Positions 1 to 64,000 of a stretch of DNA of 64,000 nucleotides are shown here, in pieces. The notes beneath the pieces were generated by a model. It did not search any database, was not told the DNA's origin, and worked only from the letters and a program-made list of their open reading frames with translations. Made by a program: the position numbers and the translations under genes. How positions within the stretch are numbered: position 1 is the first letter of the stretch; the number at the start of each line of letters is the position of its first letter. Source of the stretch: Microbacterium sp. nov. GSS16 (GTDB lineage: Bacteria > Actinomycetota > Actinomycetes > Actinomycetales > Microbacteriaceae); the NCBI RefSeq assembly GCF_028198145.1, contig NZ_CP116338.1:1054001-1118000 (forward strand). The letters run 5' to 3'.

Positions 1-1058
1 AGTCGCACATCAGCCGTCGCATCCGCCCCAGCATGCCGGCGGGCGTTGGTCAGCGCCTCCTGTGCGATGCGGTACAGATTCACCTCGACCGTCGACGGCA
101 CCGCGACGGGGTCGCCGATCTCGGTGTACGCGGTCGGCAGACCGGCATCCGTCGAGGCTCGCGCGAGCCGCTCGATGTCGGCGATCCCCACCGCCGACGG
201 CTCGTCGTCGCCGCTGTCACCCGGATCGCGAAGCGTCTCGAGCAGTTGGCGGAAGTCGCCGATCGCGGCGCGGGAGGCGTCTTCCACTGCAGACAGCATC
301 CGCTTCGCTTCGTCGGGGTCGCGGTCGATCACGAGCCTCGCCGCCCCCGCCTGCACGCCCATCACCGACACGTGGTGCGCGACGACGTCGTGCAGTTCGC
401 GGGCGATACGCACCCGGTCGAGGGCCACCGCCTGCGCGGCGGTGATCTCGCGCTCGGCCTCCAGTTCGCGGGTGCGCTGCTCGAGCGCGGAGCGCTGGGC
501 GGCGGCATGCCATGAGCGCTCGCCGAAGTAGTAGGCGCCACCGAAGTAGAGCACGTTGATCAGGAGGTTCAGCATCATGAACGCGACGAACGGCGAGAAC
601 AGCCCAGCGGCAACCTCGGCCTTGTCGGCCTCGTCGATCGCGTCGCGATACATCACGATGATCAGCCAGACGAACATGCCGAGGATGATGCCGGCGCGCA
701 CGAAGAACGCGCGGCGGCGGTCGTTCATCCAGGCGCCCACCGTGTAGAGCGCGATGAACATGGCGATGTTGGTCGCGTACACCTCGGGCACGCGCAGGGT
801 GACGCTGGTGAACATGACGAGCGCGATGACGACGGCCACCAGTGCCGGATACCGCCGGCGCACGATGAGCGGAGCCGAGACGCCCACCGCGACCAGCAGC
901 GCCCACGAGAGCGGCGCCTGCTCGTCGCGGTAGAGGCCGGAGATGCTCGAGAGTGCCGCGCTGATGACCGCGCCGACCAGCATGACCACGGCGAGAAGCA
1001 GGTCCTGCCGGCGGTCGCGGGCGGTCGGCGTGCGGGTGAAGACGGCGGGCGCGGGCAT
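1..1058 (-). CDS. Two-component sensor histidine kinase, NarL-partner (HisKA_3) type, C-terminus cut by window edge
   Basis: The reading frame starts at ATG 1058, preceded by a good GGAGAG ribosome site, and runs off the left edge after about 352 residues. Residues about 19-175 contain several hydrophobic segments that look like a membrane-embedded sensor domain. After a short helical linker comes the dimerisation/phosphoacceptor motif RIARELHDVVAHHVSVM, with the phosphorylated histidine at about residue 223, typical of HisKA_3 kinases paired with LuxR-type regulators. The frame ends just inside the ATPase domain (NLYRIAQEALTNARRHAG is the start of the N box). The partner response regulator is expected just outside the window on the left. 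The signal sensed cannot be told. The call is firm; the protein is incomplete only because of the window. Confidence 0.9.
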   Translation of the reverse strand, partial: MPAPAVFTRTPTARDRRQDLLLAVVMLVGAVISAALSSISGLYRDEQAPLSWALLVAVGVSAPLIVRRRYPALVAVVIALVMFTSVTLRVPEVYATNIAMFIALYTVGAWMNDRRRAFFVRAGIILGMFVWLIIVMYRDAIDEADKAEVAAGLFSPFVAFMMLNLLINVLYFGGAYYFGERSWHAAAQRSALEQRTRELEAEREITAAQAVALDRVRIARELHDVVAHHVSVMGVQAGAARLVIDRDPDEAKRMLSAVEDASRAAIGDFRQLLETLRDPGDSGDDEPSAVGIADIERLARASTDAGLPTAYTEIGDPVAVPSTVEVNLYRIAQEALTNARRHAGADATADVR

Positions 1059-1148
1059 CTCTCCAACATAGGGACGAGGGGATGCCAGGGCATCCCCCTC
1101 ACGACGGATGGGCGGGCAGGGCGGACGAGGCCGGCTGAGGCGAGGGCG

Positions 1149-1937
1149 TCAGTGGTCGCGATCGGCGGGCAGCAGATCTGCGACCGACTGCACGATCTCG
1201 TCGGGCCGGAACGGATACCGCTCGATCTCGGTCCGGTCGCTGATGCCCGTCATCACCAGTACGGTGTGCAGACCCGCCTCGATGCCGGCGACGATGTCGG
1301 TGTCCATGCGGTCGCCGATCATCCCGGTCTTCTCGGAGTGCGCGCCGATCTTGTTCAGCGCCGAGCGGAACATCATCGGATTCGGCTTGCCGACCACGTA
1401 CGGCTCGCGCCCGGTGGCCTTCGTGATCAGCGCCGCGATCGCACCGGTGGCCGGCAGCGGACCTTCGGCGCTGGGACCGGTCGCGTCGGGGTTGGTGACG
1501 ATGAAGCGCGCGCCGGTGCCGATGAGTCGGATCGCCTTGGTGATCGCCTCGAATGAGTAATTGCGGGTCTCACCGACCACGACGAAGTCGGGTCGGGTCT
1601 CGGTCATGATGAAGCCCGCCTCGTGCAGGGCCGTGAGCAGACCGGCCTCGCCGATCACGAAGGCCGACCCGCCGGGCAGCTGCTGTGCGAGGAAGTCGGC
1701 GGTGGCCAGAGCGGAGGTCCAGATGCGCTCCTCCGGCACGTGCAGGCCGCTGGCCCGCAGCCGCGCCGACAGGTCGCGCGCGGTGAAGATCGAGTTGTTG
1801 GTGAGCACGAGATACGGGATGCCGTCGCACTCCCATCCGGCGAGCAGCTCGGACGCGCCGGGGATCGCGTCGTTCTCGTGCACGAGGACGCCGTCCATGT
1901 CGGTGAGCCAGCATTCGATCTCAGAACGATCAGCCAT
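1149..1937 (-). CDS. HAD-superfamily phosphatase, NagD-like (class IIA)
   Basis: 262 residues. The nucleophile motif is DMDGVL (Asp13 and Asp15), followed by the LTNNS motif II, the VVGKPNP motif III lysine and the MIGDRMDTDI motif IV that binds magnesium. This is the full motif set and usual length of NagD-type phosphatases, which remove phosphate from small cytosolic metabolites (sugar or nucleotide monophosphates). The substrate cannot be deduced. It lies 9 bases downstream of another HAD gene on the same strand, so the two probably form one transcript, although they belong to different HAD subfamilies. Confidence 0.85.
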   Translation of the reverse strand: MADRSEIECWLTDMDGVLVHENDAIPGASELLAGWECDGIPYLVLTNNSIFTARDLSARLRASGLHVPEERIWTSALATADFLAQQLPGGSAFVIGEAGLLTALHEAGFIMTETRPDFVVVGETRNYSFEAITKAIRLIGTGARFIVTNPDATGPSAEGPLPATGAIAALITKATGREPYVVGKPNPMMFRSALNKIGAHSEKTGMIGDRMDTDIVAGIEAGLHTVLVMTGISDRTEIERYPFRPDEIVQSVADLLPADRDH

Positions 1938-1946
1938 GAGTTCAGG

Positions 1947-2828
1947 CTAGCGGGCGGATGCGTCCGCGCAGACACGGTCGGGAGGGGTTCCGGAGTCGTC
2001 TGCGCAGACGCGCAGCATCCGCTCGATCACGATCGCGACGCCGTCGTCGGCGTTCGCCGCGGTGACCTCGTCGGCGGCATCTCGCACGACGTCGATCGCG
2101 TTGCCCATCGCCACGCCGTGACCGGCCCACTGCAGCATCTCGAGGTCGTTGAGCGCATCGCCGAACGCGAGCACCTCGTGCGCCTCGACGTCGAGCCGCC
2201 GGCACACCTGCGCAAGACCGGTCGCCTTCGTCACGCCCTCCGCCATCACCTCGACGAACGGCGCACCCGAGAGCGTCGCCGCGAACCCCTCGAGCCCGAG
2301 TGCGTTCAGCGTCGCGAAGATCTCGTCGATCGGCACCGACGCATGCCGGATGACGAGCTTGAGGCTCGGCGATCCGACGACCTCGTCGAGCGCGACGCCA
2401 CCCATGGTCTGCGGGTCGCGCTTGTGGTCGCTCAGCTGCGCGATCTCGGCATAACCGTGCTGCGCGACGAAGCCCTCGCCGGCGTCACGCACGCTGGCGA
2501 AGAGCAGATCCGGGATGCTCTCGAGCAGCGCCCGCGCGAGCTCGCCCTGCACCTCGGCGGGAATCTCCTCCGCGAACAGGTGCTCGCCGGTCGTCAGGTG
2601 CAGCCCGTAGGCGCCGTTGCCGCACAGCGCCCAGGAGTCGAAACCCGCCTGCTCGGCGATCAGCCGCAGCGCGATCGGCTGGCGCGCTGTGACTGGGATC
2701 GCCTCGATCCCGGCATCCCGAGCGGCGTCGAGAGCTGCGCGGGTGCGCGAAGAGACGGCGCCCGACTCGTCGAGCAGCGTGCCGTCGAGGTCGGTCGCGA
2801 TGAGGCGGATGCCCGAGAGCGGTGTCAC
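1947..2828 (-). CDS. Cof-type HAD-IIB family phosphatase
   Basis: 293 residues from GTG 2828. The N-terminal motif ATDLDGTLLDE supplies the aspartate nucleophile; near the C-terminus the AFGDALNDLEML motif supplies the magnesium ligands, and the mid-protein cap of about 100 residues is typical of Cof/IIB phosphatases acting on sugar phosphates or flavin/pyridoxal phosphates. The substrate is unknown. It lies downstream of the exonuclease III gene (43-base gap) and just upstream of the NagD-like gene, all on the minus strand, suggesting cotranscription. Confidence 0.85.
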   Translation of the reverse strand: MTPLSGIRLIATDLDGTLLDESGAVSSRTRAALDAARDAGIEAIPVTARQPIALRLIAEQAGFDSWALCGNGAYGLHLTTGEHLFAEEIPAEVQGELARALLESIPDLLFASVRDAGEGFVAQHGYAEIAQLSDHKRDPQTMGGVALDEVVGSPSLKLVIRHASVPIDEIFATLNALGLEGFAATLSGAPFVEVMAEGVTKATGLAQVCRRLDVEAHEVLAFGDALNDLEMLQWAGHGVAMGNAIDVVRDAADEVTAANADDGVAIVIERMLRVCADDSGTPPDRVCADASAR

Positions 2829-2871
2829 GCGCGAATCACCTGCCCGGTCACGCGGATGCCCGAGAGTGCGC

Positions 2872-3717
2872 TCACGCGAAGATCATCGGCAGGTCGGCGT
2901 CATCGTCACCGCCGCCGAAGTCGAGGTCGACGACGACGGGAACGTGATCGCTGGGCTGCTCGCCCTTGCGCTCGTTGCGATGGATCGACGCGCCGGTGAC
3001 GGCGTCGGCGAAGGGCTTCGAGCCGAGCACGAAGTCGATGCGGATGCCCTCGTTGCGGGGGAACTTCAGGCGCTGGTAGTCCCAGTACGTGAACCCCTCG
3101 GGGATCAGCGGGCGCACGACGTCGGTCACGCCGGCCGACTCGAGGGCGAAGAACGCCTCGCGCTCGGGCGGTGACACGTGCGTCGAGAAGCCCTGCACGA
3201 TCGCCGGATCGCCGTTGTCGTGATCGAACGGGATGATGTTGAAGTCGCCCACCAGCGCGAGCGGCAGGTTCGGGTCGGCGGCGAGCTCGTCGGCGGTCGC
3301 GGTGCGCAGCGCCTCGAGCCAGTGCAGCTTGTAGTGGTAGTGCTCGTCGTTCAGGGAGCGGCCGTTGGGCACGTACAGGCTCCACACCCGCACGCCGTCG
3401 ACCATCACGCCCAGCGCGCGCGCCTCGAGCGGGGCATCCGGACCCTCGTGCCCCTTGGCGAAGCCGGGCTGCCCCGCGAACGACGTGCGCACATCGGTCA
3501 TGGGCAGGCGGCTCGCGATGGCCACGCCGTTCCACTGGTTGAAGCCGTGCACCTCGACCTGGTAGCCCGCCTCTTCGAACGGTTCATAGGGGAACTGCTC
3601 GGGCTTGCACTTGATCTCCTGGAAGGCGAGCACGTCGACGTCCTCGCGCACGGCGAAGTCGACGGCGCGCGAGACGCGGGTGCGGATCGAGTTGATGTTC
3701 CAGGTGGCCAGACGCAT
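2872..3717 (-). CDS. xth: Exodeoxyribonuclease III / AP endonuclease
   Basis: 281 residues, the usual family length. It carries the complete set of exonuclease-phosphatase motifs: MRLATWNINSIR at the N-terminus, FQEIK (catalytic metal-binding Glu), the YVPNG loop, VGDFNI (catalytic Asp/Asn), RIDFVL and the C-terminal SDHVPVVVDL with the catalytic Asp-His. The enzyme nicks DNA at abasic sites and trims 3' ends in base-excision repair in the cytosol. The C-terminus has a short Gly/Asp-rich tail. It is the first of three minus-strand genes ahead of two HAD phosphatases. Confidence 0.93.
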   Translation of the reverse strand: MRLATWNINSIRTRVSRAVDFAVREDVDVLAFQEIKCKPEQFPYEPFEEAGYQVEVHGFNQWNGVAIASRLPMTDVRTSFAGQPGFAKGHEGPDAPLEARALGVMVDGVRVWSLYVPNGRSLNDEHYHYKLHWLEALRTATADELAADPNLPLALVGDFNIIPFDHDNGDPAIVQGFSTHVSPPEREAFFALESAGVTDVVRPLIPEGFTYWDYQRLKFPRNEGIRIDFVLGSKPFADAVTGASIHRNERKGEQPSDHVPVVVDLDFGGGDDDADLPMIFA

Positions 3718-3759
3718 GCATCCAGCCTATTCGCGGCGACCCACAGACGCCGCCGACGG

Positions 3760-4296
3760 CTACCGCTCGGCCGGGTCTCCCGTGCCGATCAGCACCCCGC
3801 GAGCGAGCGTGTGGAAGTGCCGGTTGAAGCCGAGCACGGCGGGCGTCGAGCCGGGCTCGAGGTCGAGGTGATCGACGTCGAGCGCGTCGACGACGAAGAA
3901 GTAGCGGTGCACGCCCGTGCCGGCGGGCGGGGCCGCGCCGATGAAGCGCTCCTTGCGCGCTTCGTTGGGCAGCACGATGGCGCCGTTCGGCAGGTCGGCG
4001 GTGGTGCCGTCGCTGCTGTCGAGGCGCCGCACGTCGGGAGCGATGTCGTAGGCGGCCCAATGCCAGAAGCCCGACCCGGTGGGGGCGTCGGGGTCGAAGC
4101 ACGAGATCGCGAGGCTGAGGGTTCCGGCCGGCGGGTCGGACCATTCGAGGGTGGGGTGGCGGTCTTCGCCCGCGCGGTCCGACGACCAGGCGAAGCCGGG
4201 CAGCGGCCCTCCGGCGGTGAAGTCGGGGCTGGTCAGCTCGAGCGGGGCGACCGGGCGCAGCTCGGCGAGTTCGGCATAGGGATCGTACGAGAACAT
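3760..4296 (-). CDS. YbhB/YbcL-type Raf kinase inhibitor-like (PEBP) protein
   Basis: 178 residues from ATG 4296, chosen because a GGAGG ribosome site sits 6 bases upstream; the frame is open further upstream but without a ribosome site. The PEBP ligand pocket is visible: SCFDPDAPTGSGFWHW and TGVHRYFFVVDALD, with FNRHFHTLARG near the end. Bacterial PEBP proteins are soluble and bind small anionic ligands; their role is poorly known. No signal peptide is seen. It is transcribed away from pyrE, with about 75 bases between the starts. Confidence 0.88.
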   Translation of the reverse strand: MFSYDPYAELAELRPVAPLELTSPDFTAGGPLPGFAWSSDRAGEDRHPTLEWSDPPAGTLSLAISCFDPDAPTGSGFWHWAAYDIAPDVRRLDSSDGTTADLPNGAIVLPNEARKERFIGAAPPAGTGVHRYFFVVDALDVDHLDLEPGSTPAVLGFNRHFHTLARGVLIGTGDPAER

Positions 4297-4372
4297 GTGT
4301 GACCTCCGCGTTCCACGGTAGGGGAGGAGCGCGCATCCGGCCAGGCGTCGGGCGGTGAATACACTGGATGCC

Positions 4373-4933
4373 GTGACCAACCCCGCCGAAGACCGCCAGA
4401 CCCTGCTCGACCTCATCAAGGACGAGGCCGTGTTCCACGGCGACTTCACCCTCTCGAGCGGCAAGAAGGCGACGTACTACGTCGACATGCGCAAACTGAC
4501 GCTCGATCACCGCGCAGCTCCCGCGATCGGGCGCATCATGCTCGACCTCATCAAGGACTTCGACATCGCCGCGGTCGGCGGGCTCACGCTCGGCGCCGAC
4601 CCGATCGCGAACTCCGTGATGCACGCGTCGGTGGCGACGGATCGCCCGCTCGACGCCTTCGTCGTGCGCAAGGAGCCGAAGGATCACGGTCGCGGACGCC
4701 AGGTCGAGGGCGCCGACATCGCGGGCAAGCGCGTCATCGTGCTCGAAGACACCTCGACCACCGGGCAGTCGGCCCTCAAGGCCGTCGAAGTGCTGCGCCG
4801 GGAAGGCGCAGAGGTGCTGGCTGTCGCCGTGATCGTCGACCGCAAGACCGGCGCGCAGGCCGCGATCGAGGCCGAGGGTCTGCAGTGGCTCGCAGCCTAC
4901 GACCTCGACGACCTGGGCCTCGACCCGCAGTAG
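4373..4933 (+). CDS. pyrE: Orotate phosphoribosyltransferase
   Basis: 186 residues beginning MTNPAEDRQ at GTG 4373. This start is preferred over the in-frame GTG at 4355 because a TACACT -10 box at 4360-4365 sits 7 bases before it, the pattern of a leaderless actinobacterial mRNA. The enzyme joins orotate and PRPP to give OMP in pyrimidine synthesis. The PRPP-binding motif VIVLEDTSTTGQS is present, as is the N-terminal FTLSSGKKATYYVDMRK segment. It stands alone here; the rest of the pyr genes are elsewhere. Confidence 0.93.
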   Translation: MTNPAEDRQTLLDLIKDEAVFHGDFTLSSGKKATYYVDMRKLTLDHRAAPAIGRIMLDLIKDFDIAAVGGLTLGADPIANSVMHASVATDRPLDAFVVRKEPKDHGRGRQVEGADIAGKRVIVLEDTSTTGQSALKAVEVLRREGAEVLAVAVIVDRKTGAQAAIEAEGLQWLAAYDLDDLGLDPQ

Positions 4934-5022
4934 CCGCCGTGCCCGCCGACATTCCGGTGACATTCCCGGGGGCCGGCGCCCCGCTGACACTCCCCCGATT
5001 CGTACGTGGTTCCGGTGTCTCG

Positions 5023-5184
5023 TCAGTGCTTACCGCGGGGCCGGTCGTCGTCGTCCCAGGGGCCCTCGTACCACTCGCCCCGGTTGTCGCGCTTGCGCGG
5101 CTTGAGCAGCTGGATGGTGATGAGCGTCAACGACGCGAGGCCGATGCTGATCAGCACCAGGAACAGCATGTCGCTCTGATTCAC
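5023..5184 (-). CDS. Small single-span membrane peptide downstream of the Mn regulator
   Basis: 53 residues from GTG 5184, which has a strong GAGGAGG ribosome site. Residues about 6-27 form one hydrophobic span (MLFLVLISIGLASLTLITI) followed by a basic stretch LKPRKR and an acidic tail GPWDDDDRPRGKH. It lies 17 bases after the MntR-like regulator gene on the same strand, so it is probably the last gene of the mntH-mntR operon. Function unknown; a small modulator of transport is one possibility but this is a guess from position. The ORF itself is well supported by its ribosome site. Confidence 0.65.
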   Translation of the reverse strand: MNQSDMLFLVLISIGLASLTLITIQLLKPRKRDNRGEWYEGPWDDDDRPRGKH

Positions 5185-5201
5185 GGTCGGTTCCTCCTCG
5201 C

Positions 5202-5807
5202 TCAGCCTAGGCTCAGCCAGATCGCGTGGGCTGCTCCGTCGGGCAGGTCGGCCGGAGCGGTGATCTCGACGCCGACGCTCACACCCGCGTCCTCCAGTCG
5301 CTGCAGCAGGTCGGGGTCGCGATCGCTCACCCGCAGCACGCGGCCGGTGTGCCCAGCGGGCGCGTCGCCGAGCAGCACGAACGGCTCGCGTACGACGTCG
5401 CCGTTCGCGTCGGGGATCGCGTCGCCGTGCGGATCGAAGCGCGGGCGTCCGAGGCGCTCGTCGATGGCATCCAGCAGCCGATCGCTGATCGTGTGCTCGA
5501 GCACCTCGGCCTCGTCGTGCACCTCGTGCCAGGCGTAGTCGAACTCGCGCACCAGCCAGGTCTCGATCAGGCGGTGGCGCCGCAGCATCTGCAGTGCGCG
5601 CTCCCGCCCGGCATCCGTCAGCTTCACCGCACCGTACGGCACGTGCGAGACGAGACCTGCGGCAGCGAGCTTCTTCACCATCTCGGTGACGCTCGACGGG
5701 GCGATGCCGAGCGCACCGGCGAGCTGCGACGGGGTGATCGGCGCGTCCTGCCACTCGGTGTGCGCGTAGACCGTCTTGAGGTAGTCGTCGAAGGCGGGGG
5801 ATGCCAT
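5202..5807 (-). CDS. mntR: MntR/DtxR-family metal-dependent transcriptional repressor
   Basis: 201 residues from ATG 5807, two bases after the stop of the preceding membrane-protein gene. Residues about 25-65 form the winged helix (SQLAGALGIAPSSVTEMVKK). The dimer/metal region has HRLIETWL (His78, Glu82) and EVHDEAEVLEHTIS (His97, Glu99, Glu101, Glu104, His105). Asp8 together with Glu101 in the place where iron-sensing DtxR/IdeR have Met and Cys points to manganese rather than iron sensing. A C-terminal SH3-like domain (residues about 140-200) is present. It most likely represses mntH through the palindrome at 7424-7445, and so its own operon. Confidence 0.85.
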   Translation of the reverse strand: MASPAFDDYLKTVYAHTEWQDAPITPSQLAGALGIAPSSVTEMVKKLAAAGLVSHVPYGAVKLTDAGRERALQMLRRHRLIETWLVREFDYAWHEVHDEAEVLEHTISDRLLDAIDERLGRPRFDPHGDAIPDANGDVVREPFVLLGDAPAGHTGRVLRVSDRDPDLLQRLEDAGVSVGVEITAPADLPDGAAHAIWLSLG

Positions 5808-5809
5808 GC

Positions 5810-6136
5810 TCAGCCGCCGAGTGAGACCAGCACGTTGAACGCCGCGTTGCCCGCGAAGAACAGGATCGCGAACCCGGCGATCGCGGCGAGCAGCGACAGG
5901 CGCCCATCGTAGTCGTTCACGCCCCGGGTGCCGATGGCGCGAGCCCGGAACGCGAGGAACAGGGTCAGCGCGCCGAGCGCGAGCTGCACCCACGGGCCGC
6001 CGGCCGGAAGCAGATCAGGCAGCGCGATGAGCAGCACGCCCAGGGCTCCCGATGCGAGCGCGAACCACGTGCTCAGCTGCATCGCCCGACGCGCCTCGGA
6101 GTCGTCGCGGTGCTTCTTGGCGGGGGAGGAGGGCAT
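5810..6136 (-). CDS. Small integral membrane protein in the mntH-mntR operon
   Basis: 108 residues. After a short charged N-terminus (MPSSPAKKHRDDSEARR) there are three probable membrane spans: about residues 22-45, 49-67 and 83-104. No enzymatic motif is seen. It lies 48 bases after mntH and only 2 bases before the regulator gene on the same strand, so it is part of the manganese operon by position. Function unknown. Confidence 0.7.
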   Translation of the reverse strand: MPSSPAKKHRDDSEARRAMQLSTWFALASGALGVLLIALPDLLPAGGPWVQLALGALTLFLAFRARAIGTRGVNDYDGRLSLLAAIAGFAILFFAGNAAFNVLVSLGG

Positions 6137-6184
6137 GATCTCGAGCCTACCCGGGGGAGTCCGCGCCTCCCTCGCGTGCCGGGG

Positions 6185-7420
6185 TCACGCGCCGGTCGCG
6201 ACCAGCCAGAGCAGCACGGCGTTCAGGGCGATCAGCAGCACCGCGAACACGACGCCGAGCACGGTGGTGATGGTGCGGTTGGCGTGCTCGCCGAGGGTGC
6301 GGCGCTGGGCGGTGAGCGCGACGAGCGGCACGAGCGCGAACGGGATGCCGAATGACAGCACCACCTGACTGAGCACGAGCGCGAGAGTCGGGTCGAATCC
6401 GACGCCGAGCAGCACGAGCGCAGGAATCAGGGTGACCAGGCGCCGGGCGAGCACCGGGATGCGCACGGTCAGCAGTCCGTGCATGATCTCCGCTCCCGCG
6501 TAAGCGCCGACGGAGGTCGACGCGAGACCGGACGCCAGCAGCCCGACCGCGAACAGGGTGCCGATCACCGGGCCGAGGCTCGCGCTGATCGCGGCATGCG
6601 CGCCCTCGAGCGAGTCGGTGCCGTCGACGCCGGCGAGATTGGCTGCGGCCAGCAGCAGGATCGCGAGATTGACGGAGCCCGCGATGACCATCGCGATCGT
6701 CACATCCCAGCGGGTGACGGCGAGCAGCATCCGGATGCCCGGGCGGCCGACCTCGGTGGCGAACCGGTCGCGCGTGAGAGCACTGTGCGCGTAGATGGCG
6801 TGTGGCATGACGGTGGCGCCGAGGATCGAGGCGGCGAGAAGCACCGAGCCGCTGTCGGCGAAGCGCGGCAGCATGCCGCCGAGCACGCCCGCGGGGTCGG
6901 GCGGTGCGACGAAGAGTCCTGCGACGAACCCGATCACGATGACCGCCATCAGGCCGATGATGACGAACTCGAAGTGCCGTGGCCCGCGCCGGGTCTGGAT
7001 GGTCAGCAGCACGATCGAGACGGCCCCGGTGATGGCTCCGCCGAGCAGCAGCGGAATGCCGAAGAGCAGATGCAGGGCCACGGCTCCGCCGAGCACCTCG
7101 GCGATGTCGGTGGCCATGGCGACGAGTTCGGCCTGCAGCCAGTAGGCCCGGCGCGACCACCGATTGCGGATGCGGGTGCCGAGCACCTCGGGCAGGCTCT
7201 GCCCGGTGACGATGCCGAGCTTCGCCGACAGGTACTGGATCAGCCAGGCCATCACGTTGCCGACGACGACGACCCAGACGAGCAGGTACCCGTAGCGGGC
7301 GCCGGCGGTCATGTTGCTCGCCACGTTGCCGGGGTCGAGGTAGGCGACACCGGCGACGAGGGCGGGGCCGAGCAGCCAGGCGCTGCGCCACCATGACCAT
7401 CGCGCTCTCGTACTCTCCAC
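6185..7420 (-). CDS. mntH: Nramp-family manganese/divalent metal:proton symporter
   Basis: 411 residues if translation begins at GTG 7420, the first start after the operator palindrome; a longer frame to 7507 would run through the operator and is unlikely. The two metal-binding signatures are present: DPGN in the first membrane span (Asp29, Asn32) and MPH in the sixth (TVMPHAIYAHS). About eleven hydrophobic spans follow the family pattern. The protein imports Mn2+ (or Fe2+) with protons across the cytoplasmic membrane. Its promoter overlaps a near-perfect MntR/DtxR-type operator, and the regulator is encoded two genes downstream, so repression by Mn-loaded MntR is very likely. Confidence 0.9.
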   Translation of the reverse strand: MESTRARWSWWRSAWLLGPALVAGVAYLDPGNVASNMTAGARYGYLLVWVVVVGNVMAWLIQYLSAKLGIVTGQSLPEVLGTRIRNRWSRRAYWLQAELVAMATDIAEVLGGAVALHLLFGIPLLLGGAITGAVSIVLLTIQTRRGPRHFEFVIIGLMAVIVIGFVAGLFVAPPDPAGVLGGMLPRFADSGSVLLAASILGATVMPHAIYAHSALTRDRFATEVGRPGIRMLLAVTRWDVTIAMVIAGSVNLAILLLAAANLAGVDGTDSLEGAHAAISASLGPVIGTLFAVGLLASGLASTSVGAYAGAEIMHGLLTVRIPVLARRLVTLIPALVLLGVGFDPTLALVLSQVVLSFGIPFALVPLVALTAQRRTLGEHANRTITTVLGVVFAVLLIALNAVLLWLVATGA

Positions 7421-7423
7421 CAG

Positions 7424-7445
7424 ATTTTTAGGCACACCTAAAAAT
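7424..7445. promoter_or_regulatory. MntR/DtxR-type operator in front of mntH
   Basis: A 22-bp inverted repeat with perfect 9-bp arms, ATTTTTAGG and CCTAAAAAT, around the centre CACA. The TTAGG-N4-CCTAA core is the known shape of DtxR/MntR-family sites. It ends 3 bases upstream of the GTG chosen for mntH and its AT-rich arm (TAAAAAT on the minus strand) may itself be the -10 box. It is one of the most AT-rich patches in the window. The matching regulator is at 5202-5807. Confidence 0.85.
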
Positions 7446-7555
7446 AGCACTACCCCTCCGGCTTTCGAATCGCTCAATTGGCGACGGCCGCGGCCCCAGA
7501 CCGGCAAGGCGAGCGATTCGAACGCGGGGGTGGGGGCGCGGTTAGGCTGGGGACG

Positions 7556-8176
7556 ATGGACGAGACCGGGTCAGAGACGCAGCCGGGATACGGCGTCGGC
7601 CCGTGGCCGGGCGAGTGGCCGACCGACGAGCACTACGACCCCGAGCTGCTCGCCCACGGCGACACCCGCAACGTCATCGACCGGTACCGGTACTGGCGGA
7701 TGGATGCCATCGTCGCCGACCTCGACACGCATCGGCATCCGTTCCACGTGGCGATCGAGAACTGGCAGCACGACATGAACATCGGCTCGATCGTGCGCAG
7801 CGCCAACGCGTTCCTCGCCGACACCGTGCACATCATCGGTCGCCGCCGCTGGAACAAGCGCGGCGCGATGGTGACCGATCGGTATCAGCACGTGGTGCAC
7901 CACCCCGATGTCGCGGCGTTCACGGCGTGGGCGGCGGGCGAGGGCATCCCGATCATCGCGGTCGACAACGTGGGCGAGGCGGTGCCGGTCGACCGTGCCG
8001 CTCTGCCCGAGCGCTGCGTGCTGCTGTTCGGGCAGGAGGGGCCGGGGCTGTCGGATGAGGCGCTGGCCGCGGCATCCGGCCATATCGAGATCACCCAGTA
8101 CGGCTCGACCCGCTCGATCAACGCGAGCGCGGCGGCGGCGGTCGTCATGTACGAGTGGTGTCGCCGATACGCCTGA
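7556..8176 (+). CDS. SpoU-family (TrmH/SPOUT) RNA 2'-O-methyltransferase
   Basis: 206 residues from ATG 7556, which follows a TAGGCT box at 7543-7548 with a 7-base gap (leaderless). The three SpoU motifs are in order: NIGSIVRSANAF, LLFGQEGPGLS and ITQYGSTRSINASAAAAV, the last forming the SAM-binding knot. The enzyme methylates ribose 2'-OH in tRNA or rRNA; the exact target cannot be told. A perfect hairpin terminator follows at 8185-8203. Confidence 0.88.
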   Translation: MDETGSETQPGYGVGPWPGEWPTDEHYDPELLAHGDTRNVIDRYRYWRMDAIVADLDTHRHPFHVAIENWQHDMNIGSIVRSANAFLADTVHIIGRRRWNKRGAMVTDRYQHVVHHPDVAAFTAWAAGEGIPIIAVDNVGEAVPVDRAALPERCVLLFGQEGPGLSDEALAAASGHIEITQYGSTRSINASAAAAVVMYEWCRRYA

Positions 8177-8184
8177 GCGGATGC

Positions 8185-8203
8185 CCGGACGGAGACCGTC
8201 CGG
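8185..8203 (+). terminator. Hairpin terminator after the SpoU-type gene
   Basis: Perfect 8-bp stem CCGGACGG / CCGTCCGG with loop AGA, followed by the pyrimidine-rich CGCTTCTCTT. It lies 9 bases after the stop codon at 8176. Confidence 0.75.
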
Positions 8204-8266
8204 CGCTTCTCTTGGTACGCAGTCCCGCGTAGGATGGGCCTGAGTCTCACGCGAATGGAGTGCAGC

Positions 8267-9982
8267 ATGGCATCCGACTACGTCCCCCCGGTCGACGACT
8301 ACCGCTTCCTCTTCGGCGAGGCCTTCGGCCTCGACCTGCCGGCGCGCTCGACCGGCGGTGCGTTCACGGCAGAGGACGCCACCGAGATCATCGCCGGGGC
8401 CGGCGAGTTCGCGGCGTCCGTCCTGGCGCCGCTCGAGACCAGCGGCGATCGCGAGGGCGCGCGCCTCGAAGACGGGCAGGTTCGACTTCCCGCCGGGTTC
8501 GCCGAGGCCTACCAGGCATTCATCGAGGCCGGCTGGGTGAGCGCCGAGGCGCCGGAATCGGCCGGCGGCGACGGGCTCCCCGGATCGATCCGTGCGGGAC
8601 TGGGCGAGATCTGGAACGGCTCCAACGCGGCGTTCGCGCTGTGCTGGCTGCTGACCGCGGGTCAGATCCATGCGCTGGATGCCGCGGCATCCGACGAGCT
8701 GCGCCAGACCTACCTCACCAAGCTCGTCTCGGGTGAGTGGACAGGGACGATGAACCTCACCGAGCCCGACGCCGGCACCGACCTCGGCGCGATCCGCACG
8801 ATCGCGACGCCGCGATCCGACGGGTCGTGGGGCGTCAGCGGACAGAAGATCTTCATCACCTGGGGCGACCACGACGTCGCCGAGAACATCGTGCACCTCG
8901 TGCTCGCGCGCACGCCCGAAGCCCCGGCCGGCGCCAAGGGGCTGTCGCTGTTCGTCGTGCCGAAGTTCCTGCCAGACGCCTCGGGCGCCCCCTGTGAGCG
9001 GAACGCTGTCACCACGGTCGCGCTCGAGCACAAGCTCGGCATCCACGGCAGCCCGACCTGCGTGCTCGCCTACGAGGATGCCACGGGCTACCTCGTCGGC
9101 GAAGTGGGCGGCGGCCTCGCGGGCATGTTCGTGATGATGAACTCGGCTCGTGCGGGCATGGGCTTCCAGGCCACGGGCATCTCCGACCGCGCCTACCAGC
9201 AGGCCGTCGCGTACACGAACGACCGTCGCCAGGGCGCGGTGCTCGACCGCCCGGCGGGTGCGCCGATCGCCGAGCATCCCGACGTGCGTCGTCTGCTGCT
9301 GTCGATGCAGAGCCGTCTGTTCGCCATGCGAGCGCTCGGCGTGTACGTGGGCGACCTGTTCGACCGCGCCGATGCCGACGGCACCCGGGCGCTCGCCGAG
9401 TTCTTCGTGCCGATCCTGAAGGGGTGGGCGACGGAGGACGCCGTGGCGCTGACCAGCGACGCCATCCAGGTGCACGGCGGCATGGGCTTCATCGAGGAGA
9501 CCGGAGTCGCGCAGCACTACCGCGATGCCCGCATCATGCCGATCTACGAGGGCACCACGGCCATCCAGTCCAACGATCTGATCGGCCGCAAGGTGATCCG
9601 CGACGGTGGCGCGACCGCTGAGGCGCTGTTCTCGCTCATCAGTGAGAACGTCGAGACGCTGCGGGGGCTGGAGCACGAGGTTGCCGCGCGCACGGCCGAT
9701 CGCCTCGAGCGGGCGGTCGATGCGGCTCGCCGCGCCACGGCGTCGCTGCTCGGCTTCGGCATGACGCGCGACGCGTTCGGCGTCAGCGTGCCGTACCTGA
9801 TGCTGCTCGGAACCCTCTCCGGCGGCTGGATGCACGGCCTGGCGGTCGCTGCTGTGCTGGCGCACGCGACTCCGGATGCCGCGGATGCCGAGCGCCTGAT
9901 CTCGGCCGACTTCTACGGCGCCCACCACCTGCCGCGCGTGCACATGCTCGCCGAGACGGTCGCGGCGGGCGAGGTCGCCTGA
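8267..9982 (+). CDS. Acyl-CoA dehydrogenase (long, C-terminally extended type)
   Basis: 571 residues from ATG 8267, preceded by GGAG; the frame extends to 8234 without a ribosome site. It has the FAD/substrate signature MNLTEPDAGTDLG, the IFITWGDHD segment, and the catalytic region MPIYEGTTAIQSNDLIGRK with the glutamate base. The length (family core is about 380-400) and the final 100-120 residues match the subgroup with an extra C-terminal domain, which acts on longer acyl-CoAs in beta-oxidation. It is a monocistronic plus-strand gene; the next gene is convergent and separated by a long double dyad. Confidence 0.9.
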   Translation: MASDYVPPVDDYRFLFGEAFGLDLPARSTGGAFTAEDATEIIAGAGEFAASVLAPLETSGDREGARLEDGQVRLPAGFAEAYQAFIEAGWVSAEAPESAGGDGLPGSIRAGLGEIWNGSNAAFALCWLLTAGQIHALDAAASDELRQTYLTKLVSGEWTGTMNLTEPDAGTDLGAIRTIATPRSDGSWGVSGQKIFITWGDHDVAENIVHLVLARTPEAPAGAKGLSLFVVPKFLPDASGAPCERNAVTTVALEHKLGIHGSPTCVLAYEDATGYLVGEVGGGLAGMFVMMNSARAGMGFQATGISDRAYQQAVAYTNDRRQGAVLDRPAGAPIAEHPDVRRLLLSMQSRLFAMRALGVYVGDLFDRADADGTRALAEFFVPILKGWATEDAVALTSDAIQVHGGMGFIEETGVAQHYRDARIMPIYEGTTAIQSNDLIGRKVIRDGGATAEALFSLISENVETLRGLEHEVAARTADRLERAVDAARRATASLLGFGMTRDAFGVSVPYLMLLGTLSGGWMHGLAVAAVLAHATPDAADAERLISADFYGAHHLPRVHMLAETVAAGEVA

Positions 9983-10000
9983 CCGCACTCGGCGTCTTCG

Positions 10001-10079
10001 CCGACACCCCAGTCATCACCGAGACCCATGGCTGTGCACGTCCGCAGCCGGGGGTCTCGGCGGCAGGTAGGGGTGTCGG
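10001..10079. terminator. Nested double dyad between convergent genes
   Basis: An outer perfect 10-bp pair CCGACACCCC (10001-10010) / GGGGTGTCGG (10070-10079) encloses an inner perfect 9-bp pair CCGAGACCC (10019-10027) / GGGTCTCGG (10052-10060). It fills the gap between the acyl-CoA dehydrogenase gene and the convergent gene ending at 10095, so a bidirectional terminator is the likeliest role. Confidence 0.6.
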
Positions 10080-10094
10080 TGAGAGGACGCGGGC

Positions 10095-11018
10095 TCAGCC
10101 GATGCGGCCGGAGACCTCGATGTCCTCCGCGACGCGGACGCGCAGGTCGTGCACGCGCAGCGTGCGGCTCGCGCCGTCGGCGGCCGCCTCGGCGTTGAGA
10201 TCGAGCCGCCGACCCTCGGCCTCGCGCAGCTCTTCGCGCATGAGGCGCAGGGCCAGGGCGATCAGCGGATTGCGGCTGCTCAAGCGCACGGTCTTCACGG
10301 CGATGATCGCATCGCGGGCGACGTGCAACTCTACGTGGGCGCGCACGGTCGCGTAGAAGACCTTCCACCGCACCGCAGCCACCGCGTCGATCGTGACATT
10401 CTGATCGTCGTTCGCGGTGACATCCGTGTCGAGGCGGCGCAGCCGCATGCCCGATTCCTTCATCAGGGGGCGTGCGACCGACTCGATCATCGGACCCAGG
10501 TCATCGGCGCGCATGCGCACGGAGAAGGCGCCGCTCGGGGCGCCGGGGTCGTCGGCATCCGCGATCCCGAATGCCGTCGCCGGTCGGTCCGCGCGAACGG
10601 GCGTCTCGTAGCGAGCCCAGTCGAAGGCGACGTTCTGCAGGGTCGCGTCGATGCGGATGTCATATCCCTGGATGTTTGCCGGGTCGGCGGTGATTCGGGC
10701 GAAGCGCAACGCTCCGGGGATGCGGTCGAGGATGGCCGGCTCGGTCTCCGCCTTCGCCTGCGGCTCAGGAGTCGCACCGTCCCCGGGCTTCATCTTCAGC
10801 TTCACGCCAGTGGCGTCGATGAGCAGGTGGGTGATCTCGGCGCCGTCGAGGTCGACTGTGGTGCGGACGTCGTCGAAGCCACTCACGCGCATGTCCGCGC
10901 TGCTCGCGACCTCGGCGAAGAGCTCGTCGCGCAGGCGGCGTTCGACGGTCGCGGAGTCGCCGGGCCAGGCATCCGGAACCCAGCTCTTGTCGTCGTGTCG
11001 GTTCCTCCAGGGACTCAT
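10095..11018 (-). CDS. Conserved hypothetical protein, possibly LmeA-like (DUF2993)
   Basis: 307 residues from ATG 11018, with a GGGAG ribosome site; the ATGA at 11015-11018 overlaps the stop of the MATE gene, so the two are translationally coupled. No signal peptide or clear membrane span is visible. The protein is a string of beta-type segments (VDLDGAEITHLLIDATGVKLKM; LRFARITADPANIQGYDIRIDATLQNV; VRVAEDIEVSGRIG), reminiscent of the lipid-binding DUF2993/LmeA fold, but I make this link only from overall look. It contains an Ala/Glu/Pro linker near residues 85-100. Function unknown. Confidence 0.6.
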   Translation of the reverse strand: MSPWRNRHDDKSWVPDAWPGDSATVERRLRDELFAEVASSADMRVSGFDDVRTTVDLDGAEITHLLIDATGVKLKMKPGDGATPEPQAKAETEPAILDRIPGALRFARITADPANIQGYDIRIDATLQNVAFDWARYETPVRADRPATAFGIADADDPGAPSGAFSVRMRADDLGPMIESVARPLMKESGMRLRRLDTDVTANDDQNVTIDAVAAVRWKVFYATVRAHVELHVARDAIIAVKTVRLSSRNPLIALALRLMREELREAEGRRLDLNAEAAADGASRTLRVHDLRVRVAEDIEVSGRIG

Positions 11019-12349
11019 GCTCCCACCTTCGTCCATGCGTCGGTGCGCACCCGCCAGCCGAGGGTGCCGAGACGCGCGAGCAGGTACACGCCGAAGAACG
11101 CGACGGCGAGCCAGACGAGTCCGGCGGCGCCGGCGACACCGGTGGCGGCGATGATCCACAGCGCGGGCAGAAATGGCACGAGGTTCAGCACACCCGCGAT
11201 CGCGAGGTAGCGGGCGTCGTTCGCGCCCATGAGCACGCCGTCGAGCACGAACACGATCCCCGCGACCGGCTGCGCGACCGCGAGCACGAGGAACGCGGGC
11301 TGCGCGAGCGCACCGATCTCGGCATCCCCCGTGAAGACGACGCCGATCACACCCGACAGGGCGGCGATGGCGGCGCCGACGATCACTCCGAACCACGCTC
11401 CCCACGCCACCGTGCGGCGCAGCACGCGGTGCACCTGCGCGAGATCGCCCGACCCGAGACCCTTGCCGATCATCGCCTGCGCGGCGATGGCGAGGGCGTC
11501 GAGGGCGAACGCGGCGGTCGAGAAGATGGTGAAGGCGATCTGCCAGCCGGCGAGCTCGCGCGTGCCGATGCCCGTCGCGACGGCCACGGTGGCGAGCAGC
11601 GCGACGCGCAGACTGACGGTGCGCAGGAACAGCCATCCGCCCGAGCGGGCGGTGCCCCGGATGCCGCTGCGCTGAGCCTTCATCGACGCGCCGTGTCTGA
11701 GGGCGAGACGGCGGATGACGACCACGTACGCCGAGACCATCCCCCATTGCGCGGTGACCGTGCCGAACGCAGAGCCGGCGATGCCCCAGCCGAATCCGTA
11801 GATGAAGACCCAGTTCAGCAGGGCGTTGGCGCCGAAGCCGAGGCCGGCGATCCACAGCGGGGTCATGGTGTCCTGCATCCCGCGCAGCAGCCCGGTGGCG
11901 GCGAAGACGATGAGCATCGCCGGCAGGCCCCACATCGAGATGGTGAGGTACGTCTGCGCCTCGGTGGAGACCGCGTCGGATGCCCCGAATGCGGCGATCA
12001 ACGCCGGGCTCGCCAGTGCCCCGACAGCGGCGAGCACAGCGCCCAGCCCCAGGGCGAGCCACATGCCGTCGATGCCGACCGAGACGGCATCGCCGGGGCG
12101 GCCGGCTCCGTACCGGCGTGCGACGGCGGGCGTGGTGGAGTACGCGAGGAAGATCATCAGCCCGACGATCGTCTGCAGCACCGCGCTGGCGATGCCGAGG
12201 CCCGCGAGTGGTGAGGTGCCGAGGTGGCCGACCATCACCGAGTCGAGGATGAGGAATGCCGGCTCGGCGACGAGGGCGCCGAGGGCGGGCACGGCGAGTC
12301 GCAGGATCTCGCGGTTGAGCGCGGGGGACGGGGATGCGGTGGATGCCAC
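11015..12349 (-). CDS. MATE-family efflux protein, DinF-like
   Basis: 444 residues with about twelve hydrophobic spans in two similar halves, as usual for MATE transporters of the DinF branch. The start MASTASPSPALNREILRLAVPALGALVAEP places the first span immediately, with the LxxPALGAL pattern common in this family. It exports cationic or oxidative-damage-related compounds by H+ or Na+ exchange; the substrate is unknown. It overlaps the start of the next gene by 4 bases. Confidence 0.85.
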   Translation of the reverse strand: MASTASPSPALNREILRLAVPALGALVAEPAFLILDSVMVGHLGTSPLAGLGIASAVLQTIVGLMIFLAYSTTPAVARRYGAGRPGDAVSVGIDGMWLALGLGAVLAAVGALASPALIAAFGASDAVSTEAQTYLTISMWGLPAMLIVFAATGLLRGMQDTMTPLWIAGLGFGANALLNWVFIYGFGWGIAGSAFGTVTAQWGMVSAYVVVIRRLALRHGASMKAQRSGIRGTARSGGWLFLRTVSLRVALLATVAVATGIGTRELAGWQIAFTIFSTAAFALDALAIAAQAMIGKGLGSGDLAQVHRVLRRTVAWGAWFGVIVGAAIAALSGVIGVVFTGDAEIGALAQPAFLVLAVAQPVAGIVFVLDGVLMGANDARYLAIAGVLNLVPFLPALWIIAATGVAGAAGLVWLAVAFFGVYLLARLGTLGWRVRTDAWTKVGA

Positions 12350-12392
12350 CTCACGAGCCTATGGGGTGGGTCGGACGGTGGACGGGGCGCGG

Positions 12393-12512
12393 TCAGGCGG
12401 CGATGTCTGTGGCGTTGATGCGGACGATGACGGTGACACCGCTGACGGGCATCCGGCTGTCGCAGTCGAGCGCGTGCGCGCAGAACAGGTTGAGGGCGTC
12501 GGCGCGCATCAT
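12393..12512 (-). pseudogene. Short remnant resembling a DUF222 (HNH endonuclease-type) protein
   Basis: A 39-residue frame beginning MMRADALNLFCAHALD and ending TVIVRINATDIAA, with a stop codon just upstream in the same frame. The two ends look like the ...RRADAL...A-HAL... and ...TVxVRxxxxxL segments of the DUF222 domain found in the many actinobacterial 13E12/HNH proteins, but the rest is missing. It has no ribosome site. I read it as a leftover of a deleted copy; the homology is from memory only. Confidence 0.35.
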
Positions 12513-12586
12513 GGTGACGGTGCGCTAATCGGTTGACGCCCGGCCACCGACGCCCGCGTACCCTGGATCGCACGGAGGTGCCTGCC

Positions 12587-13144
12587 ATGTCTGACGCGAT
12601 GAGCAATGCCGCCCGCTACCGCGCGCGTCGCGACGCCGGCCACGGTATGGAGGCCGAGCCGGAGAACGACGCGCCGATGGTGCTGAACGCGCAGAACAAG
12701 GCGGAGTTCGTCGAGACGGCCATCCAGCTCGCGATCCGTCGCGGCGAGTTCGACAACCTGCCCGGCGCCGGCAAGCCGCTCGAGGGACTCGGCACCCACC
12801 ATGACCCCGACTGGTGGATCCGTCGCAAGATCGAGACCGAGAATCTGTCGGGCCTCGGTCCTCCCGCGCTCATGCTGCGCGTCGAGGATCGTGAGCTCGA
12901 CGGCGAGCTCGATCAGCTCGGCCGCGAAGAGGATGTGCGCGGTGTGCTCGACGACTTCAATCGCCGCGTGATCGAGACCCGGCGTCAGCTGCTCGGCGGC
13001 CCACCGGTGGTCACGCAGCCGCGAAATGTCGAGGCGGAGCTGGCGGCCTGGCGCGAACGCCGGGCGGCCCGGCAGGCGGATGCCCGTGCCGAGGCGGCTC
13101 CGGATGCCGAGCCGCGGCGCGCTCGACGCTGGTGGCGGCGCTGA
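12587..13144 (+). CDS. DUF1992 (DnaJ-homologue subfamily C member 28 conserved domain) protein
   Basis: 185 residues from ATG 12587 with a GGAGG ribosome site. Residues about 45-115 contain the DUF1992 core: AIRRGEFDNLPGAGKPLE followed by DPDWWIRRKI, then the acidic/Arg-rich helices DRELDGELDQLGREEDVR. The C-terminus is a basic Ala/Arg-rich tail ending RRWWRR. The family is widespread and of unknown biochemical function. A strong terminator hairpin follows at 13181-13226. Confidence 0.85.
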   Translation: MSDAMSNAARYRARRDAGHGMEAEPENDAPMVLNAQNKAEFVETAIQLAIRRGEFDNLPGAGKPLEGLGTHHDPDWWIRRKIETENLSGLGPPALMLRVEDRELDGELDQLGREEDVRGVLDDFNRRVIETRRQLLGGPPVVTQPRNVEAELAAWRERRAARQADARAEAAPDAEPRRARRWWRR

Positions 13145-13180
13145 CGTCTTCCCCGGACCCGCGCGCCTGGCCGGTTCAGA

Positions 13181-13226
13181 GATGGGAAACGCCGGTGCGG
13201 ATGCCCGGGCACCGGCGTTTCCCATC
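13181..13226 (+). terminator. Long perfect hairpin terminator after the DUF1992 gene
   Basis: Perfect 18-bp arms, GATGGGAAACGCCGGTGC (13181-13198) and its exact complement at 13209-13226, around a 10-base loop. There is no T-run after it, as is common in high-GC actinobacteria. Confidence 0.75.
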
Positions 13227-13322
13227 CCTGACGGCACTCACGGCGGCGCGCACCACGGCGTCACCCGCGCGATGCCAGGGCCCGCAGGCCTGAAGTCGGC
13301 CCCGCCGCATAGGCTGGACGAC

Positions 13323-15287
13323 ATGACTGACGTTCTGCCCTCCGGCCTTGCCATCAGCGAGTTCAGCTCCGACATCCGTCCGCAGGACGACCTCTACCGC
13401 CACGTCAACGGCGCGTGGCTCGAGGCCGCCGAGATCCCCTCCGACAAGGCGCGCTGGGGGTCGTTCCACATGCTGGCCGAGCAGGCCGAGAAGGACGTCC
13501 GCGAGATCATCGTCGAATCGCAGGATGCCGCTGAGGGAACCCTGGAGCGCAAGGTCGGCGACCTGTTCCGCAGCTTCATGGACACCGACCGCATCGCCGA
13601 GCTCGGCCTCGCCCCGCTGCAGTCCGAGCTGGCGAAGGTCGACGCGATCGACGGCATCCCGTCGTTCCTGCGCACCGTCGGCGCGTTCGACCGCGAGGGC
13701 ATCGCCGCACTGATCGGCGTCTTCATCGAGCCCGATCCCGGCAACCCCGAGCGCTACGTCCCGTTCGCCGTGCAGGCCGGGCTCTCGCTGCCAGACGAGA
13801 GCTACTACCGTCTCGACAACTTCACGGGCACCCGCGCTGCGTACCGCGAGCACCTCGAGCGCCTGCTGAACCTCGCGGCGATCGCCGACGCCGCCGAACA
13901 GGCTGACCGCGCCTTCGGTCTCGAGCACGAGATCGCGGGCCACCACTGGGACAACGTCGCCTCCCGCGACGCGGTGAAGACGTACAACCTGAACACGTGG
14001 GACGAGTTCCAGACGCTGGCCGGGGTAGACCTGACGCCGTGGCGGGATGCCGTGGCCCCTGCCAACCCGAGCGCATTCGACGAGCTCGTCGTCTACCAGC
14101 CCAGCTTCTTCGAGGGGCTCGGCACGCTGCTCGTCGAGGAGCGCCTCGAAGACTGGAAGGCCTGGCTGCGCGCCAAGGTCGTGCACGGTCTCGCGGCCTA
14201 CCTCACCGACGACTTCGTCGACGAGAGCTTCTCGTTCTACGGCACCGAGCTCACGGGCACGCCGTCGATCCGCGAGCGCTGGAAGCGCGGGGTATCGCTC
14301 GTCGAGGGCTCGCTGGGCGACGCCGTGGGTCGCATCTACGTCGAGCGGCACTTCCCGGCAGAGTCCAAGGCCGCCATGGACGAGCTCGTCGCGAACCTCA
14401 TCGAGGCGTACCGGCAGAGCATCCAGAAGCTGGACTGGATGAGCCCCGAGACGCGGGAGAAGGCGCTCGCCAAGCTCGACACGTTCCGCCCGAAGATCGG
14501 CCACCCGGATGTGTGGCGCGACTACGACGGAGTCGACATCGACCCCGGCGACCTCATCGGCAACGCCCGCCGCGCAACGGTCTTCGAGCACGATCGTCAG
14601 GTATCGAAGGTCGGCAAGCCGATCGACCGGGACGAGTGGTTCATGCCGCCGCAGATGGTGAACGCCTACTACAACCCGCTGATGAACGAGATCGTCTTCC
14701 CCGCGGCGATCCTGCAGTACCCGTTCTTCGATCCGAAGCGCGACGCGGCAGCGAACTACGGCGGCATCGGTGCGGTGATCGGTCACGAGATCGGGCACGG
14801 CTTCGACGATCAGGGCAGCCGCTACGACGGCGACGGCCGGCTGCAGGACTGGTGGACGGATGCCGATCGCGAAGCGTTCGAAGAGCGCACCAAGGCGCTC
14901 ATCGCCCAATACGACGCCCTCGTGCCGCTCGGCCTGAGCGAAGAGAACCGCGTCAACGGAGCGCTGACCATCGGTGAGAACATCGGCGACCTCGGCGGTC
15001 TCGGCATCGCGCTGAAGGCGTACGAGCTCTCGCTCGGCGGCGAGGAGGCGCCCGTGATCGACGGATACACCGGCATCCAGCGCCTGCTGCTGTCATGGGC
15101 ACAGGTCTGGCAGCAGAAGAGCCGCGAGGCCGAGACGATCCGCCTGCTCACGATCGATCCGCACTCTCCGAACGAGTTCCGCTGCAACCAGATCCTCAGC
15201 AACATCGATGCGTTCTACGAGGCGTTCGATGTGAACGACGGCGACCGGCTGCACCTTCCGGCCGAGCAGCGGGTCACCATCTGGTGA
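13323..15287 (+). CDS. M13-family zinc metallopeptidase (PepO/neprilysin-like)
   Basis: 654 residues from ATG 13323, 7 bases after a TAGGCT box at 13310-13315 (leaderless). The zinc site is VIGHEIGHGFDDQG (HExxH) plus the third ligand in ENIGDLGG; the substrate-binding NAYYNP motif and the N-terminal DDLYRHVNGAWL signature of the family are present. No signal peptide is seen, so it should act in the cytosol as an endopeptidase on short peptides. It ends RVTIW: the Cys of the usual C-terminal CxxW motif is absent, as is plausible for a cytosolic member without disulfides. Confidence 0.92.
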   Translation: MTDVLPSGLAISEFSSDIRPQDDLYRHVNGAWLEAAEIPSDKARWGSFHMLAEQAEKDVREIIVESQDAAEGTLERKVGDLFRSFMDTDRIAELGLAPLQSELAKVDAIDGIPSFLRTVGAFDREGIAALIGVFIEPDPGNPERYVPFAVQAGLSLPDESYYRLDNFTGTRAAYREHLERLLNLAAIADAAEQADRAFGLEHEIAGHHWDNVASRDAVKTYNLNTWDEFQTLAGVDLTPWRDAVAPANPSAFDELVVYQPSFFEGLGTLLVEERLEDWKAWLRAKVVHGLAAYLTDDFVDESFSFYGTELTGTPSIRERWKRGVSLVEGSLGDAVGRIYVERHFPAESKAAMDELVANLIEAYRQSIQKLDWMSPETREKALAKLDTFRPKIGHPDVWRDYDGVDIDPGDLIGNARRATVFEHDRQVSKVGKPIDRDEWFMPPQMVNAYYNPLMNEIVFPAAILQYPFFDPKRDAAANYGGIGAVIGHEIGHGFDDQGSRYDGDGRLQDWWTDADREAFEERTKALIAQYDALVPLGLSEENRVNGALTIGENIGDLGGLGIALKAYELSLGGEEAPVIDGYTGIQRLLLSWAQVWQQKSREAETIRLLTIDPHSPNEFRCNQILSNIDAFYEAFDVNDGDRLHLPAEQRVTIW

Positions 15288-15403
15288 GGCCTGGTTGCGC
15301 GCTCAGCGCGCGGGGCTAGGATGACGGCGGCATACGGGGATTCGCGAGAGCAGCGGATCCTCGCAGCCGTCGCCTCCGCTTCTCCCTGTTAGGACAACCG
15401 CGC

Positions 15404-16336
15404 GTGGTTCCGTCGTCCGCATCCGGCTCTGAGTCGCCTTCCGGCGCGCCCGCGGCTCGTCGACGCGGGGCACGCGGCGGCCGACGCATCCCGCGGCGCG
15501 CGGCCGCCGGACGTCGCTCGTTCGCATCGAGCCTGCGCCGTCTCGAAGAGGTGGCGCAGAGCGGAGCGCAGGTCTCGGTGCACGTCGTCGAACTCGACTC
15601 GGGTCGCGTCGTGCTAAGTGGCGACGACCACGTGCCGCTGCCGATCGCGGGTTTGGGACTGGTGCCCGTGCTGGTCGAGACCGCGGCGGGCTTCGCGTCG
15701 CGCGTGCTCGACCCGCTGCAGATCATCGAACGGCCGGACGAGCCCGTGGCGGGCTCGGGGCTGTGGCGACACCTTCGGGTGCCGGCTCTGCCGCTCGTCG
15801 ATCTGGCCGTGCTGGCCGCGGCTGCCGGAGATCCGAACGCAGCCAATGCGCTGCTCGACGCCGTCGGCCACGAGCGGGTGCAGGCCCGGATGGTGGCGCT
15901 CGGGATGCCGCGCAGCGCCGTGCTCGATCTGTTCCGCGACGTGCGCGGTCCCGACGACGCCCCGCACGTCGCCGTGGGAACGACGCGCGAGTTCGCCCGA
16001 CTGTTCGCGGCACTCGTCGACTCGCGCACCATGGACGCCGCCGTCAGCGCCCAGGTCGCCGAGTGGCTCAGCCTGAATCAGGACCTGGGCCTCGTGGCAT
16101 CCGCCACCGGACTCGACCCGTTCGCGCACGACGACGACGCCCACGGGCTGCTCTTCATCAACAAGACCGGTCGTGATCGCGGCGTGCGCGCTGAGGCGGG
16201 CGTGCTGGCAGGGCCTCGTGCCGGAGTCGCGTATGCGCTCACGATCTGCTTTGACGACCTCTCGATCAGCCATCGACTGCGCGCTCACGACGCGTTCCGG
16301 GTGCTCGGCACCGACCTCATGGAGTACACGCACTGA
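15404..16336 (+). CDS. Class A beta-lactamase-fold protein without catalytic residues
   Basis: 310 residues from GTG 15404. The N-terminal ~45 residues are very rich in Arg, Ala and Ser with no hydrophobic signal. Residues about 50-305 follow the class A serine beta-lactamase layout: VSVHVVELDSGRV, then the position of the SxxK motif reads AGLGLVPVL (Gly83 and Leu86 in place of Ser and Lys), GSGLWRHL matches the conserved GSG, the SDN motif reads GDP (142-144) and only NKTGR keeps the KTG box. It cannot work as a normal beta-lactamase; a binding or scaffolding role is more likely. It follows the M13 peptidase gene in the same direction. Confidence 0.75.
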   Translation: MVPSSASGSESPSGAPAARRRGARGGRRIPRRAAAGRRSFASSLRRLEEVAQSGAQVSVHVVELDSGRVVLSGDDHVPLPIAGLGLVPVLVETAAGFASRVLDPLQIIERPDEPVAGSGLWRHLRVPALPLVDLAVLAAAAGDPNAANALLDAVGHERVQARMVALGMPRSAVLDLFRDVRGPDDAPHVAVGTTREFARLFAALVDSRTMDAAVSAQVAEWLSLNQDLGLVASATGLDPFAHDDDAHGLLFINKTGRDRGVRAEAGVLAGPRAGVAYALTICFDDLSISHRLRAHDAFRVLGTDLMEYTH

Positions 16337-16360
16337 CGCCGAGGTCAGGTGCTGCGCGGG

Positions 16361-17803
16361 TCAGCCGGGCAGCGACGGATGCGCTTCCGCGGCCGGATGC
16401 TTCGGGATCAGGAAGGTCAGCGCGAAGCCGATCGCGCCGGCGACGATCGACAGCCAGAAGCACACCTCGAAGGCCTCACGGGTGGGGATCGCCCGCCCAC
16501 CGACCTCGATGCTCATCGCGGCGAGCACCGCGCCCATCACTGCCGATGCGGTGGAGGTGCCGACCGAGCGGAACAGGGCGTTCAGCCCGTTCGACGCGCC
16601 TGTCTCGTGCGCGGGGACGGCGCGCATGATGATCATCGGCATGGCGGCGAAGGCGAATCCGATGCCGATGCCGATGAGCACGTTCGCGACAACGAAGTGC
16701 CAGATCTCGGTCGACCAGATCAGCACGAACGCATATGACAGCACGATCGCGGCCGTTCCCACGGTGAAGAGCGGGCGCGGCCCGACGGTTCGCTCCAGCC
16801 ATCCCGACAGCGGCGAGATGATCATCATCATGACGCCCGAGACGGCGACGATCATCGCGGCGGTGAACATGTCCAGGCCCAGCCCCGACCCGGTCTCGCG
16901 CGGCAGCTCGAGCATCTGGGGGAACGTGACGTTCGACGAGAAAAGCGCGAAGCCCATGCCGATCGCGGCGATGTTCGTGAAGAGCACCGCCGGTCGCGCT
17001 GCGACGCGCAGGTCGAGCAGGGGCTCCTTCGCCTTGAGCTGATACCAGCCCCATATGGCGAGCACCATGATGCCGGCGATCAGGCAGGCCAGCGCGAGGG
17101 GAGAGGTCCAGCCCCACTCCGCTCCGCGCGAAACGTACAGCAGCAAGCCGGTGAGGCCGGTGGCGAGGCCCAGCGCCCCGATGACGTCGAGGCGTCCGGG
17201 CGCGAGCAGCACGTCATCCGGAATCACGAGCGCCACCAGCACCAGCCCGACCACGCCGAGGGCGGCGGCGAGCCAGAACAGCCCGTGCCAGTCGGCGTTC
17301 TCGGCGACGAACGCCGCGACGGGCATCCCGACCGCCCCGCCGACACCCATGGTCGCGCTCATCAGGGCGACCGCGGTGCCGAGCCGTTGCGGCGGCAGCA
17401 CGTCGCGCATGATGGCGATGCCCAACGGCACCACCCCGGTCGTCGCGCCCTGCAGAGCCCGACCGATGATCACACCGACGATCGACGATGACAGTGCGGC
17501 CACCACCGAGCCGATCGCGAGCAGCGCGAGCAGGGCGATCACGACACGGCGCTTGCCGTACATGTCGCCGAGCCGCCCGGATATCGGCGTCGCGACCGCG
17601 GCGACCAGCAGCGTGATCGTGACCACCCAGCTGGTGTCCTCGCGCGAGGCGTTCAGCAGGCTGGGTAGTTCGGCCTGCAGTGGCACGACGAGGGTGAACA
17701 TGAACGCCGAGCACAGGCCCACGAAGGCCAGCACCGCGATGATCGCCCCGCGGGGAGAGGTGCGGGAGAGCCGCTTTCTCGCCCTGTCATCCGCACCGCC
17801 CAC
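16361..17803 (-). CDS. MFS drug-efflux transporter, DHA2 (14-span) family
   Basis: 480 residues from GTG 17803, which follows a TAGCCT box with a 6-base gap on the minus strand. The MFS motif GRLGDMYGKRRV lies after span 2, and the antiporter motif C region (GVGGAVGMPVAA) follows span 5. The pattern and length fit the DHA2 group of proton-driven multidrug or osmolyte exporters. Substrate unknown. It sits upstream of the POT transporter gene on the same strand with a 45-base gap. Confidence 0.87.
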   Translation of the reverse strand: MGGADDRARKRLSRTSPRGAIIAVLAFVGLCSAFMFTLVVPLQAELPSLLNASREDTSWVVTITLLVAAVATPISGRLGDMYGKRRVVIALLALLAIGSVVAALSSSIVGVIIGRALQGATTGVVPLGIAIMRDVLPPQRLGTAVALMSATMGVGGAVGMPVAAFVAENADWHGLFWLAAALGVVGLVLVALVIPDDVLLAPGRLDVIGALGLATGLTGLLLYVSRGAEWGWTSPLALACLIAGIMVLAIWGWYQLKAKEPLLDLRVAARPAVLFTNIAAIGMGFALFSSNVTFPQMLELPRETGSGLGLDMFTAAMIVAVSGVMMMIISPLSGWLERTVGPRPLFTVGTAAIVLSYAFVLIWSTEIWHFVVANVLIGIGIGFAFAAMPMIIMRAVPAHETGASNGLNALFRSVGTSTASAVMGAVLAAMSIEVGGRAIPTREAFEVCFWLSIVAGAIGFALTFLIPKHPAAEAHPSLPG

Positions 17804-17848
17804 CGAAGAAGGCTACCGGCTCGCACAGACACCCGGACCGGATGCCGG

Positions 17849-19318
17849 TCAGCTGACGCCCTTCATGAGCTTCAGCACCGGCTTCACCGACACGAACAGC
17901 CCGACGCCGACCGCGATGGCGATCAGGCCGAGAACGGTGAAGTAGGGCACCTCGTCAGCCGGGTCGTAGAACTGCACGAGCCATCCCGAGATCGCCGTGC
18001 CCAGCGAGATCGAGAGGAAGAACAGCGCCACCATCTGGGTCTTGAACCGCGCGGGTGCGAGCTTGGTCGCCGCCGAGAGGCCGATGGGCGACAGCAGCAG
18101 CTCGGCGACGGTGAAGACGAACAGGATGCCGACGATCGCCAGCAGCGGGGTCGAGCCCTCGCCGCCGTTCGCGAACGGCAGGAACAGCAGGAAGGCGCCG
18201 CCCATGAGCGCGGTGCCCAGGGCGAACTTCACCGGGGTAGACGGCTGCCGGGTGCCGAGGCGGGTCCACAGCGCGGCGAAGACCCCCGAGAAGATGATGA
18301 TGAACACCGGGTTGATCGACTGCACCCACGACACCGGCATCTCCAGCCCGAAGATCGAGCGGTCGAGGCGCTTGTCGCTGTACACCGTCAGCACGGTGAA
18401 CTGCTGCTGGTAGAGCGACCAGAAGGCGACGCTCGTGATGAACAGCGGAACGAATGCCCACACCCGCGAGCGCTCTGTGGCATTGACGTGCGGGCTCGCG
18501 AGGATCACCGCGAAATAGGCGATCGTCGCTCCCAGAGCGCACACGATCACGATGCCCGCGAGGTTGTCGGCGCGGATCACGCCGGTGAGCACCAGCACGG
18601 CGATCACGACGATGGCGCCGACTGCGCTGCCGCCGAACAGCGGGTAGCGGCTGCGGGGGAGAGGATTCGGCACCTCGTGTGCGGCGGCCGGCAGCTCCTT
18701 GCGGCCGAAGCTGTACTGGATGAGGCCGGCGGTCATCCCGACCGCGGCGAGCCCGAAGCCCCAATGGAATCCGACCGACTTCTGCAGCAGGCCGGTGAGC
18801 AGCGGACCGAAAAACGAGCCGAGGTTGATGCCGAGGTAGAAGAGCGAGAACCCGGCATCCCGCCGGGTGTCGTCCTCCGAGTACAGTGTGCCGACGACCG
18901 CCGTCGCGTTCGCCTTCAGTCCGCCGGAGCCGAGGGCGACGAGCACCAGGCCGACCGCCACCCCGGCGATGCCGGGGATGAGCGCCAGCGCCAGGTGCCC
19001 CGCGACGATCACGATCGCACTGCCGAACAGCACGCGCTCCGAGCCGAACAGGCGGTCGGCGAGCCACGCCCCCAGAATGGTCGAGAGATAGACCGAGCCG
19101 CCGTATGCGCCCACGATGCCGCCGGCGACCGCCTCGTCGAGTCCCAGCCCGCCCTTGGTGACGCTGAAGTACAGGTAGATCAGCAGGATGCCCTGCATGC
19201 CGTAGAAGCTGAACCGCTCCCACATCTCGACGCCGAACAGGTGGGCCAGGGCCCGTGGCTGACCGAGGAACTGCTTCTGGGGCGAGCTGCTGTCGGTCGC
19301 GGATTCTGGGGAAGGCAT
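17849..19318 (-). CDS. POT/PTR-family proton-dependent oligopeptide transporter
   Basis: 489 residues from ATG 19318, 6 bases after a TAATCT box (leaderless). The POT signature EMWERFSFYGMQGIL contains the ExxER proton-coupling motif in the first span, and the FxYLGINLGSFFGPLL motif in the fifth span is also present (SLFYLGINLGSFFGPLL). About 14 membrane spans. The protein takes up di- and tripeptides with protons across the cytoplasmic membrane. Confidence 0.9.
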   Translation of the reverse strand: MPSPESATDSSSPQKQFLGQPRALAHLFGVEMWERFSFYGMQGILLIYLYFSVTKGGLGLDEAVAGGIVGAYGGSVYLSTILGAWLADRLFGSERVLFGSAIVIVAGHLALALIPGIAGVAVGLVLVALGSGGLKANATAVVGTLYSEDDTRRDAGFSLFYLGINLGSFFGPLLTGLLQKSVGFHWGFGLAAVGMTAGLIQYSFGRKELPAAAHEVPNPLPRSRYPLFGGSAVGAIVVIAVLVLTGVIRADNLAGIVIVCALGATIAYFAVILASPHVNATERSRVWAFVPLFITSVAFWSLYQQQFTVLTVYSDKRLDRSIFGLEMPVSWVQSINPVFIIIFSGVFAALWTRLGTRQPSTPVKFALGTALMGGAFLLFLPFANGGEGSTPLLAIVGILFVFTVAELLLSPIGLSAATKLAPARFKTQMVALFFLSISLGTAISGWLVQFYDPADEVPYFTVLGLIAIAVGVGLFVSVKPVLKLMKGVS

Positions 19319-19360
19319 CCACCCAGATTACGCTCGCGCCCGTTCGGGCACCGGGGCTCG

Positions 19361-20149
19361 TCAGCGCACTGGGCGCCGTGCTCGCAGCAGTCCGACCACT
19401 CCGGCGACGAGGATCGCCGCGGCCACGACCAGAGCAGTGACCCCGATCGGCGTGCTCTCCGGCTCGCCGCTCAGCCGTCCGATCGCCGCCCACACCAGAC
19501 CCCACGAGGTGGCCAGAGCGGGAGCGAGGCGGCGAGTGACGAATGCGCTCGCCGCACCGATGACGGCGACCACGACCAGGACGCCGATGCCCCAGGCATC
19601 CGCCTGCTTGGCCAGATCGGCCGGAAGCGTCTGCGTCAGCCATGCCGCAGTGTTCGCGACCGTCGCGATCGTCACCCAGCCGAAGTGCAGGCCCTGCACG
19701 CCGTCGAACAGGGTCAGCTCGAGCGGGCCGGATGCCCGGTCGCGTCCGAGCAGGACGATGATGCGCGCCAGCACGGCGAGCAGCGCGGCGATGACGATCA
19801 CGGTGGCCACGAGGTTCAGGTAGCGGGCGGTCACCAGCCAGAGACCGTTGAGCACCATCGAAGCCGCCACCCACCAGCCGACCGCACGCTGGCGGGTGCT
19901 GTCGCGCTGCCCTGGCAGGGCCTGCCAGATCGTGTACGCCGCCAGCCCAAGGTAGATGACCGACCAGATCGCGAACGCCGGCCCCGCCGGCGCGAGGTAC
20001 GAGCCCTCAGCCGACAGCGCGCCGTTCTGCAGCTCCGCCACCGACTCTCCGCCGAATGCGCCACCGCCGACGGCCGCTCCGATCAGCATGAGCACCGCCG
20101 CGGCGATGACGGTCGACTGCCTCACGATGTCGCGTCCGGTGCTGTTCAT
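19361..20149 (-). CDS. TspO/MBR-related tryptophan-rich sensory-type membrane protein (long form)
   Basis: 262 residues from ATG 20149, 7 bases after a TATGGT box (leaderless). The protein is almost entirely hydrophobic with about seven spans. The segment GPAFAIWSVIYLGLAAYTIWQ is the characteristic GPxFxxxW region of the TspO/MBR family, and AASMVLNGLWL matches the next conserved block. It is longer than classical TspO (about 160 residues), as is usual for a subgroup annotated as tryptophan-rich sensory proteins. The ligand and role are unknown; TspO proteins bind porphyrins, which is only suggestive given the heme cluster 10 kb away. Confidence 0.7.
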   Translation of the reverse strand: MNSTGRDIVRQSTVIAAAVLMLIGAAVGGGAFGGESVAELQNGALSAEGSYLAPAGPAFAIWSVIYLGLAAYTIWQALPGQRDSTRQRAVGWWVAASMVLNGLWLVTARYLNLVATVIVIAALLAVLARIIVLLGRDRASGPLELTLFDGVQGLHFGWVTIATVANTAAWLTQTLPADLAKQADAWGIGVLVVVAVIGAASAFVTRRLAPALATSWGLVWAAIGRLSGEPESTPIGVTALVVAAAILVAGVVGLLRARRPVR

Positions 20150-20252
20150 GGCCACGACCATACTCGTCGTAGGCGAGCAGCTAGCCAGGGTTGACAAGTC
20201 CGAGGGCGGCGGCGACGCCTTCCCGGCCCGTCGAGCGCCCCGGTACGCTGGC

Positions 20253-20945
20253 ATGGTGCGCACGATTCGAGATCTCGACACCGTTGAACTGATCATCGAC
20301 GCCCAGGAACTGCTGGACTCGATCCGTGGCGAGAACCGCGTCATCGACGCCGGCACCCTGCGGGCCCTGCAGCACTCGGGCAACTACGTCGTCGGGCTCT
20401 TCGACGACAGTGAGGGCGCAGAGCGGATGGTGGGCGCCTCGATCGCCTTCTTCGGTGAGCCCGCACGGCGCACCATGCACTCGCACATCACCGCGCTGCT
20501 GCCCGAGTATCGGGGACGCGGCTGGGGGCGCGAGCTCAAGGAGCACCAGCGGCAGTGGGCGTTCTCGCGAGAGGTCGGGCGCATCACCTGGACCTACGAT
20601 CCGCTCGTCGCCCGCAACGCGCACTTCTTCCTCACGGTGCTCGGGGCGCGGGTCAGCGGCTACTCGGTGAACCGCTACGGCATCTTCGGCGGCGGTGACG
20701 CGGGAGATGAGAGCGACCGGCTCGACGTGGAGTGGGCGCTGGCCGACATCGCCAAGCCGCCGGCATCCGACGCCGTGGTCGCCACTCTCGAGATCCCCTC
20801 CGACGTCGAGGCGATGCGGGTCAGCGATCCCGACGCCGCACACGAATGGCGTCTGCGCCTGCGTGGCGGGATGGAGGAGCTGCTGGGCCGGGGATTGCGC
20901 ATCGCCGGCTTCGACGACGAGCGCGGCTACCTGTTCACCGAGTAG
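20253..20945 (+). CDS. GNAT-type N-acetyltransferase-like protein
   Basis: 230 residues from ATG 20253; GTG 20256 is equally possible and would sit 6 bases from the TACGCT box at 20244-20249 (leaderless). The acetyl-CoA loop is visible as ITALLPEYRGRGWGRELKEHQ, and the region around YDPLVARNAHFFLTVLGA resembles the group of predicted GNAT proteins often found near menaquinone or o-succinylbenzoate genes. The substrate is unknown. Its neighbour upstream, the TspO-like gene, is divergent. Confidence 0.75.
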   Translation: MVRTIRDLDTVELIIDAQELLDSIRGENRVIDAGTLRALQHSGNYVVGLFDDSEGAERMVGASIAFFGEPARRTMHSHITALLPEYRGRGWGRELKEHQRQWAFSREVGRITWTYDPLVARNAHFFLTVLGARVSGYSVNRYGIFGGGDAGDESDRLDVEWALADIAKPPASDAVVATLEIPSDVEAMRVSDPDAAHEWRLRLRGGMEELLGRGLRIAGFDDERGYLFTE

Positions 20946-20990
20946 GCCTATCCACCTCGAGCCCACCTTCTCTCGACGTCGGGGAAGGAT

Positions 20991-21092
20991 TCAAGAAGAG
21001 GCGGGCGGCAGCACGAAGGCATCGACGTAGAACGCCCTCGTCCTGACGACATCCGCCACTGCGAGGGTGATGAAGCTCACGCGCTGGTCCAT
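20991..21092 (-). pseudogene. N-terminal remnant of a VOC/glyoxalase-family gene
   Basis: A 33-residue frame, [26 protein letters not shown] followed by VLPPASS and a stop. The first 26 residues match the start of actinobacterial VOC (glyoxalase/bleomycin-resistance-fold) proteins, in which ITLAVxDVxRTRAFYxDGLG is the first beta-alpha unit. The remaining 90 or so residues are missing. This is a clear deletion remnant or at best a fragment without function. Confidence 0.6.
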
Positions 21093-21202
21093 GGTCTCAG
21101 AATGGCACCGGCCGCAGACATGCCGGAAGAGCGTCGCGGGTAGGATTGGGATGCCCGTATTCACGGGCTTCTCACCCGCAGCATCCGACCATTGGAGCCA
21201 CC

Positions 21203-22588
21203 GTGGCCGAACAGTCCCGTCTTGACAAGGTCATCGCCCTCGCCCGCCATCGCGGGTTCGTGTTCCAGGCGGGTGAGATCTACGGCGGTTCGCGTTCGGC
21301 ATGGGACTACGGCCCTCTCGGCACCGAGCTGAAGGAGAACATCCGCCGGCAGTGGTGGCAGACGTTCGTGCGCGGCCGCGGCGACATGGTGGGCCTCGAC
21401 TCGTCGATCATCCTGCCCAAGCGCGTGTGGGAGGCGTCGGGTCACGTCGCCACCTTCAGCGACCCGCTGGTCGAGTGCCTGCAGTGCCACAAGCGGCATC
21501 GCGAAGACCACCTCGTCGAGGCGTTCGTTGCGAAGAAGGGTCGTCAGCCCGAGAACGGCATGGCCGACATCGTCTGCCCCGACTGCGGCACGCGCGGCAA
21601 GTGGACCGAGCCGAAGTCTTTCTCGGGTCTGGTCAAGACCTACCTCGGCGTCGTCGACGACGAGTCGGGCCTGCACTACATGCGTCCCGAGACGGCGCAG
21701 GGCATCTTCGTGAACTTCTCGAACGTGCTCACCGCCTCGCGCAAGAAGCCGCCCTTCGGCATCGGTCAGGTCGGCAAGGCATTCCGCAACGAGATCACCC
21801 CGGGCAACTTCATCTTCCGCACCCGCGAGTTCGAGCAGATGGAGATCGAGTACTTCGTGCCGCCGGCTGAGGCGAACGAGTGGTTCGAGCACTGGGTCGA
21901 AGCGTGCTGGAACTGGTTCATCGACCTCGGCATCGACGCCGACAACATCCGCCGGTTCGACGTGCCCGAAGACGACCGCGCTCACTACTCCGCCGGCACC
22001 ATCGACGTCGAGTACCGCTTCGGCTTCCAGGGCTCGGAGTGGGGCGAGCTGATGGGTGTCGCGAACCGCACCGACTACGACCTCTCCAGCCACTCCGAGG
22101 CCTCCGGTCAGTCGCTGACCTACTTCGACCAGGCATCCGGAGAGCGCTACACGCCCTACGTGATCGAGCCGTCCTTCGGCCTCACCCGAGCGATGATGGC
22201 GTTCCTCGTCGACGCGTACGAGGAGGAGGAGGTGCCGAACGCTAAGGGCGGCACCGACACCCGCACGGTACTCAAGCTCGACCCCCGCCTGGCGCCCGTC
22301 AAGGTCGCCGTGCTGCCGCTGTCGCGCAACGAGCGTCTGTCGCCGCTGGCGCGCGAAGTTGCCGCCACCCTGCGCGGCAACTGGACCGTCGACTTCGATG
22401 ACGCCGGCGCCATCGGCCGCCGCTACCGGCGTCAGGACGAGATCGGCACCCCGTTCTGCGTCACCGTCGACTTCGACTCGCTCGATGACAGCGCCGTGAC
22501 GGTTCGCGACCGCGACACCATGGGTCAGGAGCGCGTGCCGCTGCAGAACCTCGAGGCGTACCTCGCGGAGCGCCTGCGCGGCGCCTGA
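21203..22588 (+). CDS. glyS: Glycyl-tRNA synthetase, alpha2 (single-chain) type
   Basis: 461 residues from GTG 21203, with a GGAG ribosome site; the longer frame from 21146 lacks one and a TAGGAT box lies near 21142, giving a leader of about 50 bases. Class II motifs are present: [17 protein letters not shown], the motif 2 [21 protein letters not shown], and the C-terminal anticodon-binding domain ([13 protein letters not shown]). A zinc-type cluster (CLQCHKRH ... CPDCG) is inserted near residues 93-133. The enzyme charges tRNA-Gly with glycine. A strong hairpin terminator follows. Confidence 0.95.
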
Positions 22589-22603
22589 TGCGACGGTGAC
22601 CTG

Positions 22604-22634
22604 AGCCCCGATTCCGACGATCGGAATCGGGGCT
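22604..22634 (+). terminator. Hairpin terminator after glyS
   Basis: Perfect 14-bp stem, AGCCCCGATTCCGA (22604-22617) and its complement at 22621-22634, with loop CGA. It starts 15 bases after the glyS stop. Confidence 0.85.
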
Positions 22635-22710
22635 TCGTCATGAGGGAGGGCTGCTCGTCACCTGTGGATAGCGTGCACGAGGTGCGGGTCGACGCCGTAG
22701 CGTCGCGTCC

Positions 22711-23391
22711 ATGGTTCACGAATCGCAGAAGACGAGGGATGCCCGATTCGATGCCGCTCGGCTGCGGACGGTCATCGGGCTGGGGCTCATCCTGCTCGTG
22801 TGCGGCACCGTGGCCCTGTTCCTCGAGATCGACATGCAGGACTTCCTGCTGGGAATCGGAGCGCTCACGGCGGCGATCGTCGTCGCCGCGGGGGTGGGTC
22901 CTCATGCGTCGCTCATCGGCACGCGCTCGCTGCCACGGGTCTCGCTCATCGTGGTGGGCGCATCGTTCCTCCTGCTGACACCCGTGGTCTTCCTGCTGTC
23001 GGGCATCGTGATGACGATCTCCATGGCGACGGGAGCGAGCAGCGCGGTGGCCTCGCAGGTCGTGCTGCTGGGTGGAGCCGCCATCGCAGCGGCCCCGGTG
23101 CTGCTGTGCGCCGTCTTCGCCGGCATGGATCTCGCCGTGGGCGGGCGCGTCCCCGCGCCGTGGGGATGGCTGGCGTTGCCCGCACTGGTGCTGAGCGTCG
23201 TGGCGATCGCGATCAAAGCGGGCATCGCGGCAGCCTCGCTGATGGCCTGGATGGCGCCCTGGACCGATCTGTACCGCACGCTCACCGCGCTGCAGGCGAT
23301 CGGTGCGATCGTGCTGGGCAGCGTGAGTCTCATCTTCGCCGCGTGGGCGTCGTCGGTGAGCGCCGCGGACGGTGATCTTCGCGCCGGCTGA
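22711..23391 (+). CDS. Multi-span membrane protein of unknown function
   Basis: 226 residues from ATG 22711, 7 bases after a TAGCGT box at 22698-22703 (leaderless). After a charged N-terminus (MVHESQKTRDARFDAARLR) there are about six hydrophobic spans (about residues 20-40, 45-65, 78-103, 110-140, 150-175, 190-213). No family motif is recognised. It ends at two back-to-back hairpins. Confidence 0.65.
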   Translation: MVHESQKTRDARFDAARLRTVIGLGLILLVCGTVALFLEIDMQDFLLGIGALTAAIVVAAGVGPHASLIGTRSLPRVSLIVVGASFLLLTPVVFLLSGIVMTISMATGASSAVASQVVLLGGAAIAAAPVLLCAVFAGMDLAVGGRVPAPWGWLALPALVLSVVAIAIKAGIAAASLMAWMAPWTDLYRTLTALQAIGAIVLGSVSLIFAAWASSVSAADGDLRAG

Positions 23392-23428
23392 CCGGGCCGG
23401 TGACTGCGCGGCAGAGTCACCGGCCCGG
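23392..23428 (+). terminator. Hairpin terminator immediately after the membrane-protein stop
   Basis: Perfect 14-bp arms CCGGGCCGGTGACT (23392-23405) and AGTCACCGGCCCGG (23415-23428), loop 9 bases. It begins the base after the stop codon TGA at 23389-23391. Confidence 0.8.
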
Positions 23429-23434
23429 CGCGCG

Positions 23435-23469
23435 AACGGGTCCCTCCGGATGATTCGGAGGGACCCGTT
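23435..23469 (-). terminator. Hairpin terminator for the 34-residue ORF
   Basis: Perfect 14-bp arms AACGGGTCCCTCCG (23435-23448) and CGGAGGGACCCGTT (23456-23469). It sits 16 bases past the stop of the minus-strand ORF at 23486-23590 and probably also backs up the preceding hairpin for the plus strand. Confidence 0.7.
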
Positions 23470-23485
23470 GTCGATCAGCGTGTGA

Positions 23486-23590
23486 TCAGAAGTCTTCGCC
23501 TTCGGCCTGCGACGGGTGGCGGTCGAACCAGTACGGGCGGCCGATGTGCAGCAGGGCGTCGGTGTCGATGAGGTCGTTCTCGCGGTCCAT
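23486..23590 (-). CDS. Probable small protein of 34 residues, unknown function
   Basis: ATG 23590 has a strong AAGGAG ribosome site 9 bases upstream and the frame ends just before a perfect hairpin terminator. The sequence starts MDRENDLIDTDALLHIGRPY and ends WFDRHPSQAEGEDF: acidic ends around an aromatic core, no membrane span. About 100 bases upstream lies an unusually AT-rich patch (about 23650-23700) that may hold its promoter. I do not recognise it. The ribosome site plus a dedicated terminator make a real gene more likely than chance. Confidence 0.5.
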   Translation of the reverse strand: MDRENDLIDTDALLHIGRPYWFDRHPSQAEGEDF

Positions 23591-23779
23591 TGTGCGGCTC
23601 CTTCGCGCGTGACGGATGGGATCTGCATCCAGCATCCGGCATGGTTCGACACTCTTTAATGAGAACGCAGGAGAAAGAAGCAGCAAAATTACGCCGCTCG
23701 TTAAGGCTCCAGGGGGAGGAGCCTCTTCGACGATCTCTGCTCGGCGGCGTGCGAACGCCTCCGATCGGGTGCGCGCTCG

Positions 23780-26700
23780 TCAGGCCCGGGCGATCCGCAG
23801 CGTGCGCACCTCGAACGGCTTGAGCGCCAGCTCGCCGCTGGTGCGGGCGCCGTCGAGCTCATCTTCGATCAGAGAGACCTCGCGGATGCCCGAATACTCG
23901 AATGCCACGGACAGGGCACCGGTCGTACGGCGGCCGAGTGACTCGTAGACCCGCACGATCACATCGCCCGAGCGGTCGTCGGCGAGCTTCACCGCCGAGA
24001 TGACGATGCCTCTGCCGGTCACCGCGACCAGCGGCTCGACCTCGTTCGCGCCGCGCACGAGGGTCGCCGGAGCGTTGAGTTCGATGCCCTTGGCGGTGGC
24101 GATCTCGGCATCCGCTCCGATCACCAAGCCCACCTCGATCTGGTGGTGACCGTGGTCGGTGTCGGGATCGGGGAAGCGCGGGGCGCGCAGCAGCGACAGC
24201 CGAACGGTCGTCGTGACGTCGTCGCCCTCGACCTCTCGGGACGTGTCGTAGCCGTAGATCGAGTCGTTCACCAGGGCGACGCCGAATCCGTCGTCCTCCT
24301 GGGCGAGCACGAAGCGGTGCATCGACGTCTCGAACTTCGCCGCCTCCCAGCTCGTGTTCACGTGCGTGACTCGGCGCTGGAATCCGAACTGGGTCTCGGC
24401 GAGCGTCTCGCGGGCGAAGATGTCGAGCGGGAAGGCGAGCTTGAGGAGCTTCTCGGTCTCGTTCCAATCGATGTCGTTGCGCAGGTGCACCGTGCGCGAC
24501 CCGGCGGGCAGGATGATCGTCTGCGCGATGGTCGACTGCGAGAACTCGCGGGTGACCTTCACGACCGCGGCGCCATCGACGACCGATGCCGAGAGCGACG
24601 AGACGGCCGTCAGGTCGTCGACGCGGTTCTTGTAGTACCGGTCGATGTCCCAGGCGTCCCACATGTTCGGGAAGTCCTGGTGCAGCTGGAACAGGTTCGC
24701 GGGCTTGCCGGCGGCGATCACCTCGCGCCCGGTGGCCTTGTCGATGGCCGAGGTGATCAGACCCTCGGGCGAGATGATGACGACGACGAGGTCGTTCGAC
24801 AGTGCGAATGAGCCATCGGCGCGCTCGGTCAGCTGCGTTTCGACGCGCTTCGCCTGCTCGACGACCGGGGTGTGCGTCGCGCCGAGGGCGCGCCCACCGC
24901 CGACCGAGGTCGGGGTGAACACGAGCGTGCGATCACCGTCGCCCGCGAGCGCCTGGCGGGCCGCAGCCGACAGCTCCTCGGCATCCGCCAGCACCTGCGA
25001 GAGCACCTCGACTGCTTCGCGGTGCACCCACGCGATCGACGTGCCGGGCAGGATGTCGTGGAACTCGTGCAGCAGCACGAGCTGCCACAGCCGGTCGAAC
25101 TGCTCGAAGTCGTACTCGGCGCCCAGCCGCACGGCGGCGGTCGCCGCCCACAGCTCGGCCTCGATGAGCGCCTGCTCGGCCCGGCGGTGCAGCGCCTTGG
25201 TGGCGTGCTGGCTGGTGAGCGTGCCGCGGTGCAGCTCGAGGTACAGCTCGCCGACCCAAACGGCCGGGTCGGTCAGCTCGGCCTTGGCGTCGTCGAAGAA
25301 GGCATCCGGATGCTTCCATTCCACCTTCGCCGAGCCCTCGAGATCGGCCAGGCGTGCGGCCTTGCCGGTCATCTCGCGGGTCGTGCCGCCGCCGCCGTCG
25401 CCCCAGCCGACCGGGGCGATCGACATGGTCGCGACCCGATTCTCCTTGAACTGGCGGGAGGCCTTCGCCATCTCTATGCCCGAGAGCTGGGAGTTGTAGG
25501 TGTCCATCGGCGGGAAGTGCGTGAAGACGCGCGACCCGTCGATGCCCTCCCACAGGAAGCTGTGGTGCGGGAAGACGTTGCGCTGATTCCACGAGATCTT
25601 CTGCGTGAAGAACCATTCGAAGCCCGCACGGCGCATCAGCTGCGGCAGCGCCGGGGAGTAGCCGAAGCTATCGGGCAGCCAGACGCCCTTCGATCGGATG
25701 CCGAACTCGCGCTCGAAGAATCGCTGACCGTGCGAGAACTGGCGCACGAGTGACTCGCCGGCGGGCATCACCGTGTCGGATTCGACCCACATCCCGCCGA
25801 GCGGCAGGAAGCGGCCGTCGGCGACCGCGGCGCGCACGCGCTCGAAGACCTCGGGACGGTGCTGCTTGATCCACGCGTACTGCTGCGCGCTCGACATGCC
25901 GTAGAGGAAGTCGGGCTGCTCGTCGATGAGCGCGGTCATCGACGACGTGGTGCGGGCCACCTTGCGGATGGTCTCGCGCACCGGCCACAGCCACGCCGAG
26001 TCGATGTGCGCATGACCGATCGCGGCGATGCGGTGCGCACTCGCGTCGGCGGGGGAGGCGAGCACCTCGGCCAGCTGCGCGCGGGCGTCACCCGCGGTCT
26101 CGACGATGCGCTGCAGGTCGAGCACGTCGAGCGCGTTGTCGAGGGCCTGCAGAATGCGCATGCGCCGTGGGCTCGTCTCGGGCAGCTCGGCCTGCAGCTC
26201 GATCAGCACCTCGAGGTCGAGCGAGAGGTCGAACACCTCGGGCTCGAACACCGCGAGGTCCATGTGGCGCACCCGGTACAGCGGCTCGGGCGAGGAGGTG
26301 CGGATGTCTCCCTCCTGGGTGGGCAGGAAGGGGTGGTAGTCGAGCAGCACGGGGTTGGCGGCGGCTTCGAGGAAGAGCTCGACCGGATGCCCGGCGACGG
26401 CCTCGACCGGGACCCACTGGTTGCGGGGGTTGATGCTCTTCACCGGTGTGCCGTCGGGGCGGTAGACGAGAGCCTCGCACTGGAACCCCGGCATGTTGAT
26501 GTCGAAGCCGAGATCGATGAGCGCTTCGACCCTCTTGCCGCTCCATTCGGCGGAAACCTCCCCGCGCAGACGGAACCAGGTTGTGCCCCAGGCCGGCCCC
26601 CACATGCTGCCCGCGGTGAACGGCTGGAAGTCGAGGGCGAGTCCCTCGGCGGACGCGATCGGCTCGCCGGGCAGATGGTGCGCGGCGATCTCGAGCGGCA

Positions 26701-26785
26701 CCCGGGCCGAATGGACGGCCGGGCGGACGCGCTCGGCAAGCACCCGGTTGACGCGTCCTACGGTGAGGGAACTGTCATCGTGCAT
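23780..26785 (-). CDS. Alpha-mannosidase, glycoside hydrolase family 38
   Basis: 1001 residues from ATG 26785 with an AAGGA ribosome site. The GH38 catalytic domain starts near residue 255 with AAIGHAHIDSAWLWP (zinc-binding His and Asp) and continues to the nucleophile region GVWLPDSFGYSPALPQL (Asp near residue 370) and FFTQKISWNQ. N-terminal of it is a ~230-residue beta domain, and the C-terminal half contains the mannosidase middle helical and beta-sandwich domains. No signal peptide: it acts in the cytosol on imported mannose-containing oligosaccharides. A remnant of another glycosidase gene overlaps its start, suggesting it was once the second gene of an operon. Confidence 0.93.
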   Translation of the reverse strand: MHDDSSLTVGRVNRVLAERVRPAVHSARVPLEIAAHHLPGEPIASAEGLALDFQPFTAGSMWGPAWGTTWFRLRGEVSAEWSGKRVEALIDLGFDINMPGFQCEALVYRPDGTPVKSINPRNQWVPVEAVAGHPVELFLEAAANPVLLDYHPFLPTQEGDIRTSSPEPLYRVRHMDLAVFEPEVFDLSLDLEVLIELQAELPETSPRRMRILQALDNALDVLDLQRIVETAGDARAQLAEVLASPADASAHRIAAIGHAHIDSAWLWPVRETIRKVARTTSSMTALIDEQPDFLYGMSSAQQYAWIKQHRPEVFERVRAAVADGRFLPLGGMWVESDTVMPAGESLVRQFSHGQRFFEREFGIRSKGVWLPDSFGYSPALPQLMRRAGFEWFFTQKISWNQRNVFPHHSFLWEGIDGSRVFTHFPPMDTYNSQLSGIEMAKASRQFKENRVATMSIAPVGWGDGGGGTTREMTGKAARLADLEGSAKVEWKHPDAFFDDAKAELTDPAVWVGELYLELHRGTLTSQHATKALHRRAEQALIEAELWAATAAVRLGAEYDFEQFDRLWQLVLLHEFHDILPGTSIAWVHREAVEVLSQVLADAEELSAAARQALAGDGDRTLVFTPTSVGGGRALGATHTPVVEQAKRVETQLTERADGSFALSNDLVVVIISPEGLITSAIDKATGREVIAAGKPANLFQLHQDFPNMWDAWDIDRYYKNRVDDLTAVSSLSASVVDGAAVVKVTREFSQSTIAQTIILPAGSRTVHLRNDIDWNETEKLLKLAFPLDIFARETLAETQFGFQRRVTHVNTSWEAAKFETSMHRFVLAQEDDGFGVALVNDSIYGYDTSREVEGDDVTTTVRLSLLRAPRFPDPDTDHGHHQIEVGLVIGADAEIATAKGIELNAPATLVRGANEVEPLVAVTGRGIVISAVKLADDRSGDVIVRVYESLGRRTTGALSVAFEYSGIREVSLIEDELDGARTSGELALKPFEVRTLRIARA

Positions 26786-26907
26786 CGGGGTCCTTGCGGT
26801 GGGATCGTCTCGCTCAGGTGCGAGAGCCAGGGATGCATCCAGTTCGTGGATGGCGTGTGGTTCGCCCCGAAGCGGAGCGGCGCCGAAGCCGCAGCGGTGG
26901 CGGACAT
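26758..26907 (-). pseudogene. N-terminal remnant of a glycosidase gene upstream of the alpha-mannosidase
   Basis: A 49-residue frame from ATG 26907, which keeps a good GAAGGAAGGA ribosome site. It begins MSATAAASAPLRFGANHTPS and continues TNWMHPWLSHLSETIPPQ before running into the alpha-mannosidase start in another frame and stopping at 26758. LRFGANxTPSxxWxHxWL is how, from memory, a family of GH5-like (cellulase/beta-mannosidase-type) glycosidases starts; such genes often precede GH38 genes. Everything after about residue 30 is missing. The retained ribosome site means the peptide may still be translated ahead of the mannosidase. Confidence 0.5.
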
Positions 26908-27073
26908 CGCTGTCCTTCCTTCATGGCGGTTCAGGGGGTGGGCGCCGTGTCGGCGCTCGCCTGACGAGCGTATCCCACGGCCGAACGGCGCCCAGGGGCG
27001 ACGAGGGGCGTGCGTGCGCGTTTACCCGTGTCGCGTCGCAATAGAATCTTCTGAAGCCATACGGAAGGACGCC

Positions 27074-27547
27074 ATGAGCGAGACCGTCAAGAAGCACCAG
27101 GACTACAACCCCGGGCCGCGGGTGGGGATCACCTTCTCCACCTTCGATCTGCTGCACGCCGGGCACATCATGATGCTGGCCGAGGCGAAGCGGCAGTGCG
27201 ACTACCTCATCTGCGGGCTGCAGATGGACCCGACGCTCGACCGCCCCGAGAAGAACGCTCCGACGCAGACGGTCGTCGAGCGGTACATCCAGCTTCGCGG
27301 CTGCGAGTACGTCGACGAGATCGTCCCGTATTCCACCGAGCAGGACCTCGAAGACATCCTCCGCTCGTTCAAGATCGACGTGCGCATCGTCGGCGACGAG
27401 TACGAGGAACGCGACTTCACCGGCCGCAGCTACTGCGAAGAGGCCGGGATCGAGCTGTACTTCAACAGCCGCGAGCACCGCTTCTCGAGCTCGGGCCTGC
27501 GCAAGATCGTCGCCGCTAAGGAAGCCGAGCGCCTCGCGCGCGGCTGA
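27074..27547 (+). CDS. Cytidylyltransferase-like (TagD/glycerol-3-phosphate cytidylyltransferase family) nucleotidyltransferase
   Basis: 157 residues from ATG 27074, which has a GGAAGG ribosome site and an upstream TAGAAT -10 box at 27042-27047. The nucleotide-binding motif is TFDLLHAGHIMML (HxGH) and the C-terminal KMSKS-like element is RFSSSGLRKIV. The size and motifs match small CTP- or ATP-dependent transferases that activate glycerol phosphate or related alcohols for wall or membrane polymers. The substrate cannot be assigned from context because no wall-polymer genes are adjacent. Confidence 0.8.
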   Translation: MSETVKKHQDYNPGPRVGITFSTFDLLHAGHIMMLAEAKRQCDYLICGLQMDPTLDRPEKNAPTQTVVERYIQLRGCEYVDEIVPYSTEQDLEDILRSFKIDVRIVGDEYEERDFTGRSYCEEAGIELYFNSREHRFSSSGLRKIVAAKEAERLARG

Positions 27548-27585
27548 AGGAACCCGACCGGCGCTCACCCCGATAAGGTGACCGC

Positions 27586-27704
27586 ATGATCGAAGTGACC
27601 GAGGCCGCTGATGCGACCCGGTCGCGCCGACGCACCTGGATGACCGGCGGCGCGCTGTTCTTGGTCTCCGACGGCCACGGGCGCTTCGCGCGGCGGGCTT
27701 GCCG
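27586..27704 (+). other. Possible gene start without a gene (leaderless ATG, frame runs into a convergent gene)
   Basis: ATG 27586 follows a TAAGGT box at 27574-27579 by 6 bases, the same layout as the leaderless genes here. The frame begins MIEVTEAADATRSRRRTWM and stays protein-like for about 35 residues before overlapping the convergent DUF1801 gene. It may be the surviving front end of a truncated gene. I do not recognise it. Confidence 0.25.
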
Positions 27705-28130
27705 TCAGCTCACAACGGTGAGCTGCATCCCCTCGCTGCCCCCGGACTCCGCCCAGGCGAGCGAGCGGGTCAAGATTTCGCGCAGAACATCGAGGTCGAT
27801 CTGCTCGAGGTCTTTGATGTACAGGCATCCGGCGCCCGTCGTGTGCGGGCCGAGCTGCGCCAGTGCGTCGGCGTGAGCGTCGACGCCGTCGAGCAGGTAG
27901 ATGGTCGTCGCCGCCTTGCGTGGGGCGAAGGCGAGCAGACCGGTGTCGCCCTCGGTACCGGTGGGGTAGTGGTAGTGCACTTGGCCGAATCCGATGATCG
28001 TGCCCCAGGTGGCGGGAGTGCGGCCGGAGATCTCCTGCATCAGAGCAGTCAGGGTCTCGGCATCCCGTCGTCGGATCGCCGGAGCAGAACGCGCGATCAG
28101 GGCCGCGACGTCGTCGCCGGTCGGCTTCAC
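27705..28130 (-). CDS. DUF1801-family protein
   Basis: 141 residues from GTG 28130; the GTGA at 28127-28130 overlaps the stop of the upstream HhH-GPD gene. The sequence has the DUF1801 pattern: early helices, then GTIIGFGQVHYHY, a central beta strand TIYLLDG, and GAGCLYIKDLEQID near the end. Members of this fold are small soluble proteins of uncertain function (the Bacillus relative YdhG is called an iron chaperone-like protein). Coupled translation with the DNA-repair gene is clear. Confidence 0.8.
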   Translation of the reverse strand: MKPTGDDVAALIARSAPAIRRRDAETLTALMQEISGRTPATWGTIIGFGQVHYHYPTGTEGDTGLLAFAPRKAATTIYLLDGVDAHADALAQLGPHTTGAGCLYIKDLEQIDLDVLREILTRSLAWAESGGSEGMQLTVVS

Positions 28131-28699
28131 TTCGCCGCCTTCGCGGCCGCCTTCATGGCCTTCTTGTGCTCGCGCACCTTCGTTAGCGACTCGGGCGAGA
28201 CGATGTCGGCGACGCTGCGGAATGCATCCGGTTCACCGTAGGGAGCGGATGCCTCGCGCCAGCCCGCACCGGTGAAGCCGTACTGCTTGCCGAGCAGTGC
28301 GAGGAAGATCTTCGCCTTCTGCTCGCCGAATCCGGGCAGCTTCTTCAGCCGCTTCAGCACCTCGGCGCCATCCGGGTCGCCTTCGGTCCAGAGCGCCGCG
28401 GCGTTCCCGCCCCACTCGTCGACGAGCGTCTGGCAGAGCGTCTGCACCCGGGCTGCCATCGAGCCCGGGAAGCGGTGCACGGCCGGCGTCTGCTTGAACG
28501 CCTCGAGAAAGGCATCCGGATCCATCCCCGCGATCGCGGCGGCGTCAGCAGCTCCGGTGCGCTGCTCGATCTTGAGCGGGCCGGCGAACGCCGTCTCCAT
28601 CGGCACCTGCTGGTCGAGCAGCATCCCGACCAGCAGCGCGAGCGGATTGTTCGTGAGCAGGTCGTCGGCGGCGGTGTCTCCGGTGATGTGAAGGGCCAT
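28127..28699 (-). CDS. HhH-GPD-type base-excision DNA repair protein
   Basis: 190 residues from ATG 28699; a CACACT box lies 6 bases before it. The early segment NNPLALLVGMLLDQQVPME is the start of the HhH-GPD fold, and LKKLPGFGEQKAKIFLALLGKQYG is a helix-hairpin-helix. The usual catalytic Lys/Asp pair of the glycosylases is not obvious, as in the actinobacterial group annotated as HhH-GPD base-excision repair proteins. It is divergent from the HTH gene at 28807. Confidence 0.82.
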   Translation of the reverse strand: MALHITGDTAADDLLTNNPLALLVGMLLDQQVPMETAFAGPLKIEQRTGAADAAAIAGMDPDAFLEAFKQTPAVHRFPGSMAARVQTLCQTLVDEWGGNAAALWTEGDPDGAEVLKRLKKLPGFGEQKAKIFLALLGKQYGFTGAGWREASAPYGEPDAFRSVADIVSPESLTKVREHKKAMKAAAKAAK

Positions 28700-28770
28700 G
28701 TCTCCAGTGTGGCATTCCCGCACTGCCCGCATGGATCGGCTGTCCCAGCCTTGTGCATGTAAACCATGGG

Positions 28771-28806
28771 TTGACGAGCATGCCAACTGTCTCTATGGTT
28801 TGAGAG
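28771..28806 (+). promoter_or_regulatory. Consensus-like promoter with dyad for the HTH gene
   Basis: A TTGACG -35 (28771-28776), a 17-base spacer and a TATGGT -10 (28794-28799) precede ATG 28807 by 7 bases, so the mRNA should be leaderless. The inverted repeat AAACCAT (28761-28767) / ATGGTTT (28795-28801) brackets the -35 and overlaps the -10, which could be an operator, perhaps for the HTH protein itself. Confidence 0.55.
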
Positions 28807-29469
28807 ATGGTCGATCAGTTCCCGGGTGATGGGATTCCGTTGTCCGCACTCGCGGCAATGGTCGAGGAGGCACGAGCGGTTGGCGTCCCGGTCGATGACG
28901 CCGCTGCGATCCGGCAAGCCGATCAACTGGTGCGTCGGTCGCAGGCACGGCTCGTCGACCTCGTCGTCGCGACGCGTGCCGCCGGGGTCTCGTGGCAGGC
29001 GATCGGCGATGCGCTCGGCGTGAGCCGACAAGCCGCGTTCAAGCGGTTCGGAGGTGCGGTTGCGCGCCCCCAGAAGGAGACGGAGATGGGTGAGCAGATG
29101 ATCGACCTCATGGATCGAACTCGCGCGGTGTTCGAACGCCTGGATGCGGGCGACTACGAAGCAGTGCGAACGCAGATGACCTATACCTGCGCTCGCATGC
29201 TCAGCAAGCGGAAGATCGAGGGAGTGTGGAATCAGGTCGTCGCCGAGACAGGACGGCTCGAGTCGTCCAGTGACCTCACGGTGCAGACTCCCGACGGCGC
29301 GAACGCGCTCAACAAGTTCGCCAACAGGGTGCTCGCGAGCGGCGCCATCGTACAGGCGACACTGCGTCACGAGGCGGGCGAATGGATCGGCCGGGTCGCC
29401 TACAACGGTTCTGGCAAGATCACCGGTCTCTTGATCGCGCCTCCGGGATCCCGCGACCTGCCGTTCTAG
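28807..29469 (+). CDS. HTH-domain protein with a C-terminal DUF3887-like domain
   Basis: 220 residues. Residues about 55-80 form a helix-turn-helix, VSWQAIGDALGVSRQAAFKRFG. After a linker (VARPQKETEMG) the C-terminal ~125 residues (MDRTRAVFERLDAGDYEAVR ... AYNGSGKITGLLIAPPG) have the NTF2/DUF3887-like pattern, in which a helix with a conserved phenylalanine/aspartate precedes a beta sheet ending in a ligand-pocket strand. It may be a small-molecule-responsive regulator. Its stop codon TAG overlaps the TAG of the convergent MpaB-like gene in the palindrome CTAG (29466-29469). Confidence 0.7.
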   Translation: MVDQFPGDGIPLSALAAMVEEARAVGVPVDDAAAIRQADQLVRRSQARLVDLVVATRAAGVSWQAIGDALGVSRQAAFKRFGGAVARPQKETEMGEQMIDLMDRTRAVFERLDAGDYEAVRTQMTYTCARMLSKRKIEGVWNQVVAETGRLESSSDLTVQTPDGANALNKFANRVLASGAIVQATLRHEAGEWIGRVAYNGSGKITGLLIAPPGSRDLPF

Positions 29470-30377
29470 GCGGCCTCGCCGGCACGACGCGCGGCGGTCA
29501 GGCGGGTGAGCCGGCGCCGCGCGAAGTCCTGCGCGCGAGGCCCTGAGCCGAGCGATCTCTCGGCCACGGCGAGCACGATTCGAGTCGCGGTGACGACCGG
29601 GAGAACACTGCGATGAACACCCAGCATGCGGCGGTAGGGACGGGGGATCGTGGCCACGGCCGCCGCGAACAGCACGCGGTAGGCGATGCCCATGGTGCCG
29701 GTGAACGGCGGGCGTCGCAGGAACGCCACGACGTCGCGGGTGCGTTCGTCTGCGCGCAGCTCGCCGCGCTCGAGGAATCCGCGCAGTCGCTTCCGCAGCT
29801 CCGCCTCGCTCGTGGGCGGATCCGGCACCCGCATCAGGCGCCCGGCGATCGCCCATTCGGCGACATACGCGTCTGCCCCGCCCGGAATCGGCCCTCCCCA
29901 CACCTCATGCGCCGTCAGGAACGCGTCGGCGAAGGCGAGGTGCACCCATTCGACGAGGTCCGCGGAGGAGGCGCTGTACTCTCGCTCCGTCCCGTCTCCG
30001 GCGGTGTACTCGCCGGTGACTCTGCGGTGCAGTCGAGCCACTCGCCCCGTCTCGCGCTCCGCCTGCTCGCGCGACCCGTAGGTCACGCTCAGCACCCACC
30101 GCACCGTGCCGTTGAGGCGGGAGATGGGGTCTTCGCGGTAGCGCGAGAAGTCGTGCACGCCCGCCATCGCGCCCGGATGCAGAGCTTGGATCAGCAGTGC
30201 CCGGATGCCGGCGACCAGCGTGCCCATGCCCGCGTGCACCGTCCAGGCCGCGCCGCCGTCGACGAACCAGCCGTCGTCATCGCCTTCGGCGAGGTCGCGC
30301 ACCCACCTCGGCGTCCCATCCGGGTCGCCACTGAGCGCGGTGAGCAGTCGCGCTCGCAGGGGTGTGCGCTGCGTCAT
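29466..30377 (-). CDS. Oxygenase MpaB/DUF2236-family protein
   Basis: 303 residues from ATG 30377 with a GGGAG ribosome site. The family's conserved blocks are visible: LLIQALHPGAMAGVHDFS (with the His), RLNGTVRWVLSVTYGS, RLHRRVTGEY, WVHLAFADAFL and GVHRSVLP-type C-terminal segment. MpaB-type proteins are heme-containing oxygenases related to latex-clearing proteins and fungal MpaB; the histidines in LHPGA, RLHRRV and WVHLAF are the likely cofactor region. The substrate is unknown. Convergent with the HTH gene. Confidence 0.85.
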   Translation of the reverse strand: MTQRTPLRARLLTALSGDPDGTPRWVRDLAEGDDDGWFVDGGAAWTVHAGMGTLVAGIRALLIQALHPGAMAGVHDFSRYREDPISRLNGTVRWVLSVTYGSREQAERETGRVARLHRRVTGEYTAGDGTEREYSASSADLVEWVHLAFADAFLTAHEVWGGPIPGGADAYVAEWAIAGRLMRVPDPPTSEAELRKRLRGFLERGELRADERTRDVVAFLRRPPFTGTMGIAYRVLFAAAVATIPRPYRRMLGVHRSVLPVVTATRIVLAVAERSLGSGPRAQDFARRRLTRLTAARRAGEAA

Positions 30378-30426
30378 GCTCCCAGCGTCGCATGCCTGGC
30401 GCGATCCGGCGCCGATGAAGGCGTGA

Positions 30427-31704
30427 TCAGGCGGATGCTGCGTCTGAGGCGGTGCTCGACTCGGCCGACAGGCCGTACAGCGCCTCGAGCGCCGCATGGA
30501 ACTCGTCCGCGCGACCCTCGGCGGCGAGCTCGTGGGCACGCGTGGTCGGAGTGTGCAGCAGAACGCCGGCGAGGTGGCGCATAGCCTGCTCGACGCGGCC
30601 GTTCTCGTCGCCGCGCCGTCGCGCGCGTTCGATCTCCGCCTCCAGCAGACCGAAGATGTGCGTGCGCAGCGCCACGACCGCGGGGGTCACGCTCTGACGC
30701 GAGCCGTCGAGATGGAAGCTCTCCGCCGCTTCGCGTACGACATGACGGGCGGCGTCGGTGGCATGCAGCTCCTCGAGCGGGGCGTGCAGGCGGATGGTCT
30801 CGAGGTCGAGCAGTGCGACGCCCTCGAGCTGGGCGACGGCGGGATCGACGTTGCGCGGCATCCCGAGGTCGATGACGAGCTGCGACTGGGGGTGAGCCCC
30901 TGAGGTCGTCGACAGGCATCCCGCGGCGGCGCCGGGCTGGCGGTCGAACTGGGCCGGCCCCAGCACCATCTCGGCGGAGGTGCAGGTGATCAGCAGCGAC
31001 GCGTGCTGCGCGACGCTCGCGTAATCGGCGATGGCGACCGGACGGATGCCGTGCTTCTGGGCGAACGGCACAGCGCGGCCCGACGGCGAGTAGACCGAGA
31101 TGTCGACGGCGCCGCGCTCGCGCAGCGACGCGAGAGTGACGGCGGCGTACGAACCGGTGCCGACGAGCAGCACGCGCTCGGCGCTCCAGTCGGCGATGCG
31201 GCTGTCGGCGAGCTCGAGCGACAGGCGCACGAGCGAGCGACCGGCGCGGTGCAGGGCGGTGACGTTCTTGACCTTCCGCTGCGCCTGGCTCGCGCGCTGG
31301 AACAGACGCTCGAGCTGCGGCGAGGTGGTGCCCTGCTCGCGGGCGCCGCTGAGAGCGCGGCGGACCTGTCCGGCGATCTCGCCCTCACCCGACACGACCG
31401 ACTCCAGGCCCGATGCGACGGCGAACAGGTGCTCGGCGACATGCGGGTCGTCGACGACCTGGTATGAGCCGTCGAGGTCGGCGGAGGGGATGCCGGTGGC
31501 CTGCGCGACCGTCTCGATCACCGCCTCCGAGTCCACCTCCTCGGCCTCGACGTAGGCTTCGAATCGGTTGCAGGTGGCGAGCACGACGGCTCCCTGCACG
31601 CCGGCAGCCATCAGGCTGGGGGCGACGGTCTCGGGCTGGCGGCTGAGGCGTTCGAGCAGTTCGAAAGAGGCGGTCTTGTGACTCGCCGTCACGCAGAGCA
31701 GCAC
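30427..31704 (-). CDS. hemA: Glutamyl-tRNA reductase
   Basis: 425 residues from GTG 31704, which follows a TACACT box by 6 bases on the minus strand (leaderless); the frame upstream is open but without support. The enzyme reduces glutamyl-tRNA to glutamate-1-semialdehyde, the first committed step of C5-pathway heme synthesis. The catalytic cysteine motif is [10 protein letters not shown] and the NADPH domain begins [14 protein letters not shown]. The conserved GExQILGQ motif reads GEGEIAGQ. It is divergent from hemE with a 102-base gap. Confidence 0.93.
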
Positions 31705-31806
31705 GAGTCGAGTGTACGCCGCGCAGCTGTGGGTGGCATCCAAGGAGGACCTAACCCGAGTTCCAGCCCCGGCGCACGCATAGGCGCGCGGTGCGAGGAT
31801 GGCGGC

Positions 31807-32820
31807 ATGAGTGATCTGCTGCGCGCGCTCGCCGGCGAGACCCCCGAGCGCACCCCTGTCTGGTTCATGCGTCAGGCCGGGCGGTCGCTGCCCGAGTACC
31901 GCGAGCTGCGCGTCGGCACGCGGATGCTGGACGCCTGTCTCACCCCCGACATGGCATCCGAGATCACCCTGCAGCCGGTGCGCCGGCACAAGGTCGACGC
32001 GGCGGTGTTCTTCAGTGACATCGTCATCCCGCTGCGCCTGGCCGGCGTCGACGTCGAGATCGAGCCCGGCCGGGGCCCGGTCTTCGCCGACCCCGTGCGC
32101 ACCGCCGACGACGTCGCCCGCATCACGCAGATCGACCCCGCCGACCTCGACGGCACCGCGGTCGCCGAGGCCGTGCGTATGACCGTCGCCGAGCTGGGCG
32201 AGACGCCGCTGATCGGCTTCGCCGGGGCGCCGTTCACCCTGGCCGCCTACCTGATCGAGGGCGGCCCTTCGAAGGAGCACCTGCGTGCCCGGGCCATGAT
32301 GCACGCCGACCCCGAGGCGTGGAACGCGCTGGCCGGCTGGCTCTCGCGCATCTCGCGTCGCTTCCTCGAGATCCAGCGCGACGCCGGAGCCTCGGTCGTG
32401 CAGCTCTTCGACTCGTGGGCCGGTTCCCTCAGCACAGCCGACTACCGAACGCACATCGCCCGGCACTCGAAGGCGGCGCTCGAGGGGATCGGCCTGCCGA
32501 GCATCCACTTCGGCGTCGGCACCGGACCGTTCCTCGCCGACATGCGCCTGGACGGCGTTGCTGACGCCGTCGGCGTCGACTGGCGGATGCCGCTCGACGA
32601 GGCGATCGGCATCGTCGGATCCGACACCGCCGTGCAGGGCAACATCGACCCCGCGATGCTTCAGGCCCCGTGGCCGGTGCTCGAGGCCCACGTGCGCGAC
32701 GTGATCGCCCGCGGCCGCGGCGCGAAGGGGCACATCCTCAACCTCGGTCACGGCGTGCCGCCCGAGACCGACCCCGACCAGCTCACGCGGATCGTGCAGC
32801 TCGCCCACGGCGAGCTCTGA
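31807..32820 (+). CDS. hemE: Uroporphyrinogen III decarboxylase
   Basis: 337 residues from ATG 31807; a GAGGAT -10-like box lies 6 bases before it. The N-terminal signature [19 protein letters not shown] holds the substrate-binding arginines, followed by [30 protein letters not shown] and the C-terminal [15 protein letters not shown]. It decarboxylates the four acetate side chains of uroporphyrinogen III to give coproporphyrinogen III. A hairpin lies between it and hemY. Confidence 0.95.
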
Positions 32821-32998
32821 CTCCGGCGCGCAGGACTCTCCCACCGATGGGTCCGGCGCGAGGAGCCAGATGTCGGCGTACGGCAGCGGATGAGCGGCAT
32901 TCGGCTCCCCGACACCGGGATGGTCGCCGCCCGGGCTGCAGGCCGGCGACGTGCAGCCTGTCCAGGAGCCAGATGCCGCTGAAGTCGCGCAGATGACG

Positions 32999-33033
32999 GA
33001 CGTTCGGCTCCTCGGCAGGAGCAGCCGAACGTC
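32999..33033 (+). terminator. Hairpin between hemE and hemY
   Basis: Perfect 11-bp arms GACGTTCGGCT (32999-33009) and AGCCGAACGTC (33023-33033); a shorter alternative stem GCTCCT/AGGAGC (33007-33012 / 33017-33022) competes with it. The same 272-base gap also contains two copies of an AGGAGCCAGATG segment. It may end hemE transcription, giving hemY its own promoter. Confidence 0.6.
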
Positions 33034-33092
33034 TCCGGGTCTCGTGGAGTCACCGGCATCCGGCGCATAGGTCCCGGTGGAAGAATCGAGGC

Positions 33093-34559
33093 ATGAGCTC
33101 CGAGCACTCCCCGGCCCTCGCCGCGCGCGCCGCGCAGCAGCACATCGTCATCATCGGCGGCGGCATCGGCGGTCTGGTCGCCGCTCGGGAGTGCGCGAAG
33201 GTGGGCATGCGGGTGACGCTGCTGGAGGCATCCGGGGCGCTGGGCGGAAGCATCCGCTCCGTCGAACTCGACGGCATCACCGTCGACGCGGGAGCCGAGA
33301 GCTTCGCGACGCGCGGCGGTCACGTGAAGGCGCTCGTCGACGAGCTGGGCCTCGCCGACGCGGTGGTTCCCCCGCAGGGCGGTGGCGCGTGGCTGAGCGG
33401 CATCCCGGATGCCCCCGACGCGCCCCTTCCCAAGGGCAGCCTGCTGGGCATCCCGGCCAACCCGTTCCAAGACGACGTGCGCCGCATCATCGGCTGGCGC
33501 GGCGCCTGGCGGGCGTATCTCGACCGCCTCCGCCCGCCGCTGACCATCGGGCACGAGCGCAGCCTCGGCAAGCTGGTCGGCTCGCGTATGGGTGCGCGTG
33601 TGCGCGACAGGCTCGTGGCGCCTGTCACTGCGGGCGTCTACTCCGCCGACCCCGACGACGTCGACACCGACGTCGCCGCGCCAGGGCTCAACGCCGCGCT
33701 CACGCGCATCGGATCGCTGACCGGAGCGGTCGGCCTGCTCGCGGCCGAGCGCAAGGGCACAGCGCCCGGGTCGGCGGTGCTCGGGCTCGTCGGCGGCATG
33801 GGCCGGCTCGTCGAGGCGCTGCGCGCCGACCTCCTCGCGTACGGGGTCGAGATCCGCACCGGCGCCCGCGTCACCCATCTCGAGCGCGAGCGTGCGGAAT
33901 GGAGTGTCGAGATCGCTCCGTCGCTCGAAGAGGGGGCGGATGCCGATGCCGCAGCCCCCCTGCGCGCCACCGGAGTCATCGTCGCGACAGCCGAGCCGTC
34001 GGCGCGCCCCCTCATCGACGCGCACGTCTCGGGCCTCGCCGAGGTCGGGGACGCACCTGAGATCGAGATCGTGACGCTGCTGCTCGACGCACCCGAACTC
34101 GACGCCGCGCCCCGCGGCAGCGGCGTGCTCACGGTGCCGGGCAGCCACATCGCCAAGGCCCTCACCCACTCCACGGTCAAATGGGGCTGGCTGCGCGATG
34201 CGGCGGGTGGACGTCACGTCGTACGCGTGTCGTTCGGCAGCCAGGGCGAGGCTGCGGCGACGGCCGCCCTCGATGACGACGCGGCTGCCGCGCTCGCGCT
34301 GTCGGAGGCATCCGCCCTGCTCGGCGTTCCGCTGCGCCCGGCGCAGCTGGTCGCCGCGCACCGCGCCCGGTACGTGCAGGCTCAGCCCACCTCGCTCATC
34401 GGCGCGACCGAGCGGCGGGCGGCCGTACGCGCTGCCGTGGTCGCCGCCCCGGGCCTCGGCATCGTGGGCGCGTGGGTCGCCGGCACCGGGCTCGCCCAGG
34501 TGATTCCGGATGCGGTCGCCGAAGCCGATCGGCTGCGTGCGAGCCTGCTCTGGGACTGA
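33093..34559 (+). CDS. hemY: Coproporphyrinogen III/protoporphyrinogen oxidase, FAD-dependent (HemY/CgoX)
   Basis: 488 residues. The FAD-binding motif is HIVIIGGGIGGLVAARECA, followed by LEASGALGGSI and the VDAGAESFATR segment conserved in HemY; the C-terminal FAD contact is the TGLAQVIPDA region. In actinobacteria this enzyme (CgoX) oxidises coproporphyrinogen III to coproporphyrin III rather than making protoporphyrin. The presence of hemQ 1.3 kb downstream supports the coproporphyrin route. Confidence 0.92.
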   Translation: MSSEHSPALAARAAQQHIVIIGGGIGGLVAARECAKVGMRVTLLEASGALGGSIRSVELDGITVDAGAESFATRGGHVKALVDELGLADAVVPPQGGGAWLSGIPDAPDAPLPKGSLLGIPANPFQDDVRRIIGWRGAWRAYLDRLRPPLTIGHERSLGKLVGSRMGARVRDRLVAPVTAGVYSADPDDVDTDVAAPGLNAALTRIGSLTGAVGLLAAERKGTAPGSAVLGLVGGMGRLVEALRADLLAYGVEIRTGARVTHLERERAEWSVEIAPSLEEGADADAAAPLRATGVIVATAEPSARPLIDAHVSGLAEVGDAPEIEIVTLLLDAPELDAAPRGSGVLTVPGSHIAKALTHSTVKWGWLRDAAGGRHVVRVSFGSQGEAAATAALDDDAAAALALSEASALLGVPLRPAQLVAAHRARYVQAQPTSLIGATERRAAVRAAVVAAPGLGIVGAWVAGTGLAQVIPDAVAEADRLRASLLWD

Positions 34560-34697
34560 GCGGACGCTGCGCGGCGACTGTTCGGGCGCCGTGCTGATAC
34601 ATCGAACCGGGCCGCGGCGCAAGGGCAGATGCCGAACGAGGAATATGTGGTTACGCTGGAGCGCGGAAGTGGCCGCAACCAACGTCAGGAGGCCCTC

Positions 34698-35111
34698 ATG
34701 AAGGGGAAGATCGGACTCGTCATCGGACTCGGCGCAGGCTACGTCCTCGGCAGTCGAGCAGGACGCGAGCGCTACGAGCAGATCAAGACGCAGTGGCTCA
34801 AGGTGTGGAACCTCGATCCCGTGCAGGAGCAGGTCTCCCGCGTGCAGGACTTCGCCAAGTCGCAGGCCGCCGCGGTTCCCGGTGCCGTCTGGACCGGTGC
34901 GGTCAAGGTCGTCAAGGCCGTCTCGAAGTCGGGCACCACCCCCGGGGAGAAGCTCGACGGTGCGATCGACGCGACCAAGGACGCCGCCGAGAAGGTCGCA
35001 GACGCCAAGGAATCGCACGACTCGACCTCGCACGACTCGGCCTCGGGCGGCACGATGCCTCCCGCCAAGCCGGTCGGCTCCGAGGGCACCACGCCCAAGA
35101 ACAAGGGGTGA
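34698..35111 (+). CDS. YtxH-like membrane-anchored protein
   Basis: 137 residues from ATG 34698, which has an AGGAGG ribosome site. The N-terminal segment KIGLVIGLGAGYVLGSRAGR is a membrane anchor with the GxGxGYxLGxRAGRERY pattern of YtxH-like actinobacterial proteins. The rest is a polar alpha-helical/low-complexity domain with KxVxDA-like helices and a Ser/Thr/His-rich tail. A TACGCT box near 34653 gives a promoter. It heads a tight three-gene group with the next two genes. Confidence 0.7.
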   Translation: MKGKIGLVIGLGAGYVLGSRAGRERYEQIKTQWLKVWNLDPVQEQVSRVQDFAKSQAAAVPGAVWTGAVKVVKAVSKSGTTPGEKLDGAIDATKDAAEKVADAKESHDSTSHDSASGGTMPPAKPVGSEGTTPKNKG

Positions 35112-35114
35112 CGG

Positions 35115-35525
35115 ATGCTCCGCGGATACCGCGACCGCGCCGATGACAGCCTGCTGACCCTGCTCGGGGATCTTCCCGAGCTGGTGCGCAACCTCGTCAC
35201 GGCCGAGATCAACGCCGCGAAGGCGTGGATCTCTCGCACGGCGAAGGATGCCGGCATGGGCAGCCTGTGGTTCGTCATCGTGCTGTTCCTACTGTTCTGG
35301 GCGATCCCGGTGCTGCTGGCATTCGGCATCATCGGGCTGAGCTCATGGTGGCCCGCCTGGCTCTCCGCCCTCGCCGTGTTCGGTTTCCTGCTCGTCTTCA
35401 TCGTCATCTTCGCCCTGCTCGGACTGGCACGCTTCCGCAAGGTGATGAAGCGCGAGAATCCGGGCCAGGCCGTCGCCACCGATGTGCGCATCATCAAGGG
35501 AGACCCCGCCAATGAGCGATCTTGA
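35115..35525 (+). CDS. Phage holin-like superfamily (actinobacterial holin_3_6/YqjE-type) membrane protein
   Basis: 136 residues, starting 3 bases after the YtxH-like stop. An amphipathic N-terminus (LLTLLGDLPELVRNLVTAEINAAKAW) precedes two strong spans, about residues 52-76 and 82-108 (ALAVFGFLLVFIVIFALLGLARF). This is the layout of the chromosomal holin-superfamily proteins of actinobacteria, which are not phage genes but envelope or stress proteins. It overlaps the following DUF3618 gene by 14 bases. Confidence 0.7.
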   Translation: MLRGYRDRADDSLLTLLGDLPELVRNLVTAEINAAKAWISRTAKDAGMGSLWFVIVLFLLFWAIPVLLAFGIIGLSSWWPAWLSALAVFGFLLVFIVIFALLGLARFRKVMKRENPGQAVATDVRIIKGDPANERS

Positions 35526-35820
35526 GAAGACGTCGCTGCCCAACGCCGCCCTCACCACCACCGAGGTTCCCCGCACGGTCGTGCCGGCGGGGATCACCGA
35601 TCCGGTGGCCTCTGCCCGCGCCGAGCTGCGAGCAGCGCTCGCCGCGATCGAGATCAGGGGCAACTTCCCCCGCCGTATCGAGAAGGCGACGGACCGTGGC
35701 ATCGTGCGTGCACGGGCGTTCGCCCATCGCAACCCGGCGGGCGCCGGGGCTGTCGTCGTGGTGGCGGCGGCGGCCGTCGGCAGCCTCGTGTGGGTGATCG
35801 CCCGCGCGATCTCGCGCTGA
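35512..35820 (+). CDS. DUF3618-type membrane protein
   Basis: 102 residues from ATG 35512, which has an AGGGAG ribosome site and lies inside the end of the holin-like gene. A charged, alpha-helical N-terminal half (DPVASARAELRAALAAIEIR) is followed by one hydrophobic segment near the C-terminus (about residues 77-98). This is the third member of the YtxH-like/holin-like/DUF3618 set that commonly travels together in actinobacteria. Exact function unknown. Confidence 0.65.
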   Translation: MSDLEKTSLPNAALTTTEVPRTVVPAGITDPVASARAELRAALAAIEIRGNFPRRIEKATDRGIVRARAFAHRNPAGAGAVVVVAAAAVGSLVWVIARAISR

Positions 35821-35900
35821 GACCCGCCACGCCGCTCTGAGAACGCGCGCCGGCGCCGCCCGGTTCGCCGCCTTCGCTGAGAAGGGGGCAGACTGGAGGC

Positions 35901-36578
35901 ATGCCCGAAACGCGCGATGACAACCCGTCCGGATTCACCCTGTGGGCCGTCTGGGGCAGAAACCCCGACGCGCCGGCGATCGAGACCGATGAGAGCGAGC
36001 TCGAAGTGCTCGTCGGCCACATCGAGAGCTCTGGGGTCAGCGTCCGAGGGTTCTACGACGTCAGCGGCCTCAAGGCCGACGCCGACCTCATGGTGTGGCT
36101 GCACGGCGACACCGTCGAAGAGCTGCAGCGCGCGCTGCGCCGCCTGCGTCGCACCGACCTGCTGCGCAACCTGCTGCCGGTGTGGAACGTCATGGGCGTG
36201 CATCGCGACGCGGAGTTCAACCGCGCGCACGTACCCGGCTTCCTCCGCGGAGTCGAGCCGAAGCAGTGGCTATGCCTCTACCCGTTCGTGCGCACGCCGG
36301 AGTGGTACCTGATCGAGGAGTCCGAGCGTCGCAAGATGCTCGCCGATCACGGACGCAAGGGGGCCGCTTTCACCGGCGTGATCGCGAACACGGTCGCGGC
36401 CTTCGCGCTCGGCGACTACGAGTGGCTGCTGCCCCTCGAGTCCGATTCGCCGACCGAGCTCGTCGACCTCATGCGCGACCTGCGCTACACCGAGGCCCGT
36501 CGCTACGTGAAGGAGGAGGTGCCCTTCTACACCGGGCGCCGCCTGCGTCTCGACGAGATCGCCGAAGTGCTTCAGTGA
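35901..36578 (+). CDS. hemQ: Coproheme decarboxylase (HemQ/ChdC, chlorite dismutase fold)
   Basis: 225 residues from ATG 35901. The sequence follows the actinobacterial HemQ pattern: FTLWAVWGR near the start, GFYDVSGLKADADLMVWLHG, then LCLYPFVRTPEWYLIEESERR and the heme-side segment MLADHGRKGAAFTGV (His is the likely axial ligand). HemQ removes two propionates from coproheme to give heme b, the last step of the coproporphyrin pathway. The GTGA overlap at 36575-36578 couples it to hemC. Confidence 0.93.
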   Translation: MPETRDDNPSGFTLWAVWGRNPDAPAIETDESELEVLVGHIESSGVSVRGFYDVSGLKADADLMVWLHGDTVEELQRALRRLRRTDLLRNLLPVWNVMGVHRDAEFNRAHVPGFLRGVEPKQWLCLYPFVRTPEWYLIEESERRKMLADHGRKGAAFTGVIANTVAAFALGDYEWLLPLESDSPTELVDLMRDLRYTEARRYVKEEVPFYTGRRLRLDEIAEVLQ

Positions 36579-37561
36579 GCACGCAGGCACCCATCCGGCT
36601 CGGCACCCGGCGCAGCGCGCTCGCCCAGGCGCAGTCCGGTCACGTCGCCGACGCGCTCGCCGCCGTCGCCGGTCGTCCGGTCGAGCTCGTGCCGATCGTC
36701 TCGGAGGGCGACACGAACCGCGCATCCCTGTCGGAGATCGGCGGCACCGGCATCTTCGCCAACCGTCTGCGCGAGGCGCTGATCGCGGGGGAGTGCGACA
36801 TCCTCGTGCACTCCCTGAAAGATCTGCCCACTGCCGTGCCCGCCGAACTGGTCATCGCGGCGACGCCGCGTCGGGCGGATGCCAGGGACGTGGTCATCAC
36901 GCGCGGCGGCACGCCCCTGCACGAGCTGCGCCACGGCAGCACCGTGGGCACCGGCTCGCCGCGCCGCATCGCTCAGGTGCGGCGCCGAGCGCCGCACGCC
37001 GAGGTCGTCGACATCCGTGGCAACGTCGACTCCCGTCTCGAGCGGGTCTCGTCGGGTGAGCTGGACGCCGTGATCCTCGCCGCTGCCGGTCTCACCCGCC
37101 TCGGCTCGGAGACGGCGCTGCGCCGCGAGGAGCTGGGCCTGACCGAATGGCCGACCGCGCCCGGGCAGGGGGCGCTGGCTGTGGAGACCACGGCCGATGC
37201 CCCGGCAGAACTGCTCGATGCGCTCGCACGACTCGATGATCTCGACACCCGCATCGCGGTGACGGTCGAGCGAGCCGTGCTCGCCGGACTCGACGCCGGA
37301 TGCCAGGCGCCCATGGCAGCCCACGCGGTCGTCACGGGAGACAGCATCCGTCTGCGCGCCGTCGTGTACGAACCCGGCGGCGGACGCCGAATCGGGCTGG
37401 ACGTCTCCGAGTCCCTGAACAGGGGGTATATTCGACGGAACGGCAGCGGCAACGGAGCGGATGCTGCCGATGGTGCAGACCCGATGCGCACGGCTCGTGA
37501 GCTCGGCGAATCTGCGGCCCATCGGCTGCTCGAACAGGGAGCGGCCGACCTCCTCCCCTGA
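36575..37561 (+). CDS. hemC: Hydroxymethylbilane synthase (porphobilinogen deaminase)
   Basis: 328 residues from GTG 36575, overlapping the hemQ stop by 4 bases. The N-terminus reads IRLGTRRSALAQAQ, the catalytic aspartate is in HSLKDLPT, and the cysteine that carries the dipyrromethane cofactor is in DAGCQAPMAAHA. It polymerises four porphobilinogens to hydroxymethylbilane in the cytosol. The C-terminus has a short low-complexity insert (NGSGNGADAADGADP). Confidence 0.95.
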   Translation: MSTQAPIRLGTRRSALAQAQSGHVADALAAVAGRPVELVPIVSEGDTNRASLSEIGGTGIFANRLREALIAGECDILVHSLKDLPTAVPAELVIAATPRRADARDVVITRGGTPLHELRHGSTVGTGSPRRIAQVRRRAPHAEVVDIRGNVDSRLERVSSGELDAVILAAAGLTRLGSETALRREELGLTEWPTAPGQGALAVETTADAPAELLDALARLDDLDTRIAVTVERAVLAGLDAGCQAPMAAHAVVTGDSIRLRAVVYEPGGGRRIGLDVSESLNRGYIRRNGSGNGADAADGADPMRTARELGESAAHRLLEQGAADLLP

Positions 37562-37563
37562 GA

Positions 37564-38370
37564 GTGATCGAGATGACTGCTTCCGAAACCAAGACCGCCA
37601 AGCCGCTCGACGGCTGGCGCGTCCTCGTGCCGCGGGGTGGCCCCTGGGGCGACAGCGTCGCCGCCAGCCTGCGCGCGATGGGTGCGGTGCCCGTGGTGGC
37701 GCCTCTCATCAACTTCGCCCCGACCACCGACCAGGACGCCCTGGATGCGGCCCTCGCCCGCCTGCAGGCCGGCGAGTACGACTGGCTGACCATCACCAGC
37801 GCCACGACGGTCGACGTGCTGTACGCGCATCGCATCGTGATCCCGGCGACGACCAAGGTCGCCGCCGTCGGCGAGACGACCGCTGCGGCTCTGCAGGCTG
37901 TCGGCTACGACGTTGCGCTCATGCCCGAGCTCGACAACTCGGCGGCCGGGATGGCCGAGAAGATCATCTCGATCGAGCCCGACGCGCAGCGCATCCTCTC
38001 GCTGCGCAGTGAGATCGCCAAGCCTGTCCTCTCGGTCATGCTCACCGAGGCGGGGCACGACGTCGACAGCGTGGTGGCCTACCGCACCGTCGGGGTGCCG
38101 GTCACCGAGCGGATCCGCCGCGATGTCGAGAACGGCCGCATCAACGCGATCCTGGTCACCAGCGGCTCGGTGGCCAAGCAGGTGCGCGAGCAGTTCCCCG
38201 AGATCCCCGACACGACGATGCTCGCGGCGATCGGCCCCCGCACCGCGAAGGACGCTGAGAAGGCGGGCCTGCCGGTCACGGCCATCGCCGACAAGCAGAC
38301 GGTGGATGCGCTGATCGACACGGTCTCGCGCTTCACCCTCCCGCACGCGGCAGACGAGTTCGCGCCGTGA
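37564..38370 (+). CDS. hemD: Uroporphyrinogen III synthase
   Basis: 268 residues from GTG 37564; ATG 37573 in the same frame is an alternative start. The two-lobed HemD layout is visible: [19 protein letters not shown], the [13 protein letters not shown] turn, [18 protein letters not shown], and in the second half [16 protein letters not shown] and [18 protein letters not shown]. The enzyme inverts ring D of hydroxymethylbilane. It lies 2 bases after hemC and overlaps hemB by 4 bases, so hemQCDB is one operon. Confidence 0.92.
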
Positions 38371-39347
38371 GCCGCTTCCCCGACGCGCGGCTGCGCCGCC
38401 TTCGCCAGTCCGCTCCCGTTCGTGAGCTCGTGCGCGAGACGTCGCTCGAGCCGCGCCAGCTGGTGCTGCCGATGTTCGTGCGCGAGGGTCTCGCCGACCC
38501 CGCGCCGATCGGCTCGATGCCGGGTGTCGTCCAGCACTCGCTGGATTCGCTGAAGGCAGCCGCGGTGGATGCCGCCGAGGCCGGACTCGGCGGAGTGATG
38601 CTGTTCGGCGTGCCGGCCGTGCGAGACGCGATCGGATCGGGCGCCGACGACCCCGACGGCATCCTGAATGTCGCCACGACCGCGCTGGCTGCGGAGGTGG
38701 GCGACGCGCTCGTCGTGCAGACCGACCTCTGCCTCGACGAGTTCACGGACCACGGTCACTGCGGTGTGCTGACGCCTGCAGGTGGCGTCGACAACGACGC
38801 CACGCTCGAGCGCTACGCCTCGATGGCCCTCGCGCAGGCCCGCGCCGGCTCTCAGCTGCTGGGCCTCAGCGGCATGATGGACGGGCAGGTGGCCGTCATC
38901 CGCGAGGCGCTCGACGACGAGGGATTCCACGACACGCTGATTCTCGCCTACTCGGCCAAGTACGCGAGCGCCTTCTACGGCCCGTTCCGCGAGGCCGTCG
39001 ACTCGCAGCTGCAGGGCGACCGTCGCAGTTACCAGATGGACCCCGGCAACCGCCGCGAGGGCGTGCGCGAGGCGTTGTTCGATCAGGACGAAGGCGCCGA
39101 CATCGTCATGGTCAAGCCCGCGATGGCCTTCCTGGATGTGCTGCGCGAGGTGCGCGACGCGGTCGACGTGCCGGTGTGGGCGTACCAGGTCTCGGGCGAG
39201 TACGCGATGATCGAGGCCGCCGCCGCGAACGGATGGATCGACCGCCGCGCGGCCGTGCTCGAGTCGCTCATGTCGATCCGCCGTGCCGGTGCCGATGCCG
39301 TGCTGACGTACTGGGCGGTCGAGGCTGCGCGCTGGTTGCGCCCCTGA
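38367..39347 (+). CDS. hemB: Delta-aminolevulinate dehydratase (porphobilinogen synthase)
   Basis: 326 residues from GTG 38367, overlapping hemD by a GTGA. The two Schiff-base lysines are in [11 protein letters not shown] and [12 protein letters not shown]. The metal site reads [15 protein letters not shown]: two of the three zinc cysteines are kept and the middle one is aspartate, a mixed type common outside the enterobacteria. It condenses two 5-aminolevulinates to porphobilinogen. Confidence 0.95.
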
Positions 39348-39386
39348 CTCGGAGCCGCTCATAGCCGGCATCCGTAGGCTGGATGC

Positions 39387-40700
39387 ATGGACCGCAACGA
39401 CTCCCTGTTCGACACCGCCCGCTCCGTGATCCCCGGCGGAGTCAACTCGCCGGTGCGCGCGTACGGCTCGGTCGGCGGTACGCCGCGGTTCCTGGCATCC
39501 GCCTCCGGCGCCCGGGTGACCGACGCGGCCGGCCGCGAGTACATCGACCTCGTCGCATCATGGGGTCCGGCGCTGCTCGGGCATGCGCATCCCAAGGTCG
39601 TGCAGGCGGTTCAGGATGCCGCCACCCGCGGCCTCTCGTTCGGCGCTCCCACCGAGGGCGAGGTCGAGCTCGCCCAGCTGATCGCCGACCGGGTGCGCCA
39701 CGGCGACGTGCGACCGATCGAGCGCGTGCGCCTGGTCTCCACCGGCACCGAGGCGACCATGACCGCCATCCGGCTCGCTCGCGGCGTCACAGGACGCGAT
39801 CTGCTGGTGAAGTTCGCCGGCCACTACCACGGGCACTCCGACGGACTGCTCGCCGCCGCCGGCTCGGGCGTCGCCACCCTCGCGCTGCCCGGCTCGGCCG
39901 GGGTGCCGGCTCCGATCGCCGCGCAGACGCTGGTCATCGACTACAACGACCCGGATGCCCTGGCCGCGGTGTTCGCCGAGCACGGTGAGCGCATCGCCGC
40001 GGTGATCGTAGAGGCGGCGTCGGCGAACATGGGCGTCGTCGCCCCGCTGCCCGGCTTCAACAAGCTCATCGCTGACACCGCCCACGCGCACGGTGCGCTG
40101 ATGATCCTCGACGAGGTGCTCACCGGATTCCGCGTGCACCCTGCCGGCTTCTGGGGGCTGCAGCAGGAGGGGGGCGAGAAGTACGTGCCCGACATCATCA
40201 CGTTCGGCAAGGTGGTCGGCGGAGGGATGCCCCTTGCCGCCCTGGGCGGCAGCGCCGCGGTGATGGACATGCTCGCCCCCGTCGGCCCCGTCTATCAGGC
40301 GGGAACGCTGTCGGGCAATCCGCTCTCGGTCGCGGCGGGGATCGCGACCCTGCGGCTAGCGACGCCGGAAGTCTATGCACGAATCGACGCCGCCGCTTCG
40401 CGGCTGTCTGCGGCGCTCGACGCTGCGCTTACCGACGCGGGCGTGGTGCACGCCGTGCCGCATGCGGGCAACCTGTTCGGGGTCGCCTTCCTGCCCGAGG
40501 CGCCGCGCGACTACGCGATCGCTCAGACGCAGGAGTCGTTCCGGTACGCCCCGTTCTTCCACTCCATGCGCGAGCAGGGGGTGGCGCTGCCGCCCAGCGT
40601 GTTCGAGGCGTGGTTCCTCACGGCTGCGCACGGGGAAGACGAGCTCGCCGCCATCGAGGCGGCACTGCCTGCGGCGGCTGCAGCCGCGGCATCCGCCTGA
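39387..40700 (+). CDS. hemL: Glutamate-1-semialdehyde 2,1-aminomutase
   Basis: 437 residues from ATG 39387, 6 bases after a TAGGCT box at 39375-39380, so it has its own leaderless transcript although it closes the heme cluster. The PLP lysine is in [15 protein letters not shown]; the conserved [16 protein letters not shown]-terminus and [19 protein letters not shown] motif are present. It converts glutamate-1-semialdehyde from HemA into 5-aminolevulinate for HemB. Confidence 0.95.
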
Positions 40701-40943
40701 CCCGGCGCGACCTGTCGATGGGGTGCCGCACCCTGTCATCTGCCGGGCGCTGCGGCGCACCTCCTGCCCGAGATCTCAGACCGTTCAGTCGACTGACGGG
40801 GTGTCGTCATGCGACGCGCCGCCGCCGCGGCGTTCGGCCTGAGAATTCCCGCGCGCGGATTGCCGGTTTGACACAACAGGATCGTTGTCGACCTGTCAGC
40901 AAGTCGTGTGCGCGTCGGTCGTGCGCTTTGGCAGACTGGTCGC

Positions 40944-41396
40944 ATGGTGACCCTGCTGCTGGATCAGACGCGACTTGAGATCGTTCTCTCGCCGATCGAG
41001 CGGGCATCGACCTTCCACCGTGAGAACGTGCGGGTAGAGCGTGAGCACATCACCAAGGTGCAGCTGACGCAGGATGCCTGGACGTGGCTGCGCGGAGTGC
41101 CGGGGCCCGGCACGCACATCCCCGGCGTCCTCGCCGCCGGGACGTGGAAGGCTGCCGAGACCACGGACTTCGTGCTCATCCGGCGGCGCAAGCCCAGCGT
41201 GGTGATCGACCTCGACGGGGACCCCCAGTTCCAGCGACTCATCCTCACCACTCGGCACGGACTCGCTCTGACACAGGCGCTGCGCCTCGAGGTCAGCGAT
41301 CAGCCTGAAGACGTCGCCGACATCGCGACCGGCGCGGTGCCGGTGCAGAAGCCGCGCCAGCGGCGGGTGATCCGGCCGCGGCCGCGGACGGTCTGA
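40944..41396 (+). CDS. Conserved hypothetical protein, PH-like beta domain suspected
   Basis: 150 residues from ATG 40944 (GTG 40947 is possible). The sequence is a run of short beta strands: LEIVLSPIERASTFHRENVRVEREHITKVQL-type, then GTHIPGVLAAGTW, TTDFVLIRRRKPSVVIDL and FQRLILTTRHGLALTQAL, ending in a very basic tail (RQRRVIRPRPRTV). No signal peptide or membrane span. The strand spacing looks like a bacterial PH-like domain, but this is inference only. The 243-base gap upstream holds a TTGACA at 40868-40873 and no gene that I can support. Confidence 0.6.
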   Translation: MVTLLLDQTRLEIVLSPIERASTFHRENVRVEREHITKVQLTQDAWTWLRGVPGPGTHIPGVLAAGTWKAAETTDFVLIRRRKPSVVIDLDGDPQFQRLILTTRHGLALTQALRLEVSDQPEDVADIATGAVPVQKPRQRRVIRPRPRTV

Positions 41397-41518
41397 CGTC
41401 GCGCCAGGATGAGCTGGTGGCCGACGGTGCCGCCGCCCGGCTCGGCCGGCGCTTGGCCGGGTGTGGCGCGCGGGCTCGTGGCCGGCTCGATCGGTGCCTG
41501 GTGGACTCGAGCCGAGTC

Positions 41519-43852
41519 TCAGTGCTGCTGCTGGCCCTGGTCTCCGTCGTGGCGGGCATCGTGGCCCGAGGTGCCGTCGGGGCGTTCGGATGCCTCGTCG
41601 GCATCCGCGTCGGCCGACTCCTCGCGCCGCTGAGCGCGTGAGCTGTAGGGGTAATCCGGAGCAGGACCGTCGAAGAAGCGGCTGGCCGCTGCCGAGAGCG
41701 AGGTGCGCATCGCGGCGAGTCGCGGGTCGTCATCTCCGTCGTCGACGGAGTCATCGTCGTCGTCGCCCGACAGGGTGGGCGTCACGATCGAGATGGCCTC
41801 GGTCGCCGGGGCCGGGTTGTCGGATCCGTCGGTGGTGACGGAGGCGGGAAGGCCCGTGATCAGCTCGGTGAACGTCGGTTCGACCGCCGCAGACGGCAGA
41901 GTGACCGCATCGGTCGCGAGGGGCAGGAGCAGCGGTCGCGTCTCGTCCGACGATTCGTCGGCGCGGTGCTCGTCGTCGTCGTGCTCGTCGTCGTGTTCCG
42001 GCTGCGCATCCGACGCCCGCTGGGCGTCGGCCTCGGGGCGGGCGTCCGGCTCAGCGTGGGCGTCCGGCTCACGCGTCTCGCCGACAGTGGCACCGTCGAT
42101 CACGTCGTCGATCAGGTCATCATCGCTCTGCTCGGCTGCGCGAGCCTCGTCCGATGACGGAGAGTCCATTTCCACGTCGGAGATGTCCGAGTTCGCGGCG
42201 TCGAGGTCGGCGCCGGCATCGGTGTCCGTGCCCTCGCTCGTCTCGTCTCCTGGCGCGTTCTCGGGTCCGCCATCGACGGTCTTTGCGCCCTCGCTCGTCT
42301 CGTTCGCGGGCGCGGGCTCCGAATCGCCATCGACGGCCTGCCCGCCGTCCTCTGGTGCATCGGACGCCGACGGCGCGTCCGCCTCGGCATCCGCGGCCGT
42401 CTCGACGCCGGCGATCTGCGCACCCGCCGCGGGGTCGTCCAGGGTCGTCGCGTTCGCGTCGCCGTCACTTTCCGTGGCGGCGCCTTCCGTTCCGGCGCTG
42501 TCCGTCGCGTTTCCGTCCGTCGCGTCGCTGTCACTTTCCGTCGCGTCGATGTCCGATGCGTCGCCGTCCGTCGCGCCTTCGTCGGTCGGCGCGCTGTCCG
42601 ACGCGCCTTCAGCCGTCGCGTCGCTGTCCGTATCATCACTGTCCGGCGCGTGCTCGTCCACGGCGATCGTGTCGGTGGGTGCGGCCCCGTATCCGGTGCC
42701 GGCTGCAGCCACCGCGCCTCCGTCGGCGACGACCGCAGCCGCGCCCGAAAGGGGCACACCTCCGGCGACCAGGGCCGCGTCGGCAGCACCGGCCTCAGCG
42801 TCGTCGACGACGCGGTCCACGTCGTCGCGGGCGTCGACATCCGAAGCATCCGTAGCATCCGTCCTCGCCGCGTCGGCGCTGGCGACGCCTGCCCCGCTCA
42901 TCGGGTCGGACGCGTGCGCGACCCGATTCGCCGACGTGTCGAGGCGCGGGCTGTCGGCACGGCGCCCGTAGACGAGGTCGAGGAAGACCTCCTCGAGGCT
43001 GGGCCCGCGCTGCTGCAGCATGGTCAGGGCGACGCCGGCCTGGGCGGCGACGGCGCCGACCGCAGCCGAATCGGAGTCGCGCACGGTGACGCCCGAGCGC
43101 AGCACGTCGAAGTCGAGCTTCGCGGCCGAGAGCGCGGTGATCAGGGGTGCGCGGTTCTCGGCATCCACCACGACGGCACCGCCGGAGGCATCCGCGAGTT
43201 CGGAGATGGGGCCGGCGTGCACCGCACGGCCTTTCGACAGCACCACGACGTCGTCGGCCACCTGCTCGATCTCGCTCAGCACGTGAGACGAGACGAGCAC
43301 CGTGCGTCCTTCGTCGGCGAGGCGACGCATCAGCAGACGCATCCAGCGGATGCCCTCGGGGTCGAGACCGTTGGCCGGCTCGTCGAGCACGAGAACGCCG
43401 GGGTCGCCGAGCAGCGCCGACGCGACGGCCAGACGCTGCCGCATTCCCAGTGAGTAGCTGCCCAGGCGGGTGTCGCCGTCGTCCTGCAGGCCGACCAGGT
43501 GCAGCACCTCATCGACACGAGCGGACGGAATGCCGTTGGCCTTCGCGGCGAGCATCAGCTGACGACTTGCCGTGCGGCGCGGGCGGTACGCCGACTCCTC
43601 CAGCACGGCACCGATCGTGCGCAGCGGGTGACGCAGCTCGGAGTAGTTCGCTCCGCCGATGGTCGCGGAGCCCGAGGTGGGGCGGATCTGCCCGAGCAGG
43701 ATGCGCAGTGACGTGGTCTTGCCTGCGCCGTTCGGGCCGAGGAATCCGGTGACGGCGCCGGGCTCGACGCGGACGGAGAGGTCGGAAACGGCGGTCAGCG
43801 CGCCGAAGCGCTTTGTGACCTGGGTGAACTCGAGCACCTGTCCTTCGGGCAT
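41519..43852 (-). CDS. ABC transporter ATPase with a ~475-residue acidic low-complexity C-terminal tail
   Basis: 777 residues from ATG 43852, with a GGAGAGG ribosome site. Residues 1-300 are a complete ABC-2-type ATPase: Walker A LGPNGAGKTT (about 39-46), signature YSLGMRQRL, Walker B VLVLDEPANGLD and the H-loop VSSHVL, then the usual accessory C-terminal subdomain. The remaining part (about 300-777, genomic 41519-42955) is dominated by Asp, Ala, Ser, Thr, Glu and Gly with few hydrophobics, looks disordered and is made of loose repeats of the ATESDSDATDGNATDS kind. Near the end is a more ordered stretch (RLAAMRTSLSAAASRFFDGP). No permease gene is adjacent. The frame has no stop and codon use stays GC-rich, so the tail is real. 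Confidence 0.85.
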   Translation of the reverse strand: MPEGQVLEFTQVTKRFGALTAVSDLSVRVEPGAVTGFLGPNGAGKTTSLRILLGQIRPTSGSATIGGANYSELRHPLRTIGAVLEESAYRPRRTASRQLMLAAKANGIPSARVDEVLHLVGLQDDGDTRLGSYSLGMRQRLAVASALLGDPGVLVLDEPANGLDPEGIRWMRLLMRRLADEGRTVLVSSHVLSEIEQVADDVVVLSKGRAVHAGPISELADASGGAVVVDAENRAPLITALSAAKLDFDVLRSGVTVRDSDSAAVGAVAAQAGVALTMLQQRGPSLEEVFLDLVYGRRADSPRLDTSANRVAHASDPMSGAGVASADAARTDATDASDVDARDDVDRVVDDAEAGAADAALVAGGVPLSGAAAVVADGGAVAAAGTGYGAAPTDTIAVDEHAPDSDDTDSDATAEGASDSAPTDEGATDGDASDIDATESDSDATDGNATDSAGTEGAATESDGDANATTLDDPAAGAQIAGVETAADAEADAPSASDAPEDGGQAVDGDSEPAPANETSEGAKTVDGGPENAPGDETSEGTDTDAGADLDAANSDISDVEMDSPSSDEARAAEQSDDDLIDDVIDGATVGETREPDAHAEPDARPEADAQRASDAQPEHDDEHDDDEHRADESSDETRPLLLPLATDAVTLPSAAVEPTFTELITGLPASVTTDGSDNPAPATEAISIVTPTLSGDDDDDSVDDGDDDPRLAAMRTSLSAAASRFFDGPAPDYPYSSRAQRREESADADADEASERPDGTSGHDARHDGDQGQQQH

Positions 43853-43985
43853 GGCGACCTCTCCTGTTCGGGACAATCTCTTCCATCTTCTCGGAAATCT
43901 GGGAGAATCTGCGCTTCACCTGCCGAAACGGGCGATCCTCGTCGACAGATCAGTGCAGATCGCGAAGCGGAGTAGCCTGGCAGGC

Positions 43986-45044
43986 GTGACCGACACCGAA
44001 GCCGCCACCGTCATCGCCCGCACCGACAGCTCGCTCGGACGCGTCACGCTGAACCGTCCGCGGGCGATCAACGCCCTGGATCTCGGCATGATCGAGCAGA
44101 TCACCGCAGCCCTCACGGCATGGGTCGACGACACCGACGTGCAGACCGTGCTGATCGACGGCGCCGGCGAGCGGGGTCTGTGCGCCGGCGGTGACGTGCG
44201 CGCGCTCTACGACTCGATCACGAGCGGTCAGCCCGACCACATCGCCGACTTCTTCCGCGCCGAGTACGCGATGAACGCGCTCATCGCCGAGTATCCCAAG
44301 CCCGTCGTCGTGTTCGCCGACGGGATCACGATGGGCGGTGGCATCGGCCTCGCCGGTCACGCCGCCGTGCGCATCGTGACCGAGCGCTCGCGCCTCGCGA
44401 TGCCCGAGACGCGCATCGGCTTCACACCCGACGTCGGGGGCACCTGGCTGCTCGGCCGCGCGCCGGGCCGGCTGGGGGAGTACTTCGGTCTCACGGGCCA
44501 GAGCATGAGCGCGGCGGACGCCCTGTACCTCGGCTTCGCTGATCACTTCGTGCCGTCTGAGAACCTGGACGGGCTGCGCGATGCTCTCGCCACCCGTGCC
44601 GACCCCGGCACGCCGAACGAGCTGACCCTGCTGTTCGACGAGACGCCGGAGCCGTCGCAGCTGCCGGCCGCTCGGGCGTGGATCGACGAGACCTTCTCCG
44701 GCGACACCGTGGGAGAGATCATGCAGCGGCTGCGGGAATCGGATGCCCCGGATGCAGCGACTGCCCTCGCGACGCTCGAGGAGCTCTCGCCCACCGCCCT
44801 CACCGTCACCCTCGACGCCGTGCGCGAGGCACGCGCGATGAGCGGTGTGCGCGAAGCGCTGGAGGGGGAGTACCGCCGGGTCATGTGGTTCGGGCACAAT
44901 CATCCCGATCTGGTCGAGGGCATCCGGGCTCAGCTGGTCGACAAGGACCGCGACCCGAAGTGGCAGCCTGCGACCGTCGCCGACCTGCCCGCGGATGCCG
45001 GTGCGCCGGCGCGCGCGTACGTGCCCGAGCCGCCGCTCTTCTGA
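43986..45044 (+). CDS. 3-hydroxyisobutyryl-CoA hydrolase-like protein (enoyl-CoA hydratase/isomerase family)
   Basis: 352 residues from GTG 43986, 7 bases after a TAGCCT box at 43973-43978 (leaderless); the frame is open far upstream but without support. The crotonase oxyanion-hole segments are GLCAGGDVRALYDS and FADGITMGGGIGLAGHA, and the ETRIGFTPDVGGTWLLGR motif with the Glu/Asp pair and the C-terminal extension (about 100 residues beyond a 250-residue hydratase) fit the HIBYL-CoA hydrolase group of valine breakdown. A plain enoyl-CoA hydratase is less likely on length. Confidence 0.87.
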   Translation: MTDTEAATVIARTDSSLGRVTLNRPRAINALDLGMIEQITAALTAWVDDTDVQTVLIDGAGERGLCAGGDVRALYDSITSGQPDHIADFFRAEYAMNALIAEYPKPVVVFADGITMGGGIGLAGHAAVRIVTERSRLAMPETRIGFTPDVGGTWLLGRAPGRLGEYFGLTGQSMSAADALYLGFADHFVPSENLDGLRDALATRADPGTPNELTLLFDETPEPSQLPAARAWIDETFSGDTVGEIMQRLRESDAPDAATALATLEELSPTALTVTLDAVREARAMSGVREALEGEYRRVMWFGHNHPDLVEGIRAQLVDKDRDPKWQPATVADLPADAGAPARAYVPEPPLF

Positions 45045-45070
45045 GCCGGGTCTTTGCAGGTGCTTCGCCC

Positions 45071-45124
45071 GCTGGGGCGGCGACCGCTGGGGCCGACGCT
45101 CGCTGGGGCCGGCGCTCGCTGGGA
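45071..45124. repeat. Imperfect ~16-bp tandem repeat (four GCTGGG units)
   Basis: GCTGGGGC occurs at 45071, 45086 and 45102, with a fourth GCTGGGA at 45118, giving a 15-16 base period with the spacer CGACGCTC/CGGCGCTC partly conserved. It lies in the intergenic gap between two convergent genes and is non-coding as far as I can see. Confidence 0.55.
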
Positions 45125-45189
45125 GTAGGCGAACAGTCCGACGTAGGCGATTCTGCGCGAGATTCGCCTGTGTTCGCGGGTTCGCCTAC
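45125..45189. terminator. Interleaved inverted repeats between convergent genes
   Basis: GTAGGCGAA (45125-45133) pairs perfectly with TTCGCCTAC (45181-45189), and a second copy GTAGGCGA (45143-45150) can pair with TTCGCCT (45163-45169). The two pairs are nested, giving a branched or extended hairpin between the hydrolase gene and the glycosyltransferase gene. Confidence 0.5.
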
Positions 45190-45223
45190 CTCCGATGAGC
45201 GCGCAGACGGAGGCGTTGAGCAG

Positions 45224-46387
45224 TCAGACCGAGGCGGCGAGCTCCAGCAGTCGCGCGACGTGGGCGGCGGCCACCCGCTCGCTCGCATACGCCACGGCGG
45301 CTTCGCGCGGAGCCGCGAGCAGCGAGCGGTCGGCCGCGAGCCGGATGATCAGGTCGGCCAGGCCCTCAGCATCCGGACTGGGGGTGCCGAGCGCGGCGTC
45401 GCCGAACTCCCTCGCGAGCACGGGGTCGCTGACGATCACCGGGCGTCCGTGCGCGAACGCCTCGAGCGCGACCATCGGCTGGTTGTCGAAGCCGAGCGAG
45501 GTGATGAGGGCGGCATCCGCGGCATCCATCAGCTCGCCGACTCGTTCACCCGGTACCGGTCCGTGGAAGGTCACGCCCGGCACGGGGCGGTGCGTGCCGC
45601 CGGCGACGTCGAGGTGCACCCGGCCCTCACCGAGACGCTCGACAACGAGGCGCATCGCGTCGATTGCGACGTCGACGCGCTTCTCGGGCGCGAAGCGCGC
45701 CACCCACAGCAGGCGCAGCGGTTCTCCCTCCGGCGCGGGGGCCACCCGAAGCGGCTGGGCGACGTTCGAGAACGCCTCGACCCGCCCAGCGCCCGCATCG
45801 CGCAGCGCCACAGCTTGGTGCTTCGAGGGCGAGAGAACGATGTCGGCGCGCTCCGCGACCCGCAGCGTCATGGTCCGCAGAGAATTGTTCAGCGGATGGC
45901 TGCCAGTGAAACGGCCGCCATTCCGGATGCCGGTGAGCGAGCGGTGCACGCGCGAGACCACCGGCGCGAACGGGGCCAGCGCTGCCGGAGCGCGCCAGAA
46001 GAAGGTGTGCACGGTGTGCAGTGAGGGGATCCCCAGCTGGCGCGCCACGTCGATCGCGGCCGCCGCGACTGCGAATTCAGAGTGCAGGACGACCGCACCG
46101 ACACCGTGCCGACGGATCGTCGCGGCGACCAGCGGCTCGAGATCGCGGGCCCGTCCGAGCAGCGGCAGGTCGAGCACCGGGATCGTGCCGCGCTTCGGCG
46201 GGGAGACCGTGGTGATGCCGTCTGACGTCAGAGCGTCCGCATCCGGTGCCAGGACGACAACCCTCACACCTTCGCCGGCGAGAGCCTGCGCCTGACGGAT
46301 GAAAGCCGTCTGCGCACCGCCGAGGTAGCGCAGCGAGTAGTCGCACACCATCAGCACGGCTGGGCGGGCGGCGTTCTCGGAGGGCAT
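45224..46387 (-). CDS. Glycosyltransferase, family 4
   Basis: 387 residues from ATG 46387, 7 bases after a TAGACT box (leaderless). The N-terminal lobe starts VLMVCDYSLRYLGGAQTAF with the glycine-rich donor-loop equivalent; the C-terminal lobe has LLWVARFAPEKRVDVAIDAMR and the conserved EAFAHGRPVIVSD motif with the catalytic Glu of GT4 enzymes. It transfers a sugar from an activated donor; donor and acceptor are unknown. No other wall or polysaccharide genes are nearby. Confidence 0.87.
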   Translation of the reverse strand: MPSENAARPAVLMVCDYSLRYLGGAQTAFIRQAQALAGEGVRVVVLAPDADALTSDGITTVSPPKRGTIPVLDLPLLGRARDLEPLVAATIRRHGVGAVVLHSEFAVAAAAIDVARQLGIPSLHTVHTFFWRAPAALAPFAPVVSRVHRSLTGIRNGGRFTGSHPLNNSLRTMTLRVAERADIVLSPSKHQAVALRDAGAGRVEAFSNVAQPLRVAPAPEGEPLRLLWVARFAPEKRVDVAIDAMRLVVERLGEGRVHLDVAGGTHRPVPGVTFHGPVPGERVGELMDAADAALITSLGFDNQPMVALEAFAHGRPVIVSDPVLAREFGDAALGTPSPDAEGLADLIIRLAADRSLLAAPREAAVAYASERVAAAHVARLLELAASV

Positions 46388-46457
46388 GACAGCGAGTCTA
46401 TTCAGGGTGGTGCGGCCCGACGCTGTGCGCTACCGTGAGCTGCGTCGAGGAGGCCTC

Positions 46458-46739
46458 ATGAACACGTCGATCGAGCGTCGAGATGGGCGCATCGCCGTGG
46501 CCGGTGCATCGCTCGCGGGCGCGGGCGTCGTCAGCGCGGCCATCGCTGCTGTGTTGATGTTCGCGGTCGATGATGCGGATGCGGCACGCGGGTTCGCGTT
46601 CGTCGGTATGGTCGGCGTCATCGGCGCCGTCATCGCGGCTGTCAGGTCGACCACGACCGAGCGCAAGGCCGTGTTCGCCACCGGAGGAGTGCTGCTTCTC
46701 ATCGCGTCATCCACGATGTTCGGGCTGAGCTTCTCCTGA
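46458..46739 (+). CDS. Small membrane protein, unknown function
   Basis: 93 residues from ATG 46458 with a GAGGAGG ribosome site; an upstream TACCGT box provides a promoter. Three hydrophobic spans at about residues 12-38, 43-62 and 71-91 follow a short charged N-terminus. Not recognised. Confidence 0.6.
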   Translation: MNTSIERRDGRIAVAGASLAGAGVVSAAIAAVLMFAVDDADAARGFAFVGMVGVIGAVIAAVRSTTTERKAVFATGGVLLLIASSTMFGLSFS

Positions 46740-46880
46740 CACCTCACCGGGGTGGGTGCGCGCGCCCTTTCCGCTGGGAGCGAAGGTCATCCCTGAGAGG
46801 GATACGAATGTCGGCGGTTCGTGGCACTCTGTGTGGTGGCCGCGTTTCGGCCCTCCGAAATCTCACAAGGAAGTCCGCCT

Positions 46881-48608
46881 GTGCTCGGAAAACTCCTCAC
46901 CCGCTATCTGGCCAGATACTGGCCGCTGCTCATCACGATCGTCGTGCTGCAGTTCGCCAGCGTCATGGCATCCCTCAACCTGCCCGAGATCAACGCCGAC
47001 ATCGTCAACAACGGCGTCGCGAAGGCCGACATCGGCTACATCTGGAACCGCGGCGGCTTCATGCTGCTCGTGTCGCTGGGGCAGATCCTCGCCTCGATCC
47101 TCGCCACCTTCTTCGCCGCGCGCATGGCGATGAGCGCCGGCCGCGACATCCGCGCCGACGTCTTCGCCCGGGTGAGCGGATTCTCCGAGCGTGAGGTGTC
47201 ACAATTCGGCGCCGGCTCGCTGATCACCCGCAACACGAACGACGTGCAGCAGGTGCAGATGCTCGCGATGATGGGCGCGACGATGTTCGTCACCGCTCCG
47301 CTGCTCGCGATCGGGGGCATCATCAAGGCCATCCAGACCGACGTCGGCCTCAGCTGGCTGATCGCCGTGTCGGTGCCGCTGCTGCTGGTCATCGCCGTCG
47401 TGATCATCGGCCGGATGGTGCCGCTGTTCCGGCGCAATCAGGCCAAGCTCGACGACGTCAACCGCATCATGCGCGAGCAGCTGACCGGTGTGCGCGTCGT
47501 GCGCGCCTTCGTGCGCGAGCGCATCGAAGAGCGTCGGTTCCGCACCGTCAACACCGACCTCATGGTGCTCGGACGCAACATCGGCTCGCTGTTCGTGCTG
47601 ATGTTCCCGCTCTTCATGCTCGTGCTCAACGTCACCATCGTCGCGGTGGTGTGGTTCGGCGGCGTGGAGATCAATGCCGGCAACGCCGAAATCGGCACGA
47701 TCTTCGCGTTCATGCAGTACATCGGCCAGATCATGATGGGCGTCATCATGTCGAGCTTCATGGCGATGATGATCCCGCGCGCCGCCGTCTCGGCCGAGCG
47801 CGTCACCGAGGTGCTCGACGCCGAATCGTCGATGACCCGCCCCGAGAACGGCGTCACCGACTTCCCCGAGCCGGGCGCGGTGGCTTTCCGGAACGTCGAG
47901 TTCACGTATCCGGGTGCGGAGGTGCCGGTTCTCTCCGACATCACCTTCGACGCCCGGCCGGGCGAGACGGTGGCGATCATCGGATCCACCGGATCGGGTA
48001 AGACGACTCTGGTCTCGCTGATCCCGCGCCTCTTCGACGCGACGGGCGGCGCGGTGCACGTGGGCGGCGTCGACGTGCGTGAGGCCGATCTCGACACGCT
48101 CTGGCAGGGCATCGGGCTCGTGCCGCAGCGCCCCTTCCTGTTCTCCGGCACGGTCGCATCCAACCTCCGCTACGGGCGGAAGGATGCCACCGACGACGAG
48201 CTGTGGGCGGCGCTCGAGATCGCCCAGGGGCGCGACTTCGTCGAGGCGATGCCGGACGGACTCGACTCGCGCATCGCCCAGGGCGGCACGAACGTCTCCG
48301 GCGGCCAGCGGCAGCGTCTGGCGATCGCCCGGGCGATCGTGCACCGGCCGCGCATCCTCGTGTTCGACGACTCGTTCTCGGCCCTCGATCTGACGACGGA
48401 TGCCCGATTGCGCCAGGCCCTGTGGCGAGAGCTGCCCGACGTCACCAAGATCGTCGTCGCGCAGCGCGTCTCGACGATCACCGACGCCGACCGCATCGTC
48501 GTCCTCGACGACGGCGCCGTGGTGGGCGTGGGCACGCACGACGAGCTGCTCGTCACCAGCCCGACCTACCGCGAGATCGTCGAGTCGCAGCTGGGGGTGG
48601 ACGCATGA
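46881..48608 (+). CDS. ABC exporter half-transporter, degenerate-site subunit
   Basis: 575 residues from GTG 46881 with an AAGGAAG ribosome site. Six membrane spans occupy residues about 15-300, and the nucleotide-binding domain carries Walker A GSTGSGKTTL, the canonical signature NVSGGQRQRL, but Walker B ILVFDDSFSALD (Asp in place of the catalytic Glu) and AQRVST in place of AHRLST (the switch His is Gln). These are the marks of the subunit that forms the degenerate site in heterodimeric exporters. The ATGA overlap at 48605-48608 couples it to its partner. Confidence 0.9.
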   Translation: MLGKLLTRYLARYWPLLITIVVLQFASVMASLNLPEINADIVNNGVAKADIGYIWNRGGFMLLVSLGQILASILATFFAARMAMSAGRDIRADVFARVSGFSEREVSQFGAGSLITRNTNDVQQVQMLAMMGATMFVTAPLLAIGGIIKAIQTDVGLSWLIAVSVPLLLVIAVVIIGRMVPLFRRNQAKLDDVNRIMREQLTGVRVVRAFVRERIEERRFRTVNTDLMVLGRNIGSLFVLMFPLFMLVLNVTIVAVVWFGGVEINAGNAEIGTIFAFMQYIGQIMMGVIMSSFMAMMIPRAAVSAERVTEVLDAESSMTRPENGVTDFPEPGAVAFRNVEFTYPGAEVPVLSDITFDARPGETVAIIGSTGSGKTTLVSLIPRLFDATGGAVHVGGVDVREADLDTLWQGIGLVPQRPFLFSGTVASNLRYGRKDATDDELWAALEIAQGRDFVEAMPDGLDSRIAQGGTNVSGGQRQRLAIARAIVHRPRILVFDDSFSALDLTTDARLRQALWRELPDVTKIVVAQRVSTITDADRIVVLDDGAVVGVGTHDELLVTSPTYREIVESQLGVDA

Positions 48609-50854
48609 GCGAGCAGGAGCAGAACAAGATGTCACGCCGCGAACGCGCACTCGCCGCACGGGCATCCGCCACCGCTGTCGCAGAGCCGGAGCTGACCGCC
48701 GCCGAGAAGGAGGAGGCTGAGCTCGCCGAGAAGGCTCGCCTCGAAGGCGGCGGCATGTTCGACGGCCCCGCGCCGGGCAAGGCCGACAACTTCGGGCCCA
48801 GCTTCAAGAGGATGATCGGGCTGCTCAAGCCCTCTGCCTGGTGGTTCGCGCTGGTGTCGTTCTTCGGCGCCGTCGGTGTCGTGCTCGCCGTCGCTGCGCC
48901 GAAGGTGCTCGGCGAGGCGACCAACGTCGTCTACGAGGGATTCATCTCGAGCGTGCTCGGCCAGGGCTTCGGCGGAGCACCGGGGTTCCCGCAGGGCACC
49001 AGCCGCGACCAGGTCGTCGAGGCGCTGCGCGGCGCGGGGCAGGACGAGTTCGCCAACATGATCTCGGCCATGGACGACTTCGCGGTCGGCGACGGCGTCG
49101 ACTTCGAGCGCCTGCGCTGGATCATCGTCGCGGTGCTGGCCATCTACGTCGTCTCCGCGATCCTCAGCTGGCTGCAGGGGTACGTGATCAACGTGATCAT
49201 GGTGCGCACCATGTGGCGCCTGCGTGAAGACGTCGAGGCGAAGATCAACCGTCTGCCGCTGTCGTACTTCGACAAGGTGCAGCGCGGCGAGCTGATCTCG
49301 CGCGTCACGAACGACATCGACAACATCACCCAAACCATGCAGCAGTCGCTCTCGGGTGCGCTCACCAGCGTGCTCACGGTGGTCGGCGTGCTGGTCATGA
49401 TGTTCTCGATCTCGTGGCAGCTCGCCCTGGTCGCGCTCATCTCCCTGCCCCTTATGGGCGTGATCTTCGGCATCATCGGACCGCGCTCGCAGAAGGCCTT
49501 CGGCACGCAGTGGCGCAAGGTGGGCCGTCTGAACGCCCGCGTCGAGGAGGCCTTCTCCGGTCACGCGCTGGTGAAGGTGTTCGGCCGTGAGAAGGACGCC
49601 CTCGAGAGCTTCCAGGTCGAGAACGAGGAGCTGTTCCAGGCGGCGTTCAAGGCGCAGTTCCTCTCGGGCATCATCATGCCCGCGATGATGTTCGTCGGAA
49701 ACCTGCAGTACGTCGGCATCGCGGTGCTCGGCGGTCTGCTCGTCGCAGGCGGCAACCTGCGACTCGGCGACGTGCAGGCGTTCATCCAGTACTCCCAGCA
49801 GTTCAGCCAGCCGCTCAGCGAGCTGGGCGGCATGGCCGCCGTCGTGCAGTCGGGCACCGCCTCGGCCGAGCGGGTCTTCGACCTGCTCGACGCGGAGGAG
49901 CAGGATCCGGATGCCGATGACCCGCCCTCCGCGCCGGAGGGCAAGGGTGTCATCGAGTTCGAGCACGTCGCCTTCTCGTACAGCGAGGATCGCCCGCTGA
50001 TCACCGACCTCTCGTTCCGGGTGGAGCCCGGGCAGACCGTCGCGATCGTGGGGCCGACCGGTGCCGGCAAGACGACGCTCGTGAACCTCATCATGCGGTT
50101 CTACGAGCTCGACTCGGGTCGCATCCTGCTCGACGGGCAGGACATCTCCGAGATGCGCCGCGACGACCTGCGTGCGCGCACCGGCATGGTGCTGCAGGAT
50201 CCGTGGCTGTTCGCCGGCAGCATCCGCGAGAACATCCGCTACGGCAACGACGTGGCCACAGACGAGCAGATCATCGCCGCGGCCGAGGCGACGTACGTCG
50301 ACCGCTTCGTGCACTCCCTGCCCGAGGGCTACGAGACTGTGCTCGACGAGGACGCCTCGAACGTCTCGGCCGGAGAGCGCCAGCTGATCACGATCGCCCG
50401 GGCATTCGTGTCACGACCGTCGATCCTCATCCTCGATGAGGCGACGAGCGCCGTCGACACCCGCACCGAGCTGCTGCTGCAGCAGGCCATGGCAGCACTT
50501 CGCGAGGGGCGCACGTCGTTCGTGATCGCCCACCGCCTGTCGACGATCCGCGACGCCGACCTCATCCTCGTGATGGAGCACGGCGACATCGTCGAGCAGG
50601 GTGACCATGACGAGCTGATCGCTCGGCAGGGCGCGTACTGGCGGCTCTACCAGTCGCAGTTCGAGCAGGCCGCAACCGATCTCGACGCCGAGGAGGCCCT
50701 CACCGGATCGGTGCCGGTGATCGTCACCGGAGAGGCCGTGGACGAGCGCGAGGCGGTCGCCGAGCAGAAGGTCGTCGCCGCCCCCGACGCTCACCAGCTC
50801 GGCGAAGCGGTCAAAGAGGCCGAGACCACGGCATCCGACCCGAAGCGCGACTGA
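48605..50854 (+). CDS. ABC exporter half-transporter, partner subunit with canonical Walker B
   Basis: 749 residues. A long charged N-terminal extension (about 75 residues, SRRERALAARASATAVAEPE) precedes six spans; an extra ~60-residue loop (QGFGGAPGFPQGTSRDQ...) sits after the first span. The ATPase domain has Walker A GPTGAGKTTL, Walker B ILILDEATSAVD and the switch AHRLST, but its signature is NVSAGERQL rather than LSGGQ. Together with the preceding subunit it gives one working and one degenerate ATP site. A ~65-residue acidic tail ends the protein. Exports lipids, peptides or drugs; substrate unknown. Confidence 0.9.
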   Translation: MSEQEQNKMSRRERALAARASATAVAEPELTAAEKEEAELAEKARLEGGGMFDGPAPGKADNFGPSFKRMIGLLKPSAWWFALVSFFGAVGVVLAVAAPKVLGEATNVVYEGFISSVLGQGFGGAPGFPQGTSRDQVVEALRGAGQDEFANMISAMDDFAVGDGVDFERLRWIIVAVLAIYVVSAILSWLQGYVINVIMVRTMWRLREDVEAKINRLPLSYFDKVQRGELISRVTNDIDNITQTMQQSLSGALTSVLTVVGVLVMMFSISWQLALVALISLPLMGVIFGIIGPRSQKAFGTQWRKVGRLNARVEEAFSGHALVKVFGREKDALESFQVENEELFQAAFKAQFLSGIIMPAMMFVGNLQYVGIAVLGGLLVAGGNLRLGDVQAFIQYSQQFSQPLSELGGMAAVVQSGTASAERVFDLLDAEEQDPDADDPPSAPEGKGVIEFEHVAFSYSEDRPLITDLSFRVEPGQTVAIVGPTGAGKTTLVNLIMRFYELDSGRILLDGQDISEMRRDDLRARTGMVLQDPWLFAGSIRENIRYGNDVATDEQIIAAAEATYVDRFVHSLPEGYETVLDEDASNVSAGERQLITIARAFVSRPSILILDEATSAVDTRTELLLQQAMAALREGRTSFVIAHRLSTIRDADLILVMEHGDIVEQGDHDELIARQGAYWRLYQSQFEQAATDLDAEEALTGSVPVIVTGEAVDEREAVAEQKVVAAPDAHQLGEAVKEAETTASDPKRD

Positions 50855-50878
50855 TCCCGCAAGCCCTGCACTCGACGC

Positions 50879-50907
50879 ACGCCCGCCCCGTCACTCGGGG
50901 CGGGCGT
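50879..50907 (+). terminator. Hairpin terminator after the ABC exporter pair
   Basis: Perfect 12-bp stem, ACGCCCGCCCCG / CGGGGCGGGCGT, with a 5-base loop TCACT, followed by TGTGCTTG. It starts 25 bases after the stop codon. Confidence 0.85.
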
Positions 50908-50950
50908 TGTGCTTGTGCACGCCGCACCCGAGCATCCGCCCGCGCCGAGC

Positions 50951-51023
50951 CCGCGGGACTTGTCTTCCAGCACGAGACGTGCGCCAGTGAGCGCCGTCTG
51001 GTGCTGGAACGGAAGTCTCGCGG
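50951..51023. terminator. Large interrupted inverted repeat between convergent genes
   Basis: CCGCGGGACTT (50951-50961) pairs with AAGTCTCGCGG (51013-51023) with one G-T pair, and inside it TTCCAGCAC (50965-50973) pairs perfectly with GTGCTGGAA (51001-51009), leaving a 27-base loop. It stands between the ABC-exporter operon and the convergent carboxypeptidase gene. Confidence 0.55.
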
Positions 51024-51038
51024 CGTCGGAGAAGTAGG

Positions 51039-52622
51039 TCAGTCGTTGTCGAGGCCGAAGAGGGCGAGCGGGTGGGTCAGGCGCCACCACGCGCTGGGGG
51101 CGGTGATGTCGTCTGCGAGCGATACCGACGCGGTGTCGCCGCCGAGCGGTCCCTCGACGGTGAGGGTACCGACCTCGGCGCCGGCTCCGGTCTTCTCGCC
51201 GAGCGAGAACGCGGTGGTCGCCGCCGCCTCGGAGCCGTTCCAGAGCAGGACGCGCGCGTCGGCGTCCGTCACCACCTCGACACGGTCGCCCCACTCCGTG
51301 CTGACATGGCCGACCACCGTCCCCGACGGGACCGACGGCGGCTGCTCGGCGAGCGTGGTCTCCATCTCGGTGAGCAGCTGACGGGTCACGGCCAGGCGCT
51401 CGGTGTTGTCGGCCTGCCCGAGCACCGACGTGTACAGACGCACGGTGGTCTCGCCGAACGCGACGTCCTTGGCGGTGAGCAGATTCCAGTGGTTCAGGGT
51501 TCCGGTCTTCACTCCGACGACGCCAGGGTCGTCGAGCATCTGGTTGGTGTTCGTGACCACTCCGACGCCCGGGATGTCAGCCGAGCGGGTGCCGACGATC
51601 TCGGCGAAGACGGGGTTCGCCATCGCGAGCTCGGCGATCTGGATCAAGGCGGCGGGTGGAGCCACATTCGCTTCGCTGAACCCCGACGGCGACTGGACGG
51701 TGACGCCCTCGATTCCGCGATCGCTGAGCCACTTCGCGGATGCCTCCGCGAAACCGCGCGGCGATCCCCAGATCTCTCTCGCGAGGCGGTCGATGTAGTT
51801 GTTGGCCGATCCGAGCATGATGCCCTGCAGCATCTGATACTCGGTCAGGCTGCCCCCGACCGGCACGTCGAGCGATGACTGATCCGACCGTCGGTACTGC
51901 CAGTATTCGCGGGAGTCCGCGAGGGTGAAATCGAAGCTTGGCCCCTGCTCACCGACCTTCAGCGGCAGCTCGTCGAGCACCATCATCACGCTGACCACCT
52001 TCGAGATGCTGGCGATCTCGTCGGCCGCTGCGGTGGATGCCACCGGGGCCATGCCCTGGATTCCGACGGCCGCGCTGCCCGTGGCAGGCCACGTGACAGT
52101 GGCCGCCGGCGCGGGAGCGATCTCGACGGTTGCCGCCTCCACTACCGGGGCGACCTCGTGCAGCGGCCACAGCAGCGTGGTCGAGACGTAGGCTCCGCAG
52201 AGAGCGAGGACGAACCCGAGGGGCACGAGCACACGGGGGCGACGCCATTCGGGAGTGAGCCGTGCTCCGGCGAAGAGGTCGCGTGGCTGCGCGGCGGGCA
52301 CAGGATCGGCGAGCAGGTCGACCGGTTCGAGCCAGGTCAGAGCCGTGGGCGGACGGGTGGCATCGGCCCACTCCGGCGTCGGTGCACCGGCGTGGGCATC
52401 CGCCGTCGGCGCGTCCGCCGATGCGGTGGCGCCGCGGGTGGCATCCGCAGCCGACGCGTCTGCGGCCCCAGCATCCTCGAGCGCAGCCCGTTCCGGTCCG
52501 AGGCTGTCGCCGAAGGCGGGGAGCGCAATCGGGCCGGCGGAGGGATGCTCGGCGCGCGCGCGAGTGCGCTCGCGCGCGGCACGGCGCGTCACCGGCGGCG
52601 CCGACTCGGGGGGAGGTGTCAC
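51039..52622 (-). CDS. D-alanyl-D-alanine carboxypeptidase-like protein (peptidase S11 family)
   Basis: 527 residues. A long Ala/Asp/Pro-rich cytoplasmic N-terminus (about residues 1-128) precedes one membrane span (VLVPLGFVLALCGAYVSTTLL), so the enzyme domain faces outside. The penicillin-binding motifs are all present: SISK (SxxK), GSANNY (SxN) and GVKTGT (KTG). It should trim the terminal D-Ala of peptidoglycan stem peptides; a C-terminal beta domain follows. The cytosolic tail is unusually long for the family. Confidence 0.88.
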   Translation of the reverse strand: MTPPPESAPPVTRRAARERTRARAEHPSAGPIALPAFGDSLGPERAALEDAGAADASAADATRGATASADAPTADAHAGAPTPEWADATRPPTALTWLEPVDLLADPVPAAQPRDLFAGARLTPEWRRPRVLVPLGFVLALCGAYVSTTLLWPLHEVAPVVEAATVEIAPAPAATVTWPATGSAAVGIQGMAPVASTAAADEIASISKVVSVMMVLDELPLKVGEQGPSFDFTLADSREYWQYRRSDQSSLDVPVGGSLTEYQMLQGIMLGSANNYIDRLAREIWGSPRGFAEASAKWLSDRGIEGVTVQSPSGFSEANVAPPAALIQIAELAMANPVFAEIVGTRSADIPGVGVVTNTNQMLDDPGVVGVKTGTLNHWNLLTAKDVAFGETTVRLYTSVLGQADNTERLAVTRQLLTEMETTLAEQPPSVPSGTVVGHVSTEWGDRVEVVTDADARVLLWNGSEAAATTAFSLGEKTGAGAEVGTLTVEGPLGGDTASVSLADDITAPSAWWRLTHPLALFGLDND

Positions 52623-52701
52623 GCGACCACGCTACAGCCCGGTGTTTCACGGGGCGAAACGCCGGCCCGTGACCGCCGCGACCGGCGCTATGATCGATCC
52701 A

Positions 52702-52790
52702 TCACCACGGGAGTCCGGGCAGCCGGGCTGAGAGGAAGCGATCCGCGCTTCGACCGTCGAACCTGATCCGGATCATGCCGGCGCAGGGAG
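52702..52790 (+). ncRNA. TPP (THI-box) riboswitch upstream of the thiamine uptake operon
   Basis: The conserved THI-box elements are all visible: ACCACGGGAGTCC at the 5' end, GGGCTGAGAGGAAGCG, and CCTGATCCGGATCATGCCGG followed by CGCAGGGAGG at the 3' end. The element ends 8 bases before the ATG of ykoE at 52799, so it likely blocks translation initiation when thiamine pyrophosphate binds. This is established knowledge of the family; the boxes themselves are in the sequence. Confidence 0.95.
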
Positions 52791-52798
52791 GAGTTCAG

Positions 52799-53443
52799 AT
52801 GAGTGCATCCATGTCCGCGTCCACCGCGCAGACCGTCCCCGCACCCGCCGCGCGCAACCTGCGCTGGCGCGTCGTCGACATCGTCGTCGCCGCAGTGCTC
52901 GGCGTCGCGATCGGCCTGCTGTTCTGGGGGTGGAACATCATCGGCGGCGCCTGGTTCGGAGCCGCTGACGCGCTGACCCCGGGCTTCGGCGGCATCGCCG
53001 TCGGCATCTGGCTGATCGGCGGTGTCATCGGCGGCCTGGTCATCCGCAAGCCCGGCGCCGCGCTCGTCGTCGAGCTGATCGCCGCGATCATCTCGATGCT
53101 CATCGGCAACGTGTGGGGCGTCTCGACCGTGCTCTCCGGGCTGGTGCAGGGCCTCGGCGCAGAGCTGATCTTCGCGCTGTTCCTCTACCGGCGCTTCGGC
53201 ATCGCCGTCGCCGCCCTCTCGGGTGTGGGCGCGGCCGTGGCCGCGTGGGTCTTCGAGATGTTCTACGGCTCGTCGCCGAACTTCTTGAAGAGCATCGAGT
53301 TCAACGCCATCTACCTCGGCGCGCTCGTCGTCTCGGGTGCCCTGCTGGCCGGTGTGGTCGGGTGGCTGCTCGTGCGCGCGCTCGCGACGACAGGCGCGCT
53401 GAGTCGCTTCGCGGCCGGCCGGGAAGTGCGCCAGGAGGTCTGA
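52799..53443 (+). CDS. ykoE: ECF transporter S component, YkoE-type (HMP/thiamine)
   Basis: 214 residues from ATG 52799, with the start directly after the riboswitch and an in-built GGGAGGAG ribosome site. Six hydrophobic spans, the first beginning VVDIVVAAVLGVAIGLLFWGWN, match the YkoE substrate-binding subunit family. Together with the double ATPase and the T component downstream it forms a YkoEDC-type importer for thiamine or its hydroxymethylpyrimidine moiety. The riboswitch supports the substrate. Confidence 0.88.
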   Translation: MSASMSASTAQTVPAPAARNLRWRVVDIVVAAVLGVAIGLLFWGWNIIGGAWFGAADALTPGFGGIAVGIWLIGGVIGGLVIRKPGAALVVELIAAIISMLIGNVWGVSTVLSGLVQGLGAELIFALFLYRRFGIAVAALSGVGAAVAAWVFEMFYGSSPNFLKSIEFNAIYLGALVVSGALLAGVVGWLLVRALATTGALSRFAAGREVRQEV

Positions 53444-53445
53444 GC

Positions 53446-54996
53446 GTGTCGTCTCCGGCTCGCGTCACCGCCGACGGGTGGGGCTGGCGCTACGCCGGTC
53501 GTCGTCTGCCTGCCGTCGCCGACGTCTCGTTCTCGATCGAACCCGGTGAGAGGGTGCTGCTGCTCGGCGCGTCGGGTGCGGGCAAGTCGACGCTGCTCGC
53601 CGGCCTCGCCGGTGTGCTCGGCGACGCCGATGAGGGCGAGCGCACCGGCGCTCTGCTCGTCGACGGGGCAGCGCCGGAGTCGCAACGAGGCCGGATCGGT
53701 CTCGTGCTGCAGGATCCGGATGCCGGTGTCGTCCTGTCGAAGGTCGGCGATGACGTGGCCTTCGGCTGCGAGAACCTGGGCGTGCCGGCAGACGAGATCC
53801 CCGCACGGGTGGCGTCGGCACTGGATTCCGTCGGACTCGACGTTCCGCTCGACCGGCCGACGAAGGCCCTGTCGGGCGGGCAGAAGCAGCGCCTCGCTCT
53901 CGCTGGAGTCCTCGCCATGCGGCCCGGCCTGCTGCTGCTCGACGAGCCCACCGCGAATCTCGATCCGGCGGGGGTGCGGGAGGTGCGCGACAGCGTGGGC
54001 AGAGCGCTGGATGCCACCGGCGCGACGTTCATCGTCGTCGAGCATCGCACCGAGGTCTGGCTCGATCTGCTCACCCGCGTCATCGTGCTCGCCGCCGACG
54101 GCGGTCTGCTCGCAGACGGCCCGCCCGCCTCCGTGTTCGCCCAGCACGGTGACGCGCTCGCCGCGGCGGGAGTGTGGGTGCCTCACGCCGAGGTCGATGT
54201 GCCGGTGCTGCCGACCGCCGATCGCGCGACGCGCACGGTGCTCGAGACGAGCTCGCTCGCCGTCTCCCGCGACGCTCGCACCGCCGTGCAGAGCGGGCTG
54301 GAGCTGCGGATCCCACGCGGATCGGCGACGGTCGTCACCGGGCCCAACGGGGCGGGCAAGTCGACGCTCGCGCTCACCCTCGCGGGGCTCCTACCCGAGC
54401 TCGAGGGGCAGGTGCTCGCCGCATCCGACCTCGCCGCCCGCTCCGGCCGTCGCCCCTCGCGGTGGAAGTCGCGTGAACTGCTGACCCGCATCGGTACCGT
54501 GTTCCAAGAGCCGGAGCATCAGTTCCTCGCCCGCACGCTGCGTGACGAACTCGCCGTCGGGCCGAGAGCGCTCCGGCTGCCCGAGACGCAGGTGCAGGCG
54601 ATCGTCGACGACCTTCTCGAGCGGCTGCATCTCGCGCCGCTCGCGCTCGCGAATCCCTTCACCCTCAGCGGCGGCCAGAAACGACGCCTCTCGGTGGCGA
54701 CGGTGCTCGCCGCCGCTCCCGAGGTGCTCGTGCTCGACGAGCCCACGTTCGGTCAGGACCGCCGGGGCTGGATCGGCCTCGTCGAGCTGCTGCAGGCCGA
54801 GGTCACGGCCGGCCGCACAGTGATCGCCGTCAGCCACGACGAGGCGGTGGTCCGGCACCTCGGCGGGCATCGCATCGAGCTCGAACCGGTGGCGTCACCC
54901 GACGGCCCGGCGACGTCACCCGCACCCTCGGCACCCGCAGCATCGGAGCCCGCCCGTCCGGCCCCCCTCGTCGGCATCGATCGGGGGCGGCCATGA
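53446..54996 (+). CDS. ykoD: ECF transporter double ATPase (YkoD-type)
   Basis: 516 residues from GTG 53446, 2 bases after the ykoE stop; its ribosome site AGGAGG lies inside the end of ykoE. Two complete ATPase domains are fused: first Walker A GASGAGKSTL and LSGGQKQRLAL with LLLLDEPTANLD, second Walker A GPNGAGKSTLAL and LSGGQKRRLSV with VLVLDEPTFGQD. A Pro/Ala-rich tail follows. It energises the YkoE/YkoC importer. The ATGA at 54993-54996 overlaps ykoC. Confidence 0.92.
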   Translation: MSSPARVTADGWGWRYAGRRLPAVADVSFSIEPGERVLLLGASGAGKSTLLAGLAGVLGDADEGERTGALLVDGAAPESQRGRIGLVLQDPDAGVVLSKVGDDVAFGCENLGVPADEIPARVASALDSVGLDVPLDRPTKALSGGQKQRLALAGVLAMRPGLLLLDEPTANLDPAGVREVRDSVGRALDATGATFIVVEHRTEVWLDLLTRVIVLAADGGLLADGPPASVFAQHGDALAAAGVWVPHAEVDVPVLPTADRATRTVLETSSLAVSRDARTAVQSGLELRIPRGSATVVTGPNGAGKSTLALTLAGLLPELEGQVLAASDLAARSGRRPSRWKSRELLTRIGTVFQEPEHQFLARTLRDELAVGPRALRLPETQVQAIVDDLLERLHLAPLALANPFTLSGGQKRRLSVATVLAAAPEVLVLDEPTFGQDRRGWIGLVELLQAEVTAGRTVIAVSHDEAVVRHLGGHRIELEPVASPDGPATSPAPSAPAASEPARPAPLVGIDRGRP

Positions 54997-55811
54997 CGAG
55001 CACGTCGAACCGACCGGCGACGACACAGCCGATGCATCCTGCCGCCCGGCCCCGTCCGGCATGGCTCGACGGAGTCAATCCCGTCACGAAGATCGCTCTC
55101 GCACTGCTGCTGTCGGTGCCGCTGTTCGCGTCCATCGATCCGGTCAGCGCCCTCGTGGCGATCGCACTGCAGCTGGTCTGCCTGCCGCTGACCGGGCTGC
55201 CGGTGCGCACCGTGCTGCTGCGCCTGCTGCCCATCGCGCTGTTCTCGCCGATCGCCGGACTCAGCATGCTGCTGTACGCCGAGCCCGAGGGGGAGGTGTT
55301 CTTCAGCTTCGGCTTCGCGGCCATCAGCGAGGGGTCCATCGCTCTGGCCGTCGCGGTGACGCTGCGAGTGATCGCGCTCGGGCTGCCGACCATCCTGCTG
55401 TTCGGTCGCACCGACCCCACCGAACTCGGCGATGCGCTGGCCCAGGTCGCGCACCTGCCCAGTCGATTCGTTCTCGGCGCGCTCGCCGGGGCGCGGATGC
55501 TGGGGCTGTTCCTCGACGACTGGCGCACCATGTCGCTGGCGCGACGGGCCCGTGGTGTGGGCGACCACGGCGCGCTGCGCCGATTCTTCTCGATGGCGTT
55601 CGTGCTGCTCGTCTTCGCGGTGCGCCGCGGCACCAAGCTCGCCATGGCGATGGAAGCGCGTGGATTCGGATCGGGCATCGAGCGCACGTGGTCGCGTCCG
55701 TCGCGCCTCCGTCTGCGCGACGGTGTGGCGCTGCTCGGCGGTGCTGCGATCATGACGCTCGCTATCGCCGGGGCGGTCGCGGCCGGCATCTTCCGGTTCG
55801 TCTGGAGCTGA
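54993..55811 (+). CDS. ykoC: ECF transporter T component (YkoC/CbiQ-like)
   Basis: 272 residues. About six spans, with the two arginine coupling motifs of ECF-T proteins: ARRARGVG near residue 190 and EARGFGSG near residue 227, which contact the two ATPase domains. The start overlaps ykoD by 4 bases. It completes the thiamine/HMP importer. Confidence 0.9.
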   Translation: MTSTSNRPATTQPMHPAARPRPAWLDGVNPVTKIALALLLSVPLFASIDPVSALVAIALQLVCLPLTGLPVRTVLLRLLPIALFSPIAGLSMLLYAEPEGEVFFSFGFAAISEGSIALAVAVTLRVIALGLPTILLFGRTDPTELGDALAQVAHLPSRFVLGALAGARMLGLFLDDWRTMSLARRARGVGDHGALRRFFSMAFVLLVFAVRRGTKLAMAMEARGFGSGIERTWSRPSRLRLRDGVALLGGAAIMTLAIAGAVAAGIFRFVWS

Positions 55812-55855
55812 CCGGTCGGCCTCGAGTCGACCAGGCCGTCGGGTGCCGGCCGGGC

Positions 55856-56215
55856 TCAGCCGATCATCCCCCGCAGCACGCTCTCCAGCACCACCGCGTG
55901 GTTGTGCTCGGTGTCGTTGACGGCGTAGACGAGGGTGACGACCGGATGCCCGCGGAGCTCGTCCACGAGCCGGGCGAGCGCCTCTGCCGATTCACCCTCG
56001 AGCTGCGCACGGTAGTGCGCGGCGCAGGCGTCGAAGTCCGCTCCCGGCGCATGCCACTCGTGGCGCAGCTCGGTCGACGGTGCGACGTCTTTCGCCCAGA
56101 GGTCGATCGCCGCACGCTGCTTCGACACGCCACGCGGCCAGAGTCGATCGACGAGCACGCGGTAGCCATCGCCCGCGGAGGCGCTGTCGTAGGCTCGTTT
56201 GCGACGAAGGTCCAT
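55856..56215 (-). CDS. DUF488-family protein
   Basis: 119 residues from ATG 56215 (the frame extends to 56269 but the downstream ATG has a GAGGG ribosome site). The DUF488 signature is clear: RVLVDRLWPRGVSKQRAAIDLWAKDVAPS, with the LRHEWHA segment and a final strand VVTLVYAVND. These are small soluble proteins of unknown function, sometimes linked to nucleic-acid or redox roles. Convergent with the thiamine operon. Confidence 0.88.
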   Translation of the reverse strand: MDLRRKRAYDSASAGDGYRVLVDRLWPRGVSKQRAAIDLWAKDVAPSTELRHEWHAPGADFDACAAHYRAQLEGESAEALARLVDELRGHPVVTLVYAVNDTEHNHAVVLESVLRGMIG

Positions 56216-56332
56216 GCCCTCAGCATCCACCCGCTCGCGGCCACCCGCCAGCCAGGCACTCAGAGCCACGTATGCTGAGACTCAGTCGCATTCGGCGTCC
56301 GACCGGCGCCGAGTCGTTCGAAGGAGAACACG

Positions 56333-57094
56333 ATGCAGATCACGGGACAGGGCGCGCTCATCACGGGCGGCGCAAGCGGACTCGGCCTCGCCACCGCGCG
56401 CAGGCTGTCCGCCGCGGGAGCACGGGTCGCGATCATCGACCTGCCGACCTCCTCGGGTGAGGAGATCGCCGCCGAGCTCGGCGGGCTGTTCCTGCCCGCC
56501 GACGTGACCAGCTCCGAGCAGGTCGCCGCCGCCGTGGCATCCGCCCACGCCGTCGCACCGCTGCGCGTCGTCGTCAACTGCGCCGGCATCGCCCCGCCCG
56601 CCAAGGTGCTCGACCGCGACGGCAACCCCGCCGACCTCGCCGCCTTCGAGCGCGTCATCCGCATCAACCTCGTCGGCACGTTCAACGTGATCTCCCAGGC
56701 GGCGGCCGTGATCGCGCAGACCGAGCCCACCGAGGGTGGCGACCGCGGCGTCATCGTGAACACCGCGAGCGTCGCCGCGTTCGACGGTCAGATCGGCCAG
56801 CCCGCCTACTCGGCTTCCAAGGGCGGAGTGCACGCGATGACCCTGCCGATCGCACGCGAGCTCGCGCGGCACGGCATCCGGGTCTGCACGATCGCTCCCG
56901 GCATCATGGAGACCCCGATGCTCGCGGGTCTTCCGCAGGCCGCGCAGGACTCGCTCGGCCAGCAGGTGCCCTACCCGTCGCGGCTCGGCAGGCCAGACGA
57001 GTACGCCGCGCTCGTCGAGCACATCGTGGCCAACGGCTACCTCAACGGCGAGACCATCCGACTCGACGGCGCCATCCGCATGGCGCCGAAGTGA
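56333..57094 (+). CDS. Short-chain dehydrogenase, 3-hydroxyacyl-CoA dehydrogenase type II-like
   Basis: 253 residues from ATG 56333 with a GAAGGAG ribosome site. NAD-binding GGASGLGLA and DLPTSSGEE, then NCAGIAPP, the catalytic serine in NTASVAAF and the YSASKGG tyrosine-lysine pair. The sequence [21 protein letters not shown] and the C-terminal [17 protein letters not shown] match the human HSD17B10-like subgroup that oxidises 3-hydroxyacyl-CoA. Likely cotranscribed with the following SDR gene (94-base gap). Confidence 0.88.
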
Positions 57095-57188
57095 GCCCGC
57101 TCCCTTCGAATCGCCCACTTCGCCTCGAAACCGTCCGGGAATGCGCACTATGAGCGATCCCAAGCCAGACAGCCCAAGGAGAGAGACC

Positions 57189-58019
57189 ATGTCACTGGCC
57201 GGAAAGACCATCCTCATGTCGGGCGGCAGCCGCGGCATCGGCCTCGCGATCGCCCTGCGTGCCGCGGCCGACGGCGCGAACATCGCGATGCTCGCGAAGA
57301 CCGACACCCCGCATCCGAAGCTCGAGGGCACGGTTCACTCCGCGGCCGAGGCGATCCGTGCTGCCGGCGGGCAGGCGCTGCCCATCGTCGGCGACGTGCG
57401 CGACGACGACCAGGTGACCGAGGCGGTCATGAAGACGCAGGGCGAGTTCGGCGGCATCGACGTCGTCATCAATAACGCCAGCGTCATCGACCTGTCACGT
57501 TCGCTGGATCTCGCGGCGAAGAAGTACGACCTGATGCAGGACGTCAACGTGCGCGGCACGTTCATGCTGTCCCGCGCCGCCGTTCCGGTGCTGCGCGAGT
57601 CGGCGAACCCGCACATCCTGTCGCTGTCGCCGCCGCTGAACCTGTCGCCGAAGTGGCTGGGTGCGCACACCGGATACACCCTCGCGAAGTACGGCATGAC
57701 GATGGCGACGCTGGGCCTTGCGGCCGAATTCGCGGATGCCGGGATCGCGGCCAACACGCTGTGGCCGCGCACCACGATCGCCACCGCGGCCGTGCAGAAC
57801 CTCCTCGGCGGCGACAGGGTGATGGCCGCCAGCCGCACCGCTGACATCTACGCCGACGCGGCGTACTCGGTGATCACCAAGCCCGCACGGGAGTACTCCG
57901 GGCAGACCCTGATCGTGGAGGACGTGCTCGAGGCCGACGGGATCACCGACTTCTCGAAGTACGCCGCCGTCCCCGGCACCCCCGACGACCGCCTGTTCCC
58001 CGACATCTTCCTCGACTGA
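57189..58019 (+). CDS. Short-chain dehydrogenase, HSDL2-like
   Basis: 276 residues from ATG 57189, with a GGAG ribosome site; an ATG at 57141 in frame is less well supported. NADP-binding SGGSRGIGLAIALRAA, the VVINNASV motif, and the catalytic YTLAKYGM fit the HSDL2 subgroup, as do DLMQDVNVRGTFML and the C-terminal PDIFLD. Substrate unknown, probably a fatty acyl or related hydroxy compound given the neighbouring SDR. Confidence 0.85.
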   Translation: MSLAGKTILMSGGSRGIGLAIALRAAADGANIAMLAKTDTPHPKLEGTVHSAAEAIRAAGGQALPIVGDVRDDDQVTEAVMKTQGEFGGIDVVINNASVIDLSRSLDLAAKKYDLMQDVNVRGTFMLSRAAVPVLRESANPHILSLSPPLNLSPKWLGAHTGYTLAKYGMTMATLGLAAEFADAGIAANTLWPRTTIATAAVQNLLGGDRVMAASRTADIYADAAYSVITKPAREYSGQTLIVEDVLEADGITDFSKYAAVPGTPDDRLFPDIFLD

Positions 58020-58060
58020 CCGGCAGAGCCGCCCGCACGGATGTCGGCGGATTGAACGGA

Positions 58061-58091
58061 TGTCGGCGCGAACGGGCTGTTCGCGCCGACA
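58061..58091. terminator. Perfect hairpin between convergent genes
   Basis: 13-bp arms TGTCGGCGCGAAC (58061-58073) and GTTCGCGCCGACA (58079-58091) with a 5-base loop. It lies between the second SDR gene and the convergent permease gene. A degenerate copy of the left arm start, ATGTCGGCGG, occurs just upstream at 58041. Confidence 0.8.
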
Positions 58092-58131
58092 ACCGTGTTC
58101 TGGACCGACAAGCGTGCGACGCAGCGGTCGG

Positions 58132-58896
58132 TCAGAACAACAGGTAGACCGACCCGGCGATCGTCAGCGCGATCACGAGCCGGTCGAACAGGTGCTGCGG
58201 CATCCGCCTGGCGATCCGGATGCCGATCAACGCCCCGACCACGACCATCGGGGCCAGCGTGAGATCGAGCAGCAGCACCTCGGGGGTGAGCAGTCCGATC
58301 CCGGCGAGGAACGGCACCTTGGTGAGGTTGACGATCGCGAAGAACCACGCCGAGGTGCCCAGGAACACCTTCACCGGGGTGCGGGTCGCGAGGAAGTACA
58401 TCGACATCACCGGACCGCCGGAGTTCGCCACCATGGTCGTGAACCCGGCGAGAGTCCCATAGCCGGCGGCGGCGATGCGCCCGGATGCCCCGGCGCCGGT
58501 CTCATCGGAGTTCGCCGGCGAGCTGCCGGCGCGGCGCCCGAGCGTCCGTCGGCGCCACAGCGTGATCGCCACCATCGCCAAGAGGATCGCGCCGATCGTG
58601 CGGCGCACGACGCCGTCGGAGCTGATCGCGAGGAACGCGGCGCCGACGAGCAGGCCGACCACGACCGCAGGCGCGAGCCGCAGCAGCGTGCGCCAGTCGG
58701 CGTGCCGCCGGTAGGCGATCAGCGCGAAGACGTCGCCCACGATGAACAGCAGCAGCATCGCCGCGGTCGAGGTGCGTGCGGGCAGGACGGACGCCAGGAT
58801 CACCACGGCGATGGTCGAGCTGCCGGGCAGCGCGGTCTTGCCGAGCCCTGCGATGAGCGCCGCGAAGGCCAGCAGCGCCCACACCCAGATCTCCAC
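58132..58896 (-). CDS. TauE/SafE-family sulfite exporter-like permease
   Basis: 254 residues from GTG 58896 with a GGAGGG ribosome site. About seven to eight spans with the family's glycine-rich repeats: the first ([16 protein letters not shown]) and, in the second half, [18 protein letters not shown]. TauE/SafE proteins move sulfite, sulfoacetate or other small organic anions across the membrane. Divergent from rlmN with a 40-base gap. Confidence 0.85.
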
Positions 58897-58936
58897 GCCC
58901 TCCAGTCTCCCAGCCGTGACGCCGTACCCTGGAGGT

Positions 58937-60208
58937 ATGCCCGCATCCGACCAGACGCCGCCCTCTCGCAGCACGCCCGTGCGCAAAACGGGACCCGCCC
59001 GCGCCACGCAGGTGCGCCCCGCAACAGAGGGATGGACGCAGCAGAAGGATGCCGAAGGGCGGCCGCTCCTGCAGTTCGCCAGCCCTAAGCGCGGCAAGCC
59101 GCCGGTGCACCTGGCCGACCTCACCCCCGCCGAGCGTGTCGAGAAGGTGAAGGAGCTGGGCCTGCCCGGCTTCCGCGCAAAGCAGCTGTCGACCCACTAC
59201 TTCACGCACTACACCTCCGACCCGGCGCACATGACCGATCTCCCGGCCGCGCAGCGCGACGAGCTCGTCGCCGGCATGCTGCCGCCGCTGATGACCGAGG
59301 TGAAGCGACTCGAGACCGACCGGGGGGACACGATCAAGTTCCTCTGGCGCCTGCACGACGGCGCGCTCGTCGAGTCGGTGCTCATGCGCTACCCCGGCCG
59401 CATCACGCTCTGCGTCTCGTCGCAGGCCGGCTGCGGCATGAACTGCCCGTTCTGCGCCACCGGCCAGGCGGGACTGACCCGCAACATGTCGACCGCCGAG
59501 ATCATCGAGCAGATCGTGCGCGCAAACCGGGCCATCGCGAACGGCGAGCTCGGCGGTAAGAAGGCGAGCGACCACTCGATGGAGCGTGTGTCGAACATCG
59601 TCTTCATGGGCATGGGCGAGCCCCTGGCGAACTACAGGCGCGTGATGGACGCGGTGCGCATCATGGTCGCGCCGCAGCCCGACGGCCTGGGCATGAGCGC
59701 CCGCGGCATCACCGTGTCGACCGTGGGCCTCGTGCCTGCCATCAGGAAGCTCGCGGATGAGGACATCCCGGTCACCTTCGCACTGTCACTGCACGCCCCC
59801 GACGACGAGCTGCGCGACGAGCTGATCCCGGTCAACTCCCGCTGGAAGGTGGGCGAGGCGCTGGATGCCGCCCGCGAGTACTTCGACAAGACCGGCCGCC
59901 GCGTGTCGATCGAGTACGCCCTGATCAAGGACATGAACGACCACCCGTGGCGCGCCGACCTGCTCGCTTCGAAGCTGAACTCCCGCGGGCGCGGCTGGGT
60001 GCACGTGAACCCCATTCCGCTCAACCCGACGCCGGGGTCGATCTGGACGGCGTCCGACGTCGACGTGCAGAACGAGTTCGTGCGCCGGCTCAACGACGCC
60101 GGCATCCCGACCACCCTGCGCGACACCCGCGGCAAGGAGATCGACGGGGCCTGCGGCCAGCTCGTCGCCACCAGCGAAGACGAGGCCGAGGCCGCCGCGC
60201 TGGTCTGA
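58937..60208 (+). CDS. rlmN: 23S rRNA (adenine-C2) / tRNA methyltransferase RlmN
   Basis: 423 residues from ATG 58937, which is 6 bases after a TACCCT box at 58925-58930 (leaderless); a GGAGG sits too close to the ATG to be used. The radical-SAM cluster motif is [12 protein letters not shown], followed by [14 protein letters not shown] and the C-terminal GACGQL with the methyl-carrying cysteine. It methylates A2503 of 23S rRNA and A37 of some tRNAs. The N-terminal ~45 residues are a Pro/Arg-rich extension. Confidence 0.95.
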
Positions 60209-60217
60209 CCTCCTCGA

Positions 60218-60694
60218 CTAGCGGCGAGGGGTGCGCAGAGACACGAGACGTCCGGACCCCTCGATCAGCTCCGACCACGTCGCGACATCGACCGAGCATT
60301 CGGCGACGGCGCAGGTGGGGAACTCGACTACCTGGCCGGTGAGTTCGGCCACAGCATCCGCCATCCCCGGGTTGTGGCCGACAAGCATCGCGACGTCGAC
60401 GTCATGCGCAAGCCCGGCCGCCACCGACAGGATCGTGCGGGCTGTCGCTGCGTACAGCGCCGGCTCGTCGCCCACCTCGAGGCGGAAAGCCGTGGCGTAC
60501 GCGTCGGCGGTGCTGCGGGCGCGCAGCGCCGTGCTCGACACGATGTGCTGCAGCGGCACCCCCTCGTCACGCAGCCGGCCGGCCATCGCCGGTGCGTCTC
60601 GCCGTCCGCGCTCGTCGAGCACCCGGTCGTGATCACGCGCCGACGGGTCGTCCCAGCCGGCCTTCGCGTGGCGGGCGAGCAGCAGCGTCTTCAT
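60218..60694 (-). CDS. sixA: SixA-type phosphohistidine phosphatase
   Basis: 158 residues from ATG 60694 with a GGAG ribosome site. The phosphoglycerate-mutase-fold RHG-type motif is LLLARHAKAGWDD (His near residue 9), and the second catalytic histidine is in LVGHNPGMADAV. Length and motifs match SixA, which removes phosphate from phosphohistidine proteins. Which phosphorelay it serves is unknown. Confidence 0.88.
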   Translation of the reverse strand: MKTLLLARHAKAGWDDPSARDHDRVLDERGRRDAPAMAGRLRDEGVPLQHIVSSTALRARSTADAYATAFRLEVGDEPALYAATARTILSVAAGLAHDVDVAMLVGHNPGMADAVAELTGQVVEFPTCAVAECSVDVATWSELIEGSGRLVSLRTPRR

Positions 60695-60798
60695 GTGCTC
60701 CAGCCTGGCATCCGAACGCCGACGACGCACGCTTGTCTGTGAACGGCTCGCAGGCGGCATCCGGCACTCGCACAGCCGGGTCTTCCTACTCTGGAGGG

Positions 60799-62412
60799 AT
60801 GTCCTATTCCGCACATCGCCCTGGACGGATGGATTCCCAGGGGCGGATCTCGTTCGAGTCCGACGCGCCAGAGGGTTCGGTCACCGACGAAGACCTCGAC
60901 TTCCTCCGCCAGTACGAGCCGTCCGGTGGCGACACTGCGACCCTTCCGCAGGCTCAGGGGCCCAGTGAGGGAGCGGCTCAGGGGCCCAGTGAGGGAGCGG
61001 CTCAGGGAGCCGATGATGAAGCGGTGCCTGAGCCGGCGGCATCCGACGACCGTCCGCGCGAGCCGCGCCGCGCGAAGCGAGCGCCGCGCCCGAAGCGCGA
61101 GCGCACGCCGGGCTCGCGTCTGCGCACCCTCGCGATCCTCGGCGGCGCGGAAGGAGAGATCCTCGACCGCGTACCCGGTGAGACGCCTCGCTTCGTGCAG
61201 ATGTTCTTCGTGCTCGTCGGCACGGCTCTCGTCTCGGCGATCTCGATGATGTTCGCACTGACCACCGGGGTGCAGGTGGCGATCTGGGTGGCCGTCCCGC
61301 TCGCACTCGTCTGGGCCGCCATCATCTTCAACCTCGACCGCTTCCTCACGTCGACCATGACGTCTACACGCAGCGTGGGCAAGATGCTCGCTCTCGCCCT
61401 GCCCCGCGTGGCGATGGCCGCCCTGATCGGATTCCTCGTCGCTGAGCCGCTCGTGCTGCAGGTGTTCCACAACGACATCGCACGCGAAGTGGCGTCGACC
61501 AACATCACCCAGTCGCAGTCCGACCAGGACGCGCTCGAGGACGGGCCAGAGAAGAAGGCGCTGGACGCGGCGACCGAGCGCGTCGCCGCTCTCGAGAACC
61601 AGGCGGCGACAGGCGTGGTCGCCGGCACCGAATCCGGTTCGGCCACCACGGCTGCGGCCCAGGCCACCGTCGACGAGCTGAACGGCAAGATCGCCGAGCA
61701 GCAGGAGGTCATCGACTCGGCCCGCGCGCTGTACCAGTGCGAGCTGACCGGTGAGGGCGCCGGCACCGTGCCCGGCTGCACGGGCGTGAACGGGCAGGGC
61801 TCGAGTTCCGACGCGGCCAAGGCGCAGCTCGCGCAGGCCCAGCAGACCTACGACGCGCTCGCCGCTCAGCTGCGCTCGGCCAACGACGACCTCGCATCGG
61901 CCGAGTCCGGCGCGCAGGCGAACACCGCGGCATCCGAGACGACCAACCGGGAACAGGCGAAGGATCAGCTTCCGGCTGCGAAGAAGACCTACCAGCAGGC
62001 GCTCGACGCATACAACGCGCGTGCCGACTCGGTCGCGCAGGGCAATGCCGGCGCGGTCGGCCTGCTCAGCCAGATCACCGGGCTCAACCGCCTCGGCGAG
62101 AAGGAGCCCACGATCTTCTGGGCTCACTGGCTGATCGCGGCGCTGTTCTTCATGATCGAGCTGCTGCCCGTGCTCGTGAAGGTGCTCACGAGCTGGGGCG
62201 ACCCGTCGCTGTACGAGAAGGCTCGCGACATCCGCAGACAGGTCGACCTCGACAGGGTGACCGCGGAGGGCTTCCGCGATCGCGCGGCGATCGTCACCTC
62301 AGCGGATGCTGCGGCGGCAGCGCCCGCGAGAGCGGCGGCCGCAGCGGCGGCCGACCCTGCGCCGACCGAGCCGCTCACACGGGCCGACATCCGCGAGACC
62401 GCGTCCGTCTGA
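60799..62412 (+). CDS. DUF4407 membrane protein
   Basis: 537 residues from ATG 60799, 6 bases after a TACTCT box (leaderless). The N-terminal ~110 residues are polar, Pro/Arg-rich and contain a tandem repeat of QGPSEGAA encoded by 24-bp units. Then come three spans (about 134-155, 157-175, 200-222), a large coiled-coil-rich loop (about 230-440, with a Cys pair in YQCELTGEGAGTVPGCTG) and a fourth span (FWAHWLIAALFFMIELLPVLV) with the DUF4407-type IELxPxxxK ending. The loop is probably extracytoplasmic. Function unknown. Confidence 0.8.
   Translation: MSYSAHRPGRMDSQGRISFESDAPEGSVTDEDLDFLRQYEPSGGDTATLPQAQGPSEGAAQGPSEGAAQGADDEAVPEPAASDDRPREPRRAKRAPRPKRERTPGSRLRTLAILGGAEGEILDRVPGETPRFVQMFFVLVGTALVSAISMMFALTTGVQVAIWVAVPLALVWAAIIFNLDRFLTSTMTSTRSVGKMLALALPRVAMAALIGFLVAEPLVLQVFHNDIAREVASTNITQSQSDQDALEDGPEKKALDAATERVAALENQAATGVVAGTESGSATTAAAQATVDELNGKIAEQQEVIDSARALYQCELTGEGAGTVPGCTGVNGQGSSSDAAKAQLAQAQQTYDALAAQLRSANDDLASAESGAQANTAASETTNREQAKDQLPAAKKTYQQALDAYNARADSVAQGNAGAVGLLSQITGLNRLGEKEPTIFWAHWLIAALFFMIELLPVLVKVLTSWGDPSLYEKARDIRRQVDLDRVTAEGFRDRAAIVTSADAAAAAPARAAAAAAADPAPTEPLTRADIRETASV
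60951..61007 (+). repeat. 24-bp tandem repeat inside the DUF4407 gene (2.4 copies)
   Basis: Identical 24-bp units occupy 60951-60974 and 60975-60998, and a third unit begins at 60999 for 9 bases. The period is a multiple of three, so copy-number change would keep the reading frame. Each unit encodes QGPSEGAA in the polar N-terminal region. Confidence 0.85.
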
Positions 62413-62424
62413 CATCATGGCGTC

Positions 62425-62916
62425 ATGAGCGGGATGCAGATATCCACGGCGCAGGTCGCCGTCATCGGCGTGACCGCGGTGACCGCGTACGCCGGACTCG
62501 CCGCACTCCAGATCCTGGTGCTCAACCCGCTGGCTGCCGCGCCAGGCTCATCCCTCGACGCCATCTACGCCGAGATGGATGCCGCCGGCGAGACCATGCC
62601 GGTGACGATGCCGCTGCTGATGCTCGGGGCGGGTGTCGCGGCGGCGATCGCGGTGGCGGTGCTCAGCATCCGGTCGCGGCTGGCGCCGGCGCTCAGCGCA
62701 CTGCTGTTCCTGCTTCTGCTGGTCTTCGGCACCCCGGGGTATTTCGTCGCCTCGTTCGGCCCCGGGATGAACGTCGCTGACACGTTCATGATCAGCGGTG
62801 GCGATCACAGCCGGTGGTCGCTGGTGCTCCACGCGGTGAGCCTGGGCGCCGCAGCTGCGGCAGTGGTGGTCGCGCTGCGGATGAGACGCCGGCGCCCGCT
62901 CGCTGTCAAGGCCTGA
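62425..62916 (+). CDS. Small integral membrane protein, unknown function
   Basis: 163 residues. Four hydrophobic segments (about residues 9-34, 60-81, 85-107, 131-150) with a loop (DAAGETMPVTM) and a basic end MRRRRPLAVKA. No recognised family motif. It starts 12 bases after the DUF4407 stop, so it may be cotranscribed with it. Confidence 0.65.
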   Translation: MSGMQISTAQVAVIGVTAVTAYAGLAALQILVLNPLAAAPGSSLDAIYAEMDAAGETMPVTMPLLMLGAGVAAAIAVAVLSIRSRLAPALSALLFLLLLVFGTPGYFVASFGPGMNVADTFMISGGDHSRWSLVLHAVSLGAAAAAVVVALRMRRRRPLAVKA

Positions 62917-62959
62917 CGCCATGGTCGGCGACCGCGCCGATCCCGGATAGCGTGTGATC

Positions 62960-63973
62960 ATGGTCAACTATCGCTACCTCGGAAACAGCGGACTCAAGGT
63001 CTCGGAGATCACCTACGGCAACTGGGTGACGCACGCGTCGCAGGTCGACGACAGCGCCGCGATCGCCACCGTGCACGCCGCGCTGGATGCCGGGATCACC
63101 ACCTTCGACACGGCCGATACCTATGCGAACACCGCCGCAGAGGTCGTGCTCGGCAAGGCGCTCGCAGGCCAGCGTCGTGCCGGGCTCGAGATCTTCACCA
63201 AGGTCTATTTCCCGACCGGCCCCAAGGGGCCCAACGACACGGGCCTCAGCCGCAAGCACATCTTCGAGTCGATCGACGGCTCGCTGCAGCGGCTCGGCAC
63301 CGACTACGTCGACCTGTACCAGGCGCACCGCTACGACTACGAGACTCCGCTGGAAGAGACGATGCAGGCCTTCGCCGACGTCGTCCGTCAGGGCAAGGCG
63401 CTGTACATCGGCGTCTCGGAGTGGACCGCAGAGCAGCTGCGCGAAGGGCACGCGCTGTCGCGTCAGCTCGGATTCCAGCTGATCTCGAACCAGCCGCAGT
63501 ACTCGATGCTGCACCGCGTCATCGAGGGCAAGGTCGTGCCCACCTCGGAGAGCCTCGGCATCTCGCAGATCGTGTGGTCGCCGATGGCTCAGGGCGTGCT
63601 CAGCGGCAAGTACCTGCCCGGCCAGCCTGTGCCCGACGGCTCGCGTGCCACCGACCCGCACTCGGGTTCGGACTTCATCAAGGGCTTGCTGCGCGACGAG
63701 ATCCTCGAAGCGGTGCAGAAGCTCAAGCCCATCGCCGCCGACGCGGGCCTGACGATGCCGCAGCTCGCGATCGCCTGGGTGCTGCAGAACCCGAACGTGG
63801 CCGCCGCGCTGGTGGGCGCCTCGCGTCCCGAGCAGCTCGCGGAGACGGTGAAGGCCTCGGGCGTGCGCCTCGGTCCCGACGTGATGTCGGCCATCGACGA
63901 GGCCCTGGGTGACGTCGCGAACACCGACCCGCAAGACACCTACGACGTGTCGCCGAAGACCCGCCTGGTCTGA
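62960..63973 (+). CDS. Aldo/keto reductase (K+ channel beta-subunit-like group)
   Basis: 337 residues from ATG 62960, which lies 6 bases after a TAGCGT box at 62948-62953. The catalytic tetrad can be read in FDTADTYANTAAE (Asp and Tyr), EIFTKVYF (Lys) and LYQAHRYDYETP (His). The N-terminus MVNYRYLGNSGLKVSEITYGNW and the C-terminal cofactor segment VGASRPEQLAETV place it in the AKR group related to Kv-beta and YghZ-type reductases. It reduces aldehydes with NADPH; substrate unknown. Confidence 0.9.
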   Translation: MVNYRYLGNSGLKVSEITYGNWVTHASQVDDSAAIATVHAALDAGITTFDTADTYANTAAEVVLGKALAGQRRAGLEIFTKVYFPTGPKGPNDTGLSRKHIFESIDGSLQRLGTDYVDLYQAHRYDYETPLEETMQAFADVVRQGKALYIGVSEWTAEQLREGHALSRQLGFQLISNQPQYSMLHRVIEGKVVPTSESLGISQIVWSPMAQGVLSGKYLPGQPVPDGSRATDPHSGSDFIKGLLRDEILEAVQKLKPIAADAGLTMPQLAIAWVLQNPNVAAALVGASRPEQLAETVKASGVRLGPDVMSAIDEALGDVANTDPQDTYDVSPKTRLV

Positions 63974-64000
63974 GACCGCGCCGCGGGCGGTGTCCACATC

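What the first reader, a model, noticed from the sequence alone, without database searches (positions are those of the whole stretch)
41519..43852. ABC ATPase carrying a ~475-residue acidic, disordered tail and lacking a permease neighbour
The N-terminal 300 residues are an intact ABC-2-type ATPase, but the protein continues for about 475 residues of Asp/Ala/Ser/Thr/Glu-rich loosely repetitive sequence. Normal ABC-2 ATPases are about 300 residues long and are followed by a permease gene; here the gene on either side is unrelated. A more ordered patch near the end (RLAAMRTSLSAAASRFFDGP) could be a functional module. This is the least ordinary protein in the window.
Basis: partly seen in the sequence, partly recalled or inferred. 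Interest (0 to 1): 0.7.

Follow-up and report, generated by a model that had tools for sequence, protein, structure and literature searches.

The report
Exporter ATPase that outlived its permease
A bacterial protein whose relatives power an export pump has lost the pump's membrane channel across a whole branch of Microbacterium, yet has kept its ATP-burning machinery, rewritten the surface that should touch the channel and kept a long acidic floppy tail, which suggests that it has taken on a new job.

Summary
On the minus strand, 43852..41519 encodes 777 aa: an intact ABC-2-type ATPase (1-300) plus a 477-residue acidic tail without a permease domain. It is no frameshift: 52 homologues match the tail. 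In other genera of the family the orthologue is 298-334 aa and overlaps a following permease-like gene in 17 of 17 parsed loci. In 32 of 52 Microbacterium loci the ATPase is still followed by that permease. In one clade of 20 the permease gene is gone, and 15 of those genomes searched hold no orthologue elsewhere. There the catalytic motifs stay intact, but the near-invariant Q-loop/groove motif (LEASSFHPGR..HL), where permeases dock, is rewritten to an Arg-rich one (LEE..YRPRR..RQL). An overlapping sample of 80 named loci shows the same link. Most likely this is a former exporter ATPase working without its original permease on a new partner reached through groove and tail; partner and function are unproven. 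A permease acting in trans (e.g. YhgE/Pip type) remains possible. Tail Thr-x-x-[IVL]-x-[IVL] motifs hint at kinase/FHA signalling.

The parts
42953..43852 (-). ABC-2-type ATPase domain (residues 1-300); Walker A 38-47, signature SLGM 134-137, Walker B/D-loop 154-167, H-loop His190
   Evidence: catalytic motifs kept in 20 of 20 permease-less rows
43556..43603 (-). Rewritten Q-loop/coupling-groove segment, residues 84-99 (LEESAYRPRRTASRQL; LEASSFHPGR..HL in permease-bearing relatives)
42677..42775 (-). Proximal tail module, residues 360-392 (holds GVPLSGAAAVVADGGAVAAAG)
   Evidence: mean pairwise identity 0.70 among 21 sequences
41936..42676 (-). Hypervariable acidic spacer, residues 393-639
   Evidence: mean pairwise identity 0.29 over 400-636; predicted disordered
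41777..41935 (-). Distal tail motifs, residues 640-692 (LPLATDAVTLP, FTELITGLPAS, ATEAISIVTP)
41639..41761 (-). Asp run plus predicted helix and YPY motif, residues 698-738 (DDDDSVDDGDDDPRLAAMRTSLSAAASRFFDGPAPDYPYSS)
   Evidence: mean pairwise identity 0.85; helix 710-728, block pLDDT 77-79
41519..41638 (-). Variable C-terminal end (739-777) and stop codon
   Evidence: mean pairwise identity 0.28
41397..41518 (.). Gap where permease-bearing relatives have a ~272-codon permease gene that overlaps the ATPase stop codon
40908..41396 (+). Convergent downstream gene, 162 aa, no Pfam or NCBIfam match; synteny marker
43986..45044 (+). Divergent upstream enoyl-CoA hydratase/isomerase-like gene; synteny marker (start codon approximate)

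Best explanation
The gene descends from the ATPase of a two-gene ABC-2-type exporter (ATPase + permease, overlapping stop and start codons). In the Microbacterium lineage the ATPase gained an acidic, motif-bearing disordered tail. At the base of the clade that holds this window the permease gene was lost. The ATPase kept its catalytic motifs, its groove changed from the permease-docking motif to an Arg-rich surface, and the tail was kept, generally long. SHOWN: synteny and orthology, a single loss on the tree, no orthologous permease in 15 genomes searched, catalytic motifs intact, groove motif different, tails also in permease-bearing relatives. INFERRED: the protein works as an ATP-driven dimer without a membrane part; its Arg-rich groove now engages something other than the old coupling helix, either a new partner or the protein's own Asp-rich distal tail; and the tail's Thr-x-x-[IVL]-x-[IVL] motifs are kinase sites read by FHA-domain proteins, so that ATP state and phosphorylation together control an assembly. 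In kind this resembles SufC (a membrane-free single-NBD ABC ATPase acting on soluble partners; recalled) more than a pump.
For: Synteny: 53 of 59 genus genomes searched give the locus; the enoyl-CoA hydratase-like gene is found in 52 of 53 and the 162-aa gene in 51 of 53. Ancestral state: 17 of 17 parsed loci from other genera (19 fetched, 2 not parsed) have a 298-334-aa ATPase with a 265-280-aa frame at the ATGA overlap. Tree of 69 rows: 20 permease-less rows form one clade, SH-aLRT 100, one change. Loss: in 15 permease-less genomes no hit to a permease query is better than 4.2e-14; 3 permease-bearing controls give 6e-104 or better. Catalysis kept: Walker A, SLGM, DEP and His190 in 20 of 20 and the corresponding motifs in 61 of 61 named loci. 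Groove: A86, H90, G92 occur in 49, 48, 48 of 49 permease-bearing or outgroup rows but in 0 of 20 permease-less rows; the ancestral residue is lost at 7 of 14 conserved sites in 77-99 against 16 of 122 elsewhere (Fisher p 0.0025); a control clade of 11 permease-bearing rows lost 1 of 129. Named sample, partly overlapping: none of 61 decidable loci without HPG has a permease hit, all 12 decidable HPG loci have one in the locus; groove Arg/Lys count 4 in 58 of 58 versus 1 in 11 of 11. Contact region: LptB F90, R91 and L93, in the Q loop after Q85, contact the LptFG coupling helices (PMC5082905, passages). Thr motifs: 33 observed versus shuffle maximum 9 (permease-bearing) and 19 versus 12 (permease-less), Ser not enriched; 14 versus 6 and 61 versus 22 in the named sample.
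Against: The loss is one event, so groove, tail length and permease status cannot be separated statistically from shared ancestry. If the segment is not chosen beforehand, the densest 20-residue stretch of lost sites is matched by 590 of 5000 permutations. The Q-loop Glu85 is itself Ser in 2 of 20, and Arg138 and Gln139 next to the signature vary in 4 and 2 of 20. An Arg-rich groove could equally serve a new permease. The distal helix is no more amphipathic than shuffles (2400 of 5000). The AlphaFold model is poor overall (mean pLDDT 48.4) and shows no docking. The Thr-motif shuffles ignore relatedness, and the motif class also occurs in many unrelated proteins of this genome. No partner was identified. 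The ATPase itself was not found in 3 near-complete genus genomes (G015, G037, G056).
Confidence: 0.5

Rival explanations
1. It is still a pump motor: an orphan ATPase that now energises a different membrane protein encoded elsewhere, as multitask NBDs such as MsmX do for importers. The groove changed to fit the new permease. Natural candidates are the YhgE/Pip proteins, which carry ABC-2-type membrane domains but no ATPase domain.
For: Orphan NBDs that energise several transporters are documented for sugar importers (PMC7658222, passages). The window's genome encodes three YhgE/Pip-type proteins at 319 and 792-798 kb. The new groove motif is itself conserved (R90 17 of 20, R92 18 of 20, R97 17 of 20), as a new interface would be.
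Against: Six other ABC-2-type permease matches in this genome lie beside an ATPase match: near 64, 380, 754, 1051, 2705 and 2728 kb; a further weak match at 653 kb is a sulfate-permease-like protein. Only PF12698, PF12730, PF12679 and PF01061 and one permease sequence were searched, so a diverged permease could be missed. No link between YhgE/Pip proteins and this ATPase was found or tested.
Confidence: 0.3
2. A decaying relic: the exporter is dead and the ATPase persists by inertia.
For: Permease lost; the NBD is less conserved in the permease-less rows than in the permease-bearing rows (mean column entropy 0.70 versus 0.53 over 1-225).
Against: Kept across 20 species with intact catalytic motifs and in 61 of 61 decidable named loci; dN/dS 0.03 for the ATPase against G036 and 0.16 against G033; distal tail module conserved.
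Confidence: 0.08
3. The tail is a mere solubilising or entropic acidic bristle without specific partners, and the ATPase acts on its own.
For: The spacer is hypervariable (identity 0.29) and tail length ranges from 235 to 545 in 19 permease-less rows.
Against: Discrete conserved modules flank the spacer (0.66-0.85 identity); Thr-specific motif excess.
Confidence: 0.1
4. Assembly or frameshift artefact joining an ATPase to an unrelated frame.
For: One relative (G042, L039) shows a short frame, but its sequence holds a run of unknown residues there.
Against: 52 tail homologues, several from contigs of over a million bases.
Confidence: 0.01

Closest known systems
Single-NBD ATPases of ABC-2 exporters (lantibiotic-protection type TIGR03740, DrrA type TIGR01188)
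   Same: ATPase domain and catalytic motifs; best NCBIfam matches 2.7e-56 and 9.2e-53
   Different: Below the curated cut-offs (190.8 of 309.75 and 179.5 of 312.45 bits); 477-residue tail; no permease gene; Q-loop groove unlike that of its permease-bearing orthologues
Orthologous ATPase-permease pair of other Microbacteriaceae and of permease-bearing Microbacterium
   Same: Orthologous ATPase (permease-bearing Microbacterium rows 57-68% identical to the window's domain); same syntenic slot and a tail in the Microbacterium members
   Different: They keep the permease and the LEASSFHPGR..HL groove; the 17 parsed loci of other genera have at most a short extension (298-334 aa)
MsmX/MsmK multitask orphan ATPases
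   Same: ATPase encoded away from any permease gene
   Different: Importer NBDs serving transporters that lack their own ATPase gene (PMC7658222, passages); here the only candidates of that sort found are YhgE/Pip proteins
SufC-like membrane-free ABC ATPase (recalled)
   Same: Single NBD without a membrane partner; proposed mode of action
   Different: Sequence membership and partners not tested; analogy only
Rv1747, FHA/disordered-linker ABC transporter of Mycobacterium tuberculosis
   Same: ABC protein with a disordered cytoplasmic region controlled by kinase phosphorylation and FHA domains (PMC7761784 and PMC9312465, passages)
   Different: Rv1747 carries its own FHA and membrane domains; here there is neither, and phosphorylation is only conjectured

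Membership tests
ABC-2 exporter ATPase | Complete NBD with Walker A, signature, Walker B, H-loop | tested here: met
ABC-2 exporter ATPase | Partner permease encoded beside it or orthologously elsewhere | tested here: not met
ABC-2 exporter ATPase | Curated subfamily cut-off (TIGR03740, TIGR01188) | tested here: not met
ABC-2 exporter ATPase | Groove motif of its own permease-bearing orthologous group | tested here: not met
Multitask orphan NBD (MsmX-like) | Energises permeases encoded elsewhere that lack an ATPase | tested here: inconclusive
   three YhgE/Pip proteins found; no functional test
FHA-regulated ABC protein (Rv1747-like) | FHA domains in the same protein | tested here: not met
FHA-regulated ABC protein (Rv1747-like) | Phosphorylated Thr in the disordered region | not testable with these tools
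   Thr-x-x-[IVL]-x-[IVL] excess is circumstantial
SufC-like membrane-free ABC ATPase | Soluble partner complex | not tested
   analogy, recalled

The most novel reading that the evidence does not exclude
An exporter ATPase that lost its membrane partner and became a soluble ATP-gated signalling scaffold: the old coupling-helix groove, now Arg-rich, is filled by the protein's own Asp-rich distal tail or by a new partner, while phosphorylatable Thr motifs on the tail recruit FHA proteins, so that ATP state and kinase activity jointly control an assembly.
Probability: 0.25. Interest if true: 0.8.

Novelty: new variant of a known kind. Interest (0 to 1): 0.6.

Why it matters
It offers a case in which a transporter motor can be compared across sister species with and without its channel: same gene slot, orthologous ATPase, permease present or absent, contact surface rewritten. 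That would let one test how an ABC ATPase changes trade, and separate permease-contact residues from catalytic ones by natural experiment. The tail adds a bacterial disordered region whose conserved short motifs can be tested one by one.

Tried and rejected
Hidden permease domain in the tail: none. Orthologous permease elsewhere in permease-less genomes: none in 15 searched; of 5 weak hits in 4 of them, 4 lie beside a paralogous ATPase and one in G022 was not looked up. Permease remnant in the permease-less loci: 22 tblastn hits, all from one query (L083) whose frame runs on to 515 aa beyond the permease; the hits I placed (in the window's locus) fall on the 162-aa gene, so I discounted them. 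Amphipathic distal helix: not above shuffles. Structure model: mean pLDDT 48.4, used only for the local helix; no fold search was run on it. TGVID motif as a wider code: 9 matches in 8 of 18 genomes, 7 of them in ATPase genes and 2 elsewhere, with 2 control matches. Anti-phage defence: the PADLOC matches lie in the ATPase domain and look generic. Plasmid carriage: 20 records match, none covers 80% of the protein. Papers: the listings (titles and starts of abstracts) showed none on a tailed Microbacterium ATPase or on this kind of permease loss; weak evidence of absence.

Rows dropped: L084 (contig end) from the tree and later counts; L039 (run of unknown residues) from tail statistics; L106 and L109 not parsed; 11 of 80 loci left out; 3 of 80. 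In one search two loci (L217, L232) were labelled permease-less by my 150-base rule but hold a permease hit at -509 and +861 bases; I count them as permease-bearing. Seven more were undecidable at contig ends (6 without HPG, 1 with). L233 was out of register; one search shows that it has the YRPRR form.

Full report
What is there. The gene lies on the minus strand, 43852 to 41519, 777 codons, with AGGAGAGG five bases before ATG 43852. Residues 1-300 are a complete ABC-2-type ATPase (ABC_tran 1.4e-27; best NCBIfam models the lantibiotic-protection and daunorubicin exporter ATPases, both under their cut-offs). Residues 301-777 are acidic and of low complexity: 125 Asp/Glu, 20 Lys/Arg, 6 aromatics; a charge-hydropathy score calls most 50-residue blocks of it disordered, with exceptions at 351-400 and 651-700.

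The tail is real and modular. A search with the tail alone returned 52 proteins at E<=0.001; where the listing names an organism it is Microbacterium or, for P0002, an unplaced actinomycete. In an alignment of 21 of the 53 sequences then in hand (window included), mean pairwise identity is 0.90 in the ATPase core, 0.70 in a proximal module (360-392), 0.29 in the spacer (400-636), 0.67 in the LPLAT/FTELITG module, 0.66 at ATEAI, 0.85 in the Asp-run/helix/YPY module (698-738) and 0.28 in the last 39 residues. dN/dS against G036 is 0.03, 0.62 and 0.07 for ATPase, spacer and distal module; against the more distant G033 spacer and distal module both give 0.20, with dS saturated in the spacer, so this second pair does not discriminate. 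AlphaFold with 32 sequences gave a poor model, mean pLDDT 48.4, but a helix over 710-728 with block pLDDT 77-79.

The permease was lost. A genus search of 59 genomes and regions fetched around the hits gave 53 loci, the window's included. The enoyl-CoA hydratase-like gene was found in 52 of 53 and the 162-aa gene in 51 of 53. In 32 of 52 loci (L084, a contig end, left out) a membrane protein of mostly ~272 aa follows; in 31 of them its frame starts at the overlap with the ATPase stop, in L088 the start found lies 60 bases on. Of four such proteins scanned, one passes the Pfam ABC2_membrane_2 cut-off, two match it below the cut-off and one matched nothing at E<=0.1. In 20 loci no such gene follows. 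In other genera of the family (36 of 80 genomes with a match at E<=1e-80, own genome included) the orthologue is 298-334 aa and a 265-280-aa frame starts at the same overlap in 17 of 17 parsed loci of 19 fetched; the longest, 334 aa, has a short acidic extension. On a tree of 69 ATPase domains the 20 permease-less rows form one clade (SH-aLRT 100) and one change explains the pattern. A search of 15 permease-less genomes with one permease gave nothing better than 4.2e-14, while 3 permease-bearing controls gave 6e-104 or better. Six of the 59 genomes gave no close ATPase orthologue, three of them near complete (G015, G037, G056), so the gene is not universal in the genus.

The motor was kept and the docking groove rewritten. 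In the 20 permease-less rows Walker A, the SLGM of the signature, the DEP of Walker B and the H-loop His are invariant. The Q-loop segment differs. In 49 permease-bearing or outgroup rows A86, S88, F89, H90, P91, G92 and H98 occur in 49, 49, 48, 48, 49, 48 and 49; in the 20 permease-less rows they occur in 0, 4, 5, 0, 15, 0 and 5, replaced mainly by Glu86, Tyr89, Arg90, Arg92 and Gln98, with Arg97 in 17 and Lys97 in 3. Of 136 sites conserved outside the clade 23 lost the ancestral residue in most of its rows, 7 of 14 in residues 77-99 against 16 of 122 elsewhere (Fisher p 0.0025). A scan for the densest stretch, which does not presuppose the segment, is matched by 590 of 5000 permutations, so the concentration is suggestive and leans on prior knowledge of the groove. 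That knowledge: in LptB, F90, R91 and L93, five, six and eight residues after the Q-loop Gln85, contact the LptFG coupling helices (PMC5082905, passages); the same offsets from Glu85 fall on 90, 91 and 93 here (position 93 is Arg in all rows; the equation of Glu85 with that Gln is my reading of the alignments). A control clade of 11 permease-bearing rows lost 1 of 129 sites.

Named sample. Sixty-one decidable loci lack the HPG motif and none has a permease hit; 10 with HPG have it at the overlap and 2 more elsewhere in the locus; 7 could not be decided. All 61 keep the Walker A, SLGM, DEP, NG[LM]DPEG and SSH motifs. Permease-less records are named, among others, Microbacterium oxydans, M. maritypicum, M. 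paraoxydans, M. hydrocarbonoxydans, M. esteraromaticum, M. azadirachtae and M. barkeri; permease-bearing ones M. aoyamense, M. flavescens, M. luticocti and M. jejuense. The groove Arg/Lys count is 4 in 58 of 58 and 1 in 11 of 11 (69 of 80 loci used). With the groove columns left out the motif still needs one change on the tree (77 of 80 loci plus 19 other rows).

The tail is older than the loss, on the simplest reading. Permease-bearing rows have 21-543 residues after position 300 (median 127.5, n=32; three under 60), permease-less rows 235-545 (median 404, n=19). TG[VI]ID occurs in 22 of 32 and 7 of 19 tails. Motifs of the form Thr-x-x-[IVL]-x-[IVL] exceed shuffled tails (33 versus mean 3.2, maximum 9; 19 versus mean 4.9, maximum 12), while the same form with Ser does not (1 and 4); the named sample agrees (14 versus maximum 6; 61 versus maximum 22; Ser 2 and 3). 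Nine of 19 permease-less rows carry such a motif, against a shuffle maximum of 10, so in that group the excess sits in a subset of species. Thr rather than Ser, with a hydrophobic residue at +3, is what FHA domains could read: they are pThr-specific (PMC3146460, passages) and a pTXXI mode is reported for one (PMC4037201, one passage). The window's genome holds seven FHA matches and, by inspection of frames only, kinase- and phosphatase-like genes near some of them. The shuffles ignore common descent; this is a lead, not a demonstration.

Mechanism and verdict. The best-supported reading is an exporter motor that lost its original channel and now works with something else. Whether that is soluble (0.5) or another membrane protein (0.3) is open. 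An attractive but untested idea is that the Arg-rich groove holds the protein's own Asp-rich distal tail in place of the coupling helix.

Noticed in passing
G000:C1 319806-320297 and 792960-798031 (loci L138-L142): Three YhgE/Pip-type proteins with ABC-2-type membrane domains and no ATPase domain; candidate trans partners.
   Followed up: partly
window 40908-41396 +: A 162-aa gene without Pfam or NCBIfam match is found near this locus in 51 of 53 Microbacterium loci.
   Followed up: partly
G000:C1 498000-528000 (L151, L152; also L133, L134): A cluster with a 1502-aa FHA-bearing protein, further FHA proteins and a kinase-like gene that looks like a type VII secretion locus; two FHA proteins there have linkers with Thr motifs (VQTEAMPV, STRISIPG) like those of the tail. 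Names by inspection only.
   Followed up: partly
L038-L090, C-termini of the tails: Permease-less tails are on average His-richer at the end (mean 6.2 His in the last 40 residues, n=19, range 0-16) than permease-bearing ones (1.1, n=32); the EGGEQR-like end of many of the latter may encode the permease's ribosome-binding site.
   Followed up: no
L065, L076, L079, L088: Four permease-bearing loci have a second ~272-aa membrane protein frame 870-978 bases after the ATPase stop.
   Followed up: no
window 46821-50854 +: Two adjacent ABC exporter-like frames; the first has membrane and ATPase domains by Pfam, the second was only read by eye.
   Followed up: no
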